From contig JAUIJD010000020.1 of the NCBI GenBank assembly GCA_030431475.1, positions 1 through 64,000 of the forward strand: a stretch of 64,000 nucleotides of DNA, written 5' to 3'. This stretch comes from Verrucomicrobiia bacterium (GTDB lineage: Bacteria; Verrucomicrobiota; Verrucomicrobiia; Verrucomicrobiales; Akkermansiaceae). Under the pieces are notes generated by a model, which was not told the origin of the DNA, made no database searches, and saw only the letters and a program-made list of their open reading frames with translations. A program made the translations under genes and the position numbers. Below, one piece after another: positions 1 through 64,000 of the stretch (position 1 is the first letter of the stretch; each line of letters opens with the position of its first letter).

Positions 1-1063
1 GCGCCATAGCGTCGTATAGACATTGATCCGTAAGCAACTCCGCCACCCCTTTCGCGATCGCCTTGTGGCACGTGCCCACAAGGCGGGCCGTCCCGGCCTC
101 CACAGCCTCTGGCCTCTCCGTGGTATCCCTCATCACAAGGACGGGTTTACCGAGACTCGGAGCTTCTTCCTGCACTCCACCGGAATCGGTAAGAATCAGG
201 TGAGCCCGATTCATAAGAGCGACAAATTGCACGTAATCGAGCGGCTCAATCAGGTGAATGTTGCTTGCAGATCGGTCTCCTCCGAGTATCCGGTAAACCG
301 GCCCCCTGACATTTGGATTTAGATGCACTGGATAGACGAACGCTACATCTTCGAATTTCTCAGAGAGATCTCGGACGGCACGGCAGATTGAGTCGAACCC
401 CTCACCAAAATTCTCCCGCCGATGACCTGTGATGAGCACTAGCTTTCTTCCATTGACACCCGGTTGAAGATCATTGGGGAGATCCTCAATTCTGGGTGGT
501 TCATCTTTGATCTTTTGTCGCACCCGGAGCAGGGCATCGATTACGGTATTTCCCGTTACGATCATCTTTTCCGAAGCAACGCCCTCACGCTCAAGGTTTC
601 GACGGCTCCACACGGTAGGCGGAAAATGGAGACTCGCGATTGCGGAGATTAGTCTGCGATTGGCCTCCTCCGGCCACGGTGACAAGAGATTGTCCGTTCG
701 AAGGCCGGCCTCGATGTGGCCAACCGGAATACGCTGGTAGATGCCGGCAAGCGCCCCGCAGAATGCGGTGCTCGTATCTCCTTGCACCAATATGAAATCA
801 GGCGTGTTCGATTCAAAATATTTGTCGAGAGCCGTAGTTGCTCTGGCGGTCAAGCCCGCCAGATTCTGGCCAGGCTGCATCAGATCGAGATCGTAGTCCG
901 GCCGAATGCCAAAAACCCGGAGCACCTGATCAAGCATGCTCCGGTGCTGTCCCGTCACACATACTTCTGGTTCAAGCGTTTCTGAGTCTTGAAGCGCCAA
1001 GACAACTGGTGCCATCTTGATGGCTTCCGGGCGGGTACCAAAAATGCATGCGATTTTTTTCAT
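1..1063 (-). CDS. wecB: UDP-N-acetylglucosamine 2-epimerase (C-terminus beyond window)
   Basis: Cytoplasmic enzyme interconverting UDP-GlcNAc and UDP-ManNAc for surface polysaccharide synthesis. Translating the minus strand from the ATG at 1063 gives 354 codons without a stop up to the window edge; family members are about 370-380 residues, so only a short tail is missing. Family signatures are visible: GTRPEAIK at residues 9-16, GDTSTAF, HIEAGLRT, TGHRRENFGEG and LTDSGGVQEEAP near the end. The gene starts 67 nt after the polymerase-like gene on the same strand and looks like the distal part of the EPS locus. Confidence 0.95.
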   Translation of the reverse strand, partial: MKKIACIFGTRPEAIKMAPVVLALQDSETLEPEVCVTGQHRSMLDQVLRVFGIRPDYDLDLMQPGQNLAGLTARATTALDKYFESNTPDFILVQGDTSTAFCGALAGIYQRIPVGHIEAGLRTDNLLSPWPEEANRRLISAIASLHFPPTVWSRRNLEREGVASEKMIVTGNTVIDALLRVRQKIKDEPPRIEDLPNDLQPGVNGRKLVLITGHRRENFGEGFDSICRAVRDLSEKFEDVAFVYPVHLNPNVRGPVYRILGGDRSASNIHLIEPLDYVQFVALMNRAHLILTDSGGVQEEAPSLGKPVLVMRDTTERPEAVEAGTARLVGTCHKAIAKGVAELLTDQCLYDAMA

Positions 1064-1129
1064 GGAGTGGACGGAGAGGGAGCGAGTATAGCTGAGAACT
1101 TCGGGGAACTGAGCGACCCGGCATCAATC

Positions 1130-2707
1130 TTACGAAGGCGCTCCAACTGTTTGCCTTCGAGCAAGCGCACGGACCTCTACCTTCTGATCCCCATGGCCTC
1201 CTGATACATTGGTGTTGACTGCATGACACCCCAGTTCGTAGGCGACTTTCACCATTGCTCCGGTAGCAACTAGCTCGGGGAATCCCGTTCTGTACGACCC
1301 GAAGATCAACCAATACCAGAAAGGATGAATGAGAAACGGCATGCAGATGAAGATCACGTGCCCCCATGCCACGGTATCACGATGGAGCTGGATCGCCCGC
1401 CAGGCGAATCGCGCGAAAACCAAAAGGAGCACCGTCGCCGCAATGAGACCCACCGCTCCGGTAAATCGAATTGTCTCCACGTGGAAGCCATGATAATTGC
1501 CGACCGCGATTGATTGCTCCATCCACGAAAGGCTCGTCAAATAGCTACCGGGTAACTTGGCCTCGCTCATCGCATTGATCTCCGTCGCGCTGAACTGGAA
1601 GCCGTCACCAAGAACCTTGTTGTCGATGTACTTGTCAGACCCCAGAGCCAATCTCCACATCTCGAAGCGGTCCTCCGAGCTGTGATGTGCCTGGCTCTCT
1701 GCTCTTGGATCCAACCGCATCGGGAACGGCACCGCCGTCAGCACCCGCTGCACACCAAAAGGTAGCTTCGTGCCGATATCTGAGATGGCAATGACGGCTA
1801 CCCCGGCAAGGCCAACCATCACGATCAACACCACATCGATAGTCTTTCGTCGAATCGCGGAGCCCACACAGAAGCGAATGAAGAGACTTAGGCTACTCCC
1901 CCGGAAGCCACTCAGCAGGACACAAATCACACCCAGGCCGGCGGTCACACCCCTCCAAGGTTTTGTGAAATCCAATGCGGCAACCGGGCGCCAATAGCTG
2001 CAGGCGATCAAACCCAGAATTGACCCGATTTGCCCAAGAAACCCAAACCGCCGCTCGCCCAGTTGGTACCCCTCCCCCTGCCCCATCGCCTCATCGAAAC
2101 TGACGTTGGAGTAAATCTTAACCATCACCTGGGCAAACCCCGGAGAGAGGGCTGAGAGAGCCTGAATCAATCCATCTCCAATTCCACATACCATGAAAAG
2201 AATCACGGCCCACTTCCACATCTTCATCTCGGGCCTTGAAGCGATGATCAGATAATAGGCTGCGAAGGCGAAGGCGAAGACAACGTAGGGCTTGCCGCCC
2301 GCCGAATCACCACCGAGGACCCGCAAGCCGACGGGATTGCGGACCATTGCCTGAAGGATGGTCAATCCAACGATGAGGATCGCCGTCTCCATCCAGGTCC
2401 AGCGGAAGGTGAGGGTCTGCCTCCTCAACGCAACGCGAGCGCAGAAAAACGCACCCGTGACCATGGTCATGAGCACCCACGGAGGAATCATTCCCGGCAG
2501 GAAGTTGATGCCACCGCGGAGTGACAGGGTGGCGGGGATCAGAATCCAAACATGCTTTCCGAGCAGGAGACAAACGGCGGCAAACACGCCTCCCACGACC
2601 CATGCGACGGCTTCAATCTGAGCTGTCGCAGCCGCGACTCCCAGGTAGAGTGCGAACGCGAAGGCCAGTCCGAGGATGGCGAAGACCTTGAATCGAGAGG
2701 AATCCAT
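1130..2707 (-). CDS. O-antigen polymerase/ligase-like membrane protein
   Basis: A 525-residue integral membrane protein with about ten hydrophobic segments spread over the whole length and a longer hydrophilic loop around residues 330-410 (rich in charged residues, with HHSSEDRFEMW). This architecture is that of Wzy/WaaL/exosortase-locus polymerases that join oligosaccharide repeat units outside the inner membrane. No short diagnostic motif is conserved in this family, so the call rests on topology and on the location immediately before wecB in a polysaccharide locus. A flippase or other polytopic EPS protein is a less likely alternative. Confidence 0.7.
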   Translation of the reverse strand: MDSSRFKVFAILGLAFAFALYLGVAAATAQIEAVAWVVGGVFAAVCLLLGKHVWILIPATLSLRGGINFLPGMIPPWVLMTMVTGAFFCARVALRRQTLTFRWTWMETAILIVGLTILQAMVRNPVGLRVLGGDSAGGKPYVVFAFAFAAYYLIIASRPEMKMWKWAVILFMVCGIGDGLIQALSALSPGFAQVMVKIYSNVSFDEAMGQGEGYQLGERRFGFLGQIGSILGLIACSYWRPVAALDFTKPWRGVTAGLGVICVLLSGFRGSSLSLFIRFCVGSAIRRKTIDVVLIVMVGLAGVAVIAISDIGTKLPFGVQRVLTAVPFPMRLDPRAESQAHHSSEDRFEMWRLALGSDKYIDNKVLGDGFQFSATEINAMSEAKLPGSYLTSLSWMEQSIAVGNYHGFHVETIRFTGAVGLIAATVLLLVFARFAWRAIQLHRDTVAWGHVIFICMPFLIHPFWYWLIFGSYRTGFPELVATGAMVKVAYELGCHAVNTNVSGGHGDQKVEVRALARRQTVGAPS

Positions 2708-2818
2708 GAGGGTGTTCTAAAATCTGGTGTGCCAGAAAGCTCTTAGGCGTGTTTGGAAAGGAGCCTTGTTGTCTCGGAGTCGATCAGAATTTCTGAAAAC
2801 ACGTGAGTAGCTCTCGAC

Positions 2819-3691
2819 CTAATCTTCGACGGGCACGGCATGAAGCTTCCCTCGCCGTCGGGACTTTGCATCATCGCCATTCAAGGAGCGTCGTTCATCG
2901 CCCACCGTGAACAAGACGGTGGGGTAGGGATTGACGGTCAACGCGAGCTTGTCACCATCGACTTTCCAGGTGCCTGGGCCTGCATTCGGAAGGGTGTTGA
3001 GTAGCTTTCCTCCCGCAAAGAAAAGAATAAAGCCCTCATGGCTGGACCCGTCTTTCGGGCCCGACTCATAAGCCCAAACGGTGCCAGGAAGAAATTTCTC
3101 CAAAGGCAGGGAATCACCAGAGCCACCTGCCATATGACCGCTGCGCTTGCCCAGAAGTTCCCGAGCCTTTTGAATCCCGGCATCTGCCTCGAGCGTCGCA
3201 CTCATCTTGCGAGCTGCGAGCGCACCGTCCACATCACCTTCACGCGTGAGACGGGTTTCCTGCTCGGAAAGCACTTGATCCATCTTCTCAACCAGCGCCA
3301 AGAGTTCGCGGGCGTGCTCCATGACCACCTTGGTCCGCGCAGAAACAAACTTGCGACGCATTCCGGGGAGCTGGGCGGGGGGCTTATCCGGAAGATCGGG
3401 AAGATCCTCGGCGCCGTCTTCAACGACGCTGATCTCTTCGCGAACCGGAAGAACCTGATCGAGATCACCGGTATCCTTAAGCCGGTCTTCCAGCTTCTTG
3501 AGGGCCGCCAGATAGCTGGCCTCGAGCTTCTTCAGGCTCTCATCCCGAGTCGCGTTGGCCTCGTCGTAGCGGGCCATGAAGGAGGCTTGCAGCTGGCCGA
3601 GGTCGGCCGCTGCAGCGGTAAAAGCTGAAATGCTAAAAAGCTGAAATGCTGAAATGAGAAGCATCCGCAGCGTGGAGGTCGGTCGGGTCAT
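2819..3691 (-). CDS. Secreted coiled-coil protein of unknown function
   Basis: A 290-residue protein with an N-terminal signal peptide (hydrophobic core LLISAFQLFSISAF, then an AAAA cleavage region). A helical, heptad-like stretch follows (about residues 30-190), rich in E, K, L and A (SLKKLEASYLAALKKLEDRL is typical). The C-terminal ~90 residues look like a small beta domain (GTVWAYES, GTWKVDGDKLALTVN). No family is recognised. The hydrophobic core of the signal peptide is encoded by a run of the GCTGAAA-type micro-repeat found in the intergenic regions of this window. The gene lies between the polymerase-like gene and the repeat block. Confidence 0.75.
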   Translation of the reverse strand: MTRPTSTLRMLLISAFQLFSISAFTAAAADLGQLQASFMARYDEANATRDESLKKLEASYLAALKKLEDRLKDTGDLDQVLPVREEISVVEDGAEDLPDLPDKPPAQLPGMRRKFVSARTKVVMEHARELLALVEKMDQVLSEQETRLTREGDVDGALAARKMSATLEADAGIQKARELLGKRSGHMAGGSGDSLPLEKFLPGTVWAYESGPKDGSSHEGFILFFAGGKLLNTLPNAGPGTWKVDGDKLALTVNPYPTVLFTVGDERRSLNGDDAKSRRRGKLHAVPVED

Positions 3692-3699
3692 GGCACTGG

Positions 3700-4326
3700 C
3701 AATAAACGCTGAAACGCTGACCCTCCTTCGCCAAGGCTCCCGCCTACGCCAAGGCTACGGCGCGGCAAGACGAGGGGGCAAGAAACGGAAATGCTTCCGT
3801 CGTCGCTGAAGCGATGACGGACAAGGAAAAGCTGAAGGCGGCGGGCCTGCCGCGCCGGAGCGAAGCGCAGGCGGGAGCGGTAGCGACCACTACTCGAGGC
3901 GAAGCGAAACTGGCATGGCAGCCTGCCACGCCGAAGCTCGCGAAGGCGGGTGATCCCGCGGCACGCGGGAGAGGGCAAATGGGGGGGCGGGAGAGTAGAT
4001 GCTGAAACGCTTCCGTCGTCGCTGAAGCTATGACGGACAAGGAAAAGCTGAAGGCGGCGGGAGCGGTAGCGACCACTACTCGAAGCGAAGCGAAACTGGC
4101 ATGGCGTGATCCCGCGGCACGCGAGAGAGGGCAAATGGGGAGGCCCGGTGTTTCGATCGGGGTTTTCACCAAATAGCACTCGCCATCCATGTCGAGCTGT
4201 GCAGGACGGCAGGTCGAAGGTCCAGCCGTCGCGCCTCGGCGATGAGACTGTGGGAAAATCCCGCACGGCCCCGCCGCCGGGAGTTGGGCTGGAAAAAATC
4301 GTGCGCTTCGCGATTGCCTACGCCGG
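3700..4326. repeat. Non-coding repeat block with a long direct duplication
   Basis: About 630 nt without a credible gene. It begins with GCTGAAAC micro-repeats just upstream of the preceding gene's ATG. It then contains two direct copies (about 3790-3985 and 4005-4145) of a sequence that starts GCTTCCGTCGTCGCTGAAG, continues through GACGGACAAGGAAAAGCTGA and ends AGAGGGCAAATGGGG. The second copy lacks about 50 nt of the first. The same opening sequence recurs near 5434, 6480 and, inverted, near 9115. Open frames across the block are arginine/serine-rich shadows. Confidence 0.8.
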
Positions 4327-4548
4327 TCAGGCAACCTCCATCATGGGACGAGTCCGAGACTTCGGAAGTTCGCGTCCGGTGCCTTGAAAATGCCCAATCA
4401 CGTCTTCGAGCACTTCGCACAAATCCCGGAATACCTGCACGGGATCGTCTCCGTGAATCCCCGTAATCAGGTCCGGACACTTCCCGATGTAGGCTTGGTC
4501 CTCTTCTGACCATTCCACCCATTTGTGATACTGATCGACTGCTTTCAT
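4327..4548 (-). CDS. hicB: HicB-type antitoxin
   Basis: A 73-residue protein with the HicB fold signature: a short N-terminal strand, WSEEDQAYIGKCPDLITGIHGDD as a broken partial-RNase-H strand pattern, then VFRDLCEVLEDVIGHF. It would neutralise the adjacent HicA RNase and repress the operon. Its ATG overlaps the HicA stop codon by four bases (ATGA at 4545-4548), giving the order hicA-hicB. The C-terminus is short and shows no obvious DNA-binding domain, as in minimal HicB proteins. Confidence 0.85.
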   Translation of the reverse strand: MKAVDQYHKWVEWSEEDQAYIGKCPDLITGIHGDDPVQVFRDLCEVLEDVIGHFQGTGRELPKSRTRPMMEVA

Positions 4549-4748
4549 TGCTCGACGTCTTCGATCGCCTTTCTTACCTGCTTTTCCTGATACGGCTTCG
4601 CATCCGCGTTGTCCTTGCCGCTCAGCGTCACCGCACCCGGAAAATTAGCATGCGTGAATTTCCGGTGCGAACCTTTTCCAGCTCCTGAAATCAGCTCAAA
4701 CCCGGCGTTTTTGAGATCTCTTGCCAATTCGCGGACTTTTCTCGGCAC
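4545..4748 (-). CDS. hicA: HicA-type mRNA interferase toxin
   Basis: A 67-residue dsRBD-like toxin that cleaves mRNA when free of HicB. It shows the compact HicA layout: an N-terminal helix (KVRELARDLKNAGFELI), the GKGSHRKFTH segment carrying the catalytic histidine, strands with GAVTLSGKD, and a C-terminal helix (EKQVRKAIEDV). Length matches the family. The ATG lies 10 nt after a tiny upstream reading frame, so it may be cotranscribed with the 4889-5419 gene. Confidence 0.9.
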   Translation of the reverse strand: MPRKVRELARDLKNAGFELISGAGKGSHRKFTHANFPGAVTLSGKDNADAKPYQEKQVRKAIEDVEQ

Positions 4749-4757
4749 GGGCGAGGT

Positions 4758-4892
4758 TTAGCGGTTTGGGGCACTGGTCGCAAGATCCTGATCAGAAAGT
4801 GATGGGAAAGAACCGGCGACCGCGAAAGTCACCGGGTGATCGAGGGCACCGCCAAGAGCCTGCAGGATCTCGGCTGGGTGGTTGGGAATCAT
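4758..4892 (-). CDS. Tiny ATGA-coupled ORF, possible gene remnant
   Basis: A 44-codon frame whose ATG overlaps the stop codon of the upstream gene (ATGA at 4889-4892) and which ends 10 nt before hicA. Its start (MIPNHPAEILQALGGALDHP, then VTFAVAGSF) resembles the beginning of a nucleotidyltransferase-type protein, a common second gene in two-gene toxin-antitoxin-like units, but the frame stops soon after. It is either a truncated partner or a small coupled peptide; the sequence cannot decide. Confidence 0.3.
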   Translation of the reverse strand: MIPNHPAEILQALGGALDHPVTFAVAGSFPSLSDQDLATSAPNR

Positions 4893-5419
4893 GCGGACGG
4901 TCGGATCCACTGCATGCGGGGTCCAAGCCCATCACGAGAAAGCCCCGACATCGCGACAAGGCGGCTGAGGTGAGGGAGGGCATCGGGCCGGACGGGAGGC
5001 AACTCCGGCAATCCATCCAGGAGGGTTCGCCAAAAGGGGTTTCCCGGTTCGACCTGAATGGCCTGTTCGGCGAGGTGCCGGACGATCGCTTCACAGCGTT
5101 CCCGGCGGGCCAGCTTGAGAATCCTGGCTGCCGAAATGTTCGGGGTGCCGAGAAGCGCTCCGGCCATCCGAAGCCGGTTGAGGGAGTAGGGCGCGGAGGG
5201 CGACATCAGGGCAATGGTCAGCTCCTCCGTTGAGAACGCGTCGGTTTGGCAAGCCGGGATTGCTGTCGTCCCTGGATCCGGGCGACCGTAATAACGGAGC
5301 CCTTTGGACAACGCTATATTCTCAAGATCACGCGGTCCTCCAATCCCAAGCAACCGGGCCTTTTGAAGCAGAGGCGACAAATGGGAGGTGGTGCCAAGGC
5401 GATCAGCGAGGAGAGGCAT
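4889..5419 (-). CDS. Hypothetical protein (176 aa)
   Basis: The family is not recognised. The product is soluble, moderately basic and mostly helical (LNRLRMAGALLG, ARILKLARRERCEAIVRHLA), without signal peptide or membrane segment. Its ATG is immediately preceded by one copy of the long intergenic repeat, as for mntA and the 6938-7501 gene, and it is followed by an ATGA-coupled tiny frame and hicAB. That placement suggests the first gene of another two-gene toxin-antitoxin-like unit whose second gene has decayed. This is inference only. Confidence 0.6.
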   Translation of the reverse strand: MPLLADRLGTTSHLSPLLQKARLLGIGGPRDLENIALSKGLRYYGRPDPGTTAIPACQTDAFSTEELTIALMSPSAPYSLNRLRMAGALLGTPNISAARILKLARRERCEAIVRHLAEQAIQVEPGNPFWRTLLDGLPELPPVRPDALPHLSRLVAMSGLSRDGLGPRMQWIRPSA

Positions 5420-5424
5420 TCGGG

Positions 5425-5683
5425 AATAAAAGCTGAAATGCTTCCGTCGTCGCTGAAGCTATGACGGACAAGGAAAAGCTAAAGGCGGCGGCGCGGCGGG
5501 GAGAATCGGTGTTTCGGTGGCGAGGTGAGGAGAAAGGAAAAAGGATAAAGGGGGGAGCGCTGGCTTTAGCCGGCATCGTGAAGGCGGGGCTGTGGCGAGT
5601 GCCGAGTAAAAAGTAAAAAGTAGAAAGTGGGGAGAGCGACTTCGGAAGTCGCCGGTGTTTCGGTGTTTCCGTTCGTCAGTTCG
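5425..5683. repeat. Long intergenic repeat, copy A
   Basis: About 240 nt nearly identical to copy B at 6468. It runs from AATAAAAGCTGAAATGC through GCTTCCGTCGTCGCTGAAG, GAGAATCGGTGTTTCGG, GAGCGCTGGCTTTAGCCGGC and GAGTAAAAAGTAAAAAGTAG to a hairpin (GCGACTTCGGAAGTCGC) and GTGTTTCGGTGTTTC. It ends with four tandem CAGTTCGT-type units that run into the 3' end of hepT. Confidence 0.9.
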
Positions 5684-6085
5684 TCAGTTCGTCAGTTCGT
5701 CGATGAATTGTTCGAAGTCGGTGAGGTGGCGCTGGAGGATCGCCTCCAGGATGGGACGTTGAAGTTCCTGGTAAGAATGAACGGCGACGCTGCGGAAGCC
5801 GACCATGTTGCGCATCGCGGAGGCGGTGGAGCCCGACAGGCTGCCGGCCTGCTCCAGCAGGCTGAATGCGTCGCGGCTCGACTGGGGCACACCCAGCTTC
5901 CCCTCCGCCACGTGGTGCATGGCCAGATCGATGGCCGCCTCACAGGCACGAAGAAGATTCAGGACGATGGCATCCTGGATGGTGAAGTCGTCCAGGCGTT
6001 CGGGCTTGCCTTTGAATTCCTCGGACACCCGGGCCAGACCGCGGCGGATGATCGCGGACTTGTTGCGGCTGATGTCGTCGGTCAT
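5684..6085 (-). CDS. hepT: HepT-family toxin (HEPN RNase)
   Basis: A 133-residue all-helical HEPN protein of the HepT (DUF86) family, an RNase held inactive by its nucleotidyltransferase partner. The diagnostic RX4HXY motif is present as RSVAVHSY in the second half, after FTIQDAIVLNLLRACEAAIDLA. Its ATG overlaps the mntA stop (6082-6085), so the order is mntA-hepT. In characterised pairs MntA adds AMP to the tyrosine of this motif. The last codons lie in the CAGTTCGT tandem repeat that opens the next spacer. Confidence 0.9.
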   Translation of the reverse strand: MTDDISRNKSAIIRRGLARVSEEFKGKPERLDDFTIQDAIVLNLLRACEAAIDLAMHHVAEGKLGVPQSSRDAFSLLEQAGSLSGSTASAMRNMVGFRSVAVHSYQELQRPILEAILQRHLTDFEQFIDELTN

Positions 6086-6462
6086 CGGGCCAGAATCTCC
6101 GCCCGCTCTTCATTGAGGCGGGCGTAGTCGGACAGGGTCTGCATCTCAAATCGCCGCGCCACCTCGAGATCGGAAGCCTCGAGCCGCTCACCGGTGCGGA
6201 TCACCTCCTTGCGCATCACGGTCGTCGCGGAGGACAAGTCCACCACTTCCACCTGAAGATCCAGTTGCTCTGACAGCTGATTGGAGAGATCGAAAAGTCG
6301 GACGGGATCGAGAGCAGTGGGACAGAGAATCGCCAGATCGAGATCGGAACCGTCACGTTGACGGTCGGTTCCAAACGAGCCGAAGCAATAGACCACTTGC
6401 GGCTCCAGGGGCGCAAGACCAGCCAGCACCGCTTCCTCCATCGATTTGGCAAGACGAGACAT
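6082..6462 (-). CDS. mntA: MntA-family nucleotidyltransferase antitoxin
   Basis: A 126-residue minimal nucleotidyltransferase. The motif GSFGTDRQRDGSDLD fits the MNT signature GSX10DXD exactly, with a third acidic residue expected in LQVEVVDL. Members modify and silence the cognate HepT RNase by AMPylation. The gene directly precedes and overlaps hepT by four bases. The long repeat copy B starts 5 nt upstream of the ATG, so any promoter must lie inside the repeat. Confidence 0.9.
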   Translation of the reverse strand: MSRLAKSMEEAVLAGLAPLEPQVVYCFGSFGTDRQRDGSDLDLAILCPTALDPVRLFDLSNQLSEQLDLQVEVVDLSSATTVMRKEVIRTGERLEASDLEVARRFEMQTLSDYARLNEERAEILAR

Positions 6463-6467
6463 GGGGG

Positions 6468-6777
6468 AATAAACGCTGAAATGCTTCCGTCGTCGCTGAA
6501 GCTATGACGGACAAGGAAAAGCTGAAGGCGGCGGCGCGGCGGGGAGAATCGGTGTTTCGGAGGCGAGGCGAGGAGAAAGGAAAAAGGATAAAGGGGGGAG
6601 GAGCGCTGGCTTTAGCCGGCATCGTGAAGGCGGGGCTGTGGCGAGTGCCGAGTAAAAAGTAAAAAGTAGAAAGTGGGGAGAGCGACTTTGGAAGTCGCCG
6701 GTGTTTCGGTGTTTCGGTGGCGAGGCGAGGAGAAAGGAAAAAGGATAAAGGTGGGGGGGAGGAGTGCTGGCTTCGAT
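6468..6777. repeat. Long intergenic repeat, copy B
   Basis: Near-identical to copy A over its first ~240 nt: AATAAACGCTGAAATGC, the GACGGACAAGG block, GAGCGCTGGCTTTAGCCGGC, GAGTAAAAAGTAAAAAGTAG and the hairpin GCGACTTTGGAAGTCGC. It then repeats part of itself (GTTTCGGTGGCGAGGCGAGG, GAAAGGAAAAAGGATAAAGG), giving about 300 nt. It occupies the space between the small 6778-6960 gene and mntA. Confidence 0.9.
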
Positions 6778-6960
6778 TCAAAGCCGCCAATGGGTGCCAT
6801 GGAAGCGAACGGGCTTGGGCGGCCTGAGAGATGGCGGCATGTCCGACAGGCAGCGAAGAAATTCCGCGATCGGCAGTGAGGGAGGTCTTGCCTGAGCGGG
6901 TTGCTTCTGCCGGGCGAATCGCCGAAGCGCCTCCCGTTCAGATGGATGCAATCTTGCCAT
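6778..6960 (-). CDS. Small basic protein coupled to a nucleotidyltransferase
   Basis: A 60-residue frame starting 23 nt inside the end of the upstream nucleotidyltransferase gene. It is basic and proline-rich (SEREALRRFARQKQPAQARP) with a short hydrophobic helix (IAEFLRCLSDM). The overlap suggests translational coupling and a role as partner in a two-gene unit, but no family is recognised. A chance frame cannot be excluded. Confidence 0.45.
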   Translation of the reverse strand: MARLHPSEREALRRFARQKQPAQARPPSLPIAEFLRCLSDMPPSLRPPKPVRFHGTHWRL

Positions 6961-7501
6961 AAGCCTGTTTCAGCTCGGTCAGCCGGTTCCCCAGATCGAA
7001 CAGGTCGAGATAGTCCGCGACCAATTCCCAATCGAGGTCCATTCCGGATCGTGCCGAATGCCCGATCAGTTGAAAGATGTCGCTCCAGTCCCCCCGCTTA
7101 CGTTCCGGGTCGTTGACCGATGCCTGCACCTTGAGACCGATGATGTCTTCCGTCTGGACCACCGGGATCTCACAACCCGGGGTCAGCGTGAGGCGATCCG
7201 CCCGTTTCAGCATGGAAAGCGTGGCGGGGCGAAAGGCATGAAGCAGGTCGATCCGGCCGAGGGCATGGTCTTCGGCGAGGTAGTGCGTGACATTCTCGGA
7301 TTGGAACTCCCGGCGATAACCCATCCCCTGGAGGATGTCGTCACAGCGGTCGAGATCCTCGGACAACAGGATGAAATCCGCATCGAGAGTCGCTCTCTGA
7401 ACACCCCGCAGGGCCATCGCCAAGCCACCGATGAGCGCATACCTCACGTTCCCTGCGTCGAACGACTTCACGATTCGGGGAAGCTGTTCGAAGAAGTTCA
7501 T
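6938..7501 (-). CDS. Nucleotidyltransferase-fold protein (AbiEii-like)
   Basis: A 187-residue protein. The start at 7501 (MNFFEQLPRIVKSF) was chosen because the longer frame upstream runs through intergenic repeat. The N-terminal half shows the pol-beta nucleotidyltransferase pattern YALIGGLAMALRG followed by RATLDADFILL, with the two aspartates at the active-site position. The second half is helical. Such proteins occur in toxin-antitoxin and abortive-infection pairs. It is followed by an overlapping small gene and flanked by repeat copies B and C. Confidence 0.75.
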   Translation of the reverse strand: MNFFEQLPRIVKSFDAGNVRYALIGGLAMALRGVQRATLDADFILLSEDLDRCDDILQGMGYRREFQSENVTHYLAEDHALGRIDLLHAFRPATLSMLKRADRLTLTPGCEIPVVQTEDIIGLKVQASVNDPERKRGDWSDIFQLIGHSARSGMDLDWELVADYLDLFDLGNRLTELKQAYGKIASI

Positions 7502-7509
7502 GAGTTGGC

Positions 7510-7820
7510 GGGTTCCGCCTCGGGACGCGGCAGAATAAAGGCTGAAACGCTGAAAACTGAAACGCTGAAATGGGGAAGCGGGAGCGCCGCGGGGAGAATC
7601 GATGTTTCGGTGGCGAGGCGAGGAGAAAGAAAAAAGGAAAAAGGATAGAGGGGGGGGAGGAGCGCTGGCTTTAGCCGGCATCGTGAAGGCGGGGCTGTGG
7701 CGAGTGCCGAGTAAAAAGTAAAAAGTAGAAAGTGGGGAGAGCGACTTTGGAAGTCGCCGGTTTTTCGGTGTTTCGGTGGCTGGGGTTTCGAATCTGCAAA
7801 TGGGAATGGGGGACCACCGG
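7510..7820. repeat. Long intergenic repeat, copy C
   Basis: Begins with tandem GCTGAAAC units (about 7535-7570). It then matches copies A and B from GGGGAGAATCGATGTTTCGG through GAGCGCTGGCTTTAGCCGGC, GAGTAAAAAGTAAAAAGTAG, the hairpin GCGACTTTGGAAGTCGC and a GTTTTTCGGTGTTTCGGTGG tail. It lacks the GACGGACAAGG block present in A and B, so copies are recombined or partly deleted. Confidence 0.9.
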
Positions 7821-7830
7821 CTCTCCTCAA

Positions 7831-8439
7831 CTACTTGAGATCGCGGACGGAGTCCCTGATGCATTCCTTAACGGACTCCCAAGAGCAATCGCTCAGGCTG
7901 ACCGGATCGGGTTCGGCGTTTGCATCTCCAAACCAGACCAGGCTGCGGATCAGCATCAACATGCTGGCTGGTCGGTATTTCGCGCGGTAATGCGCAAGCA
8001 AATCGGGCAATGGGGCGGAAGAGAGTAGGGCAGCGAGATCGAAGAAGTCCTTCTTGCTCCCTCGATTGGCAATCGCATTGAGCTTCATGGCTGACACATC
8101 CTCGATCGACCAGAGGAAAAGTCCCTCAACCCGGTCGTGCTCCTCAAGCCGGGGGTAGGCATGACGAAGGAGTTCGATCTTGATGTCGTCAGCGCGAAGA
8201 CGAAGCGTGCCAGCGGCGACACCAATGATGCTGTCGGGACCGATGCCCAAATCCGAGGCCAGGACCTTTGGTTCGAATGCTTGATCGGTGGACCAATCGA
8301 GGTCGGTCGATATCCGGTGACCAAACCGAAGTGCAAGAGACGTCCCACCTGCCAGCGCGAATCCATGGTCCTCGACGAGAGGCTGGAAGCGCCTGAGGAG
8401 CTTCAGGAGGGCTGGCGAAACGGCGGATTCGTGGAGCAT
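7831..8439 (-). CDS. AbiEii-type nucleotidyltransferase toxin
   Basis: A 202-residue protein. The start at 8439 (MLHESAVSPALLKLLRRF) was chosen over a longer frame that overlaps the partner gene more. It has the AbiEii (DUF1814) signature FALAGGTSLALRFGHRISTDLDW, with the GG and DxD-type acidic pair of the nucleotidyltransferase site, and the later VSAMKLNAIANRGSKKDFFDL segment. Family members block growth by modifying tRNA or nucleotides. It overlaps the upstream DUF6922-type gene by 37 nt, the usual toxin/partner arrangement. Confidence 0.85.
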   Translation of the reverse strand: MLHESAVSPALLKLLRRFQPLVEDHGFALAGGTSLALRFGHRISTDLDWSTDQAFEPKVLASDLGIGPDSIIGVAAGTLRLRADDIKIELLRHAYPRLEEHDRVEGLFLWSIEDVSAMKLNAIANRGSKKDFFDLAALLSSAPLPDLLAHYRAKYRPASMLMLIRSLVWFGDANAEPDPVSLSDCSWESVKECIRDSVRDLK

Positions 8440-8681
8440 CGGAACGAGGACACCGGGATATCGAACCAGACCGAGCAGAAGGCCAAGGCCTGGGGGTCGA
8501 GGGAACGGATGTCTGTCACGATCCTGGCCAGTCTTGGTTTTCCATAGTAGGCCACCAACTCCTGCCAGTCCGACCAATCCCCATACTCAAGTACTCGTTT
8601 CGCCAACCAGACCGCATGACGCTCGGGATCCATGGCCTCCCTGCGAATGTCCCAGAACAGGTGAGTCGAGAGGGCGTTCAT
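8403..8681 (-). CDS. DUF6922-type partner of the AbiEii toxin
   Basis: A 92-residue protein starting at the ATG at 8681 (MNALSTHLFWDI). It has the small-domain pattern LFWD...HAVWLAKRVLEYGDW, then WQELVAYYGKPRLARI and a RSLDPQALAFCSVWF end, which I recognise as the DUF6922 layout found immediately before AbiEii-type nucleotidyltransferases. It probably acts as antitoxin or regulator of the pair. The family assignment is from memory of the pattern, not a search. Confidence 0.75.
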   Translation of the reverse strand: MNALSTHLFWDIRREAMDPERHAVWLAKRVLEYGDWSDWQELVAYYGKPRLARIVTDIRSLDPQALAFCSVWFDIPVSSFRCSTNPPFRQPS

Positions 8682-8694
8682 GGGGTTGGTGAAG

Positions 8695-8800
8695 TTTCGA
8701 ACCCGTTTCGATTGCGGATTGCGGATTGCGGATTGCGGAGAATCGGTGTTTCGGTGGCCGGTGGTTCGGAGCTTCGGGGGGAAGGTCGGAAGGTCAGAAC
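8695..8800. repeat. Micro-repeat leader with four GATTGCG units
   Basis: Upstream of the DUF6922-type gene: GTTTCGAACCCGTTTCG, then four perfect tandem GATTGCG units (8710-8737), then GAGAATCGGTGTTTCGGTGG as in the long repeats. It looks like a shortened or rearranged relative of copies A-C. Confidence 0.85.
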
Positions 8801-8889
8801 TGCCTGAGCGACCGGCCACTCGGGACTTTGAGATGTTCCGACTCTTCGACCAGTTGCCGGAGGGCGGAAGCCGGGGTTTCGGGCGAACC

Positions 8890-9053
8890 GGAGTGGCTCC
8901 TTTCGAGGGGCCATGAGCCGGGAGTGTGGCTTTCAGCCGCACCGGACCCAAACCATTGGATTGATCGGACGGGTGCTGCGGGCGGGACGGAACTACTGTG
9001 GACGACGGGGACGTCGTCCGCCCAGCTCATGGCGCTTTGAAAAGCGCCACTCC
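8890..9053. repeat. BIME-like inverted hairpin pair, GGAGTGGC type
   Basis: Starts GGAGTGGCTCCTTTCGAGG and ends AAAGCGCCACTCC, so the outer GGAGTGGC/GCCACTCC sequences pair. Each end forms its own hairpin (GGCTCC-TTTCGA-GGGGCC and GGCGCTT-TGA-AAAGCGCC). ATGAGC near the 5' end pairs with GCTCAT near the 3' end. Two inner hairpins follow: GTGTGGC-TTTCA-GCCGCAC and GGACGACG-GGGA-CGTCGTCC. It lies between the accessory block and cysN. Confidence 0.85.
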
Positions 9054-9065
9054 GTGTCGCCCGCC

Positions 9066-9126
9066 TTCCAGCTTTTCCCTGTCCGTCATAGCTTCAGCGA
9101 CGACGGAAGCCTTTCAGCTTTTACCC
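9066..9126. repeat. Inverted fragment of the long repeat
   Basis: Reverse-orientation copy of the opening part of copies A/B (CTTTTCCCTGTCCGTCATAG, GCTTCAGCGACGACGGAAGC, TTTCAGCTTTTA), ending at the cysN stop codon. Confidence 0.8.
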
Positions 9127-10371
9127 CTAAACGATCATCCCCGCGGCGACGGTTTCGTTGGTGCCGGGGTCGATGAGGATGAAGGAGCCGGTCTGGCGGT
9201 TGCGGCGGTAGCTGTCGTGGATGACGGGGCTCGCGGTGCGCAGGGTGATGCGGCCGATGTCGTTCATCGCGAAGCCGTCGATGCCCTCGATCTTGTGCAG
9301 GGTGTTGATGTCGACGTGATACTTCACCTCGCGCACGACCGCCTGCATCTCGCGGGTGGTCTGGCGGAGCACCAGCTTGGCGCGGTGCTGCATCGGCTTG
9401 TTCGAGAACCAGCAGATCATCGCCTCGAGATCCTGGGCGACCTCCGGCGGGTTGTTCTTCTTCACGATCATGTCACCGCGCGAGATGTCGATCTCGTCCT
9501 GCAGCGTGAGCGTGATGCTCTGCGGCGCGAAGGCCTCCTCGACCGGGCCCTCGGCGGTGTGGACCTCCTTGATCTTCGACTGGAAGCCGGAGGGCATGAC
9601 CATGACCTCGTCGCCCGGCTTGAAGACGCCGCCGGCCACGCGTCCGGCGTAACCGCGGAAGTCGTGCCATTCGTCGCTCTGCGGACGGATCACCCACTGG
9701 ACCGGGAAGCGGGCGTCGACGTGGTTTTCCTCGCCGCCGACATAGACGTTCTCGAGGTGGTAGAGCAGCGACGGCCCCTGATACCATTCCATGTTGGCCG
9801 AGGGCTCGACGACGTTGTCGCCGTTGAGGGCGGAAATCGGGATGGGAGTGATTTCGACGATGTTGTCGAGGCGCGAGGCGAAGTCCTGGTAGTCCTTGAC
9901 GATCTGGTCGTAGGTCTCCTGCGAGTAGTCGACGAGGTCCATCTTGTTGATGCAGACGACGACGTGCTGGATGCGCAGCAGGTTGGCGATGAAGCTGTGG
10001 CGCTTGGTCTGCTCGATGACGCCCTTGCGGGCGTCGACCAGGATGATGGCGAGGTTGGCGGTCGAGGCGCCGGTCACCATGTTGCGGGTGTACTGGATGT
10101 GCCCCGGGGTGTCGGCGATGATGAACTTCCGCTTCGGGGTGGCGAAGTAGCGGTAGGCGACGTCGATCGTGATGCCCTGCTCGCGCTCGGCCTTGAGGCC
10201 GTCGGTCAGCAGCGCGAGGTTGACGTGCTCGTCGCCGCGGCGCTTCGAGCTGGCCTCGACGGCCTCGAGCTGGTCCTCGAAGATCGACTTGCAGTCGTAG
10301 AGAAGGCGGCCGATGAGGGTGGATTTGCCGTCGTCGACACTTCCTGCCGTTGTGAATCTGAGTAGGTCCAT
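9127..10371 (-). CDS. cysN: Sulfate adenylyltransferase, GTPase subunit
   Basis: The GTP-hydrolysing subunit of ATP sulfurylase, which with CysD makes adenosine 5'-phosphosulfate. The 414-residue sequence has an EF-Tu-like GTPase domain: GSVDDGKST at residues 10-18, the switch region EREQGITIDVAYR, DTPGH, and NKMD. Beta-barrel domains follow (DFRGYAGRVAGGVFKPGDEV; FILIDPGTNETVAAGMI at the end). No CysC domain is fused at the C-terminus; cysC is separate at 12386. It is separated from cysD by a degraded four-helix-bundle gene, whereas these two genes are usually adjacent. Confidence 0.97.
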   Translation of the reverse strand: MDLLRFTTAGSVDDGKSTLIGRLLYDCKSIFEDQLEAVEASSKRRGDEHVNLALLTDGLKAEREQGITIDVAYRYFATPKRKFIIADTPGHIQYTRNMVTGASTANLAIILVDARKGVIEQTKRHSFIANLLRIQHVVVCINKMDLVDYSQETYDQIVKDYQDFASRLDNIVEITPIPISALNGDNVVEPSANMEWYQGPSLLYHLENVYVGGEENHVDARFPVQWVIRPQSDEWHDFRGYAGRVAGGVFKPGDEVMVMPSGFQSKIKEVHTAEGPVEEAFAPQSITLTLQDEIDISRGDMIVKKNNPPEVAQDLEAMICWFSNKPMQHRAKLVLRQTTREMQAVVREVKYHVDINTLHKIEGIDGFAMNDIGRITLRTASPVIHDSYRRNRQTGSFILIDPGTNETVAAGMIV

Positions 10372-10404
10372 GAAAAGTTCGGTGGCTGGCTGGGGAAAAG
10401 GACT

Positions 10405-10445
10405 GTGTTTCGGTGTTTCGGAAGCCGGTGTTTCGGTCTTTGGTG
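10405..10445. repeat. GTTTCGGT micro-repeat, left flank of the four-helix-bundle gene
   Basis: Tandem units TGTTTCGGTGTTTCGG, then CCGGTGTTTCGG, immediately 3' (minus-strand sense) of the broken gene. Inverted units CCGAAACACCGAA and ACCGAAACAC occur at 10856-10887 on the other side. Confidence 0.8.
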
Positions 10446-10452
10446 CGAACCG

Positions 10453-10828
10453 TCAGAAACAGAAGGCTTTGTGATTATTCATTATGCTTCCGAGTTGGCG
10501 GCCGATCTTCTCTGCGCGTTCGACGAATCGATTGGCGGCTTCGGAGCCCAGGTAGCCGCAGGCACAGGCGGAGTCGATCCAGTGCAGGCTTTCCTGCAAC
10601 TCTCCGTCCGCGTCAGTAAGCTTGGAAAGGAAGTGTGCGGGATAAGCGACGCTTTGCCCAGGCTTCGGCGACACAGGCTCCCACCGAGCGTGACGATCGT
10701 CGGATCTGGTCGGTGAGGGAGTAGGCCTCGTCGCGGGGCCAGGCTTTCGTGGCCAGGAAGATATCCTGCTGCAGCGAAAAGCATCCCTGATACACCTCCA
10801 ACTCCCGCCACGAACTGACCATTCCCAT
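10453..10828 (-). pseudogene. Four-helix-bundle (S23/IVP-like) protein, frameshifted
   Basis: The first part reads WRELEVYQGCFSLQQDIF ... LTDQIRRSSRSVGACVAEAW, the classic start of the 23S-rRNA-intervening-sequence/four-helix-bundle family. The reading then leaves frame after KRR. Shifting by one base at about 10645 restores YPAHFLSKLTDADGEL ... GYLGSEAANRFVERAEKIG to the stop at 10453. A single extra A in the plus-strand run ATAAGCG explains it. The gene sits between cysD and cysN and is flanked by inverted GTTTCGGT micro-repeats. A sequencing error is possible. Confidence 0.85.
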
Positions 10829-10852
10829 CGTTCAACAGGCTTGGGCTTTCTC

Positions 10853-10890
10853 AACCGAAACACCGAACTCCTAAAAACCGAAACACAGAG
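10853..10890. repeat. GTTTCGGT micro-repeat, right flank (inverted)
   Basis: Units ACCGAAACACCGAA and ACCGAAACACAG lie between the broken four-helix-bundle gene and the 3' end of cysD. They are the inverse of the units at 10405-10445. Confidence 0.75.
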
Positions 10891-10898
10891 CGTAGCGA

Positions 10899-11804
10899 TC
10901 AAAAGTAACCTTCTTTCTTCCGATCTTCCATCGAGGTTTCGGAGCGCTTGTCGTCGGCGCGGTTGCCGCGCTCGGTCTGGCGGGCGGCGGCGACTTCCTC
11001 GATGATCTTCTCCATGGTGTCGGCATCGGACTCGACGGCGCCGGTGATGGTCGCGTCGCCCATGGTGCGGAATCGGATCCTGCGGTTGACGACCTCCTCG
11101 CCCTCGCGCGGCTGGACGAACTCGCTGACCGCGAGGATGGTGCCGTTGCGGACGATGGTGTCGCGCTCGTGGGCGTAGTAGAGGCTGGGGAGGACGATGC
11201 CCTCGCGCTTCATGTACATCCAGATGTCCATTTCGGTGAAGTTGGACAGCGGAAAGACGCGGAAGTGCTCACCTGGGTGCATCCGGCCGTTGAAGAGATT
11301 CCACAACTCGGGGCGCTGGTTCTTCGGGTCCCATTGCCCGAAGTCGTCGCGGTGAGAGAAGAAGCGCTCCTTGGCGCGGGCCTTCTCCTCGTCGCGTCGG
11401 CCGCCGCCGAGGACGGCGTCGAACTGCTGCTCTTCGATGGTGTCGAGCAGGGTGGTCGTCTGAAGCCGGTTGCGCGAGGCGTCGGGGCCCTTCTCCTCGG
11501 CCACGCGGCCCTTGTCGATGGAGTCCTGGACCGAGCCGACGACCAGGCGGGCGCCGATCTTTTCCGCGAACTCATCGCGGTACTGGATGGTCTCCGGGAA
11601 ATTGTGGCCCGTGTCGACGTGGACCAGCGGGAAAGGAAGGCGCGCCGGGTGGAACGCCTTGCGGGCGAGCCAGGCCATCACGATCGAGTCCTTGCCCGCC
11701 GAGAACAACAGCCCGGGGTTCTGGAACTGGGCCGCGGTTTCGCGGAGGATGAAAATCGCCTCGGCTTCGAGCTGGTCGAGGTGGGAGAGCTTGTAGTTGG
11801 GCAT
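10899..11804 (-). CDS. cysD: Sulfate adenylyltransferase, catalytic subunit
   Basis: A 301-residue PP-loop enzyme of the PAPS-reductase-like superfamily that adenylylates sulfate. Visible features are LFSAGKDSIVMAWLA (PP-loop), HVDTGHNFPETIQYRDEF, AVLGGGRRDEEKARAKER, FPLSNFTEMDIWMYM and the C-terminal RFRTMGDATITGAVES characteristic of CysD. It is the second sulfate-activation gene in the order cysC, cysD, cysN. TTTCAGC micro-repeats occupy the 45 nt directly upstream of its ATG. Confidence 0.97.
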   Translation of the reverse strand: MPNYKLSHLDQLEAEAIFILRETAAQFQNPGLLFSAGKDSIVMAWLARKAFHPARLPFPLVHVDTGHNFPETIQYRDEFAEKIGARLVVGSVQDSIDKGRVAEEKGPDASRNRLQTTTLLDTIEEQQFDAVLGGGRRDEEKARAKERFFSHRDDFGQWDPKNQRPELWNLFNGRMHPGEHFRVFPLSNFTEMDIWMYMKREGIVLPSLYYAHERDTIVRNGTILAVSEFVQPREGEEVVNRRIRFRTMGDATITGAVESDADTMEKIIEEVAAARQTERGNRADDKRSETSMEDRKKEGYF

Positions 11805-12115
11805 CTTCGGAAAGGCTGAAACGCTGAAAATCTAAAATGCTGAAATGGAGAGGCGGCTGCGCCGCGGTCGGAAGGTCCAGCCGTCGCTCGATGAGCTATG
11901 GCTGGCAAGCGGAGGTCCAGTCGGCGCTTTACGAGCTATGGCTGGGAAGCGGAGTGGTTTGGCTTGAGGCTTTGAAGCGGCTTTGCCGCCCGGCGCGGGT
12001 CGCTGCTTCTTGGCGGGCTTGTCCGCCGTAGCCCGAAGGGCGGAGGCGGAAGAAGAGGGGCGATCCGCCGGGCAGGCAAGAATTAATTGGTAAGTTGCCT
12101 TTTTTAGTAAGGATT
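11805..12115. repeat. cysD leader: micro-repeats and GC-rich spacer
   Basis: Contains GGCTGAAACGCTGAAAATC and TGCTGAAATG units (11816-11848), then two direct copies of a GAGCTATGGCTGG..AAGCGGAG segment near 11890 and 11930. An AT-richer stretch near 12078-12112 (AATTAATTGG ... TTTTTTAGTAAGG) is the only place resembling a promoter or terminator. No gene is seen. Confidence 0.6.
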
Positions 12116-12210
12116 GGAGTGGCTTCTTTCGAGGAGCCATGAGCGGGGTGGACGGCTTTCAGCCGTCTCGGGACTTATCGGGCGACCGAAAGGTCGCCGG
12201 GCCAGCTCAT
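12116..12210. repeat. BIME-like element, GGAGTGGC type, 3' arm lost
   Basis: Opens GGAGTGGCTTCTTTCGAGG and has inner hairpins GACGGC-TTTCA-GCCGTC and GGCGACC-GAAA-GGTCGCC. It reaches CCAGCTCAT, but the closing GCCACTCC arm is absent. It is followed by a complete copy 50 nt on. Confidence 0.75.
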
Positions 12211-12262
12211 CCGCCTTCGCCAGCTACGGCGTGAAAAGTAGCGCTTGGGATGGCGTCACTCT

Positions 12263-12381
12263 GGAGTGGCTCCTTTCGAGGAGCTATGCGCTGGGATGGT
12301 GGCTTTCAGCCGCCGCGGGACTTATCGGGGCGACCGGGAGGTCGCTGGCCCGGCTCATGGCGCTTCGAAAAGCGCCACTCC
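12263..12381. repeat. BIME-like inverted hairpin pair, GGAGTGGC type
   Basis: Complete 119-nt copy: opens GGAGTGGCTCCTTTCGAGG, inner stems GGTGGC-TTTCA-GCCGCC and GCGACC-GGGA-GGTCGC, closes GCGCTTCGAAAAGCGCC then ACTCC. It ends 4 nt before the cysC stop codon. Confidence 0.85.
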
Positions 12382-12385
12382 GCTC

Positions 12386-12970
12386 CTACACCGTGAGGCG
12401 CTTGGTGCGGAGGTATTCGAGGATCTCGAAGGTGGCGTCCTGGACGCTGAGGGTTTCGGTGTCGATGACGAGATTCGGCTCCTGCGGTTCCTCGAAGGCG
12501 CTGTCGAGGCCGGTGAAGTTCTTGATCTCGCCGGCGGCCGCCTTGGCGTAGAGACCCTTCGGATCGCGCGCCTCGCAGGTGGCGTAGTCGGCCTTGACGT
12601 AGATCTCGTGGAAGTCATCGCCGAGGATGCCGCGCGCGAGGTCACGAAAGGCGCCTCGCGGCGTGATCAGCGAGCACAGCACGATGACGCCGTTGGACGC
12701 CAGCACCTTGCCGAGCTCGGCCGTGCGGCGGATGTTCTCAAGGCGGTCATCGTCGCTGAAGCCGAGGTTGCTGTTGAGGCCGGTGCGCAGGTTGTCGCCA
12801 TCGAGCCGGACCACAAAACGCCCCTTGTCGTGTAGGACATGCTCCAGGGCATTGGCAATGGTCGACTTGCCCGAACCGGAAAGGCCGCAGAACCAAAGCA
12901 CCCCACCCTTCTGCCCGAGGAGGGTTTCCTTGTGGTGTCGAGGCAGGGTTTCGCTGGGATGGATGTGCAT
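12386..12970 (-). CDS. cysC: Adenylylsulfate kinase
   Basis: A 194-residue kinase phosphorylating adenylylsulfate to PAPS, the donor for sulfotransferases. It has GLSGSGKSTIANALE (P-loop, about residues 30-44), RLDGDNLRTGLN, LGFSDDDRLENIRR, SLITPRGAFRD and DPKGLYAKAAAGEIKNFTG, all canonical. Its presence beside cysD/cysN inside a polysaccharide locus, with no sulfite-reduction genes in view, argues for polymer sulfation rather than cysteine synthesis; this is inference. Confidence 0.97.
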   Translation of the reverse strand: MHIHPSETLPRHHKETLLGQKGGVLWFCGLSGSGKSTIANALEHVLHDKGRFVVRLDGDNLRTGLNSNLGFSDDDRLENIRRTAELGKVLASNGVIVLCSLITPRGAFRDLARGILGDDFHEIYVKADYATCEARDPKGLYAKAAAGEIKNFTGLDSAFEEPQEPNLVIDTETLSVQDATFEILEYLRTKRLTV

Positions 12971-12981
12971 GGGAAAAGTTT

Positions 12982-13077
12982 AAACGTCGGAAGGTCGAAA
13001 GTCGAAAGTCTGTATTGCCAATCGCACCCGTGGTTTCGGGCCCTTCAGACGTTCGGACCTGCGACTTTCGACGGGCC
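12982..13077. repeat. GTCGAAA micro-repeat inverted pair
   Basis: Fills the gap between the cysC ATG and the stop codon of the glycosyltransferase. Tandem GTCGAAAGTCGAAAGTC (12994-13010) faces CGACTTTCGAC (13062-13072), so GTCGAAAGTCG and CGACTTTCGAC can pair. CGTCGGAAGGTC and CAGACGTTCGGACC extend the symmetry. Confidence 0.75.
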
Positions 13078-13079
13078 GT

Positions 13080-13841
13080 CTACCGGCCCTTGGCGTGGTC
13101 GAGGAGGGAGTAGAAGAGGAAGAGGGAGTTGTGGACGACGTAGCGCTTGAAGAGCCGACGAGGTTCGGCGGCGAGGCGATAAGCCCACTCGAGGCCACGC
13201 TTCTGGAGAAAGGCGGGCGCTTGGGACACTTCACCGGCGTGAAAGGCAAAGGCGGCACCGATGCCGAAGTAAACGCCGGGGGGCAGCCGGTGCTTGTGCC
13301 GGGCGATCCAGTGTTCCTGCTTGGGGCAGCCGAGGCCGACCCAGATCAAGTTGGCGCCGGACTCGCGGATCTTCCGGCAGATGCGGTCGAACTCGTCTTC
13401 CGGCCACTCGCCGAAGGGCGGCGAGTAGCGATCGGCGATCTCGGCACCGGGAAACTCCTCGCGGAAACGCGTGGTGAGCTTGTCGAGGGTGTCGGGTTTG
13501 CCACCGAGCAGGAAGTGCCGGAAACCGGAACGTCCGTCGGTGGCGCGGATGGTTTCGAGCATCAGGGTCGGACCATAAACGCGATCGCTGAGGCGCTCCT
13601 CTTCGGGCAGCGCGAGGTTGATCGACCAGACGAGCGGCATGCCGTCGGGCACGATCAGGTCGAAGGCGGCCATGCTCCGGCCGAACTCGTCATCGTGGCG
13701 GGCCAGTGCGGCGACGTGGGTGTTGGCGGCCTCGACCGCGTGGGCGCGATCCGCGGCCACGGCCCGCTCGAGGATCCACTCGACCGCCCCGGCGTAATCG
13801 GTCCGGGCCAGCGGCAGGCCGATGACGGTGTGGGTGTGCAT
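13080..13841 (-). CDS. WecG/TagA/CpsF-family glycosyltransferase
   Basis: A 253-residue GT26-family enzyme that adds the second sugar (often ManNAcA or ManNAc) to an undecaprenyl-linked acceptor. Visible are VEAANTHVAALARHD, FDLIVPDGMPLVW, RVYGPTLMLE, FLLGGKPDTLDKL, WVGLGCPKQEHWI and the C-terminal GLEWAYRLAAEPRRLFKRY. The ATG at 13841 was chosen because the longer frame upstream is a BIME-like element. Together with wecB and the UDP-sugar dehydrogenase it suggests an N-acetylmannosaminuronate-like residue in the repeat unit. Confidence 0.93.
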   Translation of the reverse strand: MHTHTVIGLPLARTDYAGAVEWILERAVAADRAHAVEAANTHVAALARHDDEFGRSMAAFDLIVPDGMPLVWSINLALPEEERLSDRVYGPTLMLETIRATDGRSGFRHFLLGGKPDTLDKLTTRFREEFPGAEIADRYSPPFGEWPEDEFDRICRKIRESGANLIWVGLGCPKQEHWIARHKHRLPPGVYFGIGAAFAFHAGEVSQAPAFLQKRGLEWAYRLAAEPRRLFKRYVVHNSLFLFYSLLDHAKGR

Positions 13842-13842
13842 G

Positions 13843-13974
13843 GGAGTGGCTTCTTTCGAGGAGCCATGAGCCGGGGTGGTGGCTTTCAGCCGCCGCGAGC
13901 CCACGGTCAAACCCCGTGAAGGCGCGACCGGGAGGTCGCAGGCCCAGCTCATGGCGCCTGGAAGGCGCCACTCC
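13843..13974. repeat. BIME-like inverted hairpin pair filling an intercistronic gap
   Basis: 132-nt GGAGTGGC-type element: opens GGAGTGGCTTCTTTCGAGG, inner stems GGTGGC-TTTCA-GCCGCC and GCGACC-GGGA-GGTCGC, closes GGCGCCTGGAAGGCGCC then ACTCC. It begins 2 nt from one gene's ATG, and its last base is the first base (plus strand) of the next gene's stop codon, so it is the entire spacer. Confidence 0.9.
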
Positions 13975-15053
13975 TACCGACAGAACGGCTCGACGGGGCG
14001 AAGGGTGTCCGTGCCCGCGAGCGCGGCGGAGCGAATGACTTCGTCCGGAAAGAGATAAAGCGCGTAGCCGCCGTAGCCGCCGCCGCAGTACTTGCGGGCG
14101 AGCGCGCCGTCGATTTCGGGAAGCGGCTCCATGCCCTCGTCGAGTTGAGTCCGGTGGTAGATCGAAATCCCCTCGGCGAGCCCTTCGAGATCGGACCCGA
14201 TCACGGCCTCGCGGGCGACGGCGCCCGACCGGGCGATGCCGTCGTAGTCGCGCGGGAGGTCGACCACACCGGGGGTGTCGTGCTGCGAGCCGGTCCACAG
14301 GATGGCCATCCGACCGCGCAGGAAGTCGCCGCTCTGCTTGAAGTCGAGGACCGGCTTCTCGCCCGAGCGCCAGACGCAGAGTCCGCCCTCGCGGATGACC
14401 GCGGGATCCTGCCAGCCGACCCCGAGGTCGATCTCGGACTCGACGCCGCAGCGTCCGTTGAGCAGGGCCCAGGCCCCGCTGCCGCCGAGGCCCGACTGCT
14501 TCTCATAGGGCCACTCGCGCAGGGAAACCATCGGCGAAATCGCGCAGTTCACCACGTAGGCACCCTCGCGGGAAAAGCGGGGGACATCGAGCCAGCCGCC
14601 GGCGAAGTCGACCCGCAGCGGCGCCTCGGTCGGCGCCTGGACCCAGCGGACGATGGACGAGGTCGAGACCGGCGCAAAGCGCGGCGGCGTCTTCGGCAGA
14701 ACCACGTAGCGGGCGCCCACCTGCTCACAGAGGTCCCGCTTCAGGGCTTCGTAGTGATCGTCCTCCGTGACGGCCAACACGTCCGGCCGGATGCGGAGGA
14801 AGTGCTCCTTGAAGTCGAGTCCCTCCTCGTGGCTGTCCCCGACCACCACCGAATCGACCACCCGCATGCCCTCGAGCAGGGCCTTCTTGTGCTCGTCGGG
14901 AATCGACGGCTTGCGGCGCTTGTGGATCCACAGCACCTCCGCCGAGGCGAAGGACACCGTCAGGTGGTCCCCCAGCGCCCGCGCCTCCTCGAAGAACTGC
15001 AGGTGCCCCCCGTGGAGGATGTCGTAGCAACCGCTGACGAAGACTTTTTTCAT
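13974..15053 (-). CDS. Cytidylyltransferase-GHMP sugar kinase fusion
   Basis: A 359-residue bifunctional protein. Residues ~1-140 form a TagD/RfaE2-type nucleotidyltransferase (VFVSGCYDILHGGHLQFF with the HxGH motif; later PVSTSSIVRW). Residues ~145-359 form a GHMP kinase-like domain (LRVDFAGGWLDVPRF, GLGGSGAWALLNG as the ATP-binding motif, GGYGGYALYLF as motif 3), resembling heptose-7-phosphate kinase or fucokinase. It probably activates a sugar to a nucleotide sugar in one chain. HldE performs an analogous two-step activation but with a PfkB-type kinase in the opposite order. The start MKKVFVSG at 15053 is preferred over an upstream ATG. It sits next to gmd and fcl. Confidence 0.85.
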   Translation of the reverse strand: MKKVFVSGCYDILHGGHLQFFEEARALGDHLTVSFASAEVLWIHKRRKPSIPDEHKKALLEGMRVVDSVVVGDSHEEGLDFKEHFLRIRPDVLAVTEDDHYEALKRDLCEQVGARYVVLPKTPPRFAPVSTSSIVRWVQAPTEAPLRVDFAGGWLDVPRFSREGAYVVNCAISPMVSLREWPYEKQSGLGGSGAWALLNGRCGVESEIDLGVGWQDPAVIREGGLCVWRSGEKPVLDFKQSGDFLRGRMAILWTGSQHDTPGVVDLPRDYDGIARSGAVAREAVIGSDLEGLAEGISIYHRTQLDEGMEPLPEIDGALARKYCGGGYGGYALYLFPDEVIRSAALAGTDTLRPVEPFCR

Positions 15054-15058
15054 GGAAT

Positions 15059-15229
15059 GGAGCACCGATTATGAAATCGGCACGCCTGTTGGAGATGACC
15101 GCCTACTCTCTGATGGAAAGCTTGGTAGTCTAAGATGAGGCGCTTTCTATGGTCGAACTTGTGGGCTTTCTATCGGCGAGTACGAATGCCGGAGGGGCGA
15201 GGCGGTGCCGATTTCATAATCGGCGCTCC
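15059..15229. repeat. Inverted hairpin pair, CCGATTATGAAATCGG type
   Basis: The left arm GGAGCACCGATTATGAAATC and the right arm GATTTCATAATCGGCGCTCC are inverse copies, each able to fold as CCGATT-ATGA-AATCGG. About 120 nt lie between them. The element fills the gap between the fusion gene's ATG and the gmd stop. A single copy of the same hairpin lies before gluconokinase at 35968. Confidence 0.85.
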
Positions 15230-15238
15230 TTTCAGCTT

Positions 15239-16354
15239 TTACTCCTTCGCGACCGCGACCTTGTGGCCATGGGCCTTGAGCAGGGCGTGGCGGCGGGCGA
15301 CCTCGAGGTCGGAGGCGACCATCTCGGCGCACATTTCCTCGACGGTGATCTCCGGAACCCAACCGAGCTTCTCTTTCGCGTTGGTCGGGTCGCCGAGCAA
15401 CGTCTCGACTTCGGCCGGGCGGAAGTAGCGGGGATCGACCCGGACGATCACGTCGCCCTCCTTGACCGCCGGCGCCTTCTCGGCATCGACCGTGGTGGCA
15501 GTGGCGATCTCATCAACACCTTCGCCCGAAAACTCGAGGCCGATGCCGGCCTCGGCCGCCGACATGCGGACGAACTCGCGCACCGAGATCTGCTTGCCGG
15601 TGGCGATGACGAAGTCTTCCGCCTCGTCCTGCTGGAGCATCATCCACTGCATCCGCACGTAGTCCTTGGCATGACCCCAGTCACGGAGGGCGTCCATGTT
15701 GCCGAGGTAGAGGCAGGGTTCGAGCCCCTGCGAGATATTGGCCATCGCGCGGGTGATCTTGCGGGTGACGAAGGTCTCACCGCGGCGCGGCGACTCGTGG
15801 TTGAATAGGATGCCGTTGCAGGCATAGATGCCGTAGGACTCGCGGTAGTTCACCGTGATCCAGTAGGCATACATCTTGGCCACCGCGTAGGGCGAGCGGG
15901 GATAGAAGGGCGTCGTCTCCTTCTGCGGAATCTCCTGCACCTTGCCGAAGAGCTCGGAGGTCGAGGCCTGATAGAAGCGGGTCTTCTTCTCGAGACCGAG
16001 GAAACGAATGGCCTCAAGCAGGCGCAACGCGCCCATCGCATCGACGTCGGCCGTGTACTCGGGCGACTCGAAGGACACCGCGACGTGCGACTGCGCGCCG
16101 AGGTTGTAGACCTCGTCCGGCTGGACCTCGCTGAGGATGCGGGTGAGGTTCGAGCTGTCGGTCAGGTCGCCATAGTGGAGCTTGAAGCGGGCGTGCTCGA
16201 CGTGCGGGTCCTCGTAGATGTGGTCGACCCGTTCGGTGTTGAACAACGAAGCACGACGCTTGATGCCGTGAACCTCGTAGCCTTTCTCAAGGAGAAACTC
16301 CGCGAGATAGGATCCGTCCTGGCCGGTGATGCCGGTGATGAGCGCTTTTTTCAT
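15239..16354 (-). CDS. gmd: GDP-mannose 4,6-dehydratase
   Basis: A 371-residue extended short-chain dehydrogenase converting GDP-D-mannose to GDP-4-keto-6-deoxymannose. It has the nucleotide-binding [34 protein letters not shown], the catalytic threonine and [14 protein letters not shown] segment, and [10 protein letters not shown] with the YxxxK pair; [20 protein letters not shown] is diagnostic of Gmd. With fcl next to it the product is GDP-L-fucose. Length matches the family. Confidence 0.97.
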
Positions 16355-16389
16355 AATGCTGGAAGAGGGATGGAGTGAACTTCCGGAGA

Positions 16390-16532
16390 GGAGTGACTCC
16401 TTTCAAGGAGCCATGAGAGAGGGAGAACGGCTATCCAGCCGTTCTTCGCACGGGTTGGCCAACGCAGCCGGTCACCGCCGAGCGACCGGAGCTCGCCTTC
16501 CCCTTCCCATGGCGCTTGCAAAGCGCCACTCC
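16390..16532. repeat. BIME-like inverted hairpin pair, GGAGTGGC type
   Basis: Opens GGAGTGACTCCTTTCAAGG, with inner hairpin GAACGGCT-ATCC-AGCCGTTC, and closes GGCGCTTGCAAAGCGCC then ACTCC. It lies between the gmd ATG and the fcl stop codon. Stem sequences differ from other copies but pairing is kept. Confidence 0.85.
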
Positions 16533-16539
16533 GCGCCGC

Positions 16540-17478
16540 TCACAGCCTCGCGGCGCCGGATTCGAGGGAGGCGAGGAAGTCGCGGTAGGCTCCGGCGAGG
16601 CCGGTTTCCAGGGCGATCGCAGGCGCCCAGCCGGTGGCCTTGATGCGGGAGACGTCCATCAGCTTGCGCGGGGTGCCGTCGGGCTTGCTCGGGTCGGTCT
16701 CGATCCGGCCCTTGTAGCCGACGGTCTTCGCAACGAGTTGGGCGAGTTCGAGGATGGTCACGTCCTCTCCCACCCCGACGTTCACCCAGTCGGGCGGATC
16801 CTCAAGGCCGAGCAAGTGGAAGCAGGCGGCGGCGAGGTCATCGACGTGCAGGAACTCGCGCCGCGGCGATCCGGTCCCCCAGATCGCGACGCTTTCCGCA
16901 CCCGATTCCTTTGCCTCATGGAAGCGGCGGATGAGCGCCGGAATGACGTGCGAGTTCTCGGGATGGTAATTGTCGCCGGGGCCGTAGAGGTTGGTCGGCA
17001 TCGCCGAGTGATACATCAGCCCGTGCTGCGCCCGGTAGTGCTGGCACATCTTGAGACCCGCGATCTTGGCGATGGCGTAGGCTTCGTTGGTGACTTCGAG
17101 CGGACTGGTCAGCAGGCAGTCTTCGGGCATCGGCTGCGGCGCCAGTTTCGGATAGATGCACGACGAACCGAGAAAGAGAACGCGCCCAACGTCCGCCTGA
17201 CGACATCCCTCGACGCAGTTGGCGGCGATCGCGAGGTTCTCGTAGATGAAGTCGGCCGGGTAGGTCGAGTTGGCGTGGATGCCGCCAACCTTGGCCGCGG
17301 CGATGATCACGATGTCCGGCTTCTCCTCCGAGAGGAAGGCGAAGGTGTCGGACTGGTCGCAGAGGTCAACCCGGTCGCGTCCGGCGGTGAGGACCTCGAA
17401 GCCCCCCTGCTTTTCCGCCTCGCGCACCAGCGCCGAGCCCACCATTCCCCGGTGTCCGGCAATGAAGAGTTTTTTCAT
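16540..17478 (-). CDS. fcl: GDP-L-fucose synthase
   Basis: A 312-residue epimerase/reductase finishing GDP-L-fucose from the Gmd product. It has [16 protein letters not shown] (Rossmann loop), [35 protein letters not shown] and [20 protein letters not shown] with the YxxxK pair; [20 protein letters not shown] is diagnostic. It lies directly upstream of gmd in the operon order. Confidence 0.97.
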
Positions 17479-17486
17479 AGGAATTG

Positions 17487-17553
17487 GGAGAGCGAGTTTT
17501 TGACTCGCTTGGGCTTGCTTGATCGGATGCAGCGACTTGAAAAGTCGCTCTCC
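17487..17553. repeat. Short inverted hairpin pair, GGAGAGCGA type
   Basis: The left arm GGAGAGCGAGTTTTTGACTC folds as GCGAGT-TTTTG-ACTCGC and the right arm GCGACTTGAAAAGTCGC folds on itself; the outer GGAGAGC/GCTCTCC sequences pair. It fills the fcl-to-dehydrogenase gap. The right arm matches the hairpin inside long repeat copies A-C. Confidence 0.85.
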
Positions 17554-17556
17554 ATA

Positions 17557-18864
17557 CTACGCCTTGACCACCTGCCCGTCGGAGGTGGTGACGGTGGCCA
17601 TGGCGTTGCGGGTGTCGACGATCAGGTCGGACCAGGCCGCGAGTTGATCGAGATCAAAGGCCTTGTGATGGGTCGCGATCACGACGCAATCGAAGCCGCG
17701 AATGGTCGCCTCGTCCCACGCCACCGATTCGCTTCCCGCCCACTCCATGTGCTCGCGGGTCGGACCGACGACGGGCACGTGGGGATCGAAGTAGGCGACC
17801 TCCGCACCGAGGCGCTTGAAACCGTCGAGCAGGTGGAAGGTCGGCGACTCGCGCATGTCGTCGACATCCGGCTTGTAGGCGAGGCCCATCAGCAGGATCC
17901 GGCTCCCCTTCACCGCCTTGGCCCGGGAATTCAGCGCCTCCATCGTACGATGGATGACGTAGTCAGGCATCCCTCGGTTGATCTCGCCGGCGAGTTCGAT
18001 GAAGCGGGTGTGCACGCCGTACTCGCGCGCCTTCCAGGTCAGGTAGAAGGGATCGATGGGAATGCAGTGGCCGCCGAGACCGGGGCCCGGATAGAAGGGC
18101 TTGAAACCGAAGGGCTTGGTCGAGGCCGCGCGGATCACCTCCCAGATGTCGATGCCCATGCGATCGGCGGCGACCTTGAGCTCGTTGACCAAGCCGATGT
18201 TGACCGCACGGTAGATGTTCTCGAGCAGCTTGGTCAGTTCCGCCACCTTGCAGGAACTCACCGGCACCACCTCGTCGAAGACCGCCCCGTAGAGCGCGAC
18301 ACCCGCTTCGAGGCAGGCGGGGGTCACACCGCCGACGACCTTGGGGATGTTGGTGGCCGAGAAGTCGGGATTGCCCGGATCCTCGCGCTCCGGCGAGTAG
18401 ACGACGTGGATGGCTTCACCGACCGTGAACCCGGCATCCTCGATCCGGGTGACCAGTTCCTCGTCGGTCGTCCCGGGGTAGGTCGTGCTCTCGAGGCTGA
18501 TGACCTGGCCGGCGCGCAGCCCGGGCACGATGGCCTCGATGGTGCTCACGACGTAGCTGAGGTCCGGCTCGAAATGCTCGTCGAGCGGGGTCGGCACGCA
18601 GAGGATGAGCGCGTCGCACTCGCCCACCCGCGAGAAGTCGGTCGTCGCGTCGAGGGTCCCCGCCGCCTTGGCCTCCGCGACCTGCCCGGTGGGGATGTGC
18701 TCGATGTAGGAGCGGCCTTCGGCGAGCGCGTCGATCTTCGCGGGATCGATGTCCAACCCAAGCGCCCGGTAGCCGGCCCGGGCGTAGGCCAGCAGCAGCG
18801 GCAGCCCGACGTAGCCGAGGCCGACGACCCCGATGACCGACTTTTTGTCCAGTTCCTTGCTCAT
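17557..18864 (-). CDS. UDP-sugar 6-dehydrogenase (WbpA/WecC-like)
   Basis: A 435-residue NAD-dependent dehydrogenase oxidising the C6 of a UDP-hexose or UDP-HexNAc to a uronate. It has [19 protein letters not shown] (NAD site), [40 protein letters not shown] and the catalytic cysteine in [16 protein letters not shown]; the third domain begins [19 protein letters not shown]. The sequence resembles UDP-GlcNAc 6-dehydrogenases more than UDP-glucose enzymes, but substrate cannot be fixed by eye. It overlaps the mutase gene by 4 nt. Confidence 0.9.
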
Positions 18865-20039
18865 GTTGAAGATTGCGGACCTTTCCCGTAGCGGGCGAGA
18901 AGACGGTCGGCCTCCGCGAGGGCCATGCCAGTCACCTGGTCCATGTTGTAGTAGCGGTAGGTCGCGAGGCGACCGATGAAGCTGACATGTTCCTCGCGAG
19001 TCGCGAGGTCGGCATAGCGGCGGTAGGACTCGGTGGCGTCGGGGGCGGGCACCGGATAGTAGGGCTCGTCGCCGGGCCGCCAGTCCTTCGGAAATTCGCG
19101 GACGATGGTCGTCGCGTCGATCCGCTGCCCGGTGGCGTGCTTGATCTCGACGATGCGCGTGAAGGGGATCTCGGCCTCCGGGTAGTTGACCTGCATCGCC
19201 GGTTGCCAGAACCCCGGCTTGCCTGAGACCGGCTCGCGAGGGATCAGTTGCTCGCGTGTGAAGCTTTCGGGTTCGAATCGCAGCGACCGGTAGGGCAAGG
19301 CGCCGAAGCGGCGTCCGTAAAACTCGTCGATCGGGCCGGTGAAGACGAGGTGGCGATGGTCCCAGCGGCGTTTCGCCTCTTCAAAATCAACCCCGAGGTG
19401 GAGTTTCAGTCCGGGCGCGGCGTCGAGCATCCGCTCGAACATAGCGGTATAGCCCCGGTCGGGAAGCGCCTGGAATGTTTCCCGAAGGTAACGGTTGTCG
19501 CGGTTGGTGCGGATCGGGATGCGCCCGCAGACGCTCGGGTCGAGGTCCCGCGGATGCCGCTTCCACTGCTTGAGCGTGTAGCCTTCGAAGAATTGCTCGT
19601 AGAGTTCGCGGCCGACCTGCGAGAGGATGACTTCCTCGGAGTTCTGTGGGTCGTCGATCGGCACCCGCTCCTTCTCGAGCCATGCCTCGAATTCCTCGGA
19701 GGTCGAGGGCCGCCCGATCCACTCCTCGAAGGTGTTGAGGTTGATCGGAAAGCTCCAGTGGCGACCGGCGGCGTGGCTTTTGATTTCGTAGTCGACCGGA
19801 TGCCAGCCGGTGAAGCGCGTCAGGTAGTCGACGATCCGCTGCGAGTTGCTCCGGAAGTAGTGGGGGCCGTAGCGGTGGATCAGGACGCCGGCGGCGTCGG
19901 TCGCATCGTGGGCGTTGCCGCCGAGGTGCGCACGGCGGTCGACGACCACGCACTTCCATCCGGCGGCGGCGAGCCGTTCCCCGACGACCAGCCCGGCGAA
20001 GCCGGCGCCGACGATCAGGAAATCGGTGCGGCCCTCCAC
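18861..20039 (-). CDS. glf: UDP-galactopyranose mutase
   Basis: A 392-residue flavoenzyme interconverting UDP-galactopyranose and UDP-galactofuranose. It has [18 protein letters not shown] (FAD site), a [20 protein letters not shown] segment, [33 protein letters not shown] and the C-terminal [18 protein letters not shown], all canonical. Its presence implies galactofuranose in the polymer. The stop overlaps the next gene (ATGA), and the start is 4 nt from the decarboxylase stop, so it is tightly coupled. Confidence 0.96.
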
Positions 20040-20043
20040 GGGA

Positions 20044-21015
20044 TCAGGCGGGCGCGAGCACGCCCTTGAAGTAGTCGATGGTTTCCCGGATCCCCTCCTC
20101 GAAACCGACCTGCGGCTCCCAGCCGAGGATCTCCTTGGCGCGGGTGATGTCGGGCTTGCGGATCTTCGGATCGTCGGGCGGCAGCGGCCGGTCCTCGATG
20201 GTCAGCTCGACCTCGCAGATGCGGGCGATGGCCTCGGCGAATTCGCGGATGCTCATCTCGTGCGGATTGCCGCAATTGACCGGCTCGTGGAAACTGCTGC
20301 GGGCCAGCCGCCAGATGCCATCGACCAGGTCGCTGACGTAGCAGAACGACCGCGTCTGCCGGCCGTCGCCGAAGACGGTCATGGGCTCGCCGCGCAAGGC
20401 CTGGCCGATGAAGGCGGGCACGACGCGCCCGTCGTCGAGGCGCATCCGCGGACCGTAGGTGTTGAAGATGCGGACGATCTTGGTGTCGAGACCGTAGGCC
20501 CGGTGGTAGGCCATTGCGGCCGCCTCGGCGTAGCGTTTCGCCTCGTCGTAGCAGGAGCGCACGCCGATCGAATTCACGTTGCCCCAGTAGGTTTCCGGCT
20601 GCGGGTGCACCTCGGGGTCGCCATAGACCTCGGAGGTCGAGGCCACCAGATAGGTCGCCCCTTTCTCCCGAGCCAGGTCGAGCGCGTGGTGGGAGGCATC
20701 GGAGCCGGCCTTCAGCGTCTCGACCGGGATCTCGACGTAGTCGATCGGACTCGCGGGCGAGGCCATGTGCAGGACGAAGGCGACCTCGCCGTCGATCGCG
20801 TAGGGCTTCGAAACGTCATGCTCGAGGAAGCGGAAGTCCGGGTGTCCATCGAGGTGTGCGAGATTGTCCGGAGTACCGGTGACGAAGTTGTCGAGCGCCA
20901 CCACCTTGAGGCCGTCGGCCAGCAGCCGGTCGATGAGGTGGGAGGCCACGAAGCCCGCCCCGCCGGTGACCACCGCGGTTTGGCCCTTGAAGTCGGAAGG
21001 ATTCTTGATCATCAC
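20044..21015 (-). CDS. uxs: UDP-glucuronate decarboxylase (UDP-xylose synthase)
   Basis: A 323-residue NAD-dependent short-chain dehydrogenase making UDP-xylose from UDP-glucuronate. It has [58 protein letters not shown] and [19 protein letters not shown] with the YxxxK pair, typical of Uxs. It is the first sugar gene of the operon, preceded by a 180-nt leader that contains a palindrome also found before the regulator gene. Confidence 0.92.
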
Positions 21016-21152
21016 GCCGTCAGATTTCGGGCACGCTGCCGCCCCTGGTCGAATGTCCGATTTCGGACAAAACCACGGGCGCTGCGTTCGGGAAATGGAT
21101 GGAGCCGGGCCAAAGCTTCGGCGTCGCGGCCATGCATGGCGGAATCCGGCGA

Positions 21153-21174
21153 TTGTTCAATCCAAAATGAACAA
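21153..21174. promoter_or_regulatory. Candidate operator, TTGTTCA-N8-TGAACAA
   Basis: A perfect 7-bp inverted repeat, TTGTTCA and TGAACAA, around ATCCAAAA, in the leader between the NusG-like gene and uxs. The same half-sites and almost the same spacer (ATCAAAAA) recur at 22288-22309 in front of the GbsR-like gene. A dimeric repressor site is the likeliest reading. Confidence 0.7.
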
Positions 21175-21198
21175 TTCGGGAAATTCTCCGAATTCGCC

Positions 21199-21750
21199 TC
21201 AGGGAAGCGGCTTTCGCGGCAACAGCAGGCTGAACAGGTCGACCTCGACCAGGTGCGGCTGACCGAGGAACTCGAGCAGCACCTTGACCCGCTCGCGTCC
21301 GGGCAGCACCGAGACCACCTCGCCGCGGAATCCGCCCAGCGGACCGCTGGCAATTTCGACCTCCTCGCCCTTCTCGATGCGGGGGGCGACGGTGAGGGTC
21401 TCGACCTCGTCGGACTCGTCCCGGCCCTTCGCCACCTCGGCCCGCAGGACCGAGACGAACTCGTCCGCCACCGGCGGCACGATCTCGCCGAAGCGCACCA
21501 GCCCGCGCACCCCCTGCGAGTAGATCACCAGGCGCTCGCTTTCGCTGAGGACGAAGCGCGCCAGAATGTAACCGGGGAACAGCGCCTCGACCCACCAGAC
21601 CTTGCCGCGACGCGTCGCCTTGCGGTAGCGCAGGCGAGGACAGAAGACCTCGACGCCGTCGAGCTCGCGCAGGTGCTGGGCGGCGACGTGCTCGCGCTTC
21701 GGCTGCGTCTTGACGCAGTACCAGCATGGCTCGTCGGAGCCCGAACTCAT
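21199..21750 (-). CDS. NusG/RfaH-like transcription antiterminator
   Basis: A 183-residue specialised NusG paralogue that would ride on RNA polymerase and prevent early termination in the long EPS operon. The NGN domain shows [28 protein letters not shown] and [13 protein letters not shown]; the C-terminal KOW segment is [20 protein letters not shown]. The start at 21750 ([12 protein letters not shown]) overlaps the regulator's stop codon as ATGA. The position matches RfaH- and UpxY-like factors, which sit at the head of capsule loci. Confidence 0.92.
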
Positions 21751-22259
21751 TGACCGAGAACTTTTTGCATCAGCGGCAGCATCATCCGTGCCCGCTTCAT
21801 CCACCCCTCGAGCTTGGCCACCCGCTCGTCGTAGAACTCCCGTGCCTCGCGGTCGTCCTCGGCAGCGACCGCCTCGAACAGCCGCCCAACCTTGAGCTGG
21901 CCGCTGTCGAGATGAGGACGCACCTGCTCACGAATGAACCCACCGGCCAGACGCTTCAGGTCGACCGCCGCCTCGTAGTGAACGCGGCGCACGCCGGGCA
22001 TCTCCGCCTCCTTGACCGCCCCCAGTCCGCGCAGCGTCCGCAGCCCCTGACTGGCCGAGCCCTTGCTGATCCCGAGGCGCCTCACCAGATCGTCGAGCGA
22101 CAGCGGTTCGCGACTGATGAACAGCAGCCCGTAGATCTCGCCCACCGAGCCCGGCATCCCGAGCACGCGGACGCCATCGACGAAGAAATCGACCACCTGC
22201 CGCTCCAGATCGGTCAGTTCGGCCACCGGCGCGGCATCGCTTTCCTCAAGCTCGGGCAT
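21747..22259 (-). CDS. GbsR/MarR-family transcriptional regulator
   Basis: A 170-residue DNA-binding protein. A winged helix is visible (EIYGLLFISREPLSLDDLV, RRLGISKGSASQGLRTLRGLG, then a wing with GVRRVHYEA), followed by a helical dimerisation region, as in GbsR-type repressors. The start at 22259 (MPELEESDAAP) is preferred because the longer start would run into the upstream palindrome. Being translationally coupled to the NusG-like gene, it is likely the switch of the EPS locus and probably autoregulated. Confidence 0.9.
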   Translation of the reverse strand: MPELEESDAAPVAELTDLERQVVDFFVDGVRVLGMPGSVGEIYGLLFISREPLSLDDLVRRLGISKGSASQGLRTLRGLGAVKEAEMPGVRRVHYEAAVDLKRLAGGFIREQVRPHLDSGQLKVGRLFEAVAAEDDREAREFYDERVAKLEGWMKRARMMLPLMQKVLGQ

Positions 22260-22287
22260 GCACAGCCGGATAGGGAGGTTTGTGAGA

Positions 22288-22309
22288 TAGTTCAATCAAA
22301 AATGAACAT
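22288..22309. promoter_or_regulatory. Candidate operator, GTTCA-N8-TGAAC
   Basis: Inverted half-sites GTTCA and TGAAC (22290-22307) around ATCAAAAA, 29-50 nt upstream of the GbsR-like start codon. It is nearly identical to the palindrome at 21153-21174. Confidence 0.7.
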
Positions 22310-22316
22310 CTCGCAA

Positions 22317-24221
22317 TCACCGGCGAACCACTCGCAGGAACTCGGACGGCTGCCCGGAGCCGGGATACCGTGCGAACCAGCGCCGTTCACCGATCGACTG
22401 GATCACGGGCTTCCGGAGTTCGAATCCGCTGAGATTCGTTCCGGTCTCCACTCCGAATTCCATCCCGAAAGGCGGGTCCCAGCCGACGCCGTAAAAGGGG
22501 CTCCCTCCGCTGAAGTCCGCGAACACCTCCGCGATCAATGGCGTCGGCACCACCGCCGGCGCGACCATGGTGTGGTTGGTGACCACCTCGTCGTAGCGGC
22601 GCACGCGCATCTCGGGCTGATAGATGTCGATGTAGATGTCGCTCGGCCCCGCCGCCACCCAGGTCTGCGGATCGCCGGCCGTGCCGTTGAAATCGATGCC
22701 CAGCACCCAGCCGTTGGAATCGACGATCTCGTCCATCGGCGTGGTCTGCGTCGAAACCAGCACCGTCTCGCGCGTCTGCGCGACCACCACGGTCTCGCCG
22801 GGCTCGGCCCAGGCGAGCGCCTGCTGGACCTGCGCGTCGGTCACGCCTTCGAGAAGGTTCCCGGGATCCAGTGCGACGTTCACAAAGCAGCGCTTCACCT
22901 CGACCACATCGCGGCCGATCACGTCGCTCTCGACCAGAAACACCTCCCCCGTCGTGCCGGCGTCCTCCGAGGCCTCGCGGTAGATCATCCGCGCCTCATG
23001 GCTCGCCGTGTGTTCGGTGGTGACGGTGCGCGTCTCGAATCGATCCACGACCACGTCCTCGGTCGTCAGCGCCGTCCAGGTAGCTGGATCCTCGGGGTCG
23101 CCCGAGTAATCGACATCCTCCACCGCCCCATGGGCATCGAAGCGGGAATCGAGCATGGCGGTCGTCTCGCCGATGACCTCATCGATTGCATGCAGGGCGA
23201 GGCCGGCCGAACCGGGAGTAAGCTTCGCCTCCAGCGTGGAAGCATCGGCCGGGGCCACCTCCGGCGGCACCGAGCCGACCGGCGTGTAGGTTTTCGAGTA
23301 GGCATGCGTGACATCGGTGACCTCCAGAACCTCCGAGATCTCCGGATTGAGCAGGATCTCCCCGGTCGAATCGGGGACGACCAGCTCGTAGTCGAGCGTC
23401 TGGTCGAGATAGCCGTCGCCCTCCTCCGTCTCGAGGATCACGTTGACCAGAACGTCGGCGGAGCCGATCGCGATCCAGGTCGCGTAGTCGTTGGGATCGC
23501 CGATATAGTCGACGCCGAACTGAATGTCGTAGGCCTTGACCTCCCGGTCCACCTCTCCGAGCAGCGTTTCCAGCCGGAACACCCCGTAGCCCTTCGCGAG
23601 CGGCACCACGTCTCCCGGTGCCGCGCCGCTCAAGGCGGCGGTCACCAACTCCGCGGGAATGCACGCCGGCACGGTCGAGGGCGTGCATCGAAGCGTGGCG
23701 GTTTCCGTCTCGACCACATCGGTTGGAACCGGGACGGAGAAGATCGAGACGTTCACGTTCGGATTGCCTCCGTTCAGCGGCTCATCGACGACATATTCCT
23801 CGAAGACATGGTGGCGGCTCCGGCGCTCGCGCGTCCGCAGGACCCGTCGCTCGACCGGCACCTCGGCTTCTCCGATGGCCGTCCACGACTCCACATCCAA
23901 CAGCTCACCGGAGAAATCGACGCCCGCGTGGGCGCCCTGCGGATCGATCACGGTGCGGACAGACACGACCTCGTCGGCGGAGAAACGTCTCTCAGCGGTG
24001 CTTTCGAGAACCGCCGGCTGGCCCGGAGCCACCGAGGCCAGCGCATCATCGATCTCCTGCCCGGTGTATTTCGATGGCGCGTGGGGCCGGGAAAACCCGG
24101 ACTGAATGACCTCTTCCGGCAGGTCGATGTCATGCACCAGGTCCGGGAGCTCGATGCGTTCGATGCTGACCTCACCGATGGCCGCGGCGATCGGGAGGAG
24201 GAAAAACACGGGAGATCTCAT
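22317..24221 (-). CDS. Secreted protein with four ~135-residue repeats
   Basis: A 634-residue exported protein (signal peptide MRSPVFFLLPIAAAIGE; start at 24221 chosen for it). No known family is recognised. Four repeats are visible, each closing with a G(V/I)D(F/Y)-x-G...TW-x-A motif at about residues 100-121, 236-257, 369-390 and 508-529, and each preceded by a segment like LASVAPGQPAVL or LAWAEPGETVVV. The protein is very acidic and poor in lysine. The C-terminus (GVETGTNLSGFELRK ... SEFLRVVRR) resembles the end module of other secreted proteins in the window. It lies just upstream of the EPS regulator on the same strand. Confidence 0.8.
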   Translation of the reverse strand: MRSPVFFLLPIAAAIGEVSIERIELPDLVHDIDLPEEVIQSGFSRPHAPSKYTGQEIDDALASVAPGQPAVLESTAERRFSADEVVSVRTVIDPQGAHAGVDFSGELLDVESWTAIGEAEVPVERRVLRTRERRSRHHVFEEYVVDEPLNGGNPNVNVSIFSVPVPTDVVETETATLRCTPSTVPACIPAELVTAALSGAAPGDVVPLAKGYGVFRLETLLGEVDREVKAYDIQFGVDYIGDPNDYATWIAIGSADVLVNVILETEEGDGYLDQTLDYELVVPDSTGEILLNPEISEVLEVTDVTHAYSKTYTPVGSVPPEVAPADASTLEAKLTPGSAGLALHAIDEVIGETTAMLDSRFDAHGAVEDVDYSGDPEDPATWTALTTEDVVVDRFETRTVTTEHTASHEARMIYREASEDAGTTGEVFLVESDVIGRDVVEVKRCFVNVALDPGNLLEGVTDAQVQQALAWAEPGETVVVAQTRETVLVSTQTTPMDEIVDSNGWVLGIDFNGTAGDPQTWVAAGPSDIYIDIYQPEMRVRRYDEVVTNHTMVAPAVVPTPLIAEVFADFSGGSPFYGVGWDPPFGMEFGVETGTNLSGFELRKPVIQSIGERRWFARYPGSGQPSEFLRVVRR

Positions 24222-24326
24222 GGCGGGGGACGAGGTGGCAGCGTCCGGCATGCCAACCATCAGCCTGCCATCATGCGCGAACCCGCCCTCCCCCGGTCAA
24301 GGCGAATCCGGAGACACTCGCGCCTC

Positions 24327-24396
24327 CTACTCGGCCAACCACCGCCCGAGCGCCGCCTCGAACTTCGCCCCGCGGCGGACGCAGACGCCCTCGCCG
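24327..24396 (-). other. Duplicate of the dnaE 3' end
   Basis: 70 nt matching the last codons of dnaE (25318-25387) with 6 differences. On the minus strand it reads GEGVCVRRGAKFEAALGRWL-AE-stop, against GEGFCVRRGAKLEAALGRWL-AE-stop in dnaE. No dnaE-like sequence was recognised further upstream of this copy. It is either a relic of a second polymerase gene or one side of an insertion that duplicated the dnaE end. Confidence 0.85.
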
Positions 24397-24548
24397 GTAC
24401 CACCGGCGAGCCGCTTCCCCGGATCGTCTGAGAAGTGGCGATCCCGACCCTCATGGCGGGGCTCCCGATTCTCGTTACCGGATTGAATCACCAGACGGGA
24501 AACGCAACAAGGCCGCGGTTAGGGATCGGGACCACTGCCTTAGCCTTT

Positions 24549-24848
24549 TTATTCTCGGGACAGCCCGAACGCAGGATGCCTGCGGTCGTGCCGAAGCACC
24601 AAAACTCGAATCCCACCCCGGATCCGACGGTAAAAGAAGTGGTAGGGAAAACCGGTAACGGGTGCCCGGCGAAGAAACTCGTGAACCGGGTGAAATCGTT
24701 CCGGGTTCTCCAAGGCTCGATTCACCTGGCGGAGGAACGCCTCGTAGAAGCGATCTGCAAGCGGCTGGCCAGCCTCCTCGATCTAGTTACGGCGAATGCC
24801 GTCCATGTCCCTCTGGACCAGCCGATGGAATATGACCTCGTCCGCCAC
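24549..24848 (-). pseudogene. RelE/ParE-family toxin with an in-frame amber codon
   Basis: Starting at GTG 24848, which shares one base with the antitoxin stop, the frame reads VADEVIFHRLVQRDMDGIRR, N, then TAG at 24783-24785. It continues in frame as IEEAGQPLADRFYEAFLRQV ... NPERFHPVHEFLRRAP ... PYHFFYRRIRGGIRVLVLRH and a normal end (100 codons). This is a standard RelE/ParE-type layout with one nonsense mutation at codon 22, where the family often has Y. Expected product: none, unless the codon is suppressed or translation restarts downstream. Confidence 0.85.
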
Positions 24849-25060
24849 TATTTCTCAAAGGCAGATCGAAACTCGTTCAGCGTCATGCCGGCGGATGGGT
24901 TCTCTTCAAGCTCAGCGTCGCGGCGAAGAGCCTCTGACACCCCATCATCGTCATCGTGGAGAATGGCCGGCAACGACTCCAGCAGGGAGGCAGCAAGCTG
25001 CGCTCGTTGGTCCTCAGGTAGTTGCATCGCGCTACCCTGAATGTCAGAAAGTGTCATCAT
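24848..25060 (-). CDS. Addiction-module antitoxin (Unstab_antitox type)
   Basis: A 70-residue acidic protein with the pattern AMQLPEDQRAQLAASLLESL followed by an acidic tail and LNEFRSAFEK, as in the small antitoxin family (PF09720) encoded before RelE/ParE toxins. The stop codon shares one base with the GTG of the broken toxin. With the toxin disabled, the antitoxin is presumably a surviving relic or acts on another toxin. Confidence 0.8.
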   Translation of the reverse strand: MMTLSDIQGSAMQLPEDQRAQLAASLLESLPAILHDDDDGVSEALRRDAELEENPSAGMTLNEFRSAFEK

Positions 25061-25131
25061 GGCGAGATTCTAGCGCGTTCGTGGCTCGTGACAATCCACT
25101 GAATTCCCTTTCTGGCGATCCGCTGTCGGGA

Positions 25132-25288
25132 GGAGCGCCGGGTTCACCCGGCTCGAGCCCCGGGGCCTGACCAGTGCCGCCGCCCGACCCTTTCATCGGC
25201 TGCGCGATGCCGGGAAACAAGCGAAGCCACTCAGGAGACGCCGTCACCGATGGAGGCACGGCCTCCGGCCGGGTGAACCCGGCGCTCC
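25132..25288. repeat. Inverted hairpin pair, GCCGGGTTCACCCGGC type
   Basis: The left arm GGAGCGCCGGGTTCACCCGG and the right arm CCGGGTGAACCCGGCGCTCC are inverse copies. Each folds as CCGGG-TTCA-CCCGG or its complement. The element lies between the toxin-antitoxin relic and the dnaE 3' end. Confidence 0.85.
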
Positions 25289-25317
25289 ATTCTCCCACAT
25301 CCCGTTCATGGCTCGCG

Positions 25318-28300
25318 CTACTCGGCCAACCATCGGCCCAGCGCGGCCTCGAGCTTCGCCCCGCGGCGGACGCAGAAGCCCTCGCCCAGTTCGACGGTCG
25401 CCCGCTTGCCGGCGGAGTTCTGGAAATGGATGACCACCGGCGTCTTGCCCGGGTACGCCTCGAGCACCTCGCGGATCTCCTTCAGATCCTGCTCGGAATG
25501 GCGCGCCGTCCACAGCGACAGCTCGACGAACTTCGAGTTCGCCCCGCTGCCGCGCATCTTCAGCTCGTTGAGTTCCGAGCCGGTCAGACGGCGGGAATCG
25601 GTGCGGTCGTCGATCTGGATCTGCGCCTTGAAGCGGATCACCTTCCCCGCCACCAGAATCCCCGCGTCGCGCGCCGGCACGAAACTCTCACCCCACACCA
25701 TCACCTCCCGCGAGCCGGTGAAATCCTCGATCACGAGGATGCCGAAAGGCTTGCCCTTCTTGGTCAGCCTCGAATCGACGCTGCGGATCATCCCGGCGAA
25801 CGGAAAGCGGTCGCGCGGGTGACGGACCTCGATCTCATCGACCAGCCCCAGCTTGTGGTAGCGGTCCGAATCGAGCACCCGGCGGAATTTGTCCAGCGGG
25901 TGACCCGTGACGTAGAAGCCGAGCAGTTCCTTCTCCATCTCGAGGCGCTCGTCCTTCGACCATTCCTCGACCTCCTCGACGCCGACCGCGCCGGTCTGCG
26001 GCGCGCCGCCGAAGTCCATCGTGTCGAACAGGGCCACCTGCCCCGCCGCGCGGTCGCGCTGGGCCGAGGACGCGCTGGCCGTCACGCTCTCCAGCCGCGC
26101 ATCCATCGCCGCGCGCGACTCGCCGGTCCAGTCGAAGGCGCCGGCCTTCACGAGGTTCTCGAGGATGCGCTTGTTGACCACCTTCGAGTCGAGCCGGTTG
26201 GCGAACTCGTCGAGTGATTCGAAGGCGCCGTTCTTCTCGCGCTCGTCGATCGCCTGGGCCATCGCGCCGCCACCCACGTTCTTGATCGCCGCCAGGCCAT
26301 AGCGGATCGCCATCGCGCCCGACGGCGTCTTCTCCGGGGCGAAGCGCAGCTTCGAGCGATTCAGGTCGGGTGGCAGGATCTCGATGCCCATGCGGTGGCA
26401 CTCGGCCACGAAGACGCCGATCTTGTCGGTGTTGTGGATCTCGTTCGAAAGGAGTCCGCACATGAACTCCACCGGGAAGTTCGCCTTGAGGTAGGCGGTC
26501 CAGTAGGAAATGTGCCCGTAGCAGGCGGAGTGCGACTTGTTGAATCCGTAGCCGGCGAACATCGCGATCTTGTCGAAGATCGCGTTGGCCAGCTTCTCCT
26601 CGATCCCGTTGGTCTCGCGGCAGCCCTGGACGAAGATCTTCCGCTGCTTGTCCATTTCGGACTGCTTCTTCTTGCCCATCGCGCGGCGCAGCAGGTCGGC
26701 GCCGCCGAGCGTGTAGCCCGCCAGCATCTTGGCCGCGTTCTGCACCTGCTCCTGATAGATCATCACCCCGTAGGTCTCGCCGCAGATCTCCTCGAGCAGC
26801 GGATGCTCGTAGAAGGGCTTCTTGCCGCGCTTCACCTCGATCATCTGGTCGATGAACTGCATCGCCCCCGGCCGGTAGAGCGCGAGAAGGTCGATGATGT
26901 CCTCGATCTTCTCGATGCCGTACTTGCGGCAGGTCTCCACCATGCCGCCGGACTCCAGCTGGAAGACGCCCATCGTCTCGCCGCGGTTGAGGATCTCGAA
27001 GGTCTGCTTGTCCTCGAGGGTGATGTTGTAGATGTCGAAGTCCGGCGTGTGGACATGGATGTGCCCTACCGCCTCCTGGATCACCGTGAGGTTCTTCAGA
27101 CCGAGGAAGTCCATCTTCAGCAGGCCGACCTCGGTGATCGCCCCCATGTCGTACTGGGTCACCACCTCGCCCTCCGCCGCGCGCGTCAGCGGCACGTGAT
27201 CGTCGAGCGGGCGGTCGCCGATCACCACCCCGGCCGCGTGCACGCCGACGTTCCGGGTCAGCCCCTCGAGCTTGAGCGCCGCCTCCCATAGCTCCTGATA
27301 AGTCGTCGAACTTTCGATCAACTCGCGCAGCTCGGCTTTTGAATCCCATTCGCCCTTGAGCTTCACGCCCGGCCTGGCCTCGATCATCTTGGCGATCTGG
27401 TCGGCCTCACCATAGGACACACCCATCACCCGCGCGACGTCGCGGATCACGCTTTTCGCCCCCAGCGTGCCGTAGGTGATGATGTGCGAAACACTACGCT
27501 CGCCGTACTTCTGGCGGACGTACTCGATCACCTCCGGCCGACGCGTCTGGCAGAAGTCGATATCGACGTCCGGCGGGCTGATGCGCTCGGGATTGAGGAA
27601 TCGTTCGAAGAGCAGGCCGAAGCGCATCGGGCAGATGTCGGTGATCCCCATCGTGTAGGCGACCAGTGAACCGGCCGCCGAGCCCCGGCCGGGGCCGACG
27701 GGAATGTCATTGTCCCTCGCCCAGTTGATGAAGTCGGCGGTGATCAGGAAGTAGGAGGCGAAGCCGAGCTGGTTGATCGTGTCGATCTCGTAGTCGAGCC
27801 GCTGGATCAACTCGGGATCGGCCGCCTTCTCCTTGCCGTAGCGCGTTTCGAGGCCGTCGAAGCAGACCTTCCGGAAATACTCGTCGCGCGGCGAACCGTC
27901 GGGCGAGTCGAACTGCGGATACTTCTCCGAGCTGGTCGCATCGAGGTGCATCTCGACCCGGCAGCGCTCGGCGATTTCCAGGGTGGAATCGCAGGCCTGC
28001 GGCACCGCGGCGAAGAGTTCGCGCATTTCCTCGGCGGTCTTGAAATAGACGTCCTCGGGGTAGCGCATCCGGTTCTCGTCGATCAGCAGCTTGCCGGTGC
28101 CGATGCAGATCATCACGTCGTGCGCCTCGTGGTCCTCGCGGCGCAAGAAATGGACGTCGTTCGCCGCGACCGGCTTGAGTCCCAGCTCCTGGCCGAGCTG
28201 CAGCAGGCGCGGCATCACGTCGAGCTGCTTTTCCAGCCCGTGGTCGTGGATTTCGACGTAGGTGTTTTCTTTCCCGAAGATCTCCGCTAGCTCGGCCATC

Positions 28301-28782
28301 GCCGCGCGCGCCTTGTCGAGGTCGCCGGCCAGCAGCCACTCGTTGACCGGTCCGGAAATGCAGCCGGTGAGGCAGATGATGCCCTCGCTGAACTCTCGGA
28401 GCGTCGCCCGATCGACCCGCGGCTTGCCGTAGTAGAGCCCCTCGAGGTGCCCCTTCGAAACCAGCTTCTGGAGGTTCGTCCAGCCCTCGTTGGTCTCGGC
28501 GAGGAGGGTCAGGTGGGTCGCCCGCTTGCGACCGGGCACCTCCTTCTTGTCGGCCATGTCGCCCGGCGCGAGGTAGATCTCGCAGCCGAAGATCGGCTTT
28601 ACCCCGGCTTCGGTGCAGGCCTGGTAGAACTCCACCGCGCCGAACAGGTTGCCGTGGTCGGTCATCGCCACCGCCGGCATCCCGAGCTCCCTGGCCCGGG
28701 CGGCGAGCTGCTTGCAGCGGTTCATGCCGTCGAGCAGCGAGTATTCCGTATGGACGTGGAGGTGGACGAAGGAGTCGGACAT
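25318..28782 (-). CDS. dnaE: DNA polymerase III alpha subunit
   Basis: The replicative polymerase subunit, 1154 residues, normal for DnaE1-type enzymes. The PHP domain starts FVHLHVHTEYSLLDGMNRCK. The polymerase active site is visible as SPPDVDIDFCQTRRPEVI with GPGRGSAAGSLVAY before it. The finger region has YQEQVQNAAKMLAGYTLGGAD and RRAMGKKKQSEMDKQR. The C-terminal OB fold starts near FPFAGMIRSVDSRLTKKGKP. Its last 70 nt are duplicated at 24327. Confidence 0.98.
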   Translation of the reverse strand: MSDSFVHLHVHTEYSLLDGMNRCKQLAARARELGMPAVAMTDHGNLFGAVEFYQACTEAGVKPIFGCEIYLAPGDMADKKEVPGRKRATHLTLLAETNEGWTNLQKLVSKGHLEGLYYGKPRVDRATLREFSEGIICLTGCISGPVNEWLLAGDLDKARAAMAELAEIFGKENTYVEIHDHGLEKQLDVMPRLLQLGQELGLKPVAANDVHFLRREDHEAHDVMICIGTGKLLIDENRMRYPEDVYFKTAEEMRELFAAVPQACDSTLEIAERCRVEMHLDATSSEKYPQFDSPDGSPRDEYFRKVCFDGLETRYGKEKAADPELIQRLDYEIDTINQLGFASYFLITADFINWARDNDIPVGPGRGSAAGSLVAYTMGITDICPMRFGLLFERFLNPERISPPDVDIDFCQTRRPEVIEYVRQKYGERSVSHIITYGTLGAKSVIRDVARVMGVSYGEADQIAKMIEARPGVKLKGEWDSKAELRELIESSTTYQELWEAALKLEGLTRNVGVHAAGVVIGDRPLDDHVPLTRAAEGEVVTQYDMGAITEVGLLKMDFLGLKNLTVIQEAVGHIHVHTPDFDIYNITLEDKQTFEILNRGETMGVFQLESGGMVETCRKYGIEKIEDIIDLLALYRPGAMQFIDQMIEVKRGKKPFYEHPLLEEICGETYGVMIYQEQVQNAAKMLAGYTLGGADLLRRAMGKKKQSEMDKQRKIFVQGCRETNGIEEKLANAIFDKIAMFAGYGFNKSHSACYGHISYWTAYLKANFPVEFMCGLLSNEIHNTDKIGVFVAECHRMGIEILPPDLNRSKLRFAPEKTPSGAMAIRYGLAAIKNVGGGAMAQAIDEREKNGAFESLDEFANRLDSKVVNKRILENLVKAGAFDWTGESRAAMDARLESVTASASSAQRDRAAGQVALFDTMDFGGAPQTGAVGVEEVEEWSKDERLEMEKELLGFYVTGHPLDKFRRVLDSDRYHKLGLVDEIEVRHPRDRFPFAGMIRSVDSRLTKKGKPFGILVIEDFTGSREVMVWGESFVPARDAGILVAGKVIRFKAQIQIDDRTDSRRLTGSELNELKMRGSGANSKFVELSLWTARHSEQDLKEIREVLEAYPGKTPVVIHFQNSAGKRATVELGEGFCVRRGAKLEAALGRWLAE

Positions 28783-28866
28783 CGGGCGCCGCCCACTCTG
28801 GAGAGCGCCGGGCGGGAGGGCAAGAAGGGGAGGTCGCGGCGGCGGATTTTCGGAGGCTCCGCCGAA

Positions 28867-29448
28867 TCAATCGTCGGCTTGCGAAAGATCGGCCGCCTCC
28901 ACACGGGCCCGCCCGAGCAGATCCCGCGTCCCATGCTCGCCACACCAGCGCTCGACGTAATCCCAGTCGAGCCGGTCGGGACCCAGCGTGGCGATGACCG
29001 CCACCACGTCGTCGAAGTCCTTCCCCCGCTTGGCTTTCTCGCTCCACCGGAGCTTCTGCACGACCACGTCCTCGGGCGTCGGCAGGCAGACCCATGCCCC
29101 TGGAAATATCTCCAGCCGCTCCCGACGCTCGAACCTCGACCGGTCGTGCGCGTCCTCGCTCAGACGGAATAGCTCGATCTCAAAACGGCTTCCAGAGACC
29201 TGAAGGATCTCGCGCCGGGTGGCCGTCACCATTTCGAAGCTCATCTGATCCTGCATCACGATCCCCTCGGGTAGGATGTCGGGAAGCCTGGCCCATCCGG
29301 CCGACGGCAGATGGACGACGACATCCGCATCCTTCGTCATCCGAGGCATTCCGTAGAAATTCGACGAGTAGGAGCCGACCAGCATGTAGGGGATGCCGTG
29401 ACGGTCGAACGCCGCGAGCAAGGCCAGCAGCGAGTCCGTCGCGCTCAT
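28867..29448 (-). CDS. Nucleotidyltransferase-fold protein
   Basis: A 193-residue protein starting at ATG 29448, overlapping the upstream small gene by ATGA. It has IPYMLVGSYSSNFYGMPRMT and KDADVVVHL, the GS and DxD residues of a pol-beta nucleotidyltransferase, then LPTPEDVVVQKLRWSEKAKRGKDFDDVVAVIAT, which is typical of DUF6036/AbiEii-like stand-alone nucleotidyltransferases. Probable toxin-antitoxin-type unit with the preceding 75-residue protein. Confidence 0.8.
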   Translation of the reverse strand: MSATDSLLALLAAFDRHGIPYMLVGSYSSNFYGMPRMTKDADVVVHLPSAGWARLPDILPEGIVMQDQMSFEMVTATRREILQVSGSRFEIELFRLSEDAHDRSRFERRERLEIFPGAWVCLPTPEDVVVQKLRWSEKAKRGKDFDDVVAVIATLGPDRLDWDYVERWCGEHGTRDLLGRARVEAADLSQADD

Positions 29449-29672
29449 CGCCCGATGCGTTGCGCCATCGCCAACTGCTTCTCGACCCTGACCGCCCGTT
29501 CTTCCGGGCTGGCGTCCGGGAAACGGGCGGCGATCCCGGCCTCCACCCAGCAACAGGCCTCCTCGAAAAGCTCGGCGCCCGCCCGGAATTTCTCCTCGCC
29601 CGACATCGCACGCGCCTGCCGCACCTTCGCCCGGAAGGCGGCGCGGGCGTCATCGACGATCCGGTCATCCAT
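29445..29672 (-). CDS. Small helical partner of the nucleotidyltransferase
   Basis: A 75-residue protein, charged and helical throughout (DARAAFRAKVRQARAMSGEE, AELFEEACCWVEAG, EERAVRVEKQLAMAQRIGR). Its stop overlaps the nucleotidyltransferase ATG by four bases. No named family is recognised. The two-gene layout repeats that of the accessory block at 4-9 kb. Confidence 0.65.
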   Translation of the reverse strand: MDDRIVDDARAAFRAKVRQARAMSGEEKFRAGAELFEEACCWVEAGIAARFPDASPEERAVRVEKQLAMAQRIGR

Positions 29673-29727
29673 GCCGGCAATCTAGCAGTCCCCCCGCACC
29701 GAGGCAAGCGGGCCGGGCCGGGCTCCA

Positions 29728-30996
29728 TCACTCCTGCCAGAACCACTCCAGCGGCACCGCCCTGATCGCTGGATCGTCCTCGAGCGGCATCATCAGGTGC
29801 CCGTCGTAGAACACCACACCGCCGCGAAAGTCCCGACCCGCCAGCGCGGCCAGACGTTTCAGGCCGCGTCCATCGGACGGCTGCAGCGTCGCCGAAGCCT
29901 TCACCTCCACGCCCCACACGTCGCGCCCGCGGGTGATCACGACATCCACCTCGACCTGGTCCTTGTCGCGGTAGTGCCAGAAGCGCAGGTCGGGATCCGT
30001 CCACCCCGCCTGGGCGATGAGCTGCTGCAGCACGAACGACTCCAGCAGGCGGCCGAAACGGTCCCGCTTCGAGTTCCAGTCGGTGGCGGTAAGCCCGGAA
30101 AGCGAGGCCGCCAGGCCGCTGTCGGTGAGGTGCACCTTGGGCGTCCTGATCAGGCGCTTCGCGTCGTTCCGGTGCCACGGCGACAGCCGGCGGATCATGA
30201 ACAAACGCTCCAGCACCGAAAGGTAGCGGTCGACCGTCTGGCGATCAATCCGCAGGTCCCCGGCCACCGCCGAGGCATTGAGCAGACAACCGGTCTGATA
30301 GGCCAGCAGTTCGAGCAGGCGCCCGATTTCCGATGCGTCGCGCACCCGCGCGACATCGTGCACGTCGCGATCGATCACCGCCCGCAGATACTGCCGGTGC
30401 CACTGTCGGGCCCGCGGGTAGGACCGGCTCCGCACTTCGGGGAAACCGCCGCGCACCACTCGTCCCACCAGGCTCGAAGGATCGATCGTGTCCTCGCGCA
30501 GCCGGCCGTCGAAACGCTCGCTGAACTCCCCATCGAGGATCCGGCGTAACACGCCGCCGTCCGTCCGCTCCTTTTCGCTCTCCGCCAGTGGATGCAGATA
30601 GAGGCACTCCATCCGTCCCGCCAGGGAGTCCGCCAAATCGGGGAGCTGCAGCAGGTTCGCCGACCCGGTGAGCAGGAATCGCCCCGGCCGACGCGCCTCA
30701 TCCACGCTGCGCTTGATCGCCAGCAGCAGCTTTGGCGCACGCTGGATCTCATCGAGCGTCACCCGCTCCGGCAGACGCCCGATGAAGCCCCCGGGGTCCC
30801 GATTCGCGCTGGCGAGCAGGTTGTCGTCATCCAGCGTCAGATACGGCCGGTCCGGCGCCTGCGCCCGTGCCAGCGTCGATTTTCCGCACTGCCGGGGCCC
30901 CAGCAAACAGACGACCGGCGTGTCCTCCATCGCCTCGTCCATCGCCCGCTGGATTCCTCTCGGGAGCACCAAAATGACATCGTCCATCTGCGGCAT
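29728..30996 (-). CDS. AAA ATPase with DUF4143 domain
   Basis: A 422-residue protein of the widespread AAA_14/DUF4143 family, whose role is unsettled (often linked to mobile or defence regions). It has CLLGPRQCGKSTLARA (Walker A), RVTLDEIQRAP (Walker B), FLLTGSANLLQLPDLADSLA, a winged-helix region RIDRQTVDRYLSVLERLFM, and a C-terminal EVDVVITRGRDVWGVEVKAS that looks like a PD-(D/E)xK nuclease fold. The start codon lies inside the first of four 23-bp tandem repeats, suggesting autoregulation. Confidence 0.92.
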   Translation of the reverse strand: MPQMDDVILVLPRGIQRAMDEAMEDTPVVCLLGPRQCGKSTLARAQAPDRPYLTLDDDNLLASANRDPGGFIGRLPERVTLDEIQRAPKLLLAIKRSVDEARRPGRFLLTGSANLLQLPDLADSLAGRMECLYLHPLAESEKERTDGGVLRRILDGEFSERFDGRLREDTIDPSSLVGRVVRGGFPEVRSRSYPRARQWHRQYLRAVIDRDVHDVARVRDASEIGRLLELLAYQTGCLLNASAVAGDLRIDRQTVDRYLSVLERLFMIRRLSPWHRNDAKRLIRTPKVHLTDSGLAASLSGLTATDWNSKRDRFGRLLESFVLQQLIAQAGWTDPDLRFWHYRDKDQVEVDVVITRGRDVWGVEVKASATLQPSDGRGLKRLAALAGRDFRGGVVFYDGHLMMPLEDDPAIRAVPLEWFWQE

Positions 30997-31072
30997 ACCC
31001 TACCGTCCAATTGCGGCATACACAAGCGTCCAATTGTGGTATTATACCTCGTCCAATTGTGGCGTAATGAAT
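30981..31072. repeat. Four 23-bp tandem repeats over the DUF4143 start codon
   Basis: Units begin at 30981, 31004, 31027 and 31050, exactly 23 bp apart: CGTCCATCTGCGGCA, CGTCCAATTGCGGCA, CGTCCAATTGTGGTA and CGTCCAATTGTGGCG, each followed by a variable 8-nt tail. The core holds the palindrome CCAATTG. The gene's ATG (complement of 30994-30996) is in the first unit, and its first codons are one repeat copy. Confidence 0.85.
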
Positions 31073-31200
31073 TCGATTTCGATCTCTCGTCCTTCTACAT
31101 CAATGACTTCTGATCGAACGATCCGGATTACTCGACTCTCAAAGTCGAAATCCATCGGGCTACCGAACCCTCAGGCATTTTCACCGCCGGAGACGCGGGA

Positions 31201-31539
31201 TCAGGCGCCTCCCACGGCCTTCACCAGCACGAAGGGCGACACCACCACCGCCGTGAAGCGGTCCTCGCCGCCTTCCCACTGCGCGGCATGAAGGGCGCCG
31301 ATCTTGAGGAGCTCGCCGGAACCGAGCCAATCCGCGACCTGCTCGCTCTCGTCGTTCACGAAGGCCATCGCCGCCCGCTCGAGCGCGAGATCCTCGTCGA
31401 CCCACAACAGGCAGCCGCGCTCGTAGTGGGGCCGCAGGTAGTCCCAGCCGACCTCGCCGGTGTAGTCGGCGATGCGCTCCTCCTCGCTGCGTCCGTCCTC
31501 GCCGAGGATCGCATACTTCATCCGGTCGCGCTCGCTCAT
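31201..31539 (-). CDS. DUF2288-family protein
   Basis: A 112-residue soluble acidic protein starting at ATG 31539 (MSERDRMKYAILGED). The sequence YTGEVGWDYLRPHYERGCLL ... VDEDLALERAAMAFVNDESEQVADWLGSGEL ... FTAVVVSPFVLVKA follows the DUF2288 pattern. Function unknown. It is divergent from the HAD phosphatase gene across a 72-nt gap. Confidence 0.8.
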   Translation of the reverse strand: MSERDRMKYAILGEDGRSEEERIADYTGEVGWDYLRPHYERGCLLWVDEDLALERAAMAFVNDESEQVADWLGSGELLKIGALHAAQWEGGEDRFTAVVVSPFVLVKAVGGA

Positions 31540-31611
31540 CCATCGAGCATGCGACGCGACCGATCCGAAACAAGCCTTGATCCCCGATGGCGGCGCCCTC
31601 ATCCCCGGCGC

Positions 31612-32244
31612 ATGGATTTCGACGCCGTGCTCTTCGACTTCGACGGCATCCTCGTGGACACCGAGTGGGCGATCTACGAGGCGTGGTACCGCACCTTCCG
31701 CGACCACGGCCACGAACTGCCGCTCGACGTCTACACCCGCTGCGTCGGCTCCGATTTCGACACCTGGTCGCCCAAGACCCACCTTGAGGACCTCACCGGA
31801 CGGAGCTTCGACTGGCACCAGCTCGACGCCGACCGCCAGGTCGAGATCCGCGCCGACCTGGAAAACGCGGGACCCATGCCCGGCGTCGTGCCGCTGCTCG
31901 AAAAGCTTCGCGCGGAGGGGGTCGCCATCGCCGCGGTCTCCAGCTCGACCCACCACTGGGTCGATGGCTGGCTGGAGAAACTACGGCTCGCCTCGTACTT
32001 CGACACCACCGTCTGCCGGGGCGACGCGCCGCGGATCAAACCCGCTCCCGACCTTTGGCTGGAGGCCCTGCAACGGCTGGACCGCCAGCCGGACCGTTGC
32101 CTCGCGATCGAGGATTCGCTCAACGGCGTGAAGTCCGCCAAGGAAGCCGGCCTCACCGTCTGGGCCGTGCCGAACCGGACCACCGCGGGCATCGACTTCT
32201 CGCTGGCCGACCGCGTGCTGCCCTCGCTGGAAGCGCTGCTCTAG
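31612..32244 (+). CDS. HAD-superfamily phosphatase (subfamily IA)
   Basis: A 210-residue hydrolase with the motifs DFDGILVDTE (nucleophile aspartate), VSSSTHHWVDGWL, RIKPAPDLWLEAL and IEDSLNGVKSAKEAG, as in beta-phosphoglucomutase/phosphoglycolate phosphatase-like enzymes. The substrate cannot be told. The ATG at 31612 is chosen because the longer frame overlaps the divergent DUF2288 gene. Its stop codon is followed at once by one arm of the GGACCGCGTGGCTCC repeat. Confidence 0.9.
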   Translation: MDFDAVLFDFDGILVDTEWAIYEAWYRTFRDHGHELPLDVYTRCVGSDFDTWSPKTHLEDLTGRSFDWHQLDADRQVEIRADLENAGPMPGVVPLLEKLRAEGVAIAAVSSSTHHWVDGWLEKLRLASYFDTTVCRGDAPRIKPAPDLWLEALQRLDRQPDRCLAIEDSLNGVKSAKEAGLTVWAVPNRTTAGIDFSLADRVLPSLEALL

Positions 32245-32284
32245 CGGACCGCGTGGCTCCCGCCGCGCCCGACCCAGATCGGGC
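32245..32284. terminator. Repeat arm and hairpin after the HAD gene
   Basis: CGGACCGCGTGGCTCCCGCC (one arm of the inverted repeat seen at 35417-35489) directly follows the TAG. It then leads into GCCCGA-CCCAGA-TCGGGC (32267-32284), a 6-bp hairpin without a T run. Terminator function is a guess from position. Confidence 0.4.
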
Positions 32285-32327
32285 AAACCAGTGTCCCGTC
32301 AGGCTTGAATCGAGGGATCACTGCGGA

Positions 32328-32488
32328 GGAGCTCCGGGTTGACCCGGCTGGAGCCCGAGCGCCACCTCTGCACGAGAGTCGTAATCCTTGCATCCCTTGT
32401 CTTCGTCGGCACAAGACGGCTGACGAAAAGGTTCAGCACCATCGCCCGTCTCTCGCCCGCGGCTCCAGCCGGGTGAACCCGGCGCTCC
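32328..32488. repeat. Inverted hairpin pair, GCCGGGTTCACCCGGC type
   Basis: The left arm GGAGCTCCGGGTTGACCCGG and the right arm CCGGGTGAACCCGGCGCTCC are inverse copies, between the convergent ends of the HAD and histidine-kinase genes. The intervening ~110 nt have no gene. Confidence 0.85.
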
Positions 32489-32531
32489 ACTTTGCGGCGA
32501 CCTCATCCATCGTCTCAATCTGGACGAAACA

Positions 32532-34148
32532 CTACGCCGCCGGCAGCCGCAGCACGAAGCGCGCCCCCTCGCCCTCGCGGCATTCCAGCTCACCTCCGAG
32601 GTCCCGGGCGATGCGCCGCGAAAGCGCGAGGCCGAGCCCGACGCCCGGCTTTGAATCCGCCGCCTCCGCCGCCGACTTGTGGAAGGCACGGAACACCCGC
32701 CCGCGCTCGTTCGCCGAGATGCCCGGACCGTGGTCCGCGACCTCGATCTCGACCTCGTCCCGCACCGTCCGCGCCGAGATCGTCACGACCGCCGGCTCGC
32801 TTCCCGCCGCATACTTGGCCGCGTTGTCGATCAGGTTGAACACCACGTGCTCGACCCCCGCCGCATCGGTCCTCGCCACCGGGCCGCCCTCGAGCTCCAC
32901 CACCAGATCCAGGCCCGCCCCCGCCAGCCGCTCCGCACAGCGCTCGCGCAAACCCTCGAGCAACGGACCCACCGCGACCGCCGAGCACGGCGCCTTGCCG
33001 CCCTTCCGCTCGATGCGGGAAAAGGCGAGGACGTTCTCGACCAGGTGGGACAGGCGATCGGCCTCGCGCCGCATCGTCCGGAAGTAGCCCGCGCGCTTGC
33101 CCTCGTCGCTCACCGCCCCGCTTGCCAGAAGGTCGGAGTAGAGCCGGAACGTCGTCAGCGGCGTGCGCAATTCGTGGGTCACCGCCGAGACGAAGCTCGC
33201 CCGACGTTCGCTCAGCCGCATCACCCCGCGCACCAGCGCCAGCCCCGCCACCAGCGCCACGATCACCGCTCCCCAACCTGCCGCCAACGACGCCACCACC
33301 GGCCCACGGAGCGCCGGGTCGGCCACCGCCTCGTCGCCAGGCACCAGGCGCCAGGGAAACGAGGCGAGCTCCATCACGCCGCCACCCGGTTTCGACGGCT
33401 CGAGCCGCGCCCGCGGCAGCAGGTCCGCGATCTCCCCGAGCAACATCTCCCGGAACGCCTCGCCATCGAGCCACACCCCCTCGATGCCGGGCAGCCCCCC
33501 CACGACCTGCCTCAGCAGGAAGGGCTCGGCTTCGATCCAGATCGGCTGGAAACCGCCGCTCGCCACCTCCAGCGCCGCCTCCGCTTCCGGAAGCTCGACC
33601 TGCTGCGTGAGGCCCGCCTTCGACACCGCGTTGTTCATCGCCTTGCCGCGGATCGCCCGCTCGTTGTTGGTCCATGCCTGCTGCTGCTCGGCCGCCTGCA
33701 CCGGACCCTCGACCGGGATCACCTCGTAGCCGCGGTTCGACTGCCACAGGTTGTCGCCCTGGATCGCCGTCAGCAGTCCGGCCGCCGGCTGCCGGCCGTC
33801 CAGCAAGCCGGCCAGCTTCTCCCGGTCGTCCTTGTCGAGCTCTCCGAGGACCTCCAGCCCGCCGTCCGGATCCATCCGAAATCGCCCGCGCACCAGCGGG
33901 TTCTCCCCGCCTCCGGCCTGCGGCAGCAGCACCCGCTGGTTCTCCTCGATCGTCACCGCCGCCGCCAGCGAGTCCATGCGCCACAGGGAAAGCCGGATCC
34001 GCTCCTCGAGGCGGGCCCGCGCTTCCGCCAGCGAACGCTCGCGCTCGGCCTCCAGCACGCTGCGCGTCAGCCACGCCATGCCGCCGACGATGAGCAGCGC
34101 ACACATCGCCAGCACCACACCCACCCCGACGCCGGATCGACCGCTCAT
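32532..34148 (-). CDS. Membrane sensor histidine kinase
   Basis: A 538-residue kinase partnered with the adjacent response regulator. The start at 34148 (MSGRSGVGVG) gives an ATGA overlap. An N-terminal membrane segment (VVLAMCALLIVGGMAWLT) and a second one near residue 280 bracket a ~250-residue periplasmic sensor region. Then come SFVSAVTHELRTPLTTFRLY (H box), FNLIDNAAKYAAGSEP (N box), EVADHGPGIS (G1) and GVGLGLALSRRIARDLGGEL (G2). The signal is unknown. Confidence 0.95.
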   Translation of the reverse strand: MSGRSGVGVGVVLAMCALLIVGGMAWLTRSVLEAERERSLAEARARLEERIRLSLWRMDSLAAAVTIEENQRVLLPQAGGGENPLVRGRFRMDPDGGLEVLGELDKDDREKLAGLLDGRQPAAGLLTAIQGDNLWQSNRGYEVIPVEGPVQAAEQQQAWTNNERAIRGKAMNNAVSKAGLTQQVELPEAEAALEVASGGFQPIWIEAEPFLLRQVVGGLPGIEGVWLDGEAFREMLLGEIADLLPRARLEPSKPGGGVMELASFPWRLVPGDEAVADPALRGPVVASLAAGWGAVIVALVAGLALVRGVMRLSERRASFVSAVTHELRTPLTTFRLYSDLLASGAVSDEGKRAGYFRTMRREADRLSHLVENVLAFSRIERKGGKAPCSAVAVGPLLEGLRERCAERLAGAGLDLVVELEGGPVARTDAAGVEHVVFNLIDNAAKYAAGSEPAVVTISARTVRDEVEIEVADHGPGISANERGRVFRAFHKSAAEAADSKPGVGLGLALSRRIARDLGGELECREGEGARFVLRLPAA

Positions 34149-34849
34149 GACTTCAACCTCCACCCTTTTCCGCGGACCGTCACCAGAATCGACTGGTCGC
34201 GGTCGCGCAGCTTCGCCCGCAGGTGCATCACGTGCATGTCCAGCGTGCGCGTCTCGGTCCGGTCCGGATCCAGGCCCCAGACGTGGCGCAGGATTTCGGC
34301 CCGCGACACCACCCGGCCGGCCGCCTCGAGCAGGTAGCGCAACAGTCCGGCCTCCCGCTCGGAGAGTTCCTCGATGGTGCCGTCCTCGTGCTCGATCCGG
34401 CTTTCGCCGAAATCCACCTCGCCACCGGGAATCGACCGCCGTTGCGCCGGCGCCGATCGTTCGCAGGTGCGGCGCAGCACCGCCTCGACCCTCGCCAGCA
34501 GCTCGCGCACGCTGAAGGGCTTCATCACGTAGTCGTCGGCGCCGAGCCCGAGCCCGCGCACCCGGTCGTCCTCCTCTCCGCGCGCGGAAAGGATGATCAC
34601 CGGCTGGCCCGGACGGCGCTTCTTCAGCTCCGCGAGAATGGCGAAGCCGTCGCGGCCCGGCAGCACCAGGTCGAGCAGCAGCAGCCGGTAGTTCGCGGCC
34701 AGCGCCAGCTCGAGACCCGAGTTCCCGTCGCCGGCCTCCAAAGTACGATACCCGGAGTACTCCAGCACATCGACGACCCCCCGGCGCACCGCGGGGTCGT
34801 CCTCGATCACCAGGATCGTCGTCTCGGCCACGGCACCATCCGAGGTCAC
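34145..34849 (-). CDS. OmpR-family response regulator
   Basis: A 234-residue two-component regulator. The receiver domain has ILVIEDDPAVRRGV, the phospho-acceptor aspartate in LLLLDLVLPGRDGF, IILSARGEEDD and DDYVMKPFSVREL. The C-terminal winged helix has LSEREAGLLRYLLEAAGRVV and TLDMHVMHLRAKLRD. It overlaps both neighbours by four bases, so rhodanese-like protein, regulator and kinase are translated as one unit. Confidence 0.96.
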   Translation of the reverse strand: MTSDGAVAETTILVIEDDPAVRRGVVDVLEYSGYRTLEAGDGNSGLELALAANYRLLLLDLVLPGRDGFAILAELKKRRPGQPVIILSARGEEDDRVRGLGLGADDYVMKPFSVRELLARVEAVLRRTCERSAPAQRRSIPGGEVDFGESRIEHEDGTIEELSEREAGLLRYLLEAAGRVVSRAEILRHVWGLDPDRTETRTLDMHVMHLRAKLRDRDQSILVTVRGKGWRLKS

Positions 34850-35358
34850 TCGGCCTCTTTCTTCAAGACATCGCTGCCCTCGAAGGGGATCTTCGTCTTC
34901 TCCACGTCGAGATACGGTTTCAGCTCATAGACGTTGCGGTAGCCGTAGCCCCAGAGGTTGAGGAAGGTCGGGATGTTGAGCGCCAGCGGCGCGCACTTGA
35001 GCAGCATCGCCTCCCCGGCGCCCTCGAAGTTGTTGTTGCAGTAGATCAGGACGCGCGTGGTCTTGTCCGGGATCACCTCCGCCAGCGTCTCCTCGGTGAA
35101 GTCGGAGAAGTTCAGGTGGACCGCCCCCTTCACGTGGAGCTTGTCGAACTTCGCCTTGCTGCGCGTGTCGAGGATCACCGTGCCCTCCTCCTTCGCCAGC
35201 CGCAGGAACTCGTCCTCGCCGACACGCCGCTTCCCGCGCTCCCCACCGACCTCGGAGGTCAGTCGCGCGAACTTCTCGAAGTCGATCTTCGGATTCCCCT
35301 CGTCGGCCGCGAGCGGGGCGAGGAGGCACAAGCTGATCAGAATATGGGTCGTCTTCAT
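34846..35358 (-). CDS. Exported rhodanese-like protein
   Basis: A 170-residue protein with signal peptide MKTTHILISLCLLAPLAADE. The rhodanese fold shows VILDTRSKAKFDKLHVKGAV and the active-site cysteine in IYCNNNFEGAGEA. It probably binds or transfers sulfur, or acts as a redox/sensor component in the periplasm. It is the first gene of the operon with the two-component system and ends by overlapping the regulator (ATGA). Confidence 0.88.
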   Translation of the reverse strand: MKTTHILISLCLLAPLAADEGNPKIDFEKFARLTSEVGGERGKRRVGEDEFLRLAKEEGTVILDTRSKAKFDKLHVKGAVHLNFSDFTEETLAEVIPDKTTRVLIYCNNNFEGAGEAMLLKCAPLALNIPTFLNLWGYGYRNVYELKPYLDVEKTKIPFEGSDVLKKEAE

Positions 35359-35416
35359 CGCCGGGCAGCCTACCCCCAGGCCGCCCGCGCGTCCGTAAAG
35401 GCCATGTAAATAGGAA

Positions 35417-35489
35417 CCGGACCGCGTGGCTCCCGCCGCGCCTCCGAGTGTTCCCGGAGAAAGAGCGCGGCAGGAGCCACGCGGTCCGG
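35417..35489. terminator. 25-bp inverted repeat after gluconokinase
   Basis: The arms 35417-35441 (CCGGACCGCGTGGCTCC...) and 35465-35489 (...GGAGCCACGCGGTCCGG) pair over 25 bp with one mismatch around a 23-nt loop. It begins one base after the gluconokinase stop. A single arm of the same sequence follows the HAD gene stop at 32245. It could act as a factor-independent-like terminator or as a REP-type element; there is no T run. Confidence 0.6.
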
Positions 35490-35490
35490 C

Positions 35491-35979
35491 TCAGCCCCCC
35501 TCCCCGATCACCGTCGCCACCACCCGCTCCGGCGACTTGGAGGCATCGACCACCCGCACATCGTCTCCCAGCTCCAGGTCCGCGAGCTGCGAATCCAGCA
35601 GCTCCGGCGGCATGAAGTGGTCCCGCCCGCGCATCCGGCTTTCGAGAATTTCCCGCCGAACCTCCAGCACGACGAACGCCACCGGACCCGCGAGCTCGCG
35701 AAGCCGGTCGCGGTACGCCCGCTTGAGCGCCGAACAGGCCAGCACCACCGAATCGTGCTTCGCCAGCTCGCTTCCGAGGACCTCGAGCCACGGCGCGCGG
35801 TCCGCATCGTCCAGCGGCGTCCCGGCCCTCATCTTCGCGACGTTCGCCGGCGGATGAAAATCATCCGCATCGAGGAACGGCACCCCGAGCTTCGCGGCGA
35901 GCGCCCGGCCGACCGTGGTCTTGCCACACCCGGACACGCCCGCGATGACAATAGACCTTCGGGAAGATGCCGATTTCAT
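35491..35979 (-). CDS. gntK: Gluconokinase
   Basis: A 162-residue kinase phosphorylating D-gluconate, feeding the pentose phosphate or Entner-Doudoroff route. It has VIAGVSGCGKTTVGRALA (P-loop), FLDADDFHPPANVAKMRAG, ACSALKRAYRDRLRE and LESRMRGRDHFMPPELLDSQ, all canonical for GntK/IdnK. Its ATG lies in the loop of a repeat hairpin at 35968-35991, and the GGAG at the hairpin foot is 8 nt upstream, at ideal ribosome-binding distance. No alternative in-frame start is evident. Confidence 0.95.
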   Translation of the reverse strand: MKSASSRRSIVIAGVSGCGKTTVGRALAAKLGVPFLDADDFHPPANVAKMRAGTPLDDADRAPWLEVLGSELAKHDSVVLACSALKRAYRDRLRELAGPVAFVVLEVRREILESRMRGRDHFMPPELLDSQLADLELGDDVRVVDASKSPERVVATVIGEGG

Positions 35980-35991
35980 AATCGGCGCTCC
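35968..35991 (-). promoter_or_regulatory. REP-like hairpin supplying RBS and start codon of gntK
   Basis: On the minus strand it reads GGAGCGCCGATTATGAAATC then GGCA. GGAG is followed after 8 nt by ATG, the gluconokinase start. CCGATT and AATCGG can pair, placing the ATG in the loop. The same hairpin occurs as an inverted pair at 15059-15229. It lies directly between the class III FBPase stop codon and gntK. Confidence 0.75.
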
Positions 35992-37911
35992 TTACCGCTC
36001 CTGCATTTCGCCGGATTCGTAGGCCTCGACCAGATCCTTGAGCGCGTGGATCCGGGCGCGGATGTTCTCGCCCTCCTCGGTGTCGCCGACCATCCGCGGT
36101 TCGTCGTATCCCCGCACGACGGACATCGTCGGAATCAGGTCGCCGCCCTCGCGCACCGCCGCCACCGGATCGGGAAAGGCGTGGTGTTCGGCCAGCACCT
36201 CGCCCTCGGGGGCGAGGATGAAGGTGTAGCCGCGGTCGCCGTAGGCCTCGGAAAAGGCACCGTCGATGGTCACCGCGTTGCCGCCGCCCTTGAGCGGGTT
36301 CTCCCCCTTCTCGACCTTCACCGGGACGTGGCCGTTGACGATGATCCCGCCCTCCCCGACGCCCATCTCGCGACAGATCCGGTCGCAGAATTCGAAGTCG
36401 TGGATCCACCGGAACCATGGATTCTTGGTCTCCTTGTGGGTCGCCTTGTCGGCGACGAAATAGGTCTCGAAGGTCGCCATCCGGTCCTTGCCGAAGAGCG
36501 GCGACTTCGGTCCCGCCCAGAGGTAGAAGAACCAGTCGAGATCCTCCTGCGTCACCTGGCCGCCGGCACGGAACGCGCGCTTGATCAGGCGGTTCAGCGC
36601 CGGGAACTGCTCCGGCCCGCGGCGTTCCTCGCCGTCGATCACCAGCGGAAGGTAGCCGCCGTCCTCATCGACCGCGAGGCAGGCGTGGAAGATCACCGCG
36701 CGGTCGCGCACCAGCGCCATCTGCCCGCGGTCGGCCAGCCATTTCATGTGCTCCCACAGGCGCGGCGACCCGGTGAACGACTCGACCAGCCGGTCCATGC
36801 AGTGCTGCTCTTCCGGCGAGAGCCGGTTCGGATCGGCGGGATCGACGGTCGGCAGGTAGGCGTCACGCAGCGGATGGGTCCCGTCGGCGAGCTCCACGGT
36901 GCCGTTCTCGAAATCGATGCGGCGCATCAGGTTGCGGTCGTCCATCTCCCACTCCGGATGGCGCTCGATCATCTGCCCCTCGAGCTTGAACTCGAGCACC
37001 GCCGCCGCCTTCTGCATGCGGGCGATCAGGCGCCGGTCGCGCTCGCCCTCGCGCTTCGAGAGGAAATGCTCGGCCGGGTCGTCGGCGTAGGCCGTTTCGG
37101 CGAGCTGCTCGAGCGCCTTGGTCAGCAGCCCGTAGCCTTCCTCGAGCTGATAGAGGCGGCGGTATCGCAGCGAAATCCGCAGCACCAGGGCGATCAATGC
37201 CTCGCTGCCGAGGCAGGCGCCCATCCAGCTGACGTCATGGTTGCCCCAGATCAGCGACACGTTCGGCTGGCGCAGCAGGTAATCGATGACCCGGTCGATG
37301 CGCGGGCCTCGGTCGCCGAGATCGCCGGCGACGATGGTTTCCTCGACGGTCAGGTTGCGGATGAAACGCGACGCGCTGCGGATCGCGGAGAAGCCGATCC
37401 GACGGCGCACCATCTCGCGGATCTGCACCTCGAGGAAGACCGGTGCGTGGCCGCCGGCCGGGTAGTTGAGCAGCACCTCGAACAGCTCGCGGTGCTCCTT
37501 CGGGGCGAGCAACTTCACCGTCTTCCGGCGCCGGTCGCGGATCATCACCCGGATCAGCTCGAACTGCCGCTCGAGGGTCGTCCGCACCCAGGCCTCGCGA
37601 GCCACGTCCTCGCCGAACTCGTCCTCCTTCAACTGGAGGATTTCCGCCGGGTAGTAAAGGACGTTGAGGAACTCGCGGAACTCCGCATCGGACAGGCGCT
37701 CACGGAACAACTCCGTCACCAGCGGCCGCAGCCGGCCGGAGGCGTTGTTGATCACGTGACGCAGCTTCTTCGCCTCGCCGTGGATGTCGGAGATCACGTG
37801 GATGACCCCCTTCGGCAGCTCGAGCTGCGCCTTCAGGGCGGCGATTTCCGACACCGCCGACTCGATCGACGGGTAGCGCTCCGAAAGCGCGGAGTGGAAC
37901 CATTCGGCCAT
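35992..37911 (-). CDS. fbp: Class III fructose-1,6-bisphosphatase
   Basis: A 639-residue metallophosphatase-fold gluconeogenic enzyme, the usual length for the Firmicutes-type class III. It has GVIHVISDIHGEAKKLRHV, IVAGDLGDRGPRIDRVIDYL, SLIWGNHDVSWMGACLGSEA and IIVNGHVPVKVEKGENPLKG. The start at 37911 (MAEWFHSALSERYPS) is chosen because the longer frame enters repeat sequence. It is followed immediately by gntK, suggesting a small central-carbon operon. Confidence 0.95.
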   Translation of the reverse strand: MAEWFHSALSERYPSIESAVSEIAALKAQLELPKGVIHVISDIHGEAKKLRHVINNASGRLRPLVTELFRERLSDAEFREFLNVLYYPAEILQLKEDEFGEDVAREAWVRTTLERQFELIRVMIRDRRRKTVKLLAPKEHRELFEVLLNYPAGGHAPVFLEVQIREMVRRRIGFSAIRSASRFIRNLTVEETIVAGDLGDRGPRIDRVIDYLLRQPNVSLIWGNHDVSWMGACLGSEALIALVLRISLRYRRLYQLEEGYGLLTKALEQLAETAYADDPAEHFLSKREGERDRRLIARMQKAAAVLEFKLEGQMIERHPEWEMDDRNLMRRIDFENGTVELADGTHPLRDAYLPTVDPADPNRLSPEEQHCMDRLVESFTGSPRLWEHMKWLADRGQMALVRDRAVIFHACLAVDEDGGYLPLVIDGEERRGPEQFPALNRLIKRAFRAGGQVTQEDLDWFFYLWAGPKSPLFGKDRMATFETYFVADKATHKETKNPWFRWIHDFEFCDRICREMGVGEGGIIVNGHVPVKVEKGENPLKGGGNAVTIDGAFSEAYGDRGYTFILAPEGEVLAEHHAFPDPVAAVREGGDLIPTMSVVRGYDEPRMVGDTEEGENIRARIHALKDLVEAYESGEMQER

Positions 37912-37970
37912 GCTCCAGCCCACACCGCACCCCGGCCGGAACCAAGTCCGGAGCGCGACAGCCGGGCACA

Positions 37971-38074
37971 GGAGTGGCGCCTTGCAGGCGCCATGAGCCG
38001 GGTCGGCGGCTTTCAGCCGCCGGGCGACCCGAGATCGCCCGCCCCGCGCATGGTGCTTCGAAAAGCGCCACTCC
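37971..38074. repeat. BIME-like inverted hairpin pair, GGAGTGGC type
   Basis: Compact 104-nt copy: opens GGAGTGGCGCCTTGCAGGCG, inner stems GGCGGC-TTTCA-GCCGCC and GGGCGA-CCCGAGA-TCGCCC, closes GCTTCGAAAAGCGCCACTCC. A 25-nt sequence containing CCAAGTCCGGAGCGCGACAG occurs directly before and after it as a flanking direct repeat (about 37942 and 38089). Confidence 0.85.
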
Positions 38075-38117
38075 CCCCCCCCGGGCGGCACCAAGTCCGG
38101 AGCGCGACAGCCGGAGC

Positions 38118-38266
38118 GGAGCGCCGGCTTCAGCCGGCTGGAGAGCGAGCGCACCGGTCCGACGGCCGCCGGTTCGACCGCGGCCCGGGTGGCGGGGCGT
38201 GGCGAGGGTGAGGCGAAGGCCGTCGATGCGTCGCCCGAGGCTCCAGCCGGGTGAACCCGGCGCTCC
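38118..38266. repeat. Inverted hairpin pair, GCCGG-TTCA type
   Basis: The left arm GGAGCGCCGGCTTCAGCCGG and the right arm CCGGGTGAACCCGGCGCTCC. It ends 6 nt before the stop codon of the DUF1080 gene. The two arms have different but self-complementary stems. Confidence 0.8.
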
Positions 38267-38271
38267 GTTCC

Positions 38272-38880
38272 TCAATCCAGCTTCTTCACCCGGATGTTCT
38301 TGTAGAAGATCGTGCTGCCGGGGTCGTGGGCCTGCAGCGCGATGGTGCCGCCGCCATCCTGGAGCTTGTCCTGGTCTCCCTCGGGCTTGAAGTCCTTCAC
38401 GATCTCCTTGCCGTTGATCGTCACGTTCACCACGCCGTCCTCGACGCGGATGACATACTGCATCCACTCGTCGTCCTTGAAGGGCTCCTTGTTGTCGACG
38501 ATGCCGTAGAGCCCGCCGCTCTTCCGCCAGTCGTGCTGGGTGTTGTTGACCTGCACCTCGTAGCCCTTCGCCGGCCAGCCGTTGTCCTGCCAGGAGGTGT
38601 GGATGAAGACCCCGCCGTTCGAGTTCGGCTTGGTCATCGCCTCGAGACGCAGCTCGAAGTCCTCGAACTTCGCCTCGCCGTCCTCGCCGACGTAGAAGCA
38701 ATGGGCGCGCGGCCCCTTGGCGACAATGGCGCCGTCCTCGACGCTGAAGGACTTCTCGTTCTCGGCGATCTTCCAGCCCTTGAAGGTCTTGCCATCGAAG
38801 AGCGAGGTGAAGCCTTCCTCGGCGGCGGAGAGCGAGCTGACGAGGAAACCGGCGGCAAGTGCAAAGAGGGGAATTCTCAT
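38272..38880 (-). CDS. Secreted DUF1080 (3-keto-disaccharide hydrolase) protein
   Basis: A 202-residue exported protein with signal peptide MRIPLFALAAGFLVSSLSAA. Its DUF1080 beta-sandwich shows GFTSLFDGKTFKGWKI, GGVFIHTSWQDNGWPAKGYE, NNTQHDWRKSGGLYGI, DDEWMQYVIRVEDGVVNVTI and IALQAHDPGSTIFYKNIRVK. The family is very abundant in Verrucomicrobiota and Planctomycetota; some members hydrolyse 3-keto-glycosides. Confidence 0.92.
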   Translation of the reverse strand: MRIPLFALAAGFLVSSLSAAEEGFTSLFDGKTFKGWKIAENEKSFSVEDGAIVAKGPRAHCFYVGEDGEAKFEDFELRLEAMTKPNSNGGVFIHTSWQDNGWPAKGYEVQVNNTQHDWRKSGGLYGIVDNKEPFKDDEWMQYVIRVEDGVVNVTINGKEIVKDFKPEGDQDKLQDGGGTIALQAHDPGSTIFYKNIRVKKLD

Positions 38881-38950
38881 GATCCCGCACTCTACGGGAC
38901 TTCGGCGGCGCTTCTCACGCCCCGATCGGGTGGATTTTCGCCCACCTTCC

Positions 38951-39490
38951 TCAGGTCGGCGCTTCCATCACCAATTCGACGAGAAAACCCGGATCGACGT
39001 CGGCCTGCCCCGATTCGCGGAGTTCGCGGAGATCCAGGGCGGGCGCGAGCCTCCAAACCCTGGTCCCGGCCTCCCGGTCCACCGTGCCGGTGGCGCGGAC
39101 CGAGGTTTCCCCGTCGCCGGTCGACCACTGACCGAACACCTGAAAACGCCCGTCGCCGAGAGGCGCGATGGCCTCGCTGCGCAGGGTCAGCGCCGCGGCC
39201 TGCCCGAAATACCCGGGACTTCGAAGCGCCTCCAACCACCCGGCGTCGTCGCAGCTCAAGCCCGACAGGTCGACCTGCAGTTCGAGGCGCTGGGGGATGC
39301 CGTCGGACCCGACCACCAGATTTGCTTCGTAGGGGGCCGAGATTTCCACCACCGGATGCGGGGGCACCGCGACCAACCGGGCCACGCCCCGCAGTTCGAG
39401 CCCGCCGGGTGCCTCGCGCGACGCCTCGGTCGGCCGCTGGCATCCCACCAGCGCGACCATGGCTCCGAGCATGACAACCCAACGGATCAC
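38951..39490 (-). CDS. Lipoprotein of unknown function (possible YceI-like fold)
   Basis: 179 residues from GTG 39490, which overlaps the stop of the upstream membrane-protein gene as GTGA. The N-terminus VIRWVVMLGAMVALVGCQ is a lipoprotein signal with lipobox ALVGC. The rest looks like a beta-barrel (LQVDLSGLSCDDAGWLEALR, SPGYFGQAAALTLRSEAI, VFGQWSTGDGETSVRATGTV), a pattern reminiscent of YceI-like lipid-binding proteins. That assignment is tentative. Confidence 0.65.
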   Translation of the reverse strand: MIRWVVMLGAMVALVGCQRPTEASREAPGGLELRGVARLVAVPPHPVVEISAPYEANLVVGSDGIPQRLELQVDLSGLSCDDAGWLEALRSPGYFGQAAALTLRSEAIAPLGDGRFQVFGQWSTGDGETSVRATGTVDREAGTRVWRLAPALDLRELRESGQADVDPGFLVELVMEAPT

Positions 39491-40359
39491 GAGGCGACGG
39501 ATCGGGTGGAGGGTTTGAAGACGAGGATCACGACCACCAGCGGGATCGCCCAGTGCGCGGTCCGGACCAGGGTTTCGAACAGCCACGGATCGACCCCGTG
39601 AAATCGGACCGCCGGATCGTAATGACTCACGACCCGCGCCAGCGCCGTCACGAAGCCCCACGCGACCATGTAGATGCCGGCCCCGAGGATGGCGCGCCGC
39701 CAGGGCGTCAGGATCAGGATCGCGACGGCGGAATCGAGCCATCCGGCCACCTGCAGGAAGAGCTTCGCCGCATCCTCGGACATGCCGAGGACCCGGATGC
39801 TCATGGTGACGAAGCTGCCCGGCACCGGATGGTGGCCGATGGCGTAGAGCCCGTGCCCGACGAAGGTCAGCGCGGCGAGCAGGCGGGCGGTCCGGAGGAA
39901 GGCCGGCGCTCCGAAGCCTCGCCGGATCCCAATCCACAGCAGCAGCGGGCACCACGCCTGCAGCGCCAGCTCCAGCAGCATGCCGATCTGCCAGTCCTTT
40001 TCAAACCACGCCGCAAAGGCGTGCAGCACGCTGAAGCAGAGAGCCACCATGAGCAGGTCGCTCCCGCGCGTGCGCCCGCGCCGGACGAAGAAGGCACCGA
40101 CCCCGGCGACCATGAGGAGGATGCCGATCGCGCGGAACAGGAAGGTCAGGTAGGCGTCGGAAGTGGAGGCGTAGGCGTCCCAGTCGAGGTGGAGGAAGAA
40201 GTCCACCGGCCAGGTCATCCAGTCCTCGCTCCAGAAGATCCCGCGCAGGGGCGAATCCCAGCGGAGGTAGAGCCAGCCGCGGCAGAAGAGCGTGAGGAAC
40301 ACGGTGAGCCGCACCCACCCCGGCACGCCCCGCCCGTCCTTCGTGGAATCCCCGGGCAT
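39487..40359 (-). CDS. Polytopic membrane protein of unknown function
   Basis: 290 residues from ATG 40359 (MPGDSTKDGRGVPGW), with about seven or eight hydrophobic segments (LTVFLTLFCRGWLYLRW, FLFRAIGILLMVAGVGAFFV, LLMVALCFSVLHAFAAWF, AILILTPWRRAILGAGIYMV, WAIPLVVVILVF). It contains GHGLYAIGHHPVPGSFV. No family is recognised. It is coupled to the lipoprotein gene by a GTGA overlap and begins just after the phosphoesterase stop. Confidence 0.7.
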   Translation of the reverse strand: MPGDSTKDGRGVPGWVRLTVFLTLFCRGWLYLRWDSPLRGIFWSEDWMTWPVDFFLHLDWDAYASTSDAYLTFLFRAIGILLMVAGVGAFFVRRGRTRGSDLLMVALCFSVLHAFAAWFEKDWQIGMLLELALQAWCPLLLWIGIRRGFGAPAFLRTARLLAALTFVGHGLYAIGHHPVPGSFVTMSIRVLGMSEDAAKLFLQVAGWLDSAVAILILTPWRRAILGAGIYMVAWGFVTALARVVSHYDPAVRFHGVDPWLFETLVRTAHWAIPLVVVILVFKPSTRSVAS

Positions 40360-40363
40360 GGAC

Positions 40364-42856
40364 TCAGCGTTCGACGGGTTCGACGCGGAAGAAGGTCTTC
40401 CTCGTTTCATCCAAGGGAATCAACCGGACCCGCTCGAGGTCGCCGGCCTCCCTCACCTCCATCCGGAAATCCTCTCCCTCGACGCCCGGCCTCCAGTCGG
40501 TGCGATCGGCCGACACCTGATGGACCCAGCGAATGCCGGGATCGGGGCGGCGGACGAACTCGATCGCCGGGCCTTCCCCGTCGACGAGCCGCGGCAGGTG
40601 GCTGAGCTCGGTCACCGGATCGAAGGGATCGAGCCCGAAGGCATACTCGGCGAAGTTCGGGATGCCGTTGCCGTTGTGGTCCTGCTCCGGCGCCGTCTCG
40701 CCGGCGGCCGAACGGTGCTCGGCGACGAAGCGGAGATAGCCCGCCACCCCGGCCCCGCCCGACCGGGTGACCCGCATCGCGAGGTCGAAGCTGATGTCGG
40801 AGCTCGAGGTCGATTGGTTGTGGACCTGCACCGCGATCACGTTCTCGCCCTCGACCAGCAGCGCCGGGTCGACGGAAAAGACCAGCCGGGTGTTTTCGCC
40901 GACGCGCGTATCCGCGGGAGTCCGGGCATCGACCGGACCCGAGGGCATCGAGGCGGTGCGGTAGGCCTGGACGCCGTTGAGATGCAGGATCGCCCCGTCG
41001 TCGTAGAGCAGGTCGAACTCGACGTTCGAAATCTCGTCGATGTCCCGCAGCGTCACGCTACGGCGAAAATAGTAGGCGAGATGCTTGCCCTGAAGCGTGG
41101 TCTCCTCGTCGCCATCGCCGTAGCCGAGCTGACCCCGTCCCTTCGGCCAGCCGAGGGCACCCGGCTGCTTCCATTTCGGGTCCGGTGCGGTGCCCGCGTC
41201 GTGGTAGCTCCACTCGGATCCGCGGGGGAAGGCGATCACCACCCGCGCCGGCGGTACCACCGGCGCGGTGCAGTCCGCCTCCAGCGTGACGCCGGAGAAG
41301 GCCGTCGTCCCCCGCACCATCACCAGGTAGGCGCCCTCCTCCGGAGACCCGATCGCGATGCGCTCGTCGTTGCCCGGCTGGCTCGAGCCGAACTGGTGGT
41401 CGTCCACCTCCGGCAGCGTGCGGGCATTGACGAAGAGATCGGCATTCCCCTCGCCGCCGGAAAGTCGGAACTCGAGGTCCGACGCGCCGGCCGGCACCCG
41501 CAGGCGGAAGAGGAGCTCGCGACCGGCGGCCCCGCTGAGATCGGGCTGCGGAGCGCCCTCCTCGAGGGTCGCCACCTCCACGGACCGGCCGCCGTCGCCC
41601 TCGACCGTCAGCACCGCACCCGAAGCCGGCTCCCACACGGCAAGCCCCGCGGGCAGCCCGAGGTCGTCGCCTTCCGCATTCCCGCCGACACCGGCTTCGG
41701 AATCGACGCGCACGGTGCGCACCTCCATCCGGTCCTCGTACACGTGGACCAGTTCGAAGCTGTTGAAGCTGCCCGACGCGAGCATCCACGGCTTGGCGTC
41801 ATCGGCGGCGCGCAGCGGCGCCCCCCAGCAGCCCTCGCCGACGTAGACCGTCGCGTTCGGGTCGCCATAGGCGGCGGTGAAACCCTCCACGCTGCCCGGC
41901 CCGGTCGAGGGCACCAGAGGCTTCGTGCGCTTCACCGAGTGCGAATCCGACTCGAAGACGAGGTCGACCCCGTGCCGGTGAAAGACCTCCGCCCACTGGT
42001 CGTACTCGTCGGCCCCCTCGGCCTTGGCAAGCACCACCGGCCGCATCGGCTTGTGGTAGCCGACGCAGAGGTGACGGATGCGTGAAGCGTGCTCGGTCAG
42101 GTCGCCCTCCAGCCACGCCCCCTGTTTTCCGCCGGCCGGGATCTCGGAGTTGAGGACGTAGAAGCGCATCAGGTCGCCGCCGAAATCGAGCGCATAGTAG
42201 TTCCCGGGAGTGGTGTCGAAGAGCCGGTCGATCACCTCGTTGCCACCGCTCTCGTGGTTGCCGCGGTGCGGCAGCACGGGAAACATCCGCCCGTCGTCCG
42301 CGATCGTCTGCTGCCAGTCGTCGAACCACTGCCACCACTCGCCGTTCTCGTCCTTGTTGATCATGTCACCGGTGAAGGCGACGAACAGCGGTCGCAGCTT
42401 GCGCACCAGCCGGTTGGCCTTGCGGCGGGGCTTCCGGTAGTTGCGCGAGTCGCCGCCGGCGACGAAGGCGAAGGGCTTGGCCACCGCCGGAGCAGTACGG
42501 AAGTAGAAGCGCCGGCTCGGCCCGTCGTCATCGACGACCACGAAATAGTATGCCGTGTCCGGCTCGAGCCCGGTGAGCCGCGCGAAGCAGTTGTGCATGC
42601 CGCGGAACCTCTCCTCGCGATCGACCTCGCGGCGGTGGGCGTAGGCCGAGACCTCCGTCCCGTGATCGACGCGGTCGTAGTGGACCACCGCCGGACCGCC
42701 CGAAACCTGCTCCCAGCCGACGGTCGCGGTGGCCGTCGGGTCGTTCGCCCACACCAGCCGGAAGCGCCGGGTTTCGGCATCCGCCGGCGTGGTGGAAAGC
42801 ACGGTGCCGGCGATCAGGACCAGCGCGGCATGGCGCATCGAAATCATGGCATTCAT
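40364..42856 (-). CDS. Exported purple-acid-phosphatase-like metallophosphoesterase
   Basis: About 830 residues from ATG 42856; signal peptide MRHAALVLIAGTVLSTTPADA. Domain order: a fibronectin-like PAP N-domain (RFRLVWANDPTATATVGWEQ ... LEPDTAYYFVVVDDDG); a metallophosphatase domain (FVAGGDSRNYRK, FVAFTGDMINKDENGEW, VLPHRGNHESGG, GVDLVFESDSHSVKRT); a PPC-like beta domain (ELLFRLRVPAGASDLEFRL); a further sandwich (YYFRRSVTLRDIDEISNVEF); DHNGNGIPNFAEYAFGLDP, a calcium-loop-like linker; and a C-terminal module ending KTFFRVEPVER. It probably releases phosphate from extracellular esters. Confidence 0.9.
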   Translation of the reverse strand: MNAMISMRHAALVLIAGTVLSTTPADAETRRFRLVWANDPTATATVGWEQVSGGPAVVHYDRVDHGTEVSAYAHRREVDREERFRGMHNCFARLTGLEPDTAYYFVVVDDDGPSRRFYFRTAPAVAKPFAFVAGGDSRNYRKPRRKANRLVRKLRPLFVAFTGDMINKDENGEWWQWFDDWQQTIADDGRMFPVLPHRGNHESGGNEVIDRLFDTTPGNYYALDFGGDLMRFYVLNSEIPAGGKQGAWLEGDLTEHASRIRHLCVGYHKPMRPVVLAKAEGADEYDQWAEVFHRHGVDLVFESDSHSVKRTKPLVPSTGPGSVEGFTAAYGDPNATVYVGEGCWGAPLRAADDAKPWMLASGSFNSFELVHVYEDRMEVRTVRVDSEAGVGGNAEGDDLGLPAGLAVWEPASGAVLTVEGDGGRSVEVATLEEGAPQPDLSGAAGRELLFRLRVPAGASDLEFRLSGGEGNADLFVNARTLPEVDDHQFGSSQPGNDERIAIGSPEEGAYLVMVRGTTAFSGVTLEADCTAPVVPPARVVIAFPRGSEWSYHDAGTAPDPKWKQPGALGWPKGRGQLGYGDGDEETTLQGKHLAYYFRRSVTLRDIDEISNVEFDLLYDDGAILHLNGVQAYRTASMPSGPVDARTPADTRVGENTRLVFSVDPALLVEGENVIAVQVHNQSTSSSDISFDLAMRVTRSGGAGVAGYLRFVAEHRSAAGETAPEQDHNGNGIPNFAEYAFGLDPFDPVTELSHLPRLVDGEGPAIEFVRRPDPGIRWVHQVSADRTDWRPGVEGEDFRMEVREAGDLERVRLIPLDETRKTFFRVEPVER

Positions 42857-42967
42857 CAGGAATAGGCGCCACCGGCGCACGGGCTCCGGCGACCATCGAA
42901 GGCACCCAGCCCTACTCACCGGAAGGCCCCTTCCTTTTCACGAAAGTGCGCGCCCGGGGCCGCCTCC

Positions 42968-42979
42968 CGTGACGTCACG
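42968..42979. promoter_or_regulatory. Perfect palindrome CGTGACGTCACG
   Basis: A 12-bp perfect palindrome in the 203-nt gap between the divergent phosphoesterase and MFS genes, 81 nt upstream of the MFS ATG. The position suits a regulator site serving one or both promoters. No second copy was noticed. Confidence 0.4.
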
Positions 42980-43059
42980 CTACAGGCTGGAGCCCGCATG
43001 ACCAGCCGTTCCCCCGGCCCGGCGGCCCGTCGTGCGGATTCCGCAGCAGGCACCCGTCC

Positions 43060-44409
43060 ATGTTCCTGCTGGCCGTCGGCGAATCCTCGGCGAGGATCCC
43101 CGGCGTGTCGTCCCTGATCCGCCGCCGCGGCCCGTTCGCCCACCGCAACCCGCGGCTCTTCGTGCTCTTCCGCATGCTCTACAATGCCCGGGCCTACTAC
43201 CCGGTGCTGGCGATCTTCTTCACCGACCTCGGCCTCACGCTCGACCAGTTCGTGATGCTCAACTTCATCTGGGCCGCGGCGATCTTCCTGCTTGAGGTCC
43301 CTTCCGGCGCGCTCGCCGACACCCTCGGCCGCAAGCGCCTGCTGGTGATCTCCGCCGCGATCATGGTCGTCGAAATGGGCATCCTGCTGGCCGCCCCCAA
43401 GGACGGCGGCTGGATCCTGCTGCTGCTCTGCGGACTCAACCGCTTCCTCTCCGGTGCCTCCGAGGCGGCCGCCAGCGGCGCCGACGAGGCCATCGCCTAC
43501 GACGCGCTGCCCGAGGACGACCGCGAGTCGGCTTGGGACGAGGTGATGGCCACCATGATGCGCTGGCAGGCGTCCGGCTTCCTGGTCGCCATGACCCTCG
43601 GCGCGCTGCTCTACGACCCGAGCCTGCTGGCGCGCGTGAACCCCGCCTGGGAGATCGATCCCGCCATCGCCCACCGCCTGCCCTTCGCGCTGGTTTTCCT
43701 CCAGGCCATCGCCTGCCTCGTCATCACCCTGCGCCTCGAGGAGCAGGGCCACGACGCCGGAAACGGCGCCGCCGACCGCTGCCGCTCCGCCTTCCGGCTG
43801 ACCCTGCGCACGGCAAAGATGGCCTTCACCACCCGCAAGATCGCGCTGGTGCTGGTCGGGGCGCTGCTGATCGACGCCGTCATCCGCAACTTTGCGACCA
43901 TCAACAGCGAATACTACCGCCTCATTGACGTCCCCGAATGGAGCTTCGGCCTGATCGGCTCGCTGATCGCCGTCGCCAACTGGTTCGTCCCGGCCATCGC
44001 CAAGCGCGTGAACCACCGCTTCGGCACCATGACCGTCCTCGCCCTCGCCGGCGCCGCCACCCTGGTCGCCCTCGCGTTGCTCGCCCCGGCCTGGCCGTGG
44101 GTCGGCCTGCTGCCCGCCATGTTCACCATGGCGCTGCTGGGCTTCGTCGGGTTCACGGTCAGCCGCTTCCTCCACGGGGTTGCGGATTCCTCACAACGTG
44201 CGACACTGCTCAGCGTCAAGGGGCTGGCCTTCAACCTCGGCTACGGCCTCTGGTCCCTCGCCTTCTCGCTGCTGCTTGCCGGCCTGCGCGACGGCACGGA
44301 CGACTCCGGGGCCCTGCAAAGCGCGCTCTGGTGGCAGGTCGGCATCGTCGCCGCCGTCATCGTCCCCTTCTTCGCCTGGGCGAAGTGGAGCAACTCCCGA
44401 ACGCCTTAG
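43060..44409 (+). CDS. MFS transporter
   Basis: A 449-residue carrier of the major facilitator superfamily with about 12 membrane segments. The loop 2-3 signature appears as GALADTLGRKRLLVISAAI, after a first half starting LFVLFRMLYNARAYYPVLAI. Then come FLSGASEAAASGADEAIAYD, a central cytoplasmic loop with RLEEQGHDAGNGAADRCRSA, and a second half from KIALVLVGALLIDAV. The substrate is unknown. The true start may be the ATG at 43060 or a few codons later. Confidence 0.88.
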   Translation: MFLLAVGESSARIPGVSSLIRRRGPFAHRNPRLFVLFRMLYNARAYYPVLAIFFTDLGLTLDQFVMLNFIWAAAIFLLEVPSGALADTLGRKRLLVISAAIMVVEMGILLAAPKDGGWILLLLCGLNRFLSGASEAAASGADEAIAYDALPEDDRESAWDEVMATMMRWQASGFLVAMTLGALLYDPSLLARVNPAWEIDPAIAHRLPFALVFLQAIACLVITLRLEEQGHDAGNGAADRCRSAFRLTLRTAKMAFTTRKIALVLVGALLIDAVIRNFATINSEYYRLIDVPEWSFGLIGSLIAVANWFVPAIAKRVNHRFGTMTVLALAGAATLVALALLAPAWPWVGLLPAMFTMALLGFVGFTVSRFLHGVADSSQRATLLSVKGLAFNLGYGLWSLAFSLLLAGLRDGTDDSGALQSALWWQVGIVAAVIVPFFAWAKWSNSRTP

Positions 44410-44453
44410 TCCTTTCGCGCAACCTCCCACCCCACCTCATGGTTTCCTCTCTC

Positions 44454-45296
44454 ATGAAAGCCTTCGCCGTTCTCCTCGCCATCAGCACCCTGGTGTCGTG
44501 CGGCGGCACCGTCGAAGACGTCGACTACGCCGGCAACGAGAACCCCCGGCAAAAGCTCGACCTGCACCTGCCCGGCGGGGAAAGCGACAAGCCGCGCCCG
44601 GTGATCGTCGCCATGCACGGCGGCGGGTGGGCCTTCGGCGACAAGGGCACCAGCGGCTTCCTCGAACCGAAGACCGACTGGTTCAACGACCAGGGCTTCA
44701 TCGTCGCCTCAGTGAACTACCGCCTGTCGCCCTCGGTCACCCACCCGGCCCACATCCAGGACGTCGCCGCCGCCATCGCCTGGGTCCAGAAACACATCGC
44801 CGGCCACGGCGGCGATCCGAAGAGGATCTACCTGCTCGGTCACTCCGCCGGCGCCCACCTCGCCGCGCTCGCGGGCGTCGACCGCGCCCGGCTCGAGGCC
44901 GCCGGCGCCGACCCCGACGGCATCCGCGGCGTGATCCTCCTCGACGGCGCGGCCTACGACGTGCCGCGCCAGATCGACAGCACCCGGCGGCCGGCCATGG
45001 AGCGGATGTACCTGACCGCGTTCACCTCCGATGCCAAGACCCAGCGCGACGCTTCGCCGGCGCTCAAGGTGGCGCGCTTCGACGTCGCGCCGCCGCCCTT
45101 TCTCATCCTCCATGTCGCCACCCGCCCCTCGTCGACCGACCAGGCCCGCCGTCTCGCCCGCGCGCTCCGCGCCAGCGGCGGCACGGCCACGGTGACCCCG
45201 GTCGACGGCAAGAACCACGGCACGATCAACCGCGACCTCGGCAAGGCCGGGGACCCGACCACCGAGGCGGTCGCCGCGTTCCTCGGGATCGAGTAG
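44454..45296 (+). CDS. Alpha/beta-hydrolase lipoprotein (esterase-like)
   Basis: 280 residues from ATG 44454; lipoprotein signal MKAFAVLLAISTLVSCGG. The hydrolase fold has AMHGGGWAFGDKG (oxyanion hole), NYRLSPSVTHPAHIQDVAAA, the nucleophile serine in LLGHSAGAHLAALAGVDRA, and the late histidine in GKNHGTINRDLG. This is the pattern of BD-FAE/feruloyl- or acetyl-esterase-like enzymes. It could deacylate polysaccharides taken up by this locus. It lies 44 nt after the MFS gene, same strand. Confidence 0.9.
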   Translation: MKAFAVLLAISTLVSCGGTVEDVDYAGNENPRQKLDLHLPGGESDKPRPVIVAMHGGGWAFGDKGTSGFLEPKTDWFNDQGFIVASVNYRLSPSVTHPAHIQDVAAAIAWVQKHIAGHGGDPKRIYLLGHSAGAHLAALAGVDRARLEAAGADPDGIRGVILLDGAAYDVPRQIDSTRRPAMERMYLTAFTSDAKTQRDASPALKVARFDVAPPPFLILHVATRPSSTDQARRLARALRASGGTATVTPVDGKNHGTINRDLGKAGDPTTEAVAAFLGIE

Positions 45297-45361
45297 CCCC
45301 GGCACCCCCCGTTGATGGGGCTGGGCGCCGTGTCCGGGATTTTCCATCCTCCGGGGATCCC

Positions 45362-46360
45362 ATGAAACCCGCCCTTCTCGCCGCGCTCGCCCTGCTCGCC
45401 CTCCCGGCCACCGCCGAAAGCCTGAGCTACACCAACCCCCTGTGGGACGGCTACCTCGCCGATCCCCACGCCTTCAAGGTCGGCGACACTTGGTACGCGG
45501 TCGGCACCGGCGAGGCCCCCGATGGCCGCCAGTTCCCCATCCTGCGCTCGGAGAACTTCACCGACTGGGAGTTCGTCGCCGGTGCGCTGGCCCCGCTCGA
45601 GGGCATCCGCGACCACTGGGCGCCCGAGATCGTCGAGCACAAGGGGAAGTTCTTCCTCCACTTCGCCGCCAACGGGAAGATGCGCGTCGCCGTCGCCGAC
45701 AAGCCCGAGGGCCCCTACGTGGACCAGGGGAAGGACCTGTTTCCCGACCTGAAGTTCAACATCGACGGCCACGTCTTCAAGGATCCGGAAAGCGGGAAGA
45801 TCTGGATGTTCTTCGCCAAGGACTTCTTCGACCGGAAACCCGGCACCGCGCTGGCGGCGGTCGAACTCGAGGACGACATGATGACCACCGTCGGTGAACC
45901 GCAGACCATCCTCCGCGCCCACGCCGACTGGCAGATCTACCAGCGCGACCGCGAGATGTACGGCCGCACCTTCCCCGCCTGGTACACCGTCGAGGGACCG
46001 GCGGTCATCCGACGCGACGGGAAATACCACCTCTTCTACTCCGGCGGCAACTGGCAGACGCCCGGCTACGGGGTCGGCCACGCCGCGAGCGACACGCTGC
46101 TCGGACCCTACGCCGACGAGCAGAGCGTCGACCGCGCCTCGGTGATCCACACCCTTCCCGGCAAACTCATCGGCCCCGGCCACAACTCGCTGGTGCCCGG
46201 CCCCGACGGCGAAACCTGGTTCAACGTCTACCACTCGTGGAACAACGACCGGACCAAACGCCAGATGTGCATGGACCCGATCGTCTGGACCGCGGACGGA
46301 CCGGTCACCCACCAGCCCGGCCGTGGGAAGAAGACGGTCGAGCTCCCGGTGGCCCCGTAG
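45362..46360 (+). CDS. Secreted GH43-like glycoside hydrolase
   Basis: 332 residues with signal peptide MKPALLAALALLALPATAES. The five-bladed beta-propeller of GH43 shows the catalytic base in YLADPHAFKVGDTWYAVGTG, the pKa-tuning aspartate in FNIDGHVFKD and the acid glutamate in WYTVEGPAVIRRDGKYHLFY, with GPGHNSLVPGPDGETWFNVY near the end. GH43 enzymes act on arabinosides, xylosides or galactosides; the exact activity is not evident. Confidence 0.9.
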   Translation: MKPALLAALALLALPATAESLSYTNPLWDGYLADPHAFKVGDTWYAVGTGEAPDGRQFPILRSENFTDWEFVAGALAPLEGIRDHWAPEIVEHKGKFFLHFAANGKMRVAVADKPEGPYVDQGKDLFPDLKFNIDGHVFKDPESGKIWMFFAKDFFDRKPGTALAAVELEDDMMTTVGEPQTILRAHADWQIYQRDREMYGRTFPAWYTVEGPAVIRRDGKYHLFYSGGNWQTPGYGVGHAASDTLLGPYADEQSVDRASVIHTLPGKLIGPGHNSLVPGPDGETWFNVYHSWNNDRTKRQMCMDPIVWTADGPVTHQPGRGKKTVELPVAP

Positions 46361-46442
46361 CGACGCGGACGCCCGACGCCGGGAGATGGAACCGGCAACC
46401 CCGGGGACCCGCCGGATCCGCTTCGCCTTCTCCCGGGCGGAT

Positions 46443-46456
46443 GGTTAAGATCCGCC
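46443..46456 (+). promoter_or_regulatory. GGTTAAGATCCG box upstream of the GH28-like gene
   Basis: GGTTAAGATCCGCCG lies about 100 nt before the ATG at 46548. It closely matches GGCTAAGATCCGGCGGGG upstream of the 63078 gene and its inverse before the 62838 sulfatase. It may be a promoter -10 region (TAAGAT) or a shared regulator site. Confidence 0.45.
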
Positions 46457-46547
46457 GCGGGGAATCTATCGTTGGGCGCACGGCCGGGGCCCCGCCACCG
46501 GATCCGCCGTCGAATGCCGGCCCCCTCCGTTCCGCATCCCCGAATCC

Positions 46548-48092
46548 ATGAGTCTCCCGCTTCGATCCTTCCTGGGCCTCTTCCTGCTGGCCTCGCCCGT
46601 CGCCAGCCACGCGGACGACCGCCCCACCCTCTACCCCGCCCCGGAAAGCGAAGTCCCCTTCGCCGACTACCGGATTCAGGTCAATGACCGCGAGGTGTTC
46701 TGCCACGCGGCCCGGGTCTTCGACTCGCGCTTCACCGAGGGCACGCTCATGGGAAGCCCGGAGATCACCTACTCGACGGTCGGCTTCGGTTACTTCGACA
46801 TTTCCGGAAAGGTCAGGGTGCGCATCAAGGTGAACCGGGAAATCTCCTCCGCGGTCATCCGGCCGCTTTCGCGGGGCATCGAGCCGACGGTGAAGGACAA
46901 CACCATCGAGTTCACGGTCGACGAACCCGGTGCGCTCACCATCGAGCCGGATGGCTCCGAAAAACGGGTCCTCCACCTCTTCGTCAACCCGAAGGAGGAA
47001 AGCCGGCCGGACCCCGAAGACGAATCCGTGATCTACTTCGGCCCCGGCGAGCACGTCGTCGACACCATCCGCCTCAAGAGCGACCAGACGCTCTACGTCG
47101 ATGGCGGCGCGGTCGTCTATTTCGACGTCACCGACGACTCCCCGGTCCACCGGAAGGAATACCGCAGCCGGAAGGCCGTGACGCTGAAGCGCTACGACCA
47201 CGGCATCCACGCGGTGGCGGCGAAGAACCTCAAGATCAAGGGCCGGGGCATCCTCGACTTCAGCCGGGTGCTCGAGAAGAAGGGCCGGAAGAACCCGATC
47301 CACATCAACGCCTGCCATAACGTCGAGATCGAGGGTGTGATCCTGCGCGGCGCCAACTGCTGGCACGCCACGATCTACCGCTCGAAGGACGTCGAGATCG
47401 ACAACCTCAAGGAGATCGGAGCCGGATACAACACCGATGGCATCAACATCGTGCTCAGCCAGGACGTGCACATCCACGACTGCTTCATGCGCCAGCGCGA
47501 CGACGGCATCGTGATGAAGTCGATGGATACCGGGAACATGGATGCCTTTATCGAGGAGATCCCCCAGCCGGACACATCCACCTCCCGGGTGCTGGTCGAG
47601 GACTGCGTGATCTGGAGCGACTGGGGCTACGCGCTCGGAGTGACCTATGAGACGCGCATGCCGGTGAACGACATCGAGTTCCGCAACTGCGAGATCATCC
47701 ACGCCACCCATGCCACCCCGGGGCAGGGGGTGATCGGCATCCTCGTCGCCGACTCCGACGTCGTCTCGGACGTCCGCTTCAACGACATCACTATCGAGCG
47801 TTCGCTCAAGCCGCTGATCAAGCTCGACCAGAAGATCACCGCGTGGACGGTCAATCCCGACCTCGGCGAGATCAGGGACATCCATTTCAACAACATCCGC
47901 TACCTCGAGGGCGAACCCCGTCCGGTGATCTTCCACGGATTCGGCGACAAGGGCGGCATCCACGACATCCACCTCCACGGTCTGAACTTCCTCGGCAAGG
48001 ACGTCCGGTCGATCGACGACTGGAAGTTCATCATGAACGACAAGGTGCGGGATGTCCGTTTCGGAAAGAGCACCGCGTCCCCCGGCGAGTAG
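46548..48092 (+). CDS. Secreted GH28-like right-handed beta-helix hydrolase
   Basis: 514 residues with signal peptide MSLPLRSFLGLFLLASPVAS. The beta-helix shows NPIHINACHNVEIEGVILRG, the NTDG motif as GYNTDGINIVLSQDVHIHDC and the DD motif as RQRDDGIVMKSMDTG. The usual GHG and RIK motifs of polygalacturonases are not obvious, so the substrate is probably another uronic or neutral glycan. An N-terminal domain of about 150 residues precedes the helix. It is followed at once by a sulfatase. Confidence 0.85.
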   Translation: MSLPLRSFLGLFLLASPVASHADDRPTLYPAPESEVPFADYRIQVNDREVFCHAARVFDSRFTEGTLMGSPEITYSTVGFGYFDISGKVRVRIKVNREISSAVIRPLSRGIEPTVKDNTIEFTVDEPGALTIEPDGSEKRVLHLFVNPKEESRPDPEDESVIYFGPGEHVVDTIRLKSDQTLYVDGGAVVYFDVTDDSPVHRKEYRSRKAVTLKRYDHGIHAVAAKNLKIKGRGILDFSRVLEKKGRKNPIHINACHNVEIEGVILRGANCWHATIYRSKDVEIDNLKEIGAGYNTDGINIVLSQDVHIHDCFMRQRDDGIVMKSMDTGNMDAFIEEIPQPDTSTSRVLVEDCVIWSDWGYALGVTYETRMPVNDIEFRNCEIIHATHATPGQGVIGILVADSDVVSDVRFNDITIERSLKPLIKLDQKITAWTVNPDLGEIRDIHFNNIRYLEGEPRPVIFHGFGDKGGIHDIHLHGLNFLGKDVRSIDDWKFIMNDKVRDVRFGKSTASPGE

Positions 48093-48125
48093 CATCCGGT
48101 CCTCCGCAGACCCCAGCTCTTCATC

Positions 48126-49619
48126 ATGCAGCCGATTCGCAACCTTCTGATGTTTCTGCTCGGTGGCGCCGTCCTGTCCGCCGCGGAGAAGCCCAACATC
48201 CTGGTCATCCTCACCGACGACCAGGGCTATGCCGATGTGGGTTTCCACGACTTTCCCGCATCCCGCCAGGCGCTGACCCCCAACCTCGACCGCCTGGCCG
48301 GCGAGGGCATCGCCTTTCGAAACGGCTACGTCGCCTGCTCGACCTGCGGGCCGTCGCGGCAGTCGCTGCTTACCGGTCGCACCTCGAGCCGCTTCGGCGT
48401 CGAGGAGAACGGCTACTACGCGACCACGGACGAAATCTTCATCCCGAGAGCCCTCGAGGGGACCGGCTACGTGACCGCGATGTTCGGCAAGTGGCACTGC
48501 GGCGAGTCCAAGGAGCTTCTGCCGAAAGGACGCGGATTCGACGAAGCCTACCCGACCTCCAAAACGGATTTTTTCATGAAGCGCACGCCCCACCCGGAGT
48601 CCTGGAAGCAGGGAGGGATGCCGGACTACGGGCCCTACGAGGTCGATGCCGTCACCGACCAGGTCATCGCGCTCATCCGCCGCTGCAAGGCCGACGACAA
48701 GCCGTTCTTCGCTTATCTCGCGCATCATGCCCCCCACAGCCCCTTCTGCAGCAAGGAGCCCCTGATGCGCCGGATCGCCGAGCACGCGCCCGAGTACCGG
48801 GCGGCCTACGAGCGGATGAAGACGCACGCATCGACCGCTCCCAAGAAGGGGCGGCGGGCCTACTACAACCCTCCGGACTTCGACTTCGGCACCTACAAGG
48901 GCGAGAACCTCGACCAGGAGCTTCTGCGGCTGACCTATCTTTCCATGCTTCTCGCCGTCGATGACGGCGTCGGACGGATCCTTAAAGCTCTCGAGTCTGA
49001 AAAGCTTCGGGAGAACACCCTGATCTTCTATCTGAGCGACAACGGGGCCGCGCTGGCCCGCCCCAACGATCTGGGAGGCGTGAACCTGCCGCTGCGATCC
49101 GGCAAGGGCACGGTCTTCGAAGGCGGCGTGCGGGTCCCCTTCGTCATGAGCTGGCCGGGCACCTTGGAGCAGGGCGTCACCAACAGCGAGGATGTCGTCA
49201 GCTCGATGGACATCTTCACCACCACCGTGGAACTCGCCGGCGGCAAGGTGCCGCAGGACCGCATCATCGACGGCGTGAACCTGATTCCCTACCTGACCGG
49301 AGAGAAGGACGGCAACCCGCACGAGGTGTTGTTCTTCCGGCGTCAGGGCGACGGCAACCACGCCATCCGCCACGGTGACCACAAGTGGAACCACTCGCAG
49401 GCGAGAGGGCCGGAGGGTCGCCGCGAGAAGGCCGCGGGGCTCTATCCCGAGGGCGGCGGTTTCTACGACATCCAGAACGACATCACCGAGAAGAAGGACC
49501 TGAGCGAGGAGTTCGCCGAGAAGAAGCGCGAAACCCAAGCCCTCTACGAGAGACTCACCAAGGACCTCCCCGAGCCGCTGGACGTGCGCTCGAGGAACGG
49601 AACCCCGGACAAGGACTGA
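48126..49619 (+). CDS. Secreted type I sulfatase
   Basis: 497 residues with signal peptide MQPIRNLLMFLLGGAVLSAA. It has the metal-binding NILVILTDDQGYADVGFHD and the formylglycine motif CGPSRQSLLTGR at residues 74-85, then GTGYVTAMFGKWHCG, LSDNGAALARPNDLGG and FEGGVRVPFVMSWPG. It removes sulfate from a carbohydrate after Cys74 is converted to formylglycine by a maturase encoded elsewhere. It lies 33 nt behind the GH28-like gene, so the two probably act on one sulfated substrate. Confidence 0.95.
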   Translation: MQPIRNLLMFLLGGAVLSAAEKPNILVILTDDQGYADVGFHDFPASRQALTPNLDRLAGEGIAFRNGYVACSTCGPSRQSLLTGRTSSRFGVEENGYYATTDEIFIPRALEGTGYVTAMFGKWHCGESKELLPKGRGFDEAYPTSKTDFFMKRTPHPESWKQGGMPDYGPYEVDAVTDQVIALIRRCKADDKPFFAYLAHHAPHSPFCSKEPLMRRIAEHAPEYRAAYERMKTHASTAPKKGRRAYYNPPDFDFGTYKGENLDQELLRLTYLSMLLAVDDGVGRILKALESEKLRENTLIFYLSDNGAALARPNDLGGVNLPLRSGKGTVFEGGVRVPFVMSWPGTLEQGVTNSEDVVSSMDIFTTTVELAGGKVPQDRIIDGVNLIPYLTGEKDGNPHEVLFFRRQGDGNHAIRHGDHKWNHSQARGPEGRREKAAGLYPEGGGFYDIQNDITEKKDLSEEFAEKKRETQALYERLTKDLPEPLDVRSRNGTPDKD

Positions 49620-49780
49620 ATCGCCGAAGCCGACAAGCCCCGTCCGGCCGCTTCACGGGAAACGGAAGGGCGGATGGATTCGATCGCCGGCAAACCATCC
49701 GGAGGCCTGACTCCGGCCCTCCTCTTCGAGAACTCCGAACGGTGATCGAACCACCGGCGAAACATCCCGGCCGGAAGCGT

Positions 49781-50755
49781 TTACTCCGCGCGGACGCGCC
49801 AGAAGCGGGTGGGCCCCAGCGTGTCGGGATCGAAGAACAGGAATTCGATCTCTCCCGGATACGTGGTCGTGTCCTCGCTCCCATCCAAAGGATAGACGGG
49901 GACGCTGGCGGCGAAGTCGAGATCTTCGTCGCTCTCCACCGCATAGAACGACGCCCCGGTGTCGGTGAAGCGGATCGTCACGTCGCCTAGAACCGGGTTG
50001 TAGTCGATCGCGGTGATGGTGGGCGTGCTCGGGATGGCAACATACTCGACGATGACATCGTCGAGGTTGAAATCGTAGTTCGAGTTGCCGAAAGTTCCGA
50101 CATCGACCCGGCTGAAGGTAAAGCTCGTGGCGGCGGTGTCGGTGGCCGAAAATACCCGGTAGCTGCCATCCCCCGACTCCACCGTCGTGGTCAGCGCCAC
50201 GGTCGTCGGTCCGGGCCGGGCCACGCTGAAGCGGACGGTGTGGGAGTAGCCGTCGTTCGCGACGAAACTCGTCCGGATGCTCTCCACATTGGGCACCGAT
50301 CCCAGTGGCGCTAGGTCCCCCATCGTGCCGACATCGACGATCAGGTTGTTGTCCGACGCGCCCAGGCTTCCATTGAAGTAGTGCCCTTCCCCGTAGGCAA
50401 GGCTGCCGCAACTGATCCGATTGACGTAAGCCGCCGTTCCATCGCCGTTGGAAAGGGCGATGTTCAGCGCTCGTTGTTGGCTCGCGGCCGCCGAAGTGAA
50501 GAACACTTCCGCGGTGAAGGTGAGCTGCTCCCCCATCGCGAGCGTGACCGCGGAGTCGAAAGGGGAGAAGGCGCGGGTCGCCCCGGCTCCTCCATCATCG
50601 ACCGCAACCAGTTGCCCGCCACTTTGGGTGACCGAGTGGTCGTCGGTCCCCCAGTTTCCGAGATCGGTCTCGAAGTCATCGGAGAGGATCTCGACGGCCG
50701 ATAGCCCTCCGGCGAGCACCAGAGAGGCGGCAAGCGTGGAGAGGATCTTCGACAT
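49781..50755 (-). CDS. Secreted LamG-like protein with the shared C-terminal module
   Basis: 324 residues with signal peptide MSKILSTLAASLVLAGGLSAVE. The body (DDFETDLGNWGTDDHSVTQS ... AVTLAMGEQLTFTAEVFFTS ... SYRVFSATDTAATSFTFSRV) looks like a concanavalin/LamG-type sandwich. The last ~70 residues (ASFYAVESDEDLDF ... RFWRVRAE) match the end module of the large sulfatase and the phosphoesterase. The function may be carbohydrate binding or surface attachment. It is convergent with the sulfatase at 48126. Confidence 0.75.
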   Translation of the reverse strand: MSKILSTLAASLVLAGGLSAVEILSDDFETDLGNWGTDDHSVTQSGGQLVAVDDGGAGATRAFSPFDSAVTLAMGEQLTFTAEVFFTSAAASQQRALNIALSNGDGTAAYVNRISCGSLAYGEGHYFNGSLGASDNNLIVDVGTMGDLAPLGSVPNVESIRTSFVANDGYSHTVRFSVARPGPTTVALTTTVESGDGSYRVFSATDTAATSFTFSRVDVGTFGNSNYDFNLDDVIVEYVAIPSTPTITAIDYNPVLGDVTIRFTDTGASFYAVESDEDLDFAASVPVYPLDGSEDTTTYPGEIEFLFFDPDTLGPTRFWRVRAE

Positions 50756-50795
50756 GACGGGATCGGAGGGGACCGGGTTCGGTTCGGACGCTCTC

Positions 50796-51482
50796 TCAAC
50801 GGCGACGACGCATCAGGAGCGGCAGGGCGCCGAAGGCGAGGAACAGCGTCGAGGGCTCCGGTACGATGGTGAGTTCCAGCGACGCGAGGCCGAACGCGGT
50901 TCTGTTGTTTCCGTCGCCGGGGTCATCCGTGGAGGATGGGTTGTTGCGAGCAAAGAGCGTGGCGGCCAGCGCCTGGTCGTTCGGCACCACCAGGACATCA
51001 TCGTTGGAGGAGGCGGTGACCACCCCGTCGTTGTTGACCTCCCAGCTGTCGCCATTCGCGGATTGGAGAAAGGTCAGCTCCAACCCGGAGATATACATGG
51101 ACTCTCCGGGGGCGAGGCCGGCCACGTTGCCGATCGAGATCGAGAGGCCTTCCTCGCGAAGAAAATTGTCGATCCCCGCATTCGCGTCGGAACCCAGGCT
51201 GGAGGGGGCGTTGATGCCGAGGGCATTCGTCTGGGTGAAGAGGCTCCCGACGTCAATCGTGGGGGTCGAGGGCAAGGTCGCGAGGATCACGCCGAAGCTG
51301 ACCCCGGCGGGTACGCCCGTGACGTGGGCGGTGGAGTCGTCCACGGTGGGAATCAGCAGGAAATCCCCGTTGTCGCCCGACGCGAACTCTCCGCTGCCGA
51401 AATTCAGGGTGATCGTGGTCGCCGCACCGGCGGGAAGGGCGGTAAGCAGGGCAAAGGCCGCGAGCAGGACGGAATACTTCAT
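50796..51482 (-). CDS. PEP-CTERM sorted protein
   Basis: 228 residues with signal peptide MKYSVLLAAFALLTALPAGA and a C-terminal sorting signal VPEPSTLFLAFGALPLLMRR followed by RR (VPEP, hydrophobic segment, arginine cluster). This is processed by an exosortase, not seen here, and usually depends on EPS export. The body (ITLNFGSGEFASGDNGDFLL, GESMYISGLELTFLQSANGD) is a secreted beta-rich domain of unknown role. It is on the same strand as, and 40 nt upstream of, the LamG-like gene. Confidence 0.92.
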   Translation of the reverse strand: MKYSVLLAAFALLTALPAGAATTITLNFGSGEFASGDNGDFLLIPTVDDSTAHVTGVPAGVSFGVILATLPSTPTIDVGSLFTQTNALGINAPSSLGSDANAGIDNFLREEGLSISIGNVAGLAPGESMYISGLELTFLQSANGDSWEVNNDGVVTASSNDDVLVVPNDQALAATLFARNNPSSTDDPGDGNNRTAFGLASLELTIVPEPSTLFLAFGALPLLMRRRR

Positions 51483-51666
51483 GGTCGAATCGGTGGGGTG
51501 TCCGTTGGCAGGCTCTCGTCACGTCATCGAGTGCCGAAAGCCAGCTGGATCAGCCGGGATAATGCGCACCTCCGCGGGGAGAGGAAGCAGCGACGGGGGG
51601 AAAATCTGGGGTCAGAAAAACCCCAGATGGTCCCCTACGCGGTTGGGGGACGCCCCAAGCCCCATG

Positions 51667-52758
51667 CTATTTCTGCGCCCGTGCCCGGATGCTGCTGCCT
51701 TCCACCCACTTCGGGGGCAGGATGAGCGACTTGTTCTCCGCATGGGGCGATTTGATCCAGCCTGCGATCTTGTCGCTCAGGCTCAGCGGATTCAGATCGA
51801 AGCACGCGAGCCGTGGATGAAACCAGTTCAGATTCTTCTCCTCGGCGATGGCCACCAGGGAGACGTCGTCGGGGACCCGCAGCCCGAGTTCCATCAGCAC
51901 TCCGATCGACACCTGACAGGCGGGGGTTCCCAAGAGGACGAGTGCATCGGGGGGGGTCACGCCGAAGCGCCACCGCAGGCCATCCCGCCACGCTTCGGGG
52001 GTGTTGCTGTGCCACTTGGGAAAATGCAGCTTCGGATGGAAGGTCGCCCCGCAACGACCGAAGGCCTCAACCATCCCGGCCTCGAGCTGGGCGACATAGG
52101 TCGGGCTGTCGACGGCCACCGGCATGCAGATGTCGCGGTGTCCGCATTCCAGCAGCCGGTCGAGCGCGATCGTCACCATCGAATCCGTGCAGTAGCCCAC
52201 CGAGGGAATGCCGATTCCCTTGTCGTCCCCTCCGAGAGCCAGGGCGGGAACCCCGCAACCACAGGCCCAGTCCAGGGTCTTGCGCGTGCCGGCGACCACG
52301 ATCAAGGCATCGGCTCCGGAGGCGTCGAGCATCCGTTGCAACTTCTTGGAGTTGTCCCGGCTCTGGTCGGCCCTCACCACCGTGTGATCGATGGTCCAGT
52401 TCTCGACGGCGGACCGGCCCGCGAGATCCGCGGCGATCTCCGATGAAAACTTCATGCGTTCGCCGAAGGCGTTCACCTCGACGATGACTACTTTCCGGGT
52501 GGCGGGCCGCTTGTTCGCCGGGCCACGCCCCTCCGCCACCCGGAAGCGTTTCCGCGGGCCGGGCTGGACCAGCACACCCCGCTCGACCAGCGACGCCAGC
52601 GCGGGCCGGATGGCGGTCCGGCTCACCCCGAGCATCGACTCCAATTCCCGATGGCCCGGCAGTTGCGGGCCGAGCTCGCCGGCCTCGATCGCCGACTCCA
52701 GCGCGGCTTCGACCTGAGCGGCCAAGGGGACTCTGCGCAAGCGGTCCATTCCGCTCAT
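51667..52758 (-). CDS. GntR-type DNA-binding / LacI-type sensor regulator
   Basis: 363 residues. The N-terminal winged helix of GntR type shows ALESAIEAGELGPQLPGHRE and LESMLGVSRTAIRPALASLV. The rest is a LacI/periplasmic-binding-protein-like effector domain (KVVIVEVNAFGERMKFSSEI, GADALIVVAGTRKTLDWACG, DALVLLGTPACQVSIGVLME, VPDDVSLVAIAEE). Such hybrids control sugar-utilisation genes in this phylum. It is divergent from the giant sulfatase gene, its most likely target, across a 120-nt gap. Confidence 0.92.
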   Translation of the reverse strand: MSGMDRLRRVPLAAQVEAALESAIEAGELGPQLPGHRELESMLGVSRTAIRPALASLVERGVLVQPGPRKRFRVAEGRGPANKRPATRKVVIVEVNAFGERMKFSSEIAADLAGRSAVENWTIDHTVVRADQSRDNSKKLQRMLDASGADALIVVAGTRKTLDWACGCGVPALALGGDDKGIGIPSVGYCTDSMVTIALDRLLECGHRDICMPVAVDSPTYVAQLEAGMVEAFGRCGATFHPKLHFPKWHSNTPEAWRDGLRWRFGVTPPDALVLLGTPACQVSIGVLMELGLRVPDDVSLVAIAEEKNLNWFHPRLACFDLNPLSLSDKIAGWIKSPHAENKSLILPPKWVEGSSIRARAQK

Positions 52759-52878
52759 TCTCCCGGATGAATCCGCTTCTGCAACTTTCTTGTGTCCAGA
52801 ATTCCAATTACTTCCCGGCTTGCCAGTTTCCCTGAACCTGCGGAGGAGTGTTGGGGCTCTTCATTCCTCCCGATCCTC
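52759..52878. promoter_or_regulatory. Divergent control region, regulator / giant sulfatase
   Basis: A 120-nt gap holding promoters for both genes. The AT-richer part (TTCTTGTGTCCAGAATTCCA then ATTACTTCC, about 52787-52813) is centred on GAATTC and is the best place for a regulator site. GCGGAGGAGTG near 52842 could be part of the sulfatase leader. No clear palindrome longer than 6 bp is seen. Confidence 0.4.
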
Positions 52879-55800
52879 ATGAAAACCCCTCTGATCCTCG
52901 CTGCCTGCCTGCTGTGGAGTTCGGTCGCCCACGCGACCCGTCCGAATGTCGTGGTCATCGTCTCCGACGACGCCGGCTACGCCGACTGGGGCTTCATGGA
53001 CGCCTACCTGCAGACGCTCAACCCGGGCCAGGCACCTTCACCCGTCCCGACGCCGAATCTCGACACCCTGCGCGAGCGCGGGGTGCTCTTTACCAACGCC
53101 TACACCGCCTCGGTCTGCTCGCCGTCCCGGGCCGCCATCCTCACTGGTTCCTACCAGAACCGGATCGGCTACGAGTACAACATCAACAACCTGACCGGCG
53201 CCGATGCGGTCGACGGCCTCGCCCCGGAGGTGGTGACGATCTTCGAGCGCATGAAGGCGAGCGGGTACACGACCGGCGCGATTGGAAAGTGGCACGTCGG
53301 AGCCCGGGACAACGCTTCGGGCCTCGGCAATCGCCCCGAGCACCAGGGTGTCGACGAGTTCTTCGGCATCTGGAAGGGCTCACGGAACTACACGGTCGGC
53401 GGAGTGCATGACAGCGGCACCTTGCGGGAAACCATCGCCTCGCCCTTCAGTGACACCGTGCTAGAGAACACGGCCCCCTGGGATACGACCTACAACTACG
53501 TCACCAACGCCTTCGGAAAAGGAGCCGTGGATTTCATCGGCCGCCACTACGCCGACCCCGACCCCTTTTTCCTCTATGTTGCCTTCACCGCCCCCCACGC
53601 GCCGATCGGGCCCTCGCCGGATATCAACGATCCCCGGATTGCCTCGCTCAGTGGCACCCGTAAGGAGTATGCGTCGATGGTTCTGACCATGGACAAGGAG
53701 ATTGGCAACATCCTCGACAAGATCGACGACCCCGTGGGCGATGGATCGGTGAGCCTCACCGATGACACGCTGGTCATCTTCATCAACGACAACGGCGGGG
53801 CGTCGGGAATCGGCACGGTGAACACCCCGCTCAACGGCTTCAAGGGCAGCACCTTCGAGGGCGGCAACCGCGTGCCGATGCTGATCGCCGGGCCGGGCGT
53901 GCCGTCGAACCCGTCCGCTCCGGTCGAGTACGCCAAGCCGGTCCATTCGGTCGATATCCTGCCGACCTGCTTCGAGGCCGCCGAAAACCCACCGCTGGAC
54001 GGCATCGACGGCGTCAACCTGATCCCCCACTTCGACGGCTCCACCACCGGGGATCCTCACGAAGTCATCACCATTCGCGGCGGGGGCAATGTCGGCGTCC
54101 GCAAGGGTGACTGGAAGCTGACAAAGAGCGGCGGGGCTGCCTCCTTCTCGCTCTACGATCTGGCATCCGACATCGGTGAAACCACCAACATGTCGGCCGC
54201 CCATCCGCTGGTGGTCGACGAACTCCTCCGCGACTTCACGGACTTCGAAGCCGGATCGGACAAGCCGCGCCACGCGGGGCTGGGAAACCCGGCGGACTCG
54301 ATCAACGTGAATGACCGCTTCATGCTCGACCCCGCTTCCGTTCTTCCCTCGTCATTCACTCCGAATCTCCTGCTGATCGGCGGCTCCACGCTCAATGGCG
54401 ACTTCAATGCCGGCGGCGGCTCAGGTGCCCAAACCTTCGAGCAGACCTCGTCATGGACGAACATCGGTAACTCTTCCCAGACCGACAACGCCACCCAGAC
54501 CAACCTCGATCTCAACGGCACCCGAAATGCGATCATCGCCGAAAGTGCCGTGCGGGTTTTCGGGTCCGACACCGGACACACGCTCGCCACAGGGGAGCGC
54601 TTCAGGGTCACCTACGACTGGCGCAGCGCGAGTTACTGGGACATCGCAAACAGCCGGATCCGGGTCGCACTCTTCACGACCGACGACGATACGATCACCG
54701 GAACCCGGTCCGACATTCAGGCTCTCGACTCCGATCTCGCCGCCGTGGCGGGAACGCCCCAATCGGAGGAATCCATTTTTGATCCGGTCCCCGCTTCGGC
54801 CGATGGCAAACGCCTGTTTCTCGCGGTTGACGGGGCCGACGTGGGAGGAGGCGGCTTCGCCCGGCTCGATAATCTTGTTCTCGAACGGGGCTCGGTCACA
54901 ACCGGGGCGGCGACGTCCGAACTCGAGTGGTCCGACAACGGCGTCTGGCGCGACGGCGACACCAACGCGGTCGACACCCTGCTCCGTTCCGACGCCTTCG
55001 CCGGAGCGGTGCTCGAGTTCCCGGTCACCGACGATTTCTCCTACGTCGCCACCAACGACATGACCCGCCCGACGGATCTCGAATTCATGCTCAACCGGAT
55101 CGAACTCACCGGCGATTTCGGAGGAAGCTCCCCCCGGTCGGGTGTCATCGACGGCAACCAACTTTTGTTCACCAACGATCTTGTCGACAATGCTCCGGAG
55201 ATCCGCCTCGCCGCTGGCGGGACTGACTTCGGCTTCGTGATCGACAATGACATCATCCTCTACGACGACCTGATCCTGACCGGCTCCGGCAACGCGGGTG
55301 CCGAGCTTTCCGGGGCCATCCGCGACTACTACGAGCCCAGTGGAATCATCAAGGACGGCTCATCCACCTTTCTGCTGAGCGGAACTCCGGTGCACTCGGG
55401 AACCACCCGCATCCTGCGCGGCACCCTGTTGATCGACGACGGCACCACCCTCGCGAGTTCACCGGTTGAAATCGACTTCGGCGGCACCCTCGGTGGAAAC
55501 GGAACGGTCGCCCAGAGCGTCTCCGGTGAGGGCGCCATCGCGCCGGGCGAATCGATCGGCATCCTGACGATCGACGGCGACGCCGCGCCTGGATCGATCC
55601 GCATGGAGATCGATGGCAATGCTTCCGACCTGCTCGTCGTCGGTGGCGAACTCGACCTGAGCGACACCAACCTTTCCGTGACCGCGGGCACCGGCGGCAT
55701 CACCGAACCCGCCTACATCATCGCTTCCTACGGCACGCTCACCGGCAACTTCTCCTCCTTCACGAACCTGCCCGACGGCTACGTCATCGACTACACCTAC

Positions 55801-56832
55801 AACGACGGGGAGTCCTCGGGTAACGTCGCCCTCGTCACCGGAACCGCTCCCGCACCCACGCGGGTTCTCATCGACCATGACGACGGCCTGGCCAATGGCA
55901 TCCATGATGTCGCGGTGCTGAACGGTGGATTCGAGTCCAACGACGGCCCGGCCGGCGCGTCTCTCGATTTCAGCGGGGTCGCCGACTGGGTCAGCGGCAA
56001 CGGCTCCGATCAAACCGCGGTGCGCGACAATCTTTCCGCCTCCGCCAACGGTCCGTGGAACGCGGTGATCGATGAATACCACGGCCGCGTTCCGACGTTG
56101 GACACCCGCTACATCGTCGCCGCCGACTCGGTTTTCTCCCTGTCCTTCGATTGGCGTGACGCGAGCTTGTGGAGTCTCGAGTTCGACCGGATCCAAGCCA
56201 CCCTCTACACGACCACCAATGATCTCCTCGGCGGCCCCGTGGCGGAGGCCGTCACGACGCTTTCCTCGGCATCCCTGATCGCCGGGACCTACCAGCGCGA
56301 AGCCACCACCTTGTCCCTGCCCGCCTCTGCTGCCGGCAAGCGCCTCTTCCTCTCGCTGACCGGCCTCGACGGCAACGGCGCGACGGGCGGGTTCGCCCGC
56401 CTGGACAAAGTCTTCCTCGGAGTCACTACTGCCTCTCCGCCGACGCCCTACCAGGCGTGGGTGACCGCCACCCCGTCGTCGGGTGCTGCGGCGTTCAGCG
56501 GCGATGCGAACCTCGATGGTGTGGCGAACGGCATCGCGTTCTTTCTCGGAGCGCCCGACCCGTCGGCTCCCGCACTCGACCTGCTCCCGACGGCCAGCCT
56601 CACGGAGAATGACCTCCAGTTCACCTTCACCCGGGCGGACATCGCCGCAGGCAGCTCATTCGTCGTTGAGTACGGCACCGACCTCGACCAATGGTTCGAT
56701 GCCATCGACGGGACCGACGGCGTCGGGATCGAAACCGACGGTGGCAGCCCCCTTGACACGATCACCGTGACCATCCCCCGGTCCCTTGCGCCGGGAGGCT
56801 CGATGTTCACCCGCCTGAGGGTGGAGGAATAG
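52879..56832 (+). CDS. Giant exported sulfatase with autotransporter-like repeats
   Basis: 1317 residues from ATG 52879; signal peptide MKTPLILAACLLWSSVAHA. Residues ~20-480 are a type I sulfatase (VVIVSDDAGYADWGFMDAYL; formylglycine motif CSPSRAAILTG at 80-90; INDNGGASGIGTVNTPLNGF). Then come two related sandwich domains (~500-690, DYDWRSASYWD-like; ~1000-1170, SFDWRDASLWS) flanking a passenger-type repeat region (STFLLSGTPVHSGTTRILRG, GGTLGGNGTVAQSVSGEGAI). The C-terminal module starts FSGDANLDGVANGIAFFLGA and ends MFTRLRVEE. Probably surface-anchored. No membrane barrel is visible. Confidence 0.92.
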   Translation: MKTPLILAACLLWSSVAHATRPNVVVIVSDDAGYADWGFMDAYLQTLNPGQAPSPVPTPNLDTLRERGVLFTNAYTASVCSPSRAAILTGSYQNRIGYEYNINNLTGADAVDGLAPEVVTIFERMKASGYTTGAIGKWHVGARDNASGLGNRPEHQGVDEFFGIWKGSRNYTVGGVHDSGTLRETIASPFSDTVLENTAPWDTTYNYVTNAFGKGAVDFIGRHYADPDPFFLYVAFTAPHAPIGPSPDINDPRIASLSGTRKEYASMVLTMDKEIGNILDKIDDPVGDGSVSLTDDTLVIFINDNGGASGIGTVNTPLNGFKGSTFEGGNRVPMLIAGPGVPSNPSAPVEYAKPVHSVDILPTCFEAAENPPLDGIDGVNLIPHFDGSTTGDPHEVITIRGGGNVGVRKGDWKLTKSGGAASFSLYDLASDIGETTNMSAAHPLVVDELLRDFTDFEAGSDKPRHAGLGNPADSINVNDRFMLDPASVLPSSFTPNLLLIGGSTLNGDFNAGGGSGAQTFEQTSSWTNIGNSSQTDNATQTNLDLNGTRNAIIAESAVRVFGSDTGHTLATGERFRVTYDWRSASYWDIANSRIRVALFTTDDDTITGTRSDIQALDSDLAAVAGTPQSEESIFDPVPASADGKRLFLAVDGADVGGGGFARLDNLVLERGSVTTGAATSELEWSDNGVWRDGDTNAVDTLLRSDAFAGAVLEFPVTDDFSYVATNDMTRPTDLEFMLNRIELTGDFGGSSPRSGVIDGNQLLFTNDLVDNAPEIRLAAGGTDFGFVIDNDIILYDDLILTGSGNAGAELSGAIRDYYEPSGIIKDGSSTFLLSGTPVHSGTTRILRGTLLIDDGTTLASSPVEIDFGGTLGGNGTVAQSVSGEGAIAPGESIGILTIDGDAAPGSIRMEIDGNASDLLVVGGELDLSDTNLSVTAGTGGITEPAYIIASYGTLTGNFSSFTNLPDGYVIDYTYNDGESSGNVALVTGTAPAPTRVLIDHDDGLANGIHDVAVLNGGFESNDGPAGASLDFSGVADWVSGNGSDQTAVRDNLSASANGPWNAVIDEYHGRVPTLDTRYIVAADSVFSLSFDWRDASLWSLEFDRIQATLYTTTNDLLGGPVAEAVTTLSSASLIAGTYQREATTLSLPASAAGKRLFLSLTGLDGNGATGGFARLDKVFLGVTTASPPTPYQAWVTATPSSGAAAFSGDANLDGVANGIAFFLGAPDPSAPALDLLPTASLTENDLQFTFTRADIAAGSSFVVEYGTDLDQWFDAIDGTDGVGIETDGGSPLDTITVTIPRSLAPGGSMFTRLRVEE

Positions 56833-56845
56833 CGCCTCCCCGAAT

Positions 56846-59437
56846 CTACGGCAACTTCCGTAAAAGGATCGTGCCGCTGGACTTGGTCGTGCCGTCGGTC
56901 TTGGCGGTGACGCGGAGGGCATACCCGGTGCCCAACGCGTGCTCCTCCAACTCCAGCCGGTAAATGTGGTCCCGGTGGGCGTCCCCGGCATAGCCCTGGT
57001 GGGCGTCGGTGGCGATCACCTTGCCGTCCTCGACCAGCTCCACCCGGATGATGTTGAGGCGGGCGCTGCCCTCGGTGAAGCGGAAGGTGACGGCATACGC
57101 CCCCTCTCCGTCGATCGCATCGGTGAGGTCGTAATCGACGGCCTGATGCTTCTTGTTTCCGAAGTCGCCCGGCTTCCATCCGGCCACCTCGGTTCCGGGG
57201 TTGGCGGAAAGCTCCCGGTCAAGCGCGCCGATTCCCCGGATGGCCGGCGCATACTTCTTGTGGAAACGGCGGGCCAGTTCGATCTCGTCGCCCGAGGTAG
57301 TGGGAGAGGAGATCTCGCCGGGAGTGCCGACCCAGTCGAGTTCCCAGTCGGCCAGCGAGTTGGAGAAGTCGTTGGCCCGGAACGCCTCGCGCCGGTGGGC
57401 CTGAGGGATCCCCTTTTCACGGTAGTCGGTGCCATCGACAAGGTGCTTGCGGAGCATCGCGTGGTGCCTCTTCCACCGGGGAACGTAGAAGTCCCGGATG
57501 AGACCGGACCACTCCCGCCAGGCGTAGTCGTGGATCACGGGCTCCGAGCCTTCGAGCGGGCCCCAGACCGTGACCAGGGCACGGGCGTTCTTCTCGTAGA
57601 GATCCTTCTCCTCCCGGGTGCTCCCAAGGGCACGGGCGTCGGCAAGCCACTTGTCGAAAGAATACTCCGGCCGGGGACGGATCAGGGCATCGACGTCGAG
57701 AAGCAGTTCATCGAAGGCGACGCAGGCCTCGTCGAAGGCGGCGAGGTCGCGCCGCTGCCACGCCTTGGTGATCTCCGGCTGTAGGAGCTGGGAGTAGTTG
57801 CTGAGCACCTGGCGCCCGATGTCGACGACATCGAAGCGGTAGGCGTCGGAGCTCTTGAGCTTGTCGGCGTCGGCGAGCAGGAGCGTCCAGGCCTCCAGCA
57901 GCTCGACCGGCTCGTAGGGAATGATGAACCCGGCGTTGGGTCCGGATTTCCTCGGTCGGATCGCCGGGCGCGCGCAGATCATGGACGAGGCTTCCTTGCC
58001 GTCGGTGCCCGGCTTGTAGGGGGTGGTGAGGAGGAGGTCCCAGGCCTTGTTGGCATTTCCGGACTCCGCGCCGTAGCGCCGGCGGGCGTAGTCGTGGAGC
58101 CATTCGTTCGGATCGACCGGACCGGATCTCCAGAGCGTGTCGAAGGCGAGTTCATAGTAGGCGGGATTCTGGGTGATCCCCTCCATGAAGAGACCGCCAC
58201 CGACACAGTTGGGAAGGGTCTCCGCCATTCCGGCGAATGGATTGGTCGCCAGCAGCGTGATGTCGCCGTGGAGGTTGATGCGGCCGCCGAAGTTGTGCAG
58301 GCGCCCGGTGACGAAGGGATAGCCCCAGAAGTGGTCGTGGCGGAGGTGACGATTTCCGCTGAGATCCACGATCAGGAGGTGGTCCTTGGCAATGGCCGTG
58401 GCAATCGGTTCGCGGATCGACCACGACTGCATGACGATGATGCCTTCGGGATCGTGGCTCGTGATGAGCTGGTCGATTTTCCTGCCCACCTTGACGAGGT
58501 ATTCGTCGCCATCCACGGGTGGCCTCCCCTCGTGAAACGGGTCGCATCCGTAGAGATGGGAGCTTCCGAAGAGCTTCGCCTGTTGTTCGAGGAAGGTGGT
58601 GCCGAGCTTGTCGAAGAGCGGGTCGAGGGGGTCGAGCTGGGCGGCGCCCGGGAACCCGCACCACTCGTGTTTGAACGAGATATTGGCATCGGGAAACTTC
58701 TCCTTGGCGAGACGGGGCACGTGGCCGGTGAACCCCTGCTGGACGGGGGTCATCCCGAGGGCGAGCTGACGGTCGATGATCCACTTGCCGAGAATCGCGC
58801 TGCGGTCGATCCACGACTTCGGCAGCGGTCCGGCGTGACCTTCGATGTTGGTCATCCACTGCCAAGCGAGATAGGCGGGTCCGCAAAGGAAGTTGCGGGC
58901 TTCGGCGTCGGTGAAGCCGTGTTCCAGCAGGGTCCCGTACCAGACGGCTTCGAGACCAACCATCGACAGCGGGGTGTTGATGCCCTGCATGGCCATGAAG
59001 TCGATCTCACGCTGCCAGCGCTCCCAGTCCCACCAGGCGGCGGAATAACTCAGGGTGCAGTAGTTGAAATAGACCCGGCGCTCGAGCGGGCACGTGACCG
59101 TGACGGCTTCGCCGACCTTGGGAAGCGGGTCGGGGAGGTCGAGCTGGTCGCCGCACCAGGAGACGTGGCATTGGGCGCGGTTCTTGAGGTACCAGTTGAA
59201 GCCGGACGCGACGGAGACGCCGTTGTTGCCTTGGATCAGGATCTTCCCGTCGGCGGTGTCGGAGACCCTGAAGACGTCCTTGGCGTCCTGTGGAGGAAGC
59301 GAGGTATCAACCGCGAAGCGGCCGGCGTGCTCGGGGACGATGCGCCCGATGAGGGCGGAGGCTTCGAGATCCGCCGGCGTGGCGGCGATTGCGGGAAGCA
59401 CGGGGAGAAGCGCCAGAGTGGCGAGCATTTTCATCAT
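56846..59437 (-). CDS. Alpha-N-acetylglucosaminidase (GH89)
   Basis: About 863 residues; start MMKMLATLALLPVLPAIA at 59437 with signal peptide. It has the NAGLU layout: an N-terminal alpha/beta domain (SVASGFNWYLKNRAQCHVSW); a TIM-barrel part with NYCTLSYSAAWWDWERWQRE and IDFMAMQGINTPLSMVG; putative catalytic glutamates in LYGCDPFHEGRPP and GGGLFMEGITQNP; and a helical C-terminal domain. It removes terminal alpha-GlcNAc from glycans such as heparan-type or mucin chains. Residues past ~720 look like an extra carbohydrate-binding sandwich. It lies 16 nt after the fucosidase. Confidence 0.95.
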   Translation of the reverse strand: MMKMLATLALLPVLPAIAATPADLEASALIGRIVPEHAGRFAVDTSLPPQDAKDVFRVSDTADGKILIQGNNGVSVASGFNWYLKNRAQCHVSWCGDQLDLPDPLPKVGEAVTVTCPLERRVYFNYCTLSYSAAWWDWERWQREIDFMAMQGINTPLSMVGLEAVWYGTLLEHGFTDAEARNFLCGPAYLAWQWMTNIEGHAGPLPKSWIDRSAILGKWIIDRQLALGMTPVQQGFTGHVPRLAKEKFPDANISFKHEWCGFPGAAQLDPLDPLFDKLGTTFLEQQAKLFGSSHLYGCDPFHEGRPPVDGDEYLVKVGRKIDQLITSHDPEGIIVMQSWSIREPIATAIAKDHLLIVDLSGNRHLRHDHFWGYPFVTGRLHNFGGRINLHGDITLLATNPFAGMAETLPNCVGGGLFMEGITQNPAYYELAFDTLWRSGPVDPNEWLHDYARRRYGAESGNANKAWDLLLTTPYKPGTDGKEASSMICARPAIRPRKSGPNAGFIIPYEPVELLEAWTLLLADADKLKSSDAYRFDVVDIGRQVLSNYSQLLQPEITKAWQRRDLAAFDEACVAFDELLLDVDALIRPRPEYSFDKWLADARALGSTREEKDLYEKNARALVTVWGPLEGSEPVIHDYAWREWSGLIRDFYVPRWKRHHAMLRKHLVDGTDYREKGIPQAHRREAFRANDFSNSLADWELDWVGTPGEISSPTTSGDEIELARRFHKKYAPAIRGIGALDRELSANPGTEVAGWKPGDFGNKKHQAVDYDLTDAIDGEGAYAVTFRFTEGSARLNIIRVELVEDGKVIATDAHQGYAGDAHRDHIYRLELEEHALGTGYALRVTAKTDGTTKSSGTILLRKLP

Positions 59438-59453
59438 CGCAAGGAGGCAGGTT

Positions 59454-61178
59454 TCAGTCCTTCGACTTCGGGGCAAACAACTGGAACTCGGAAACCGAAG
59501 GCTCGCGGGAGGACTCGAGGATGTTCAGGCGCACGAAGCGGGCGGTGATCGGATCGAAGCGGATGTCGAAGCCGGGCTCGATGTCCTTCCCTTCGTGGAA
59601 AACCACCCACTCCTTGCCTTTTCGATACTCGAGCGCGAAACGTTCGCCGGTCGGACCGGACACTAGGATCGCCGCGCGATCGAAGCTCATCTCCTTGCCC
59701 AGGTCGACCTCCATCCAGGCGGACTTGTCGCCGAGCTCGGTGGTCCAGCGGGTGTTGTCGCGACCATCCAGCGCGCTGTTCGCCGAGTAGCGGGTCACGT
59801 TGCCGTGGATGTTTCGCACGCTCGAGGCGGTGCCCTTCTTTCCCTCGGTGATCGGCACGTTGAGGCTTTTCACCGGAATGGGCTCGAACTCCATCGCCGG
59901 CCGGTCGATCTCCAGCGCGACGATCGTGTCGATCGCCTTGCGGTCCTCCTTGGCGATGCGGATCTCGAGTCCGGTGTCCGATTGCTTCAGGCTGACCTCG
60001 CCGCCGGTGAGCAGGCGGCTCGAGCGCACCTTCGCCGGGAGCGGGGGAAGGCTCAGCACCTCCTCGGGCCAGTCGAGGATGTGGAGATAGATCGTGTTCC
60101 CCTTGCGGGTGGAAGCGAGGTGCTTGGCGGGCATGTACGGGCCGCCGCGCGTGGCGTAGATGCTCTCGCCGTGGCTCTTCATCCACCCGCCCATCTCCCG
60201 GAGGCGTTCGAGGTGCTCCGGCTCGATCGTCCCGTCGGGCCGCGGGCCGACGTTGAAAAGGAAGTTGCCGTTGCCGCCGGCGGCCTGGACCAGCGACTGC
60301 AGGCACTTCTTCAACGGCTTGGTTTCATCCTTCGACCGCCACGACCACCCTCGCGCCACGGTCATGCACGTCTCCCACGGGTGCTCCATGTCGAAGCCGC
60401 CGATCTTCTGCTCCGGGGTGGCAAAATCACCCGCGTTGCCGCCGGCCCGGTTGTTGATCAGGATGTCCGGCTGGAGCCCGCGGACGAACTTCACGTTCTC
60501 CCAGCCCATCTTCCGGTTGAAGTCCTGTGGGACGTCGAACCAGAGGCATTGCAGCGGCCCATAGTTCTCGATCAACTCGGTCACCTGAGCCTCGAGGTAT
60601 CGCCGGTAGGCGGGCATGTCGGAGGTCTCCCGCCGGGTCGCACCGAAGGGGCTGGTGCGGGGAAAGTCGGGGTGATGCCAGTCGCAGACGGAGTAGTAGA
60701 GGCCCAGCGGCATGCCTTCCCGGCGGCAGGCTTCGGACAGCTCCTTCACCACGTCGCGACCGAGCGGCGCGTTCATCACCTTGTAGTCGCTCTGCTTCGT
60801 GTCCCACATCGAGAACCCGTCGTGATGCTTCGAGGTGAAGACGATGTACTTCATCCCCGCCGCCTTCGCCGCGGCGACCCAGGCCTCCGAATCGAACTTC
60901 GGAGCCTCCAGCTTCTTGTAGAGCTGGTCGTAGTCCTCGATCGAGATCGGCCCGCCGCGTGACCAGCTGATGCGGACGTCACCCACCACGCAGGGGCCCC
61001 AGTGGATGAACATCCCGAAGCGGCGGTCCTGCCAGGCCTCCAGAGCGGCGGCGTCCGGCTTCGCCCACGGCGCGTCCGGCTTCGGGGCGAGGCCTTCGCC
61101 GGCTTGGACCGGTCCCGTCATCAACACGGCCGCTCCCGAGGCCATCAGGAAACGGCGAACGCTCCGGCGCGCAGACAT
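59454..61178 (-). CDS. Alpha-L-fucosidase (GH29) with F5/8-type C domain
   Basis: About 574 residues from ATG 61178. The N-terminus SARRSVRRFLMASGAAVLM is a Tat-like signal. The GH29 barrel shows RRFGMFIHWGPCVVGDV, YIVFTSKHHDGFSMWDTKQS, the putative nucleophile in CLWFDVPQDFNR and NGNFLFNVGPRPDGTIEP. The last ~140 residues (NVTRYSANSALDGRDNTRWT ... FVRLNILESS) are a discoidin/F5-8-C carbohydrate-binding domain. It removes alpha-L-fucose. An ATG at 61220 would give a longer leader. Middle gene of a three-gene operon. Confidence 0.95.
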   Translation of the reverse strand: MSARRSVRRFLMASGAAVLMTGPVQAGEGLAPKPDAPWAKPDAAALEAWQDRRFGMFIHWGPCVVGDVRISWSRGGPISIEDYDQLYKKLEAPKFDSEAWVAAAKAAGMKYIVFTSKHHDGFSMWDTKQSDYKVMNAPLGRDVVKELSEACRREGMPLGLYYSVCDWHHPDFPRTSPFGATRRETSDMPAYRRYLEAQVTELIENYGPLQCLWFDVPQDFNRKMGWENVKFVRGLQPDILINNRAGGNAGDFATPEQKIGGFDMEHPWETCMTVARGWSWRSKDETKPLKKCLQSLVQAAGGNGNFLFNVGPRPDGTIEPEHLERLREMGGWMKSHGESIYATRGGPYMPAKHLASTRKGNTIYLHILDWPEEVLSLPPLPAKVRSSRLLTGGEVSLKQSDTGLEIRIAKEDRKAIDTIVALEIDRPAMEFEPIPVKSLNVPITEGKKGTASSVRNIHGNVTRYSANSALDGRDNTRWTTELGDKSAWMEVDLGKEMSFDRAAILVSGPTGERFALEYRKGKEWVVFHEGKDIEPGFDIRFDPITARFVRLNILESSREPSVSEFQLFAPKSKD

Positions 61179-61326
61179 GAGGTGGCGGGACGGAAGGAGG
61201 GAAATGCGGCGTGGATTCATGGCGAGGGGTTGGATCGGTGACTCGTGGACGATGGAATGGATCGGTCGCAACTTGGCCGGGAAGACGAGGGCAAAGGGGG
61301 CGGTCGGACGATGACGCGTTGGGAGG

Positions 61327-62838
61327 TCACTCGTAGCTCCACTTCAGCATCCACGGATCCTCGGTGCGCTCCTGCTGCTCCTTGAGGCGCTTCTCCATGG
61401 CGGCCAGCCGATCCGCGTGCGTCGGATCCCCGGCGAGGTTTTTCGTTTCCGCCGGATCGGCCTCGAGGTCGTAGAGTTCGAAGGGCGGGCGGTGGAGGTA
61501 GGAATCGACCGTGCGGAGGCCGAAGGACGCGTCGCCCCCCTTCCGGTACTGCGCCTGCCAGGTGGAGGACTCCCACAGGTCGGAGGCGAAGGGGTAGGGC
61601 AGCGGCGAGGCGAGGTTCCAGATGAGCTTGTATCGGCGGCCGATGAGGGCACGCATGGGATAGTACATCTGGATCTCGTGGAAGGTGTGCGACGCGAAAA
61701 CCTCGTCCCAGTCCTCAGCCTGATCCCGGCCGAGCAATCCGAGCCACGACCGACCGTGGTAGCGCTCGAACCGAGGTCCCCGGTTCTCGCCGCGACCCAC
61801 CTTGGAAAGGCCGAGGAGCTTCTTCGGCGCCTGCTTCGCGGCGTCGTATCCCCCGGCGGCATCCAGCAGCGACGGAGTGATGTCGGCATGGGACAGCCGG
61901 GCGTCATTGACCGCGCCGCCCTCGACCCCGGGCATCCTGACGATGAAGGGAACGCGGAGCCCGGCTTCATAAACCGTGGTCTTCGCACCGGGGAAGGCCA
62001 TCCCGTGATCGGCGGTGAAGATGATCATGGTGTTGTCGTACTTCCCGGCCTCCTTGAGCGCTTCGACCAGCCGTCCGAGCGCCTCGTCGGTGCGGGTGCA
62101 GCTCTGGTAGTACTGCGCGATCTCGCGGCGGCACTCGATGGTGTCCGGGAGAAAGGACGGCACGACGACATCGGCGGGGTCGTAGCGGACCTCTTCGGTG
62201 CCCGGATAGGATTCACCGGCCGGCGGGTTGCCGAAGCGGTTCGGCTTCAGATCCTCCGGCGCGGTTTCATCGACGGTGCCCGAACGGTGGGGATCGTAGG
62301 TCCAGAAGTTGAGGAAGAAGGGCTGGTCGGATTCCTCGCTGAGGAACTCCTTGCAGTTCTCGACCCACGCCGGGGTGTTGGTGTCGTGGAATTTCGGGCG
62401 CCTGGCATTCGTCACCAGATACCGGTCGAAGGCATAGACGGATTCCGGGGCGACATGAAGCTTACCGATGTGGGCGGTCCGGTAGCCGATGGCCCCCAGT
62501 TGATTGGGAAGGCTGAGGCCCGCGCAGCTGGGGAAGGTCTCGAACTTGTGGTAATCGTGCACATGCCCGTACTGCCCGTTGGCGTGGTTCTGAAGACCGG
62601 TGAGGATGACCGAGCGGCTGGCGGAGCAGGAGGCGGTGGTGGCGTAGGCGTGGGTGAACCGCGTGCCCTCGGCGGCCAGCTGGTCGAGGTGCGGAGTCTG
62701 GATCAACGGCGATCCGTAGCAGCCGGCGATGGGGCTCTGGTCGTCGGTGATGAAAAGCACGATGTTCGGCCGGTCGGTCGCCGATGCGATGGCGACGCAG
62801 AGAAGAAGGGCGAAGGGCGCGAGAAGCAGTGCTTTCAT
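61327..62838 (-). CDS. Secreted type I sulfatase (CSASR type)
   Basis: 503 residues from ATG 62838; signal peptide MKALLLAPFALLLCVAIASA. It has NIVLFITDDQSPIAGCYGSP, the formylglycine motif CSASRSVILTG at residues 71-81 and LQNHANGQYGHVHDYHKFET, resembling heparan N-sulfatase/sulfamidase-like S1 sulfatases. Later come FTADHGMAFPGAKTTVYEAG and FELYDLEADPAETKNLAGDP. Alanine replaces the usual proline in the motif, which is tolerated in this group. It is first in an operon with the fucosidase and NAGLU genes. Confidence 0.94.
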   Translation of the reverse strand: MKALLLAPFALLLCVAIASATDRPNIVLFITDDQSPIAGCYGSPLIQTPHLDQLAAEGTRFTHAYATTASCSASRSVILTGLQNHANGQYGHVHDYHKFETFPSCAGLSLPNQLGAIGYRTAHIGKLHVAPESVYAFDRYLVTNARRPKFHDTNTPAWVENCKEFLSEESDQPFFLNFWTYDPHRSGTVDETAPEDLKPNRFGNPPAGESYPGTEEVRYDPADVVVPSFLPDTIECRREIAQYYQSCTRTDEALGRLVEALKEAGKYDNTMIIFTADHGMAFPGAKTTVYEAGLRVPFIVRMPGVEGGAVNDARLSHADITPSLLDAAGGYDAAKQAPKKLLGLSKVGRGENRGPRFERYHGRSWLGLLGRDQAEDWDEVFASHTFHEIQMYYPMRALIGRRYKLIWNLASPLPYPFASDLWESSTWQAQYRKGGDASFGLRTVDSYLHRPPFELYDLEADPAETKNLAGDPTHADRLAAMEKRLKEQQERTEDPWMLKWSYE

Positions 62839-62936
62839 GAGTGTCAGATTCGATCCGGCGGAGCTTCCGTCATGTCGTCGCGGTGCCGAGCGCATGACCT
62901 TCCGATGGATCCCGGGAACAATAGCCGGCGATCGTG

Positions 62937-62977
62937 GGATCTTAGCCATGCACCGTTGACGATCCCGGCTAAGATCC
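62937..62977. promoter_or_regulatory. Inverted repeat GGATCTTAGCC / GGCTAAGATCC
   Basis: Perfect 11-bp inverted arms at 62937-62947 and 62967-62977, 30 bp centre to centre, between the divergent sulfatase and the gene at 63078. Each arm carries TAAGAT reading outward toward its gene, so the arms could be -10 elements of divergent promoters, or the two halves of one regulator site. Confidence 0.65.
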
Positions 62978-63077
62978 GGCGGGGTTCCTCCATTCCCGTA
63001 GGACGGAAGATGCCCGGCAGGAACCGGCGGGAGGCCATGGTGGCTGCGCTCGACCCTCCATCTTCCGACCGATCGCG

Positions 63078-64000
63078 ATGAACCCTTCTTCCCCATTCCA
63101 GCCCGGCCTTGTCTTGCTCACCCTCCTCCTCGGCATGGCGGGACCCGCGCGATCCGGTGAACCGGCGCTCTTCTCGGGCAAGCACCCCCACCTGATCGCC
63201 TTCCGCGGCGAGGCGATCGGCCCGACCCATCGCAACTACCAGACCTGGAGCGAGGATCTGAGGGGACACTCGGCCGTGATCCGCAAGTTCTGGGACGAGG
63301 AGATCGACTACAAACCGGAGACCGTCGAGTGGGCGCGGCGCTACATGAACGAGCACCCGGAGGTCAGCTTCCTGTGGCACCTGAATGCGGAAACCCGCGT
63401 GGCCCACGACAAGCCGGAGGTGCTGGAGAATTACTTCCCGGGTCACTGGGCGCTGCACGCGGGCGTCACCATCGATAACGCGGTGCCCGGCGACCAAACG
63501 GCGTTCCGGGTCAGCAATCCGAAGATCTTCAAGGAGGTCGGTTTCATCGACCGGAAGTCCGGCACCGAAAGCCCCCAGGACCTCGTCATCGTCGGGCGCG
63601 ATGCGGACGGCGGCCTGGACTGGTCGCGGTGTGAATACGCGACCATCGCCACGGTGGACGGAAAGGGAGGGTCGATCACCGTGCAGCGCGGCCGCTATGG
63701 ATCCGAGGCGCTGGCCTATGGCGAAGGCGGCATCTACATCGCCCCGATCATCGGCAGCGTGTGGGCCGGCAACCGGCTCTGGTTCTACAACCACTCGACC
63801 ACCTGCCCGCGCGACGCCGCGGGGAAGAACGCCTCGGATGTCTTTCTCGGAGAGATTCTCGCCAAGCTCGATCCAAAGACGGGCGACCTGCGGGGCTTCG
63901 ACGGCATCGCCTTCGACATCATGTACTGGATCGCCCGCGTCCCGGGAATGGACGTCGACAACGACGGCGTCGCCGATGGCAAAGGCATCGTCGACGGCCG
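63078..64000 (+). CDS. Unidentified exported protein (C-terminus beyond window)
   Basis: The first 307 codons from ATG 63078; signal peptide (FQPGLVLLTLLLGMAGPARS). No family is recognised. The text suggests a TIM-barrel-like hydrolase start (HLIAFRGEAIGPTHRNYQTW, VSFLWHLNAETRVAH) with an inserted beta domain (YATIATVDGKGGSITVQRGR) and FDGIAFDIMYWIARVPGMDV, DNDGVADGKG near the edge. It is divergent from the sulfatase/fucosidase/NAGLU operon and shares its control region, so a role in the same glycan pathway is likely. Confidence 0.75.
   Translation, partial: MNPSSPFQPGLVLLTLLLGMAGPARSGEPALFSGKHPHLIAFRGEAIGPTHRNYQTWSEDLRGHSAVIRKFWDEEIDYKPETVEWARRYMNEHPEVSFLWHLNAETRVAHDKPEVLENYFPGHWALHAGVTIDNAVPGDQTAFRVSNPKIFKEVGFIDRKSGTESPQDLVIVGRDADGGLDWSRCEYATIATVDGKGGSITVQRGRYGSEALAYGEGGIYIAPIIGSVWAGNRLWFYNHSTTCPRDAAGKNASDVFLGEILAKLDPKTGDLRGFDGIAFDIMYWIARVPGMDVDNDGVADGKGIVDG

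Follow-up and report, generated by a model that had tools for sequence, protein, structure and literature searches.

Recruitment by an ops-type element has been described for the proteobacterial NusG paralog RfaH, whose residues K10, H20, T72 and R73 contact the element (PMC2871177), and the recruitment of NusG paralogs that are encoded inside their own target operons has been described as unknown (PMC7593976). As regards GbsR-type regulators, OpcR occludes its promoter (PMC7396694, PMC6207618), and CydE, a repressor, has a footprinted site in its own promoter (PMC6096048). Each of these kinds of element is known; what is new at the locus described here is that a GbsR-type regulator, a specialised NusG and an ops-like leader are joined into one module, and searches of the open-access literature on GbsR and exopolysaccharide (EPS), and on RfaH/ops or antiterminators in Verrucomicrobia, turned up no description of this system.

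The locus lies within a stretch of 64,000 nucleotides from a Verrucomicrobiia bacterium (the window), and all its features are found on the minus strand:

22290..22307, minus strand: candidate operator 1, GTTCATTTTTGATTGAAC, overlapping the -35 element of the gbsR-nusG promoter (window scan and conservation)
22267..22295, minus strand: putative promoter TTGAAC-17-TATCCG, in which TTGAAC is the right half of operator 1
21747..22259, minus strand: GbsR-type regulator with a MarR fold, 170 aa from ATG (Pfam, PDB and fold matches)
21199..21750, minus strand: specialised NusG paralog (NGN and KOW), whose start overlaps the regulator stop as ATGA
21173..21194, minus strand: terminator-like hairpin between nusG and operator 2 (weak: 3 found, 1.1 expected)
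21155..21172, minus strand: candidate operator 2, GTTCATTTTGGATTGAAC, 5' of the EPS operon (window scan and conservation in relatives)
21047..21074, minus strand: RNA hairpin GGTT-T-TGTCCG-AAAT-CGGACA-TT-CGACC in the EPS leader (covariation and fold)
21032..21044, minus strand: ops/JUMPstart-like element GGGCGGCAGCGTG, one mismatch to E. coli ops GGCGGTAGCGTG
20044..21015, minus strand: first EPS gene, a NAD-dependent epimerase/decarboxylase ('uxs'; profile match)
9127..20039, minus strand: rest of the conserved EPS operon (profile matches; order conserved in relatives)

We propose, with a probability of about 70%, that this locus is controlled in two layers, by a GbsR-type repressor at both operators and by loading of the NusG paralog at the ops element. 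A dimer of the GbsR-type (MarR-fold) protein would bind the 18-bp operator GTTCA-N8-TGAAC; at operator 1 the bound regulator would occlude RNA polymerase at the -35 element TTGAAC, resulting in negative autoregulation of gbsR-nusG, and at operator 2 it would also control initiation of the EPS operon. The NusG paralog supplied by the first operon would load onto the polymerase at the hairpin and ops-like element, ~120 nt into the EPS leader, and act as an antiterminator that lets the polymerase complete the long sulfated-polysaccharide operon. An inducer would release the regulator, so that promoter firing and the supply of the elongation factor would rise together, in a coherent feed-forward arrangement; a sulfate-related inducer, suggested by the presence of cysC, cysD and cysN in the operon and by analogy with the sulfate response of CydE, may serve as a lead. 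The sharp on/off switch of EPS production put forward by the first-pass annotation is a possible outcome of such wiring, not evidence for it.

Of the 195 family genomes, 137 carry an ortholog of the regulator (better than 1e-20), and the 80 named loci all come from Akkermansiaceae or related Verrucomicrobiia (Haloferula, Luteolibacter, Roseibacillus and metagenome bins); the family members are related, so that all counts across relatives given here are non-independent. The regulator carries a MarR-type winged helix-turn-helix (Pfam MarR_2, 7.7e-7, 29.6 bits against a cut-off of 27), and its score against the choline regulator CudC (NCBIfam NF047500) is 43.3 bits, below the curated 218 bits. 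It is closest to Mj223, the template of the GbsR family, which is both its top PDB sequence match (1ku9, 1e-12) and the top Foldseek match of its model (1ku9, E 1.3e-7, with a different orientation of domains, rmsd 18); the model is predicted to share the architecture of Mj223, with an N-terminal DNA head, a linker and C-terminal helices. The SKG..SQG recognition region is invariant. At three loci (L279, L280 and L281) GbsR-like paralogs with an altered recognition region (SKASAS) each have a separate ops element behind them, and at L279 a gene for an ABC transporter follows as well.

The first gene of the EPS operon encodes an Epimerase/GDP_Man_Dehyd-type protein by profile search, which is consistent with the earlier assignment as uxs of the gene behind the EPS palindrome. 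The remainder of the operon comprises glf, ugd, an epimerase, a gmd-like gene, a nucleotidyltransferase, a WecG/TagA glycosyltransferase, an APS kinase, cysD and cysN. Since the last three are present, the product predicted from the gene content is probably a sulfated polysaccharide; cysN, cysD and the APS kinase (9127-12970) are conserved within the operon in relatives. The EPS region also contains a HepT-type toxin gene (NCBIfam 2.5e-40) with a neighbouring small gene, at 5684-6462.

In the putative promoter of the regulator gene, TTGAAC occupies 22295-22290 and TATCCG 22272-22267, with the ATG at 22259. A strict consensus promoter scan gave no match here, and the geometry is preserved among relatives: counted from the first base of the palindrome, the start codon lies at +46..49 in nearly all named loci. 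With TTGAAC as the -35 element and a spacer of 17 nt, the transcript would start at the start codon, and hence the gbsR-nusG mRNA would be leaderless; the regulator would repress its own promoter by covering the -35 element. A search for the same -35/-10 geometry failed for the EPS promoters, which have no canonical -10 element at the expected place: the TA dinucleotide of the -10 element is found at +34..37 from the site in at most 2 of 55 of them, compared to about 71 of 77 gbsR promoters. Because of this, repression at the EPS promoter is not certain. The strongest competing explanation, which we nevertheless regard as unlikely, holds that the GbsR-type protein is a regulator of dual sign, which represses its own strong promoter and activates the EPS promoter with its poor -10 element. 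The difference in TA frequency agrees with it, as do the fixed orientation of operator 2 (with a TTTT tract on the upstream side) and the strand bias of its spacer, which that of operator 1 lacks; however, the characterised GbsR-type proteins GbsR, OpcR, OpuAR and CydE are repressors (PMC7396694, PMC6207618, PMC6096048), and many relatives lack a separate operator at the EPS genes. There the ops element follows nusG directly, so that the gbsR promoter alone can serve the EPS operon.

The second gene of the module matches Pfam NusG (2.3e-13), with KOW near the cut-off, and has the attributes of a specialised NusG paralog (NusG-SP), namely the NGN and KOW domains, a position second to the housekeeping NusG and linkage to a long operon; another NusG-like match in the organism's own genome is located on contig C91 (E 8e-4). 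A NusG-sized ORF lies 3' of the regulator in 80/80 relatives, and its start overlaps in 64 of these. The two genes had been described as translationally fused by ATGA: the ATGA is indeed present, as an overlap of 21747-22259 with 21199-21750 that points to translational coupling, and it is the fusion that has to be dropped. The best NCBIfam model is RfaH, but below the cut-off (73 and 46.8 bits for TIGR01955 and PRK09014, against 144.5 and 124), and the scores for UpxY (NF033644, 57.3 bits) and LoaP (NF033641, 47.5 bits) are also below the curated 100 and 125, respectively. In the profile alignment to the ops-contact residues of RfaH, H20 is aligned to H, and K10 and R73 are unmatched. The AF2 model predicts the KOW domain as β-strands, NusG-like rather than RfaH-like, a prediction compatible with a fold switch all the same.

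The antiterminator layer is best supported by the ops-like element, a feature absent from the first-pass annotation. The E. coli RfaH ops, GGCGGTAGCGTG, agrees in its 3' part with the Rfam JUMPstart consensus; GGCGGCAGCGTG at 21032-21043 differs from it by one mismatch and recurs in relatives. Hairpin and ops together (21032-21074) form a signal ~120 bp past the EPS operator, in which CGACCA and the hairpin precede GGGCGGCAGCGTG. An ops-like element was found in 59 of 77 named loci, and a strict 17-nt ops pattern in 87/195 genomes of the family and 36/387 across the phylum, in both cases with few control matches, whereas genus g3 (about 50 genomes that lack a close ortholog of the regulator) has no match. 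In several other families it adjoins GbsR-like genes, whether or not nusG is present too. Most of 55 units have 121-128 nt between operator 2 and CGACC (mode 122-124), and this spacing is nearly constant also in units that no longer lie beside nusG; since the distance from nusG to the site varies, operator and ops travel as a unit. Among 101 distinct elements, the 7 bases before ops pair with the upstream arm at 5.98/7 positions on average, compared to 5.00 +/- 0.08 when the upstream arms are exchanged among elements (1000 shuffles, maximum 5.28), a figure that is not an exact probability because related sequences are non-independent. The paired bases vary on either side of the stem (CG, GC, TA, AT, TG), and GGTT, which can pair with the constant GACC, lies left of the stem in 57/73; the apical stem covaries, and the GGTT/GACC base is constant. 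A second ops-like element with a hairpin in the own genome (C75:41542; L278 3043) has neither a palindrome upstream nor recognisable sugar genes directly downstream, and may be a relic. Viral contigs scanned with a 22-mer gave many loose matches, which were discarded, and a permissive Rfam search of the window gave only a chance match.

It is improbable, in our judgement, that the ops-like element is another leader signal (pause, translation or processing) and that the NusG paralog loads without any sequence signal. Such a reading would account for K10 and R73 not being evidently kept, for the NusG-like KOW domain in the AF2 model, and for the Rfam results: JUMPstart RNA (RF01707) has no match in the window at the gathering score of 35, and the element of a relative, with a perfect GGGCGGTAGCGTG 3' end, aligns to JUMPstart at 13.6 bits, below that score. 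It has to be set against the 13-nt near-identity to ops, the occurrence of the element beside nusG genes and where polysaccharide operons begin, and its absence where the system is missing.

The first layer rests on the palindromes GTTCA-ATCCAAAA-TGAAC (21155-21172, with arms reaching out to TTGTTCA/TGAACAA) and GTTCA-ATCAAAAA-TGAAC (22290-22307). Both are perfect, and they are as alike as had been claimed, being 1135 bp apart with spacers that differ at 1 of 8 positions. The 64-kb window has no other perfect GTTCA-N8-TGAAC site, against an expectation of 0.03 (mean of 100 dinucleotide shuffles), and at least two perfect sites occur in 0/100 shuffles; with one mismatch permitted, 24/100 shuffles reach two matches and the pattern alone is not significant, so that it is the conservation across genomes that carries the case. 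The first-pass annotation had tied the regulator to its own gene and to the sugar operon, and had named conservation of the palindrome in relatives that keep the gene pair as the check; the main point is supported. A palindrome lies 5' of the regulator gene in 77/79 named loci with enough upstream sequence, and a second, perfect one lies 3' of nusG, before the EPS operon, in 33/77, i.e. it was not found in more than half of them; the reversed-pattern control gave 0 in both cases. In all or nearly all of the first 29 further loci with upstream sequence the palindrome before the regulator is perfect (at L024 with one mismatch only). The spacer of operator 1 varies among relatives (ATTTTGGA, AAAAAAACT and others), with the arms and AT-rich flanks conserved, and therefore the conservation is not simple sequence relatedness. 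At one locus (L171, genome G027) the ops element is preceded by a pair of full operators separated by 20 bp, roughly two turns of the helix.

The excess of the palindrome also goes with the presence of the regulator. The 137 genomes with an ortholog contain 582 palindromes, compared to 254 matches of the reversed pattern (4.25 vs 1.85 per genome; p 2e-16), whereas the 58 family genomes without an ortholog show no excess (85 vs 79, or 1.47 vs 1.36 per genome; p 0.79); within the genus, the palindrome with A/T (W) beside the arms has ~60 sites vs 2 control matches. In other Verrucomicrobiota families, and at second GbsR-like paralogs, TGTTCA-N8-TGAACA or close variants lie 5' of GbsR-like genes. 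From these patterns in the sequences, the two palindromes are very probably binding sites of the GbsR-type regulator. The own genome (4.73 Mb) contains 5 palindrome sites, with none for the reversed control. Two of the three further sites are 73 bp apart, directly 5' of glmM in a glmM-...-glmS cluster (contig C55:60641-60731; L006 8642-8732), and the third (C75:18933), with a GC-rich spacer, was rejected as a chance match. The pair before glmM is retained in two relatives (G093 and G085) and a third (G114) has a single site, so that the own genome and three close relatives have glmM with one or two palindromes. Sites before glmM, distant from the regulator, would also be expected if another transcription factor bound the palindrome and the regulator were merely accompanied by it, which we consider very improbable in view of the palindromes that precede the gene of the regulator itself in several families and in paralogs, and of their excess only in genomes that have it. 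That the palindromes are a chance match, as the shuffles with one mismatch might suggest, is practically refuted by 0/100 shuffles at zero mismatches and by the conserved sites of dozens of genomes, for which the control gave no match.

Further candidate targets can be suggested. Relatives have a third pair of palindrome and ops 13-16 kb further down the locus, before genes for an MBOAT acyltransferase or sulfotransferase-like proteins, and unlinked copies of ops precede initiating sugar transferases. In another family the gene order is GbsR-NusG-ops-glmS, which, together with the palindromes before glmM, suggests from gene order and sites that the system is linked to amino-sugar supply. Loci L254-L257, L293 and L294, from other Verrucomicrobiota families, have GbsR-NusG-ops in the same order, with a glmS-type gene next in L256 and L293.

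The predicted two-layer layout is seen again in other members of the family and, in part, elsewhere in the phylum Verrucomicrobiota. As a tentative extension, less probable than the model itself, it might be a phylum-wide module in which a GbsR-type operator and hairpin-ops are the usual gate at the start of polysaccharide operons, a single regulator governs initiation as well as the supply of a dedicated elongation factor, hairpin and ops are recognized in a manner unlike that of RfaH, and the whole is coupled to amino-sugar (glmM/glmS) or sulfate supply. The hairpin-ops signal sits at a near-fixed distance past a conserved operator, in another phylum than RfaH, which makes recruitment and two-layer control directly testable in cultured Haloferula and Luteolibacter. 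Besides, an operator can now be predicted for the large group of GbsR-type regulators that have no known function, and polysaccharide operons could be found by their leader.

Among the known systems, E. coli RfaH (PMC7593976, PMC7819879, PMC2871177) resembles the one described here in having a NusG paralog, a hairpin directly 5' of the element, several unlinked targets, and a 12-nt ops-type element GGCGGyAGCGTG in the leaders of polysaccharide operons. Here, however, the gene of the NusG paralog is in an operon with a DNA-binding regulator and adjoins its target, most elements have C instead of T at ops position 6, and a variable stem stands on the constant GGTT/GACC base; K10 and R73 are not evident, the NCBIfam RfaH and Rfam JUMPstart cut-offs are not reached, and the AF2 model gives no sign of an α-helical KOW domain. 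Bacteroides UpxY (PMC7593976, PMC7819879) is similar in that the NusG paralog heads the capsule operon it is thought to serve, but in place of an UpxZ-like partner, none of which was seen here, there are a GbsR-type regulator and an ops-like element. LoaP (PMC12691694) shares the link of a specialised NusG to a leader RNA hairpin, which in LoaP is of the UNCG type and here has a variable apical stem followed by an ops-like sequence. On the side of the regulator, B. subtilis GbsR/OpcR and OpuAR (PMC7396694, PMC6207618) are likewise of the GbsR-type MarR family, with an Mj223-like fold and target-linked genes, but they serve osmolyte functions and not polysaccharide, and the operator of B. subtilis GbsR, an AT-rich inverted repeat spaced by 4 bp, works as a roadblock (PMC7396694, PMC6207618). 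CydE of Alishewanella, also of the GbsR type, differs in controlling cytochrome bd and in being induced by sulfate (PMC6096048), and its footprinted site contains TTTCA-GAAATTTC-TGAAA (PMC6096048), the same 5-8-5 architecture as in GTTCA-N8-TGAAC.
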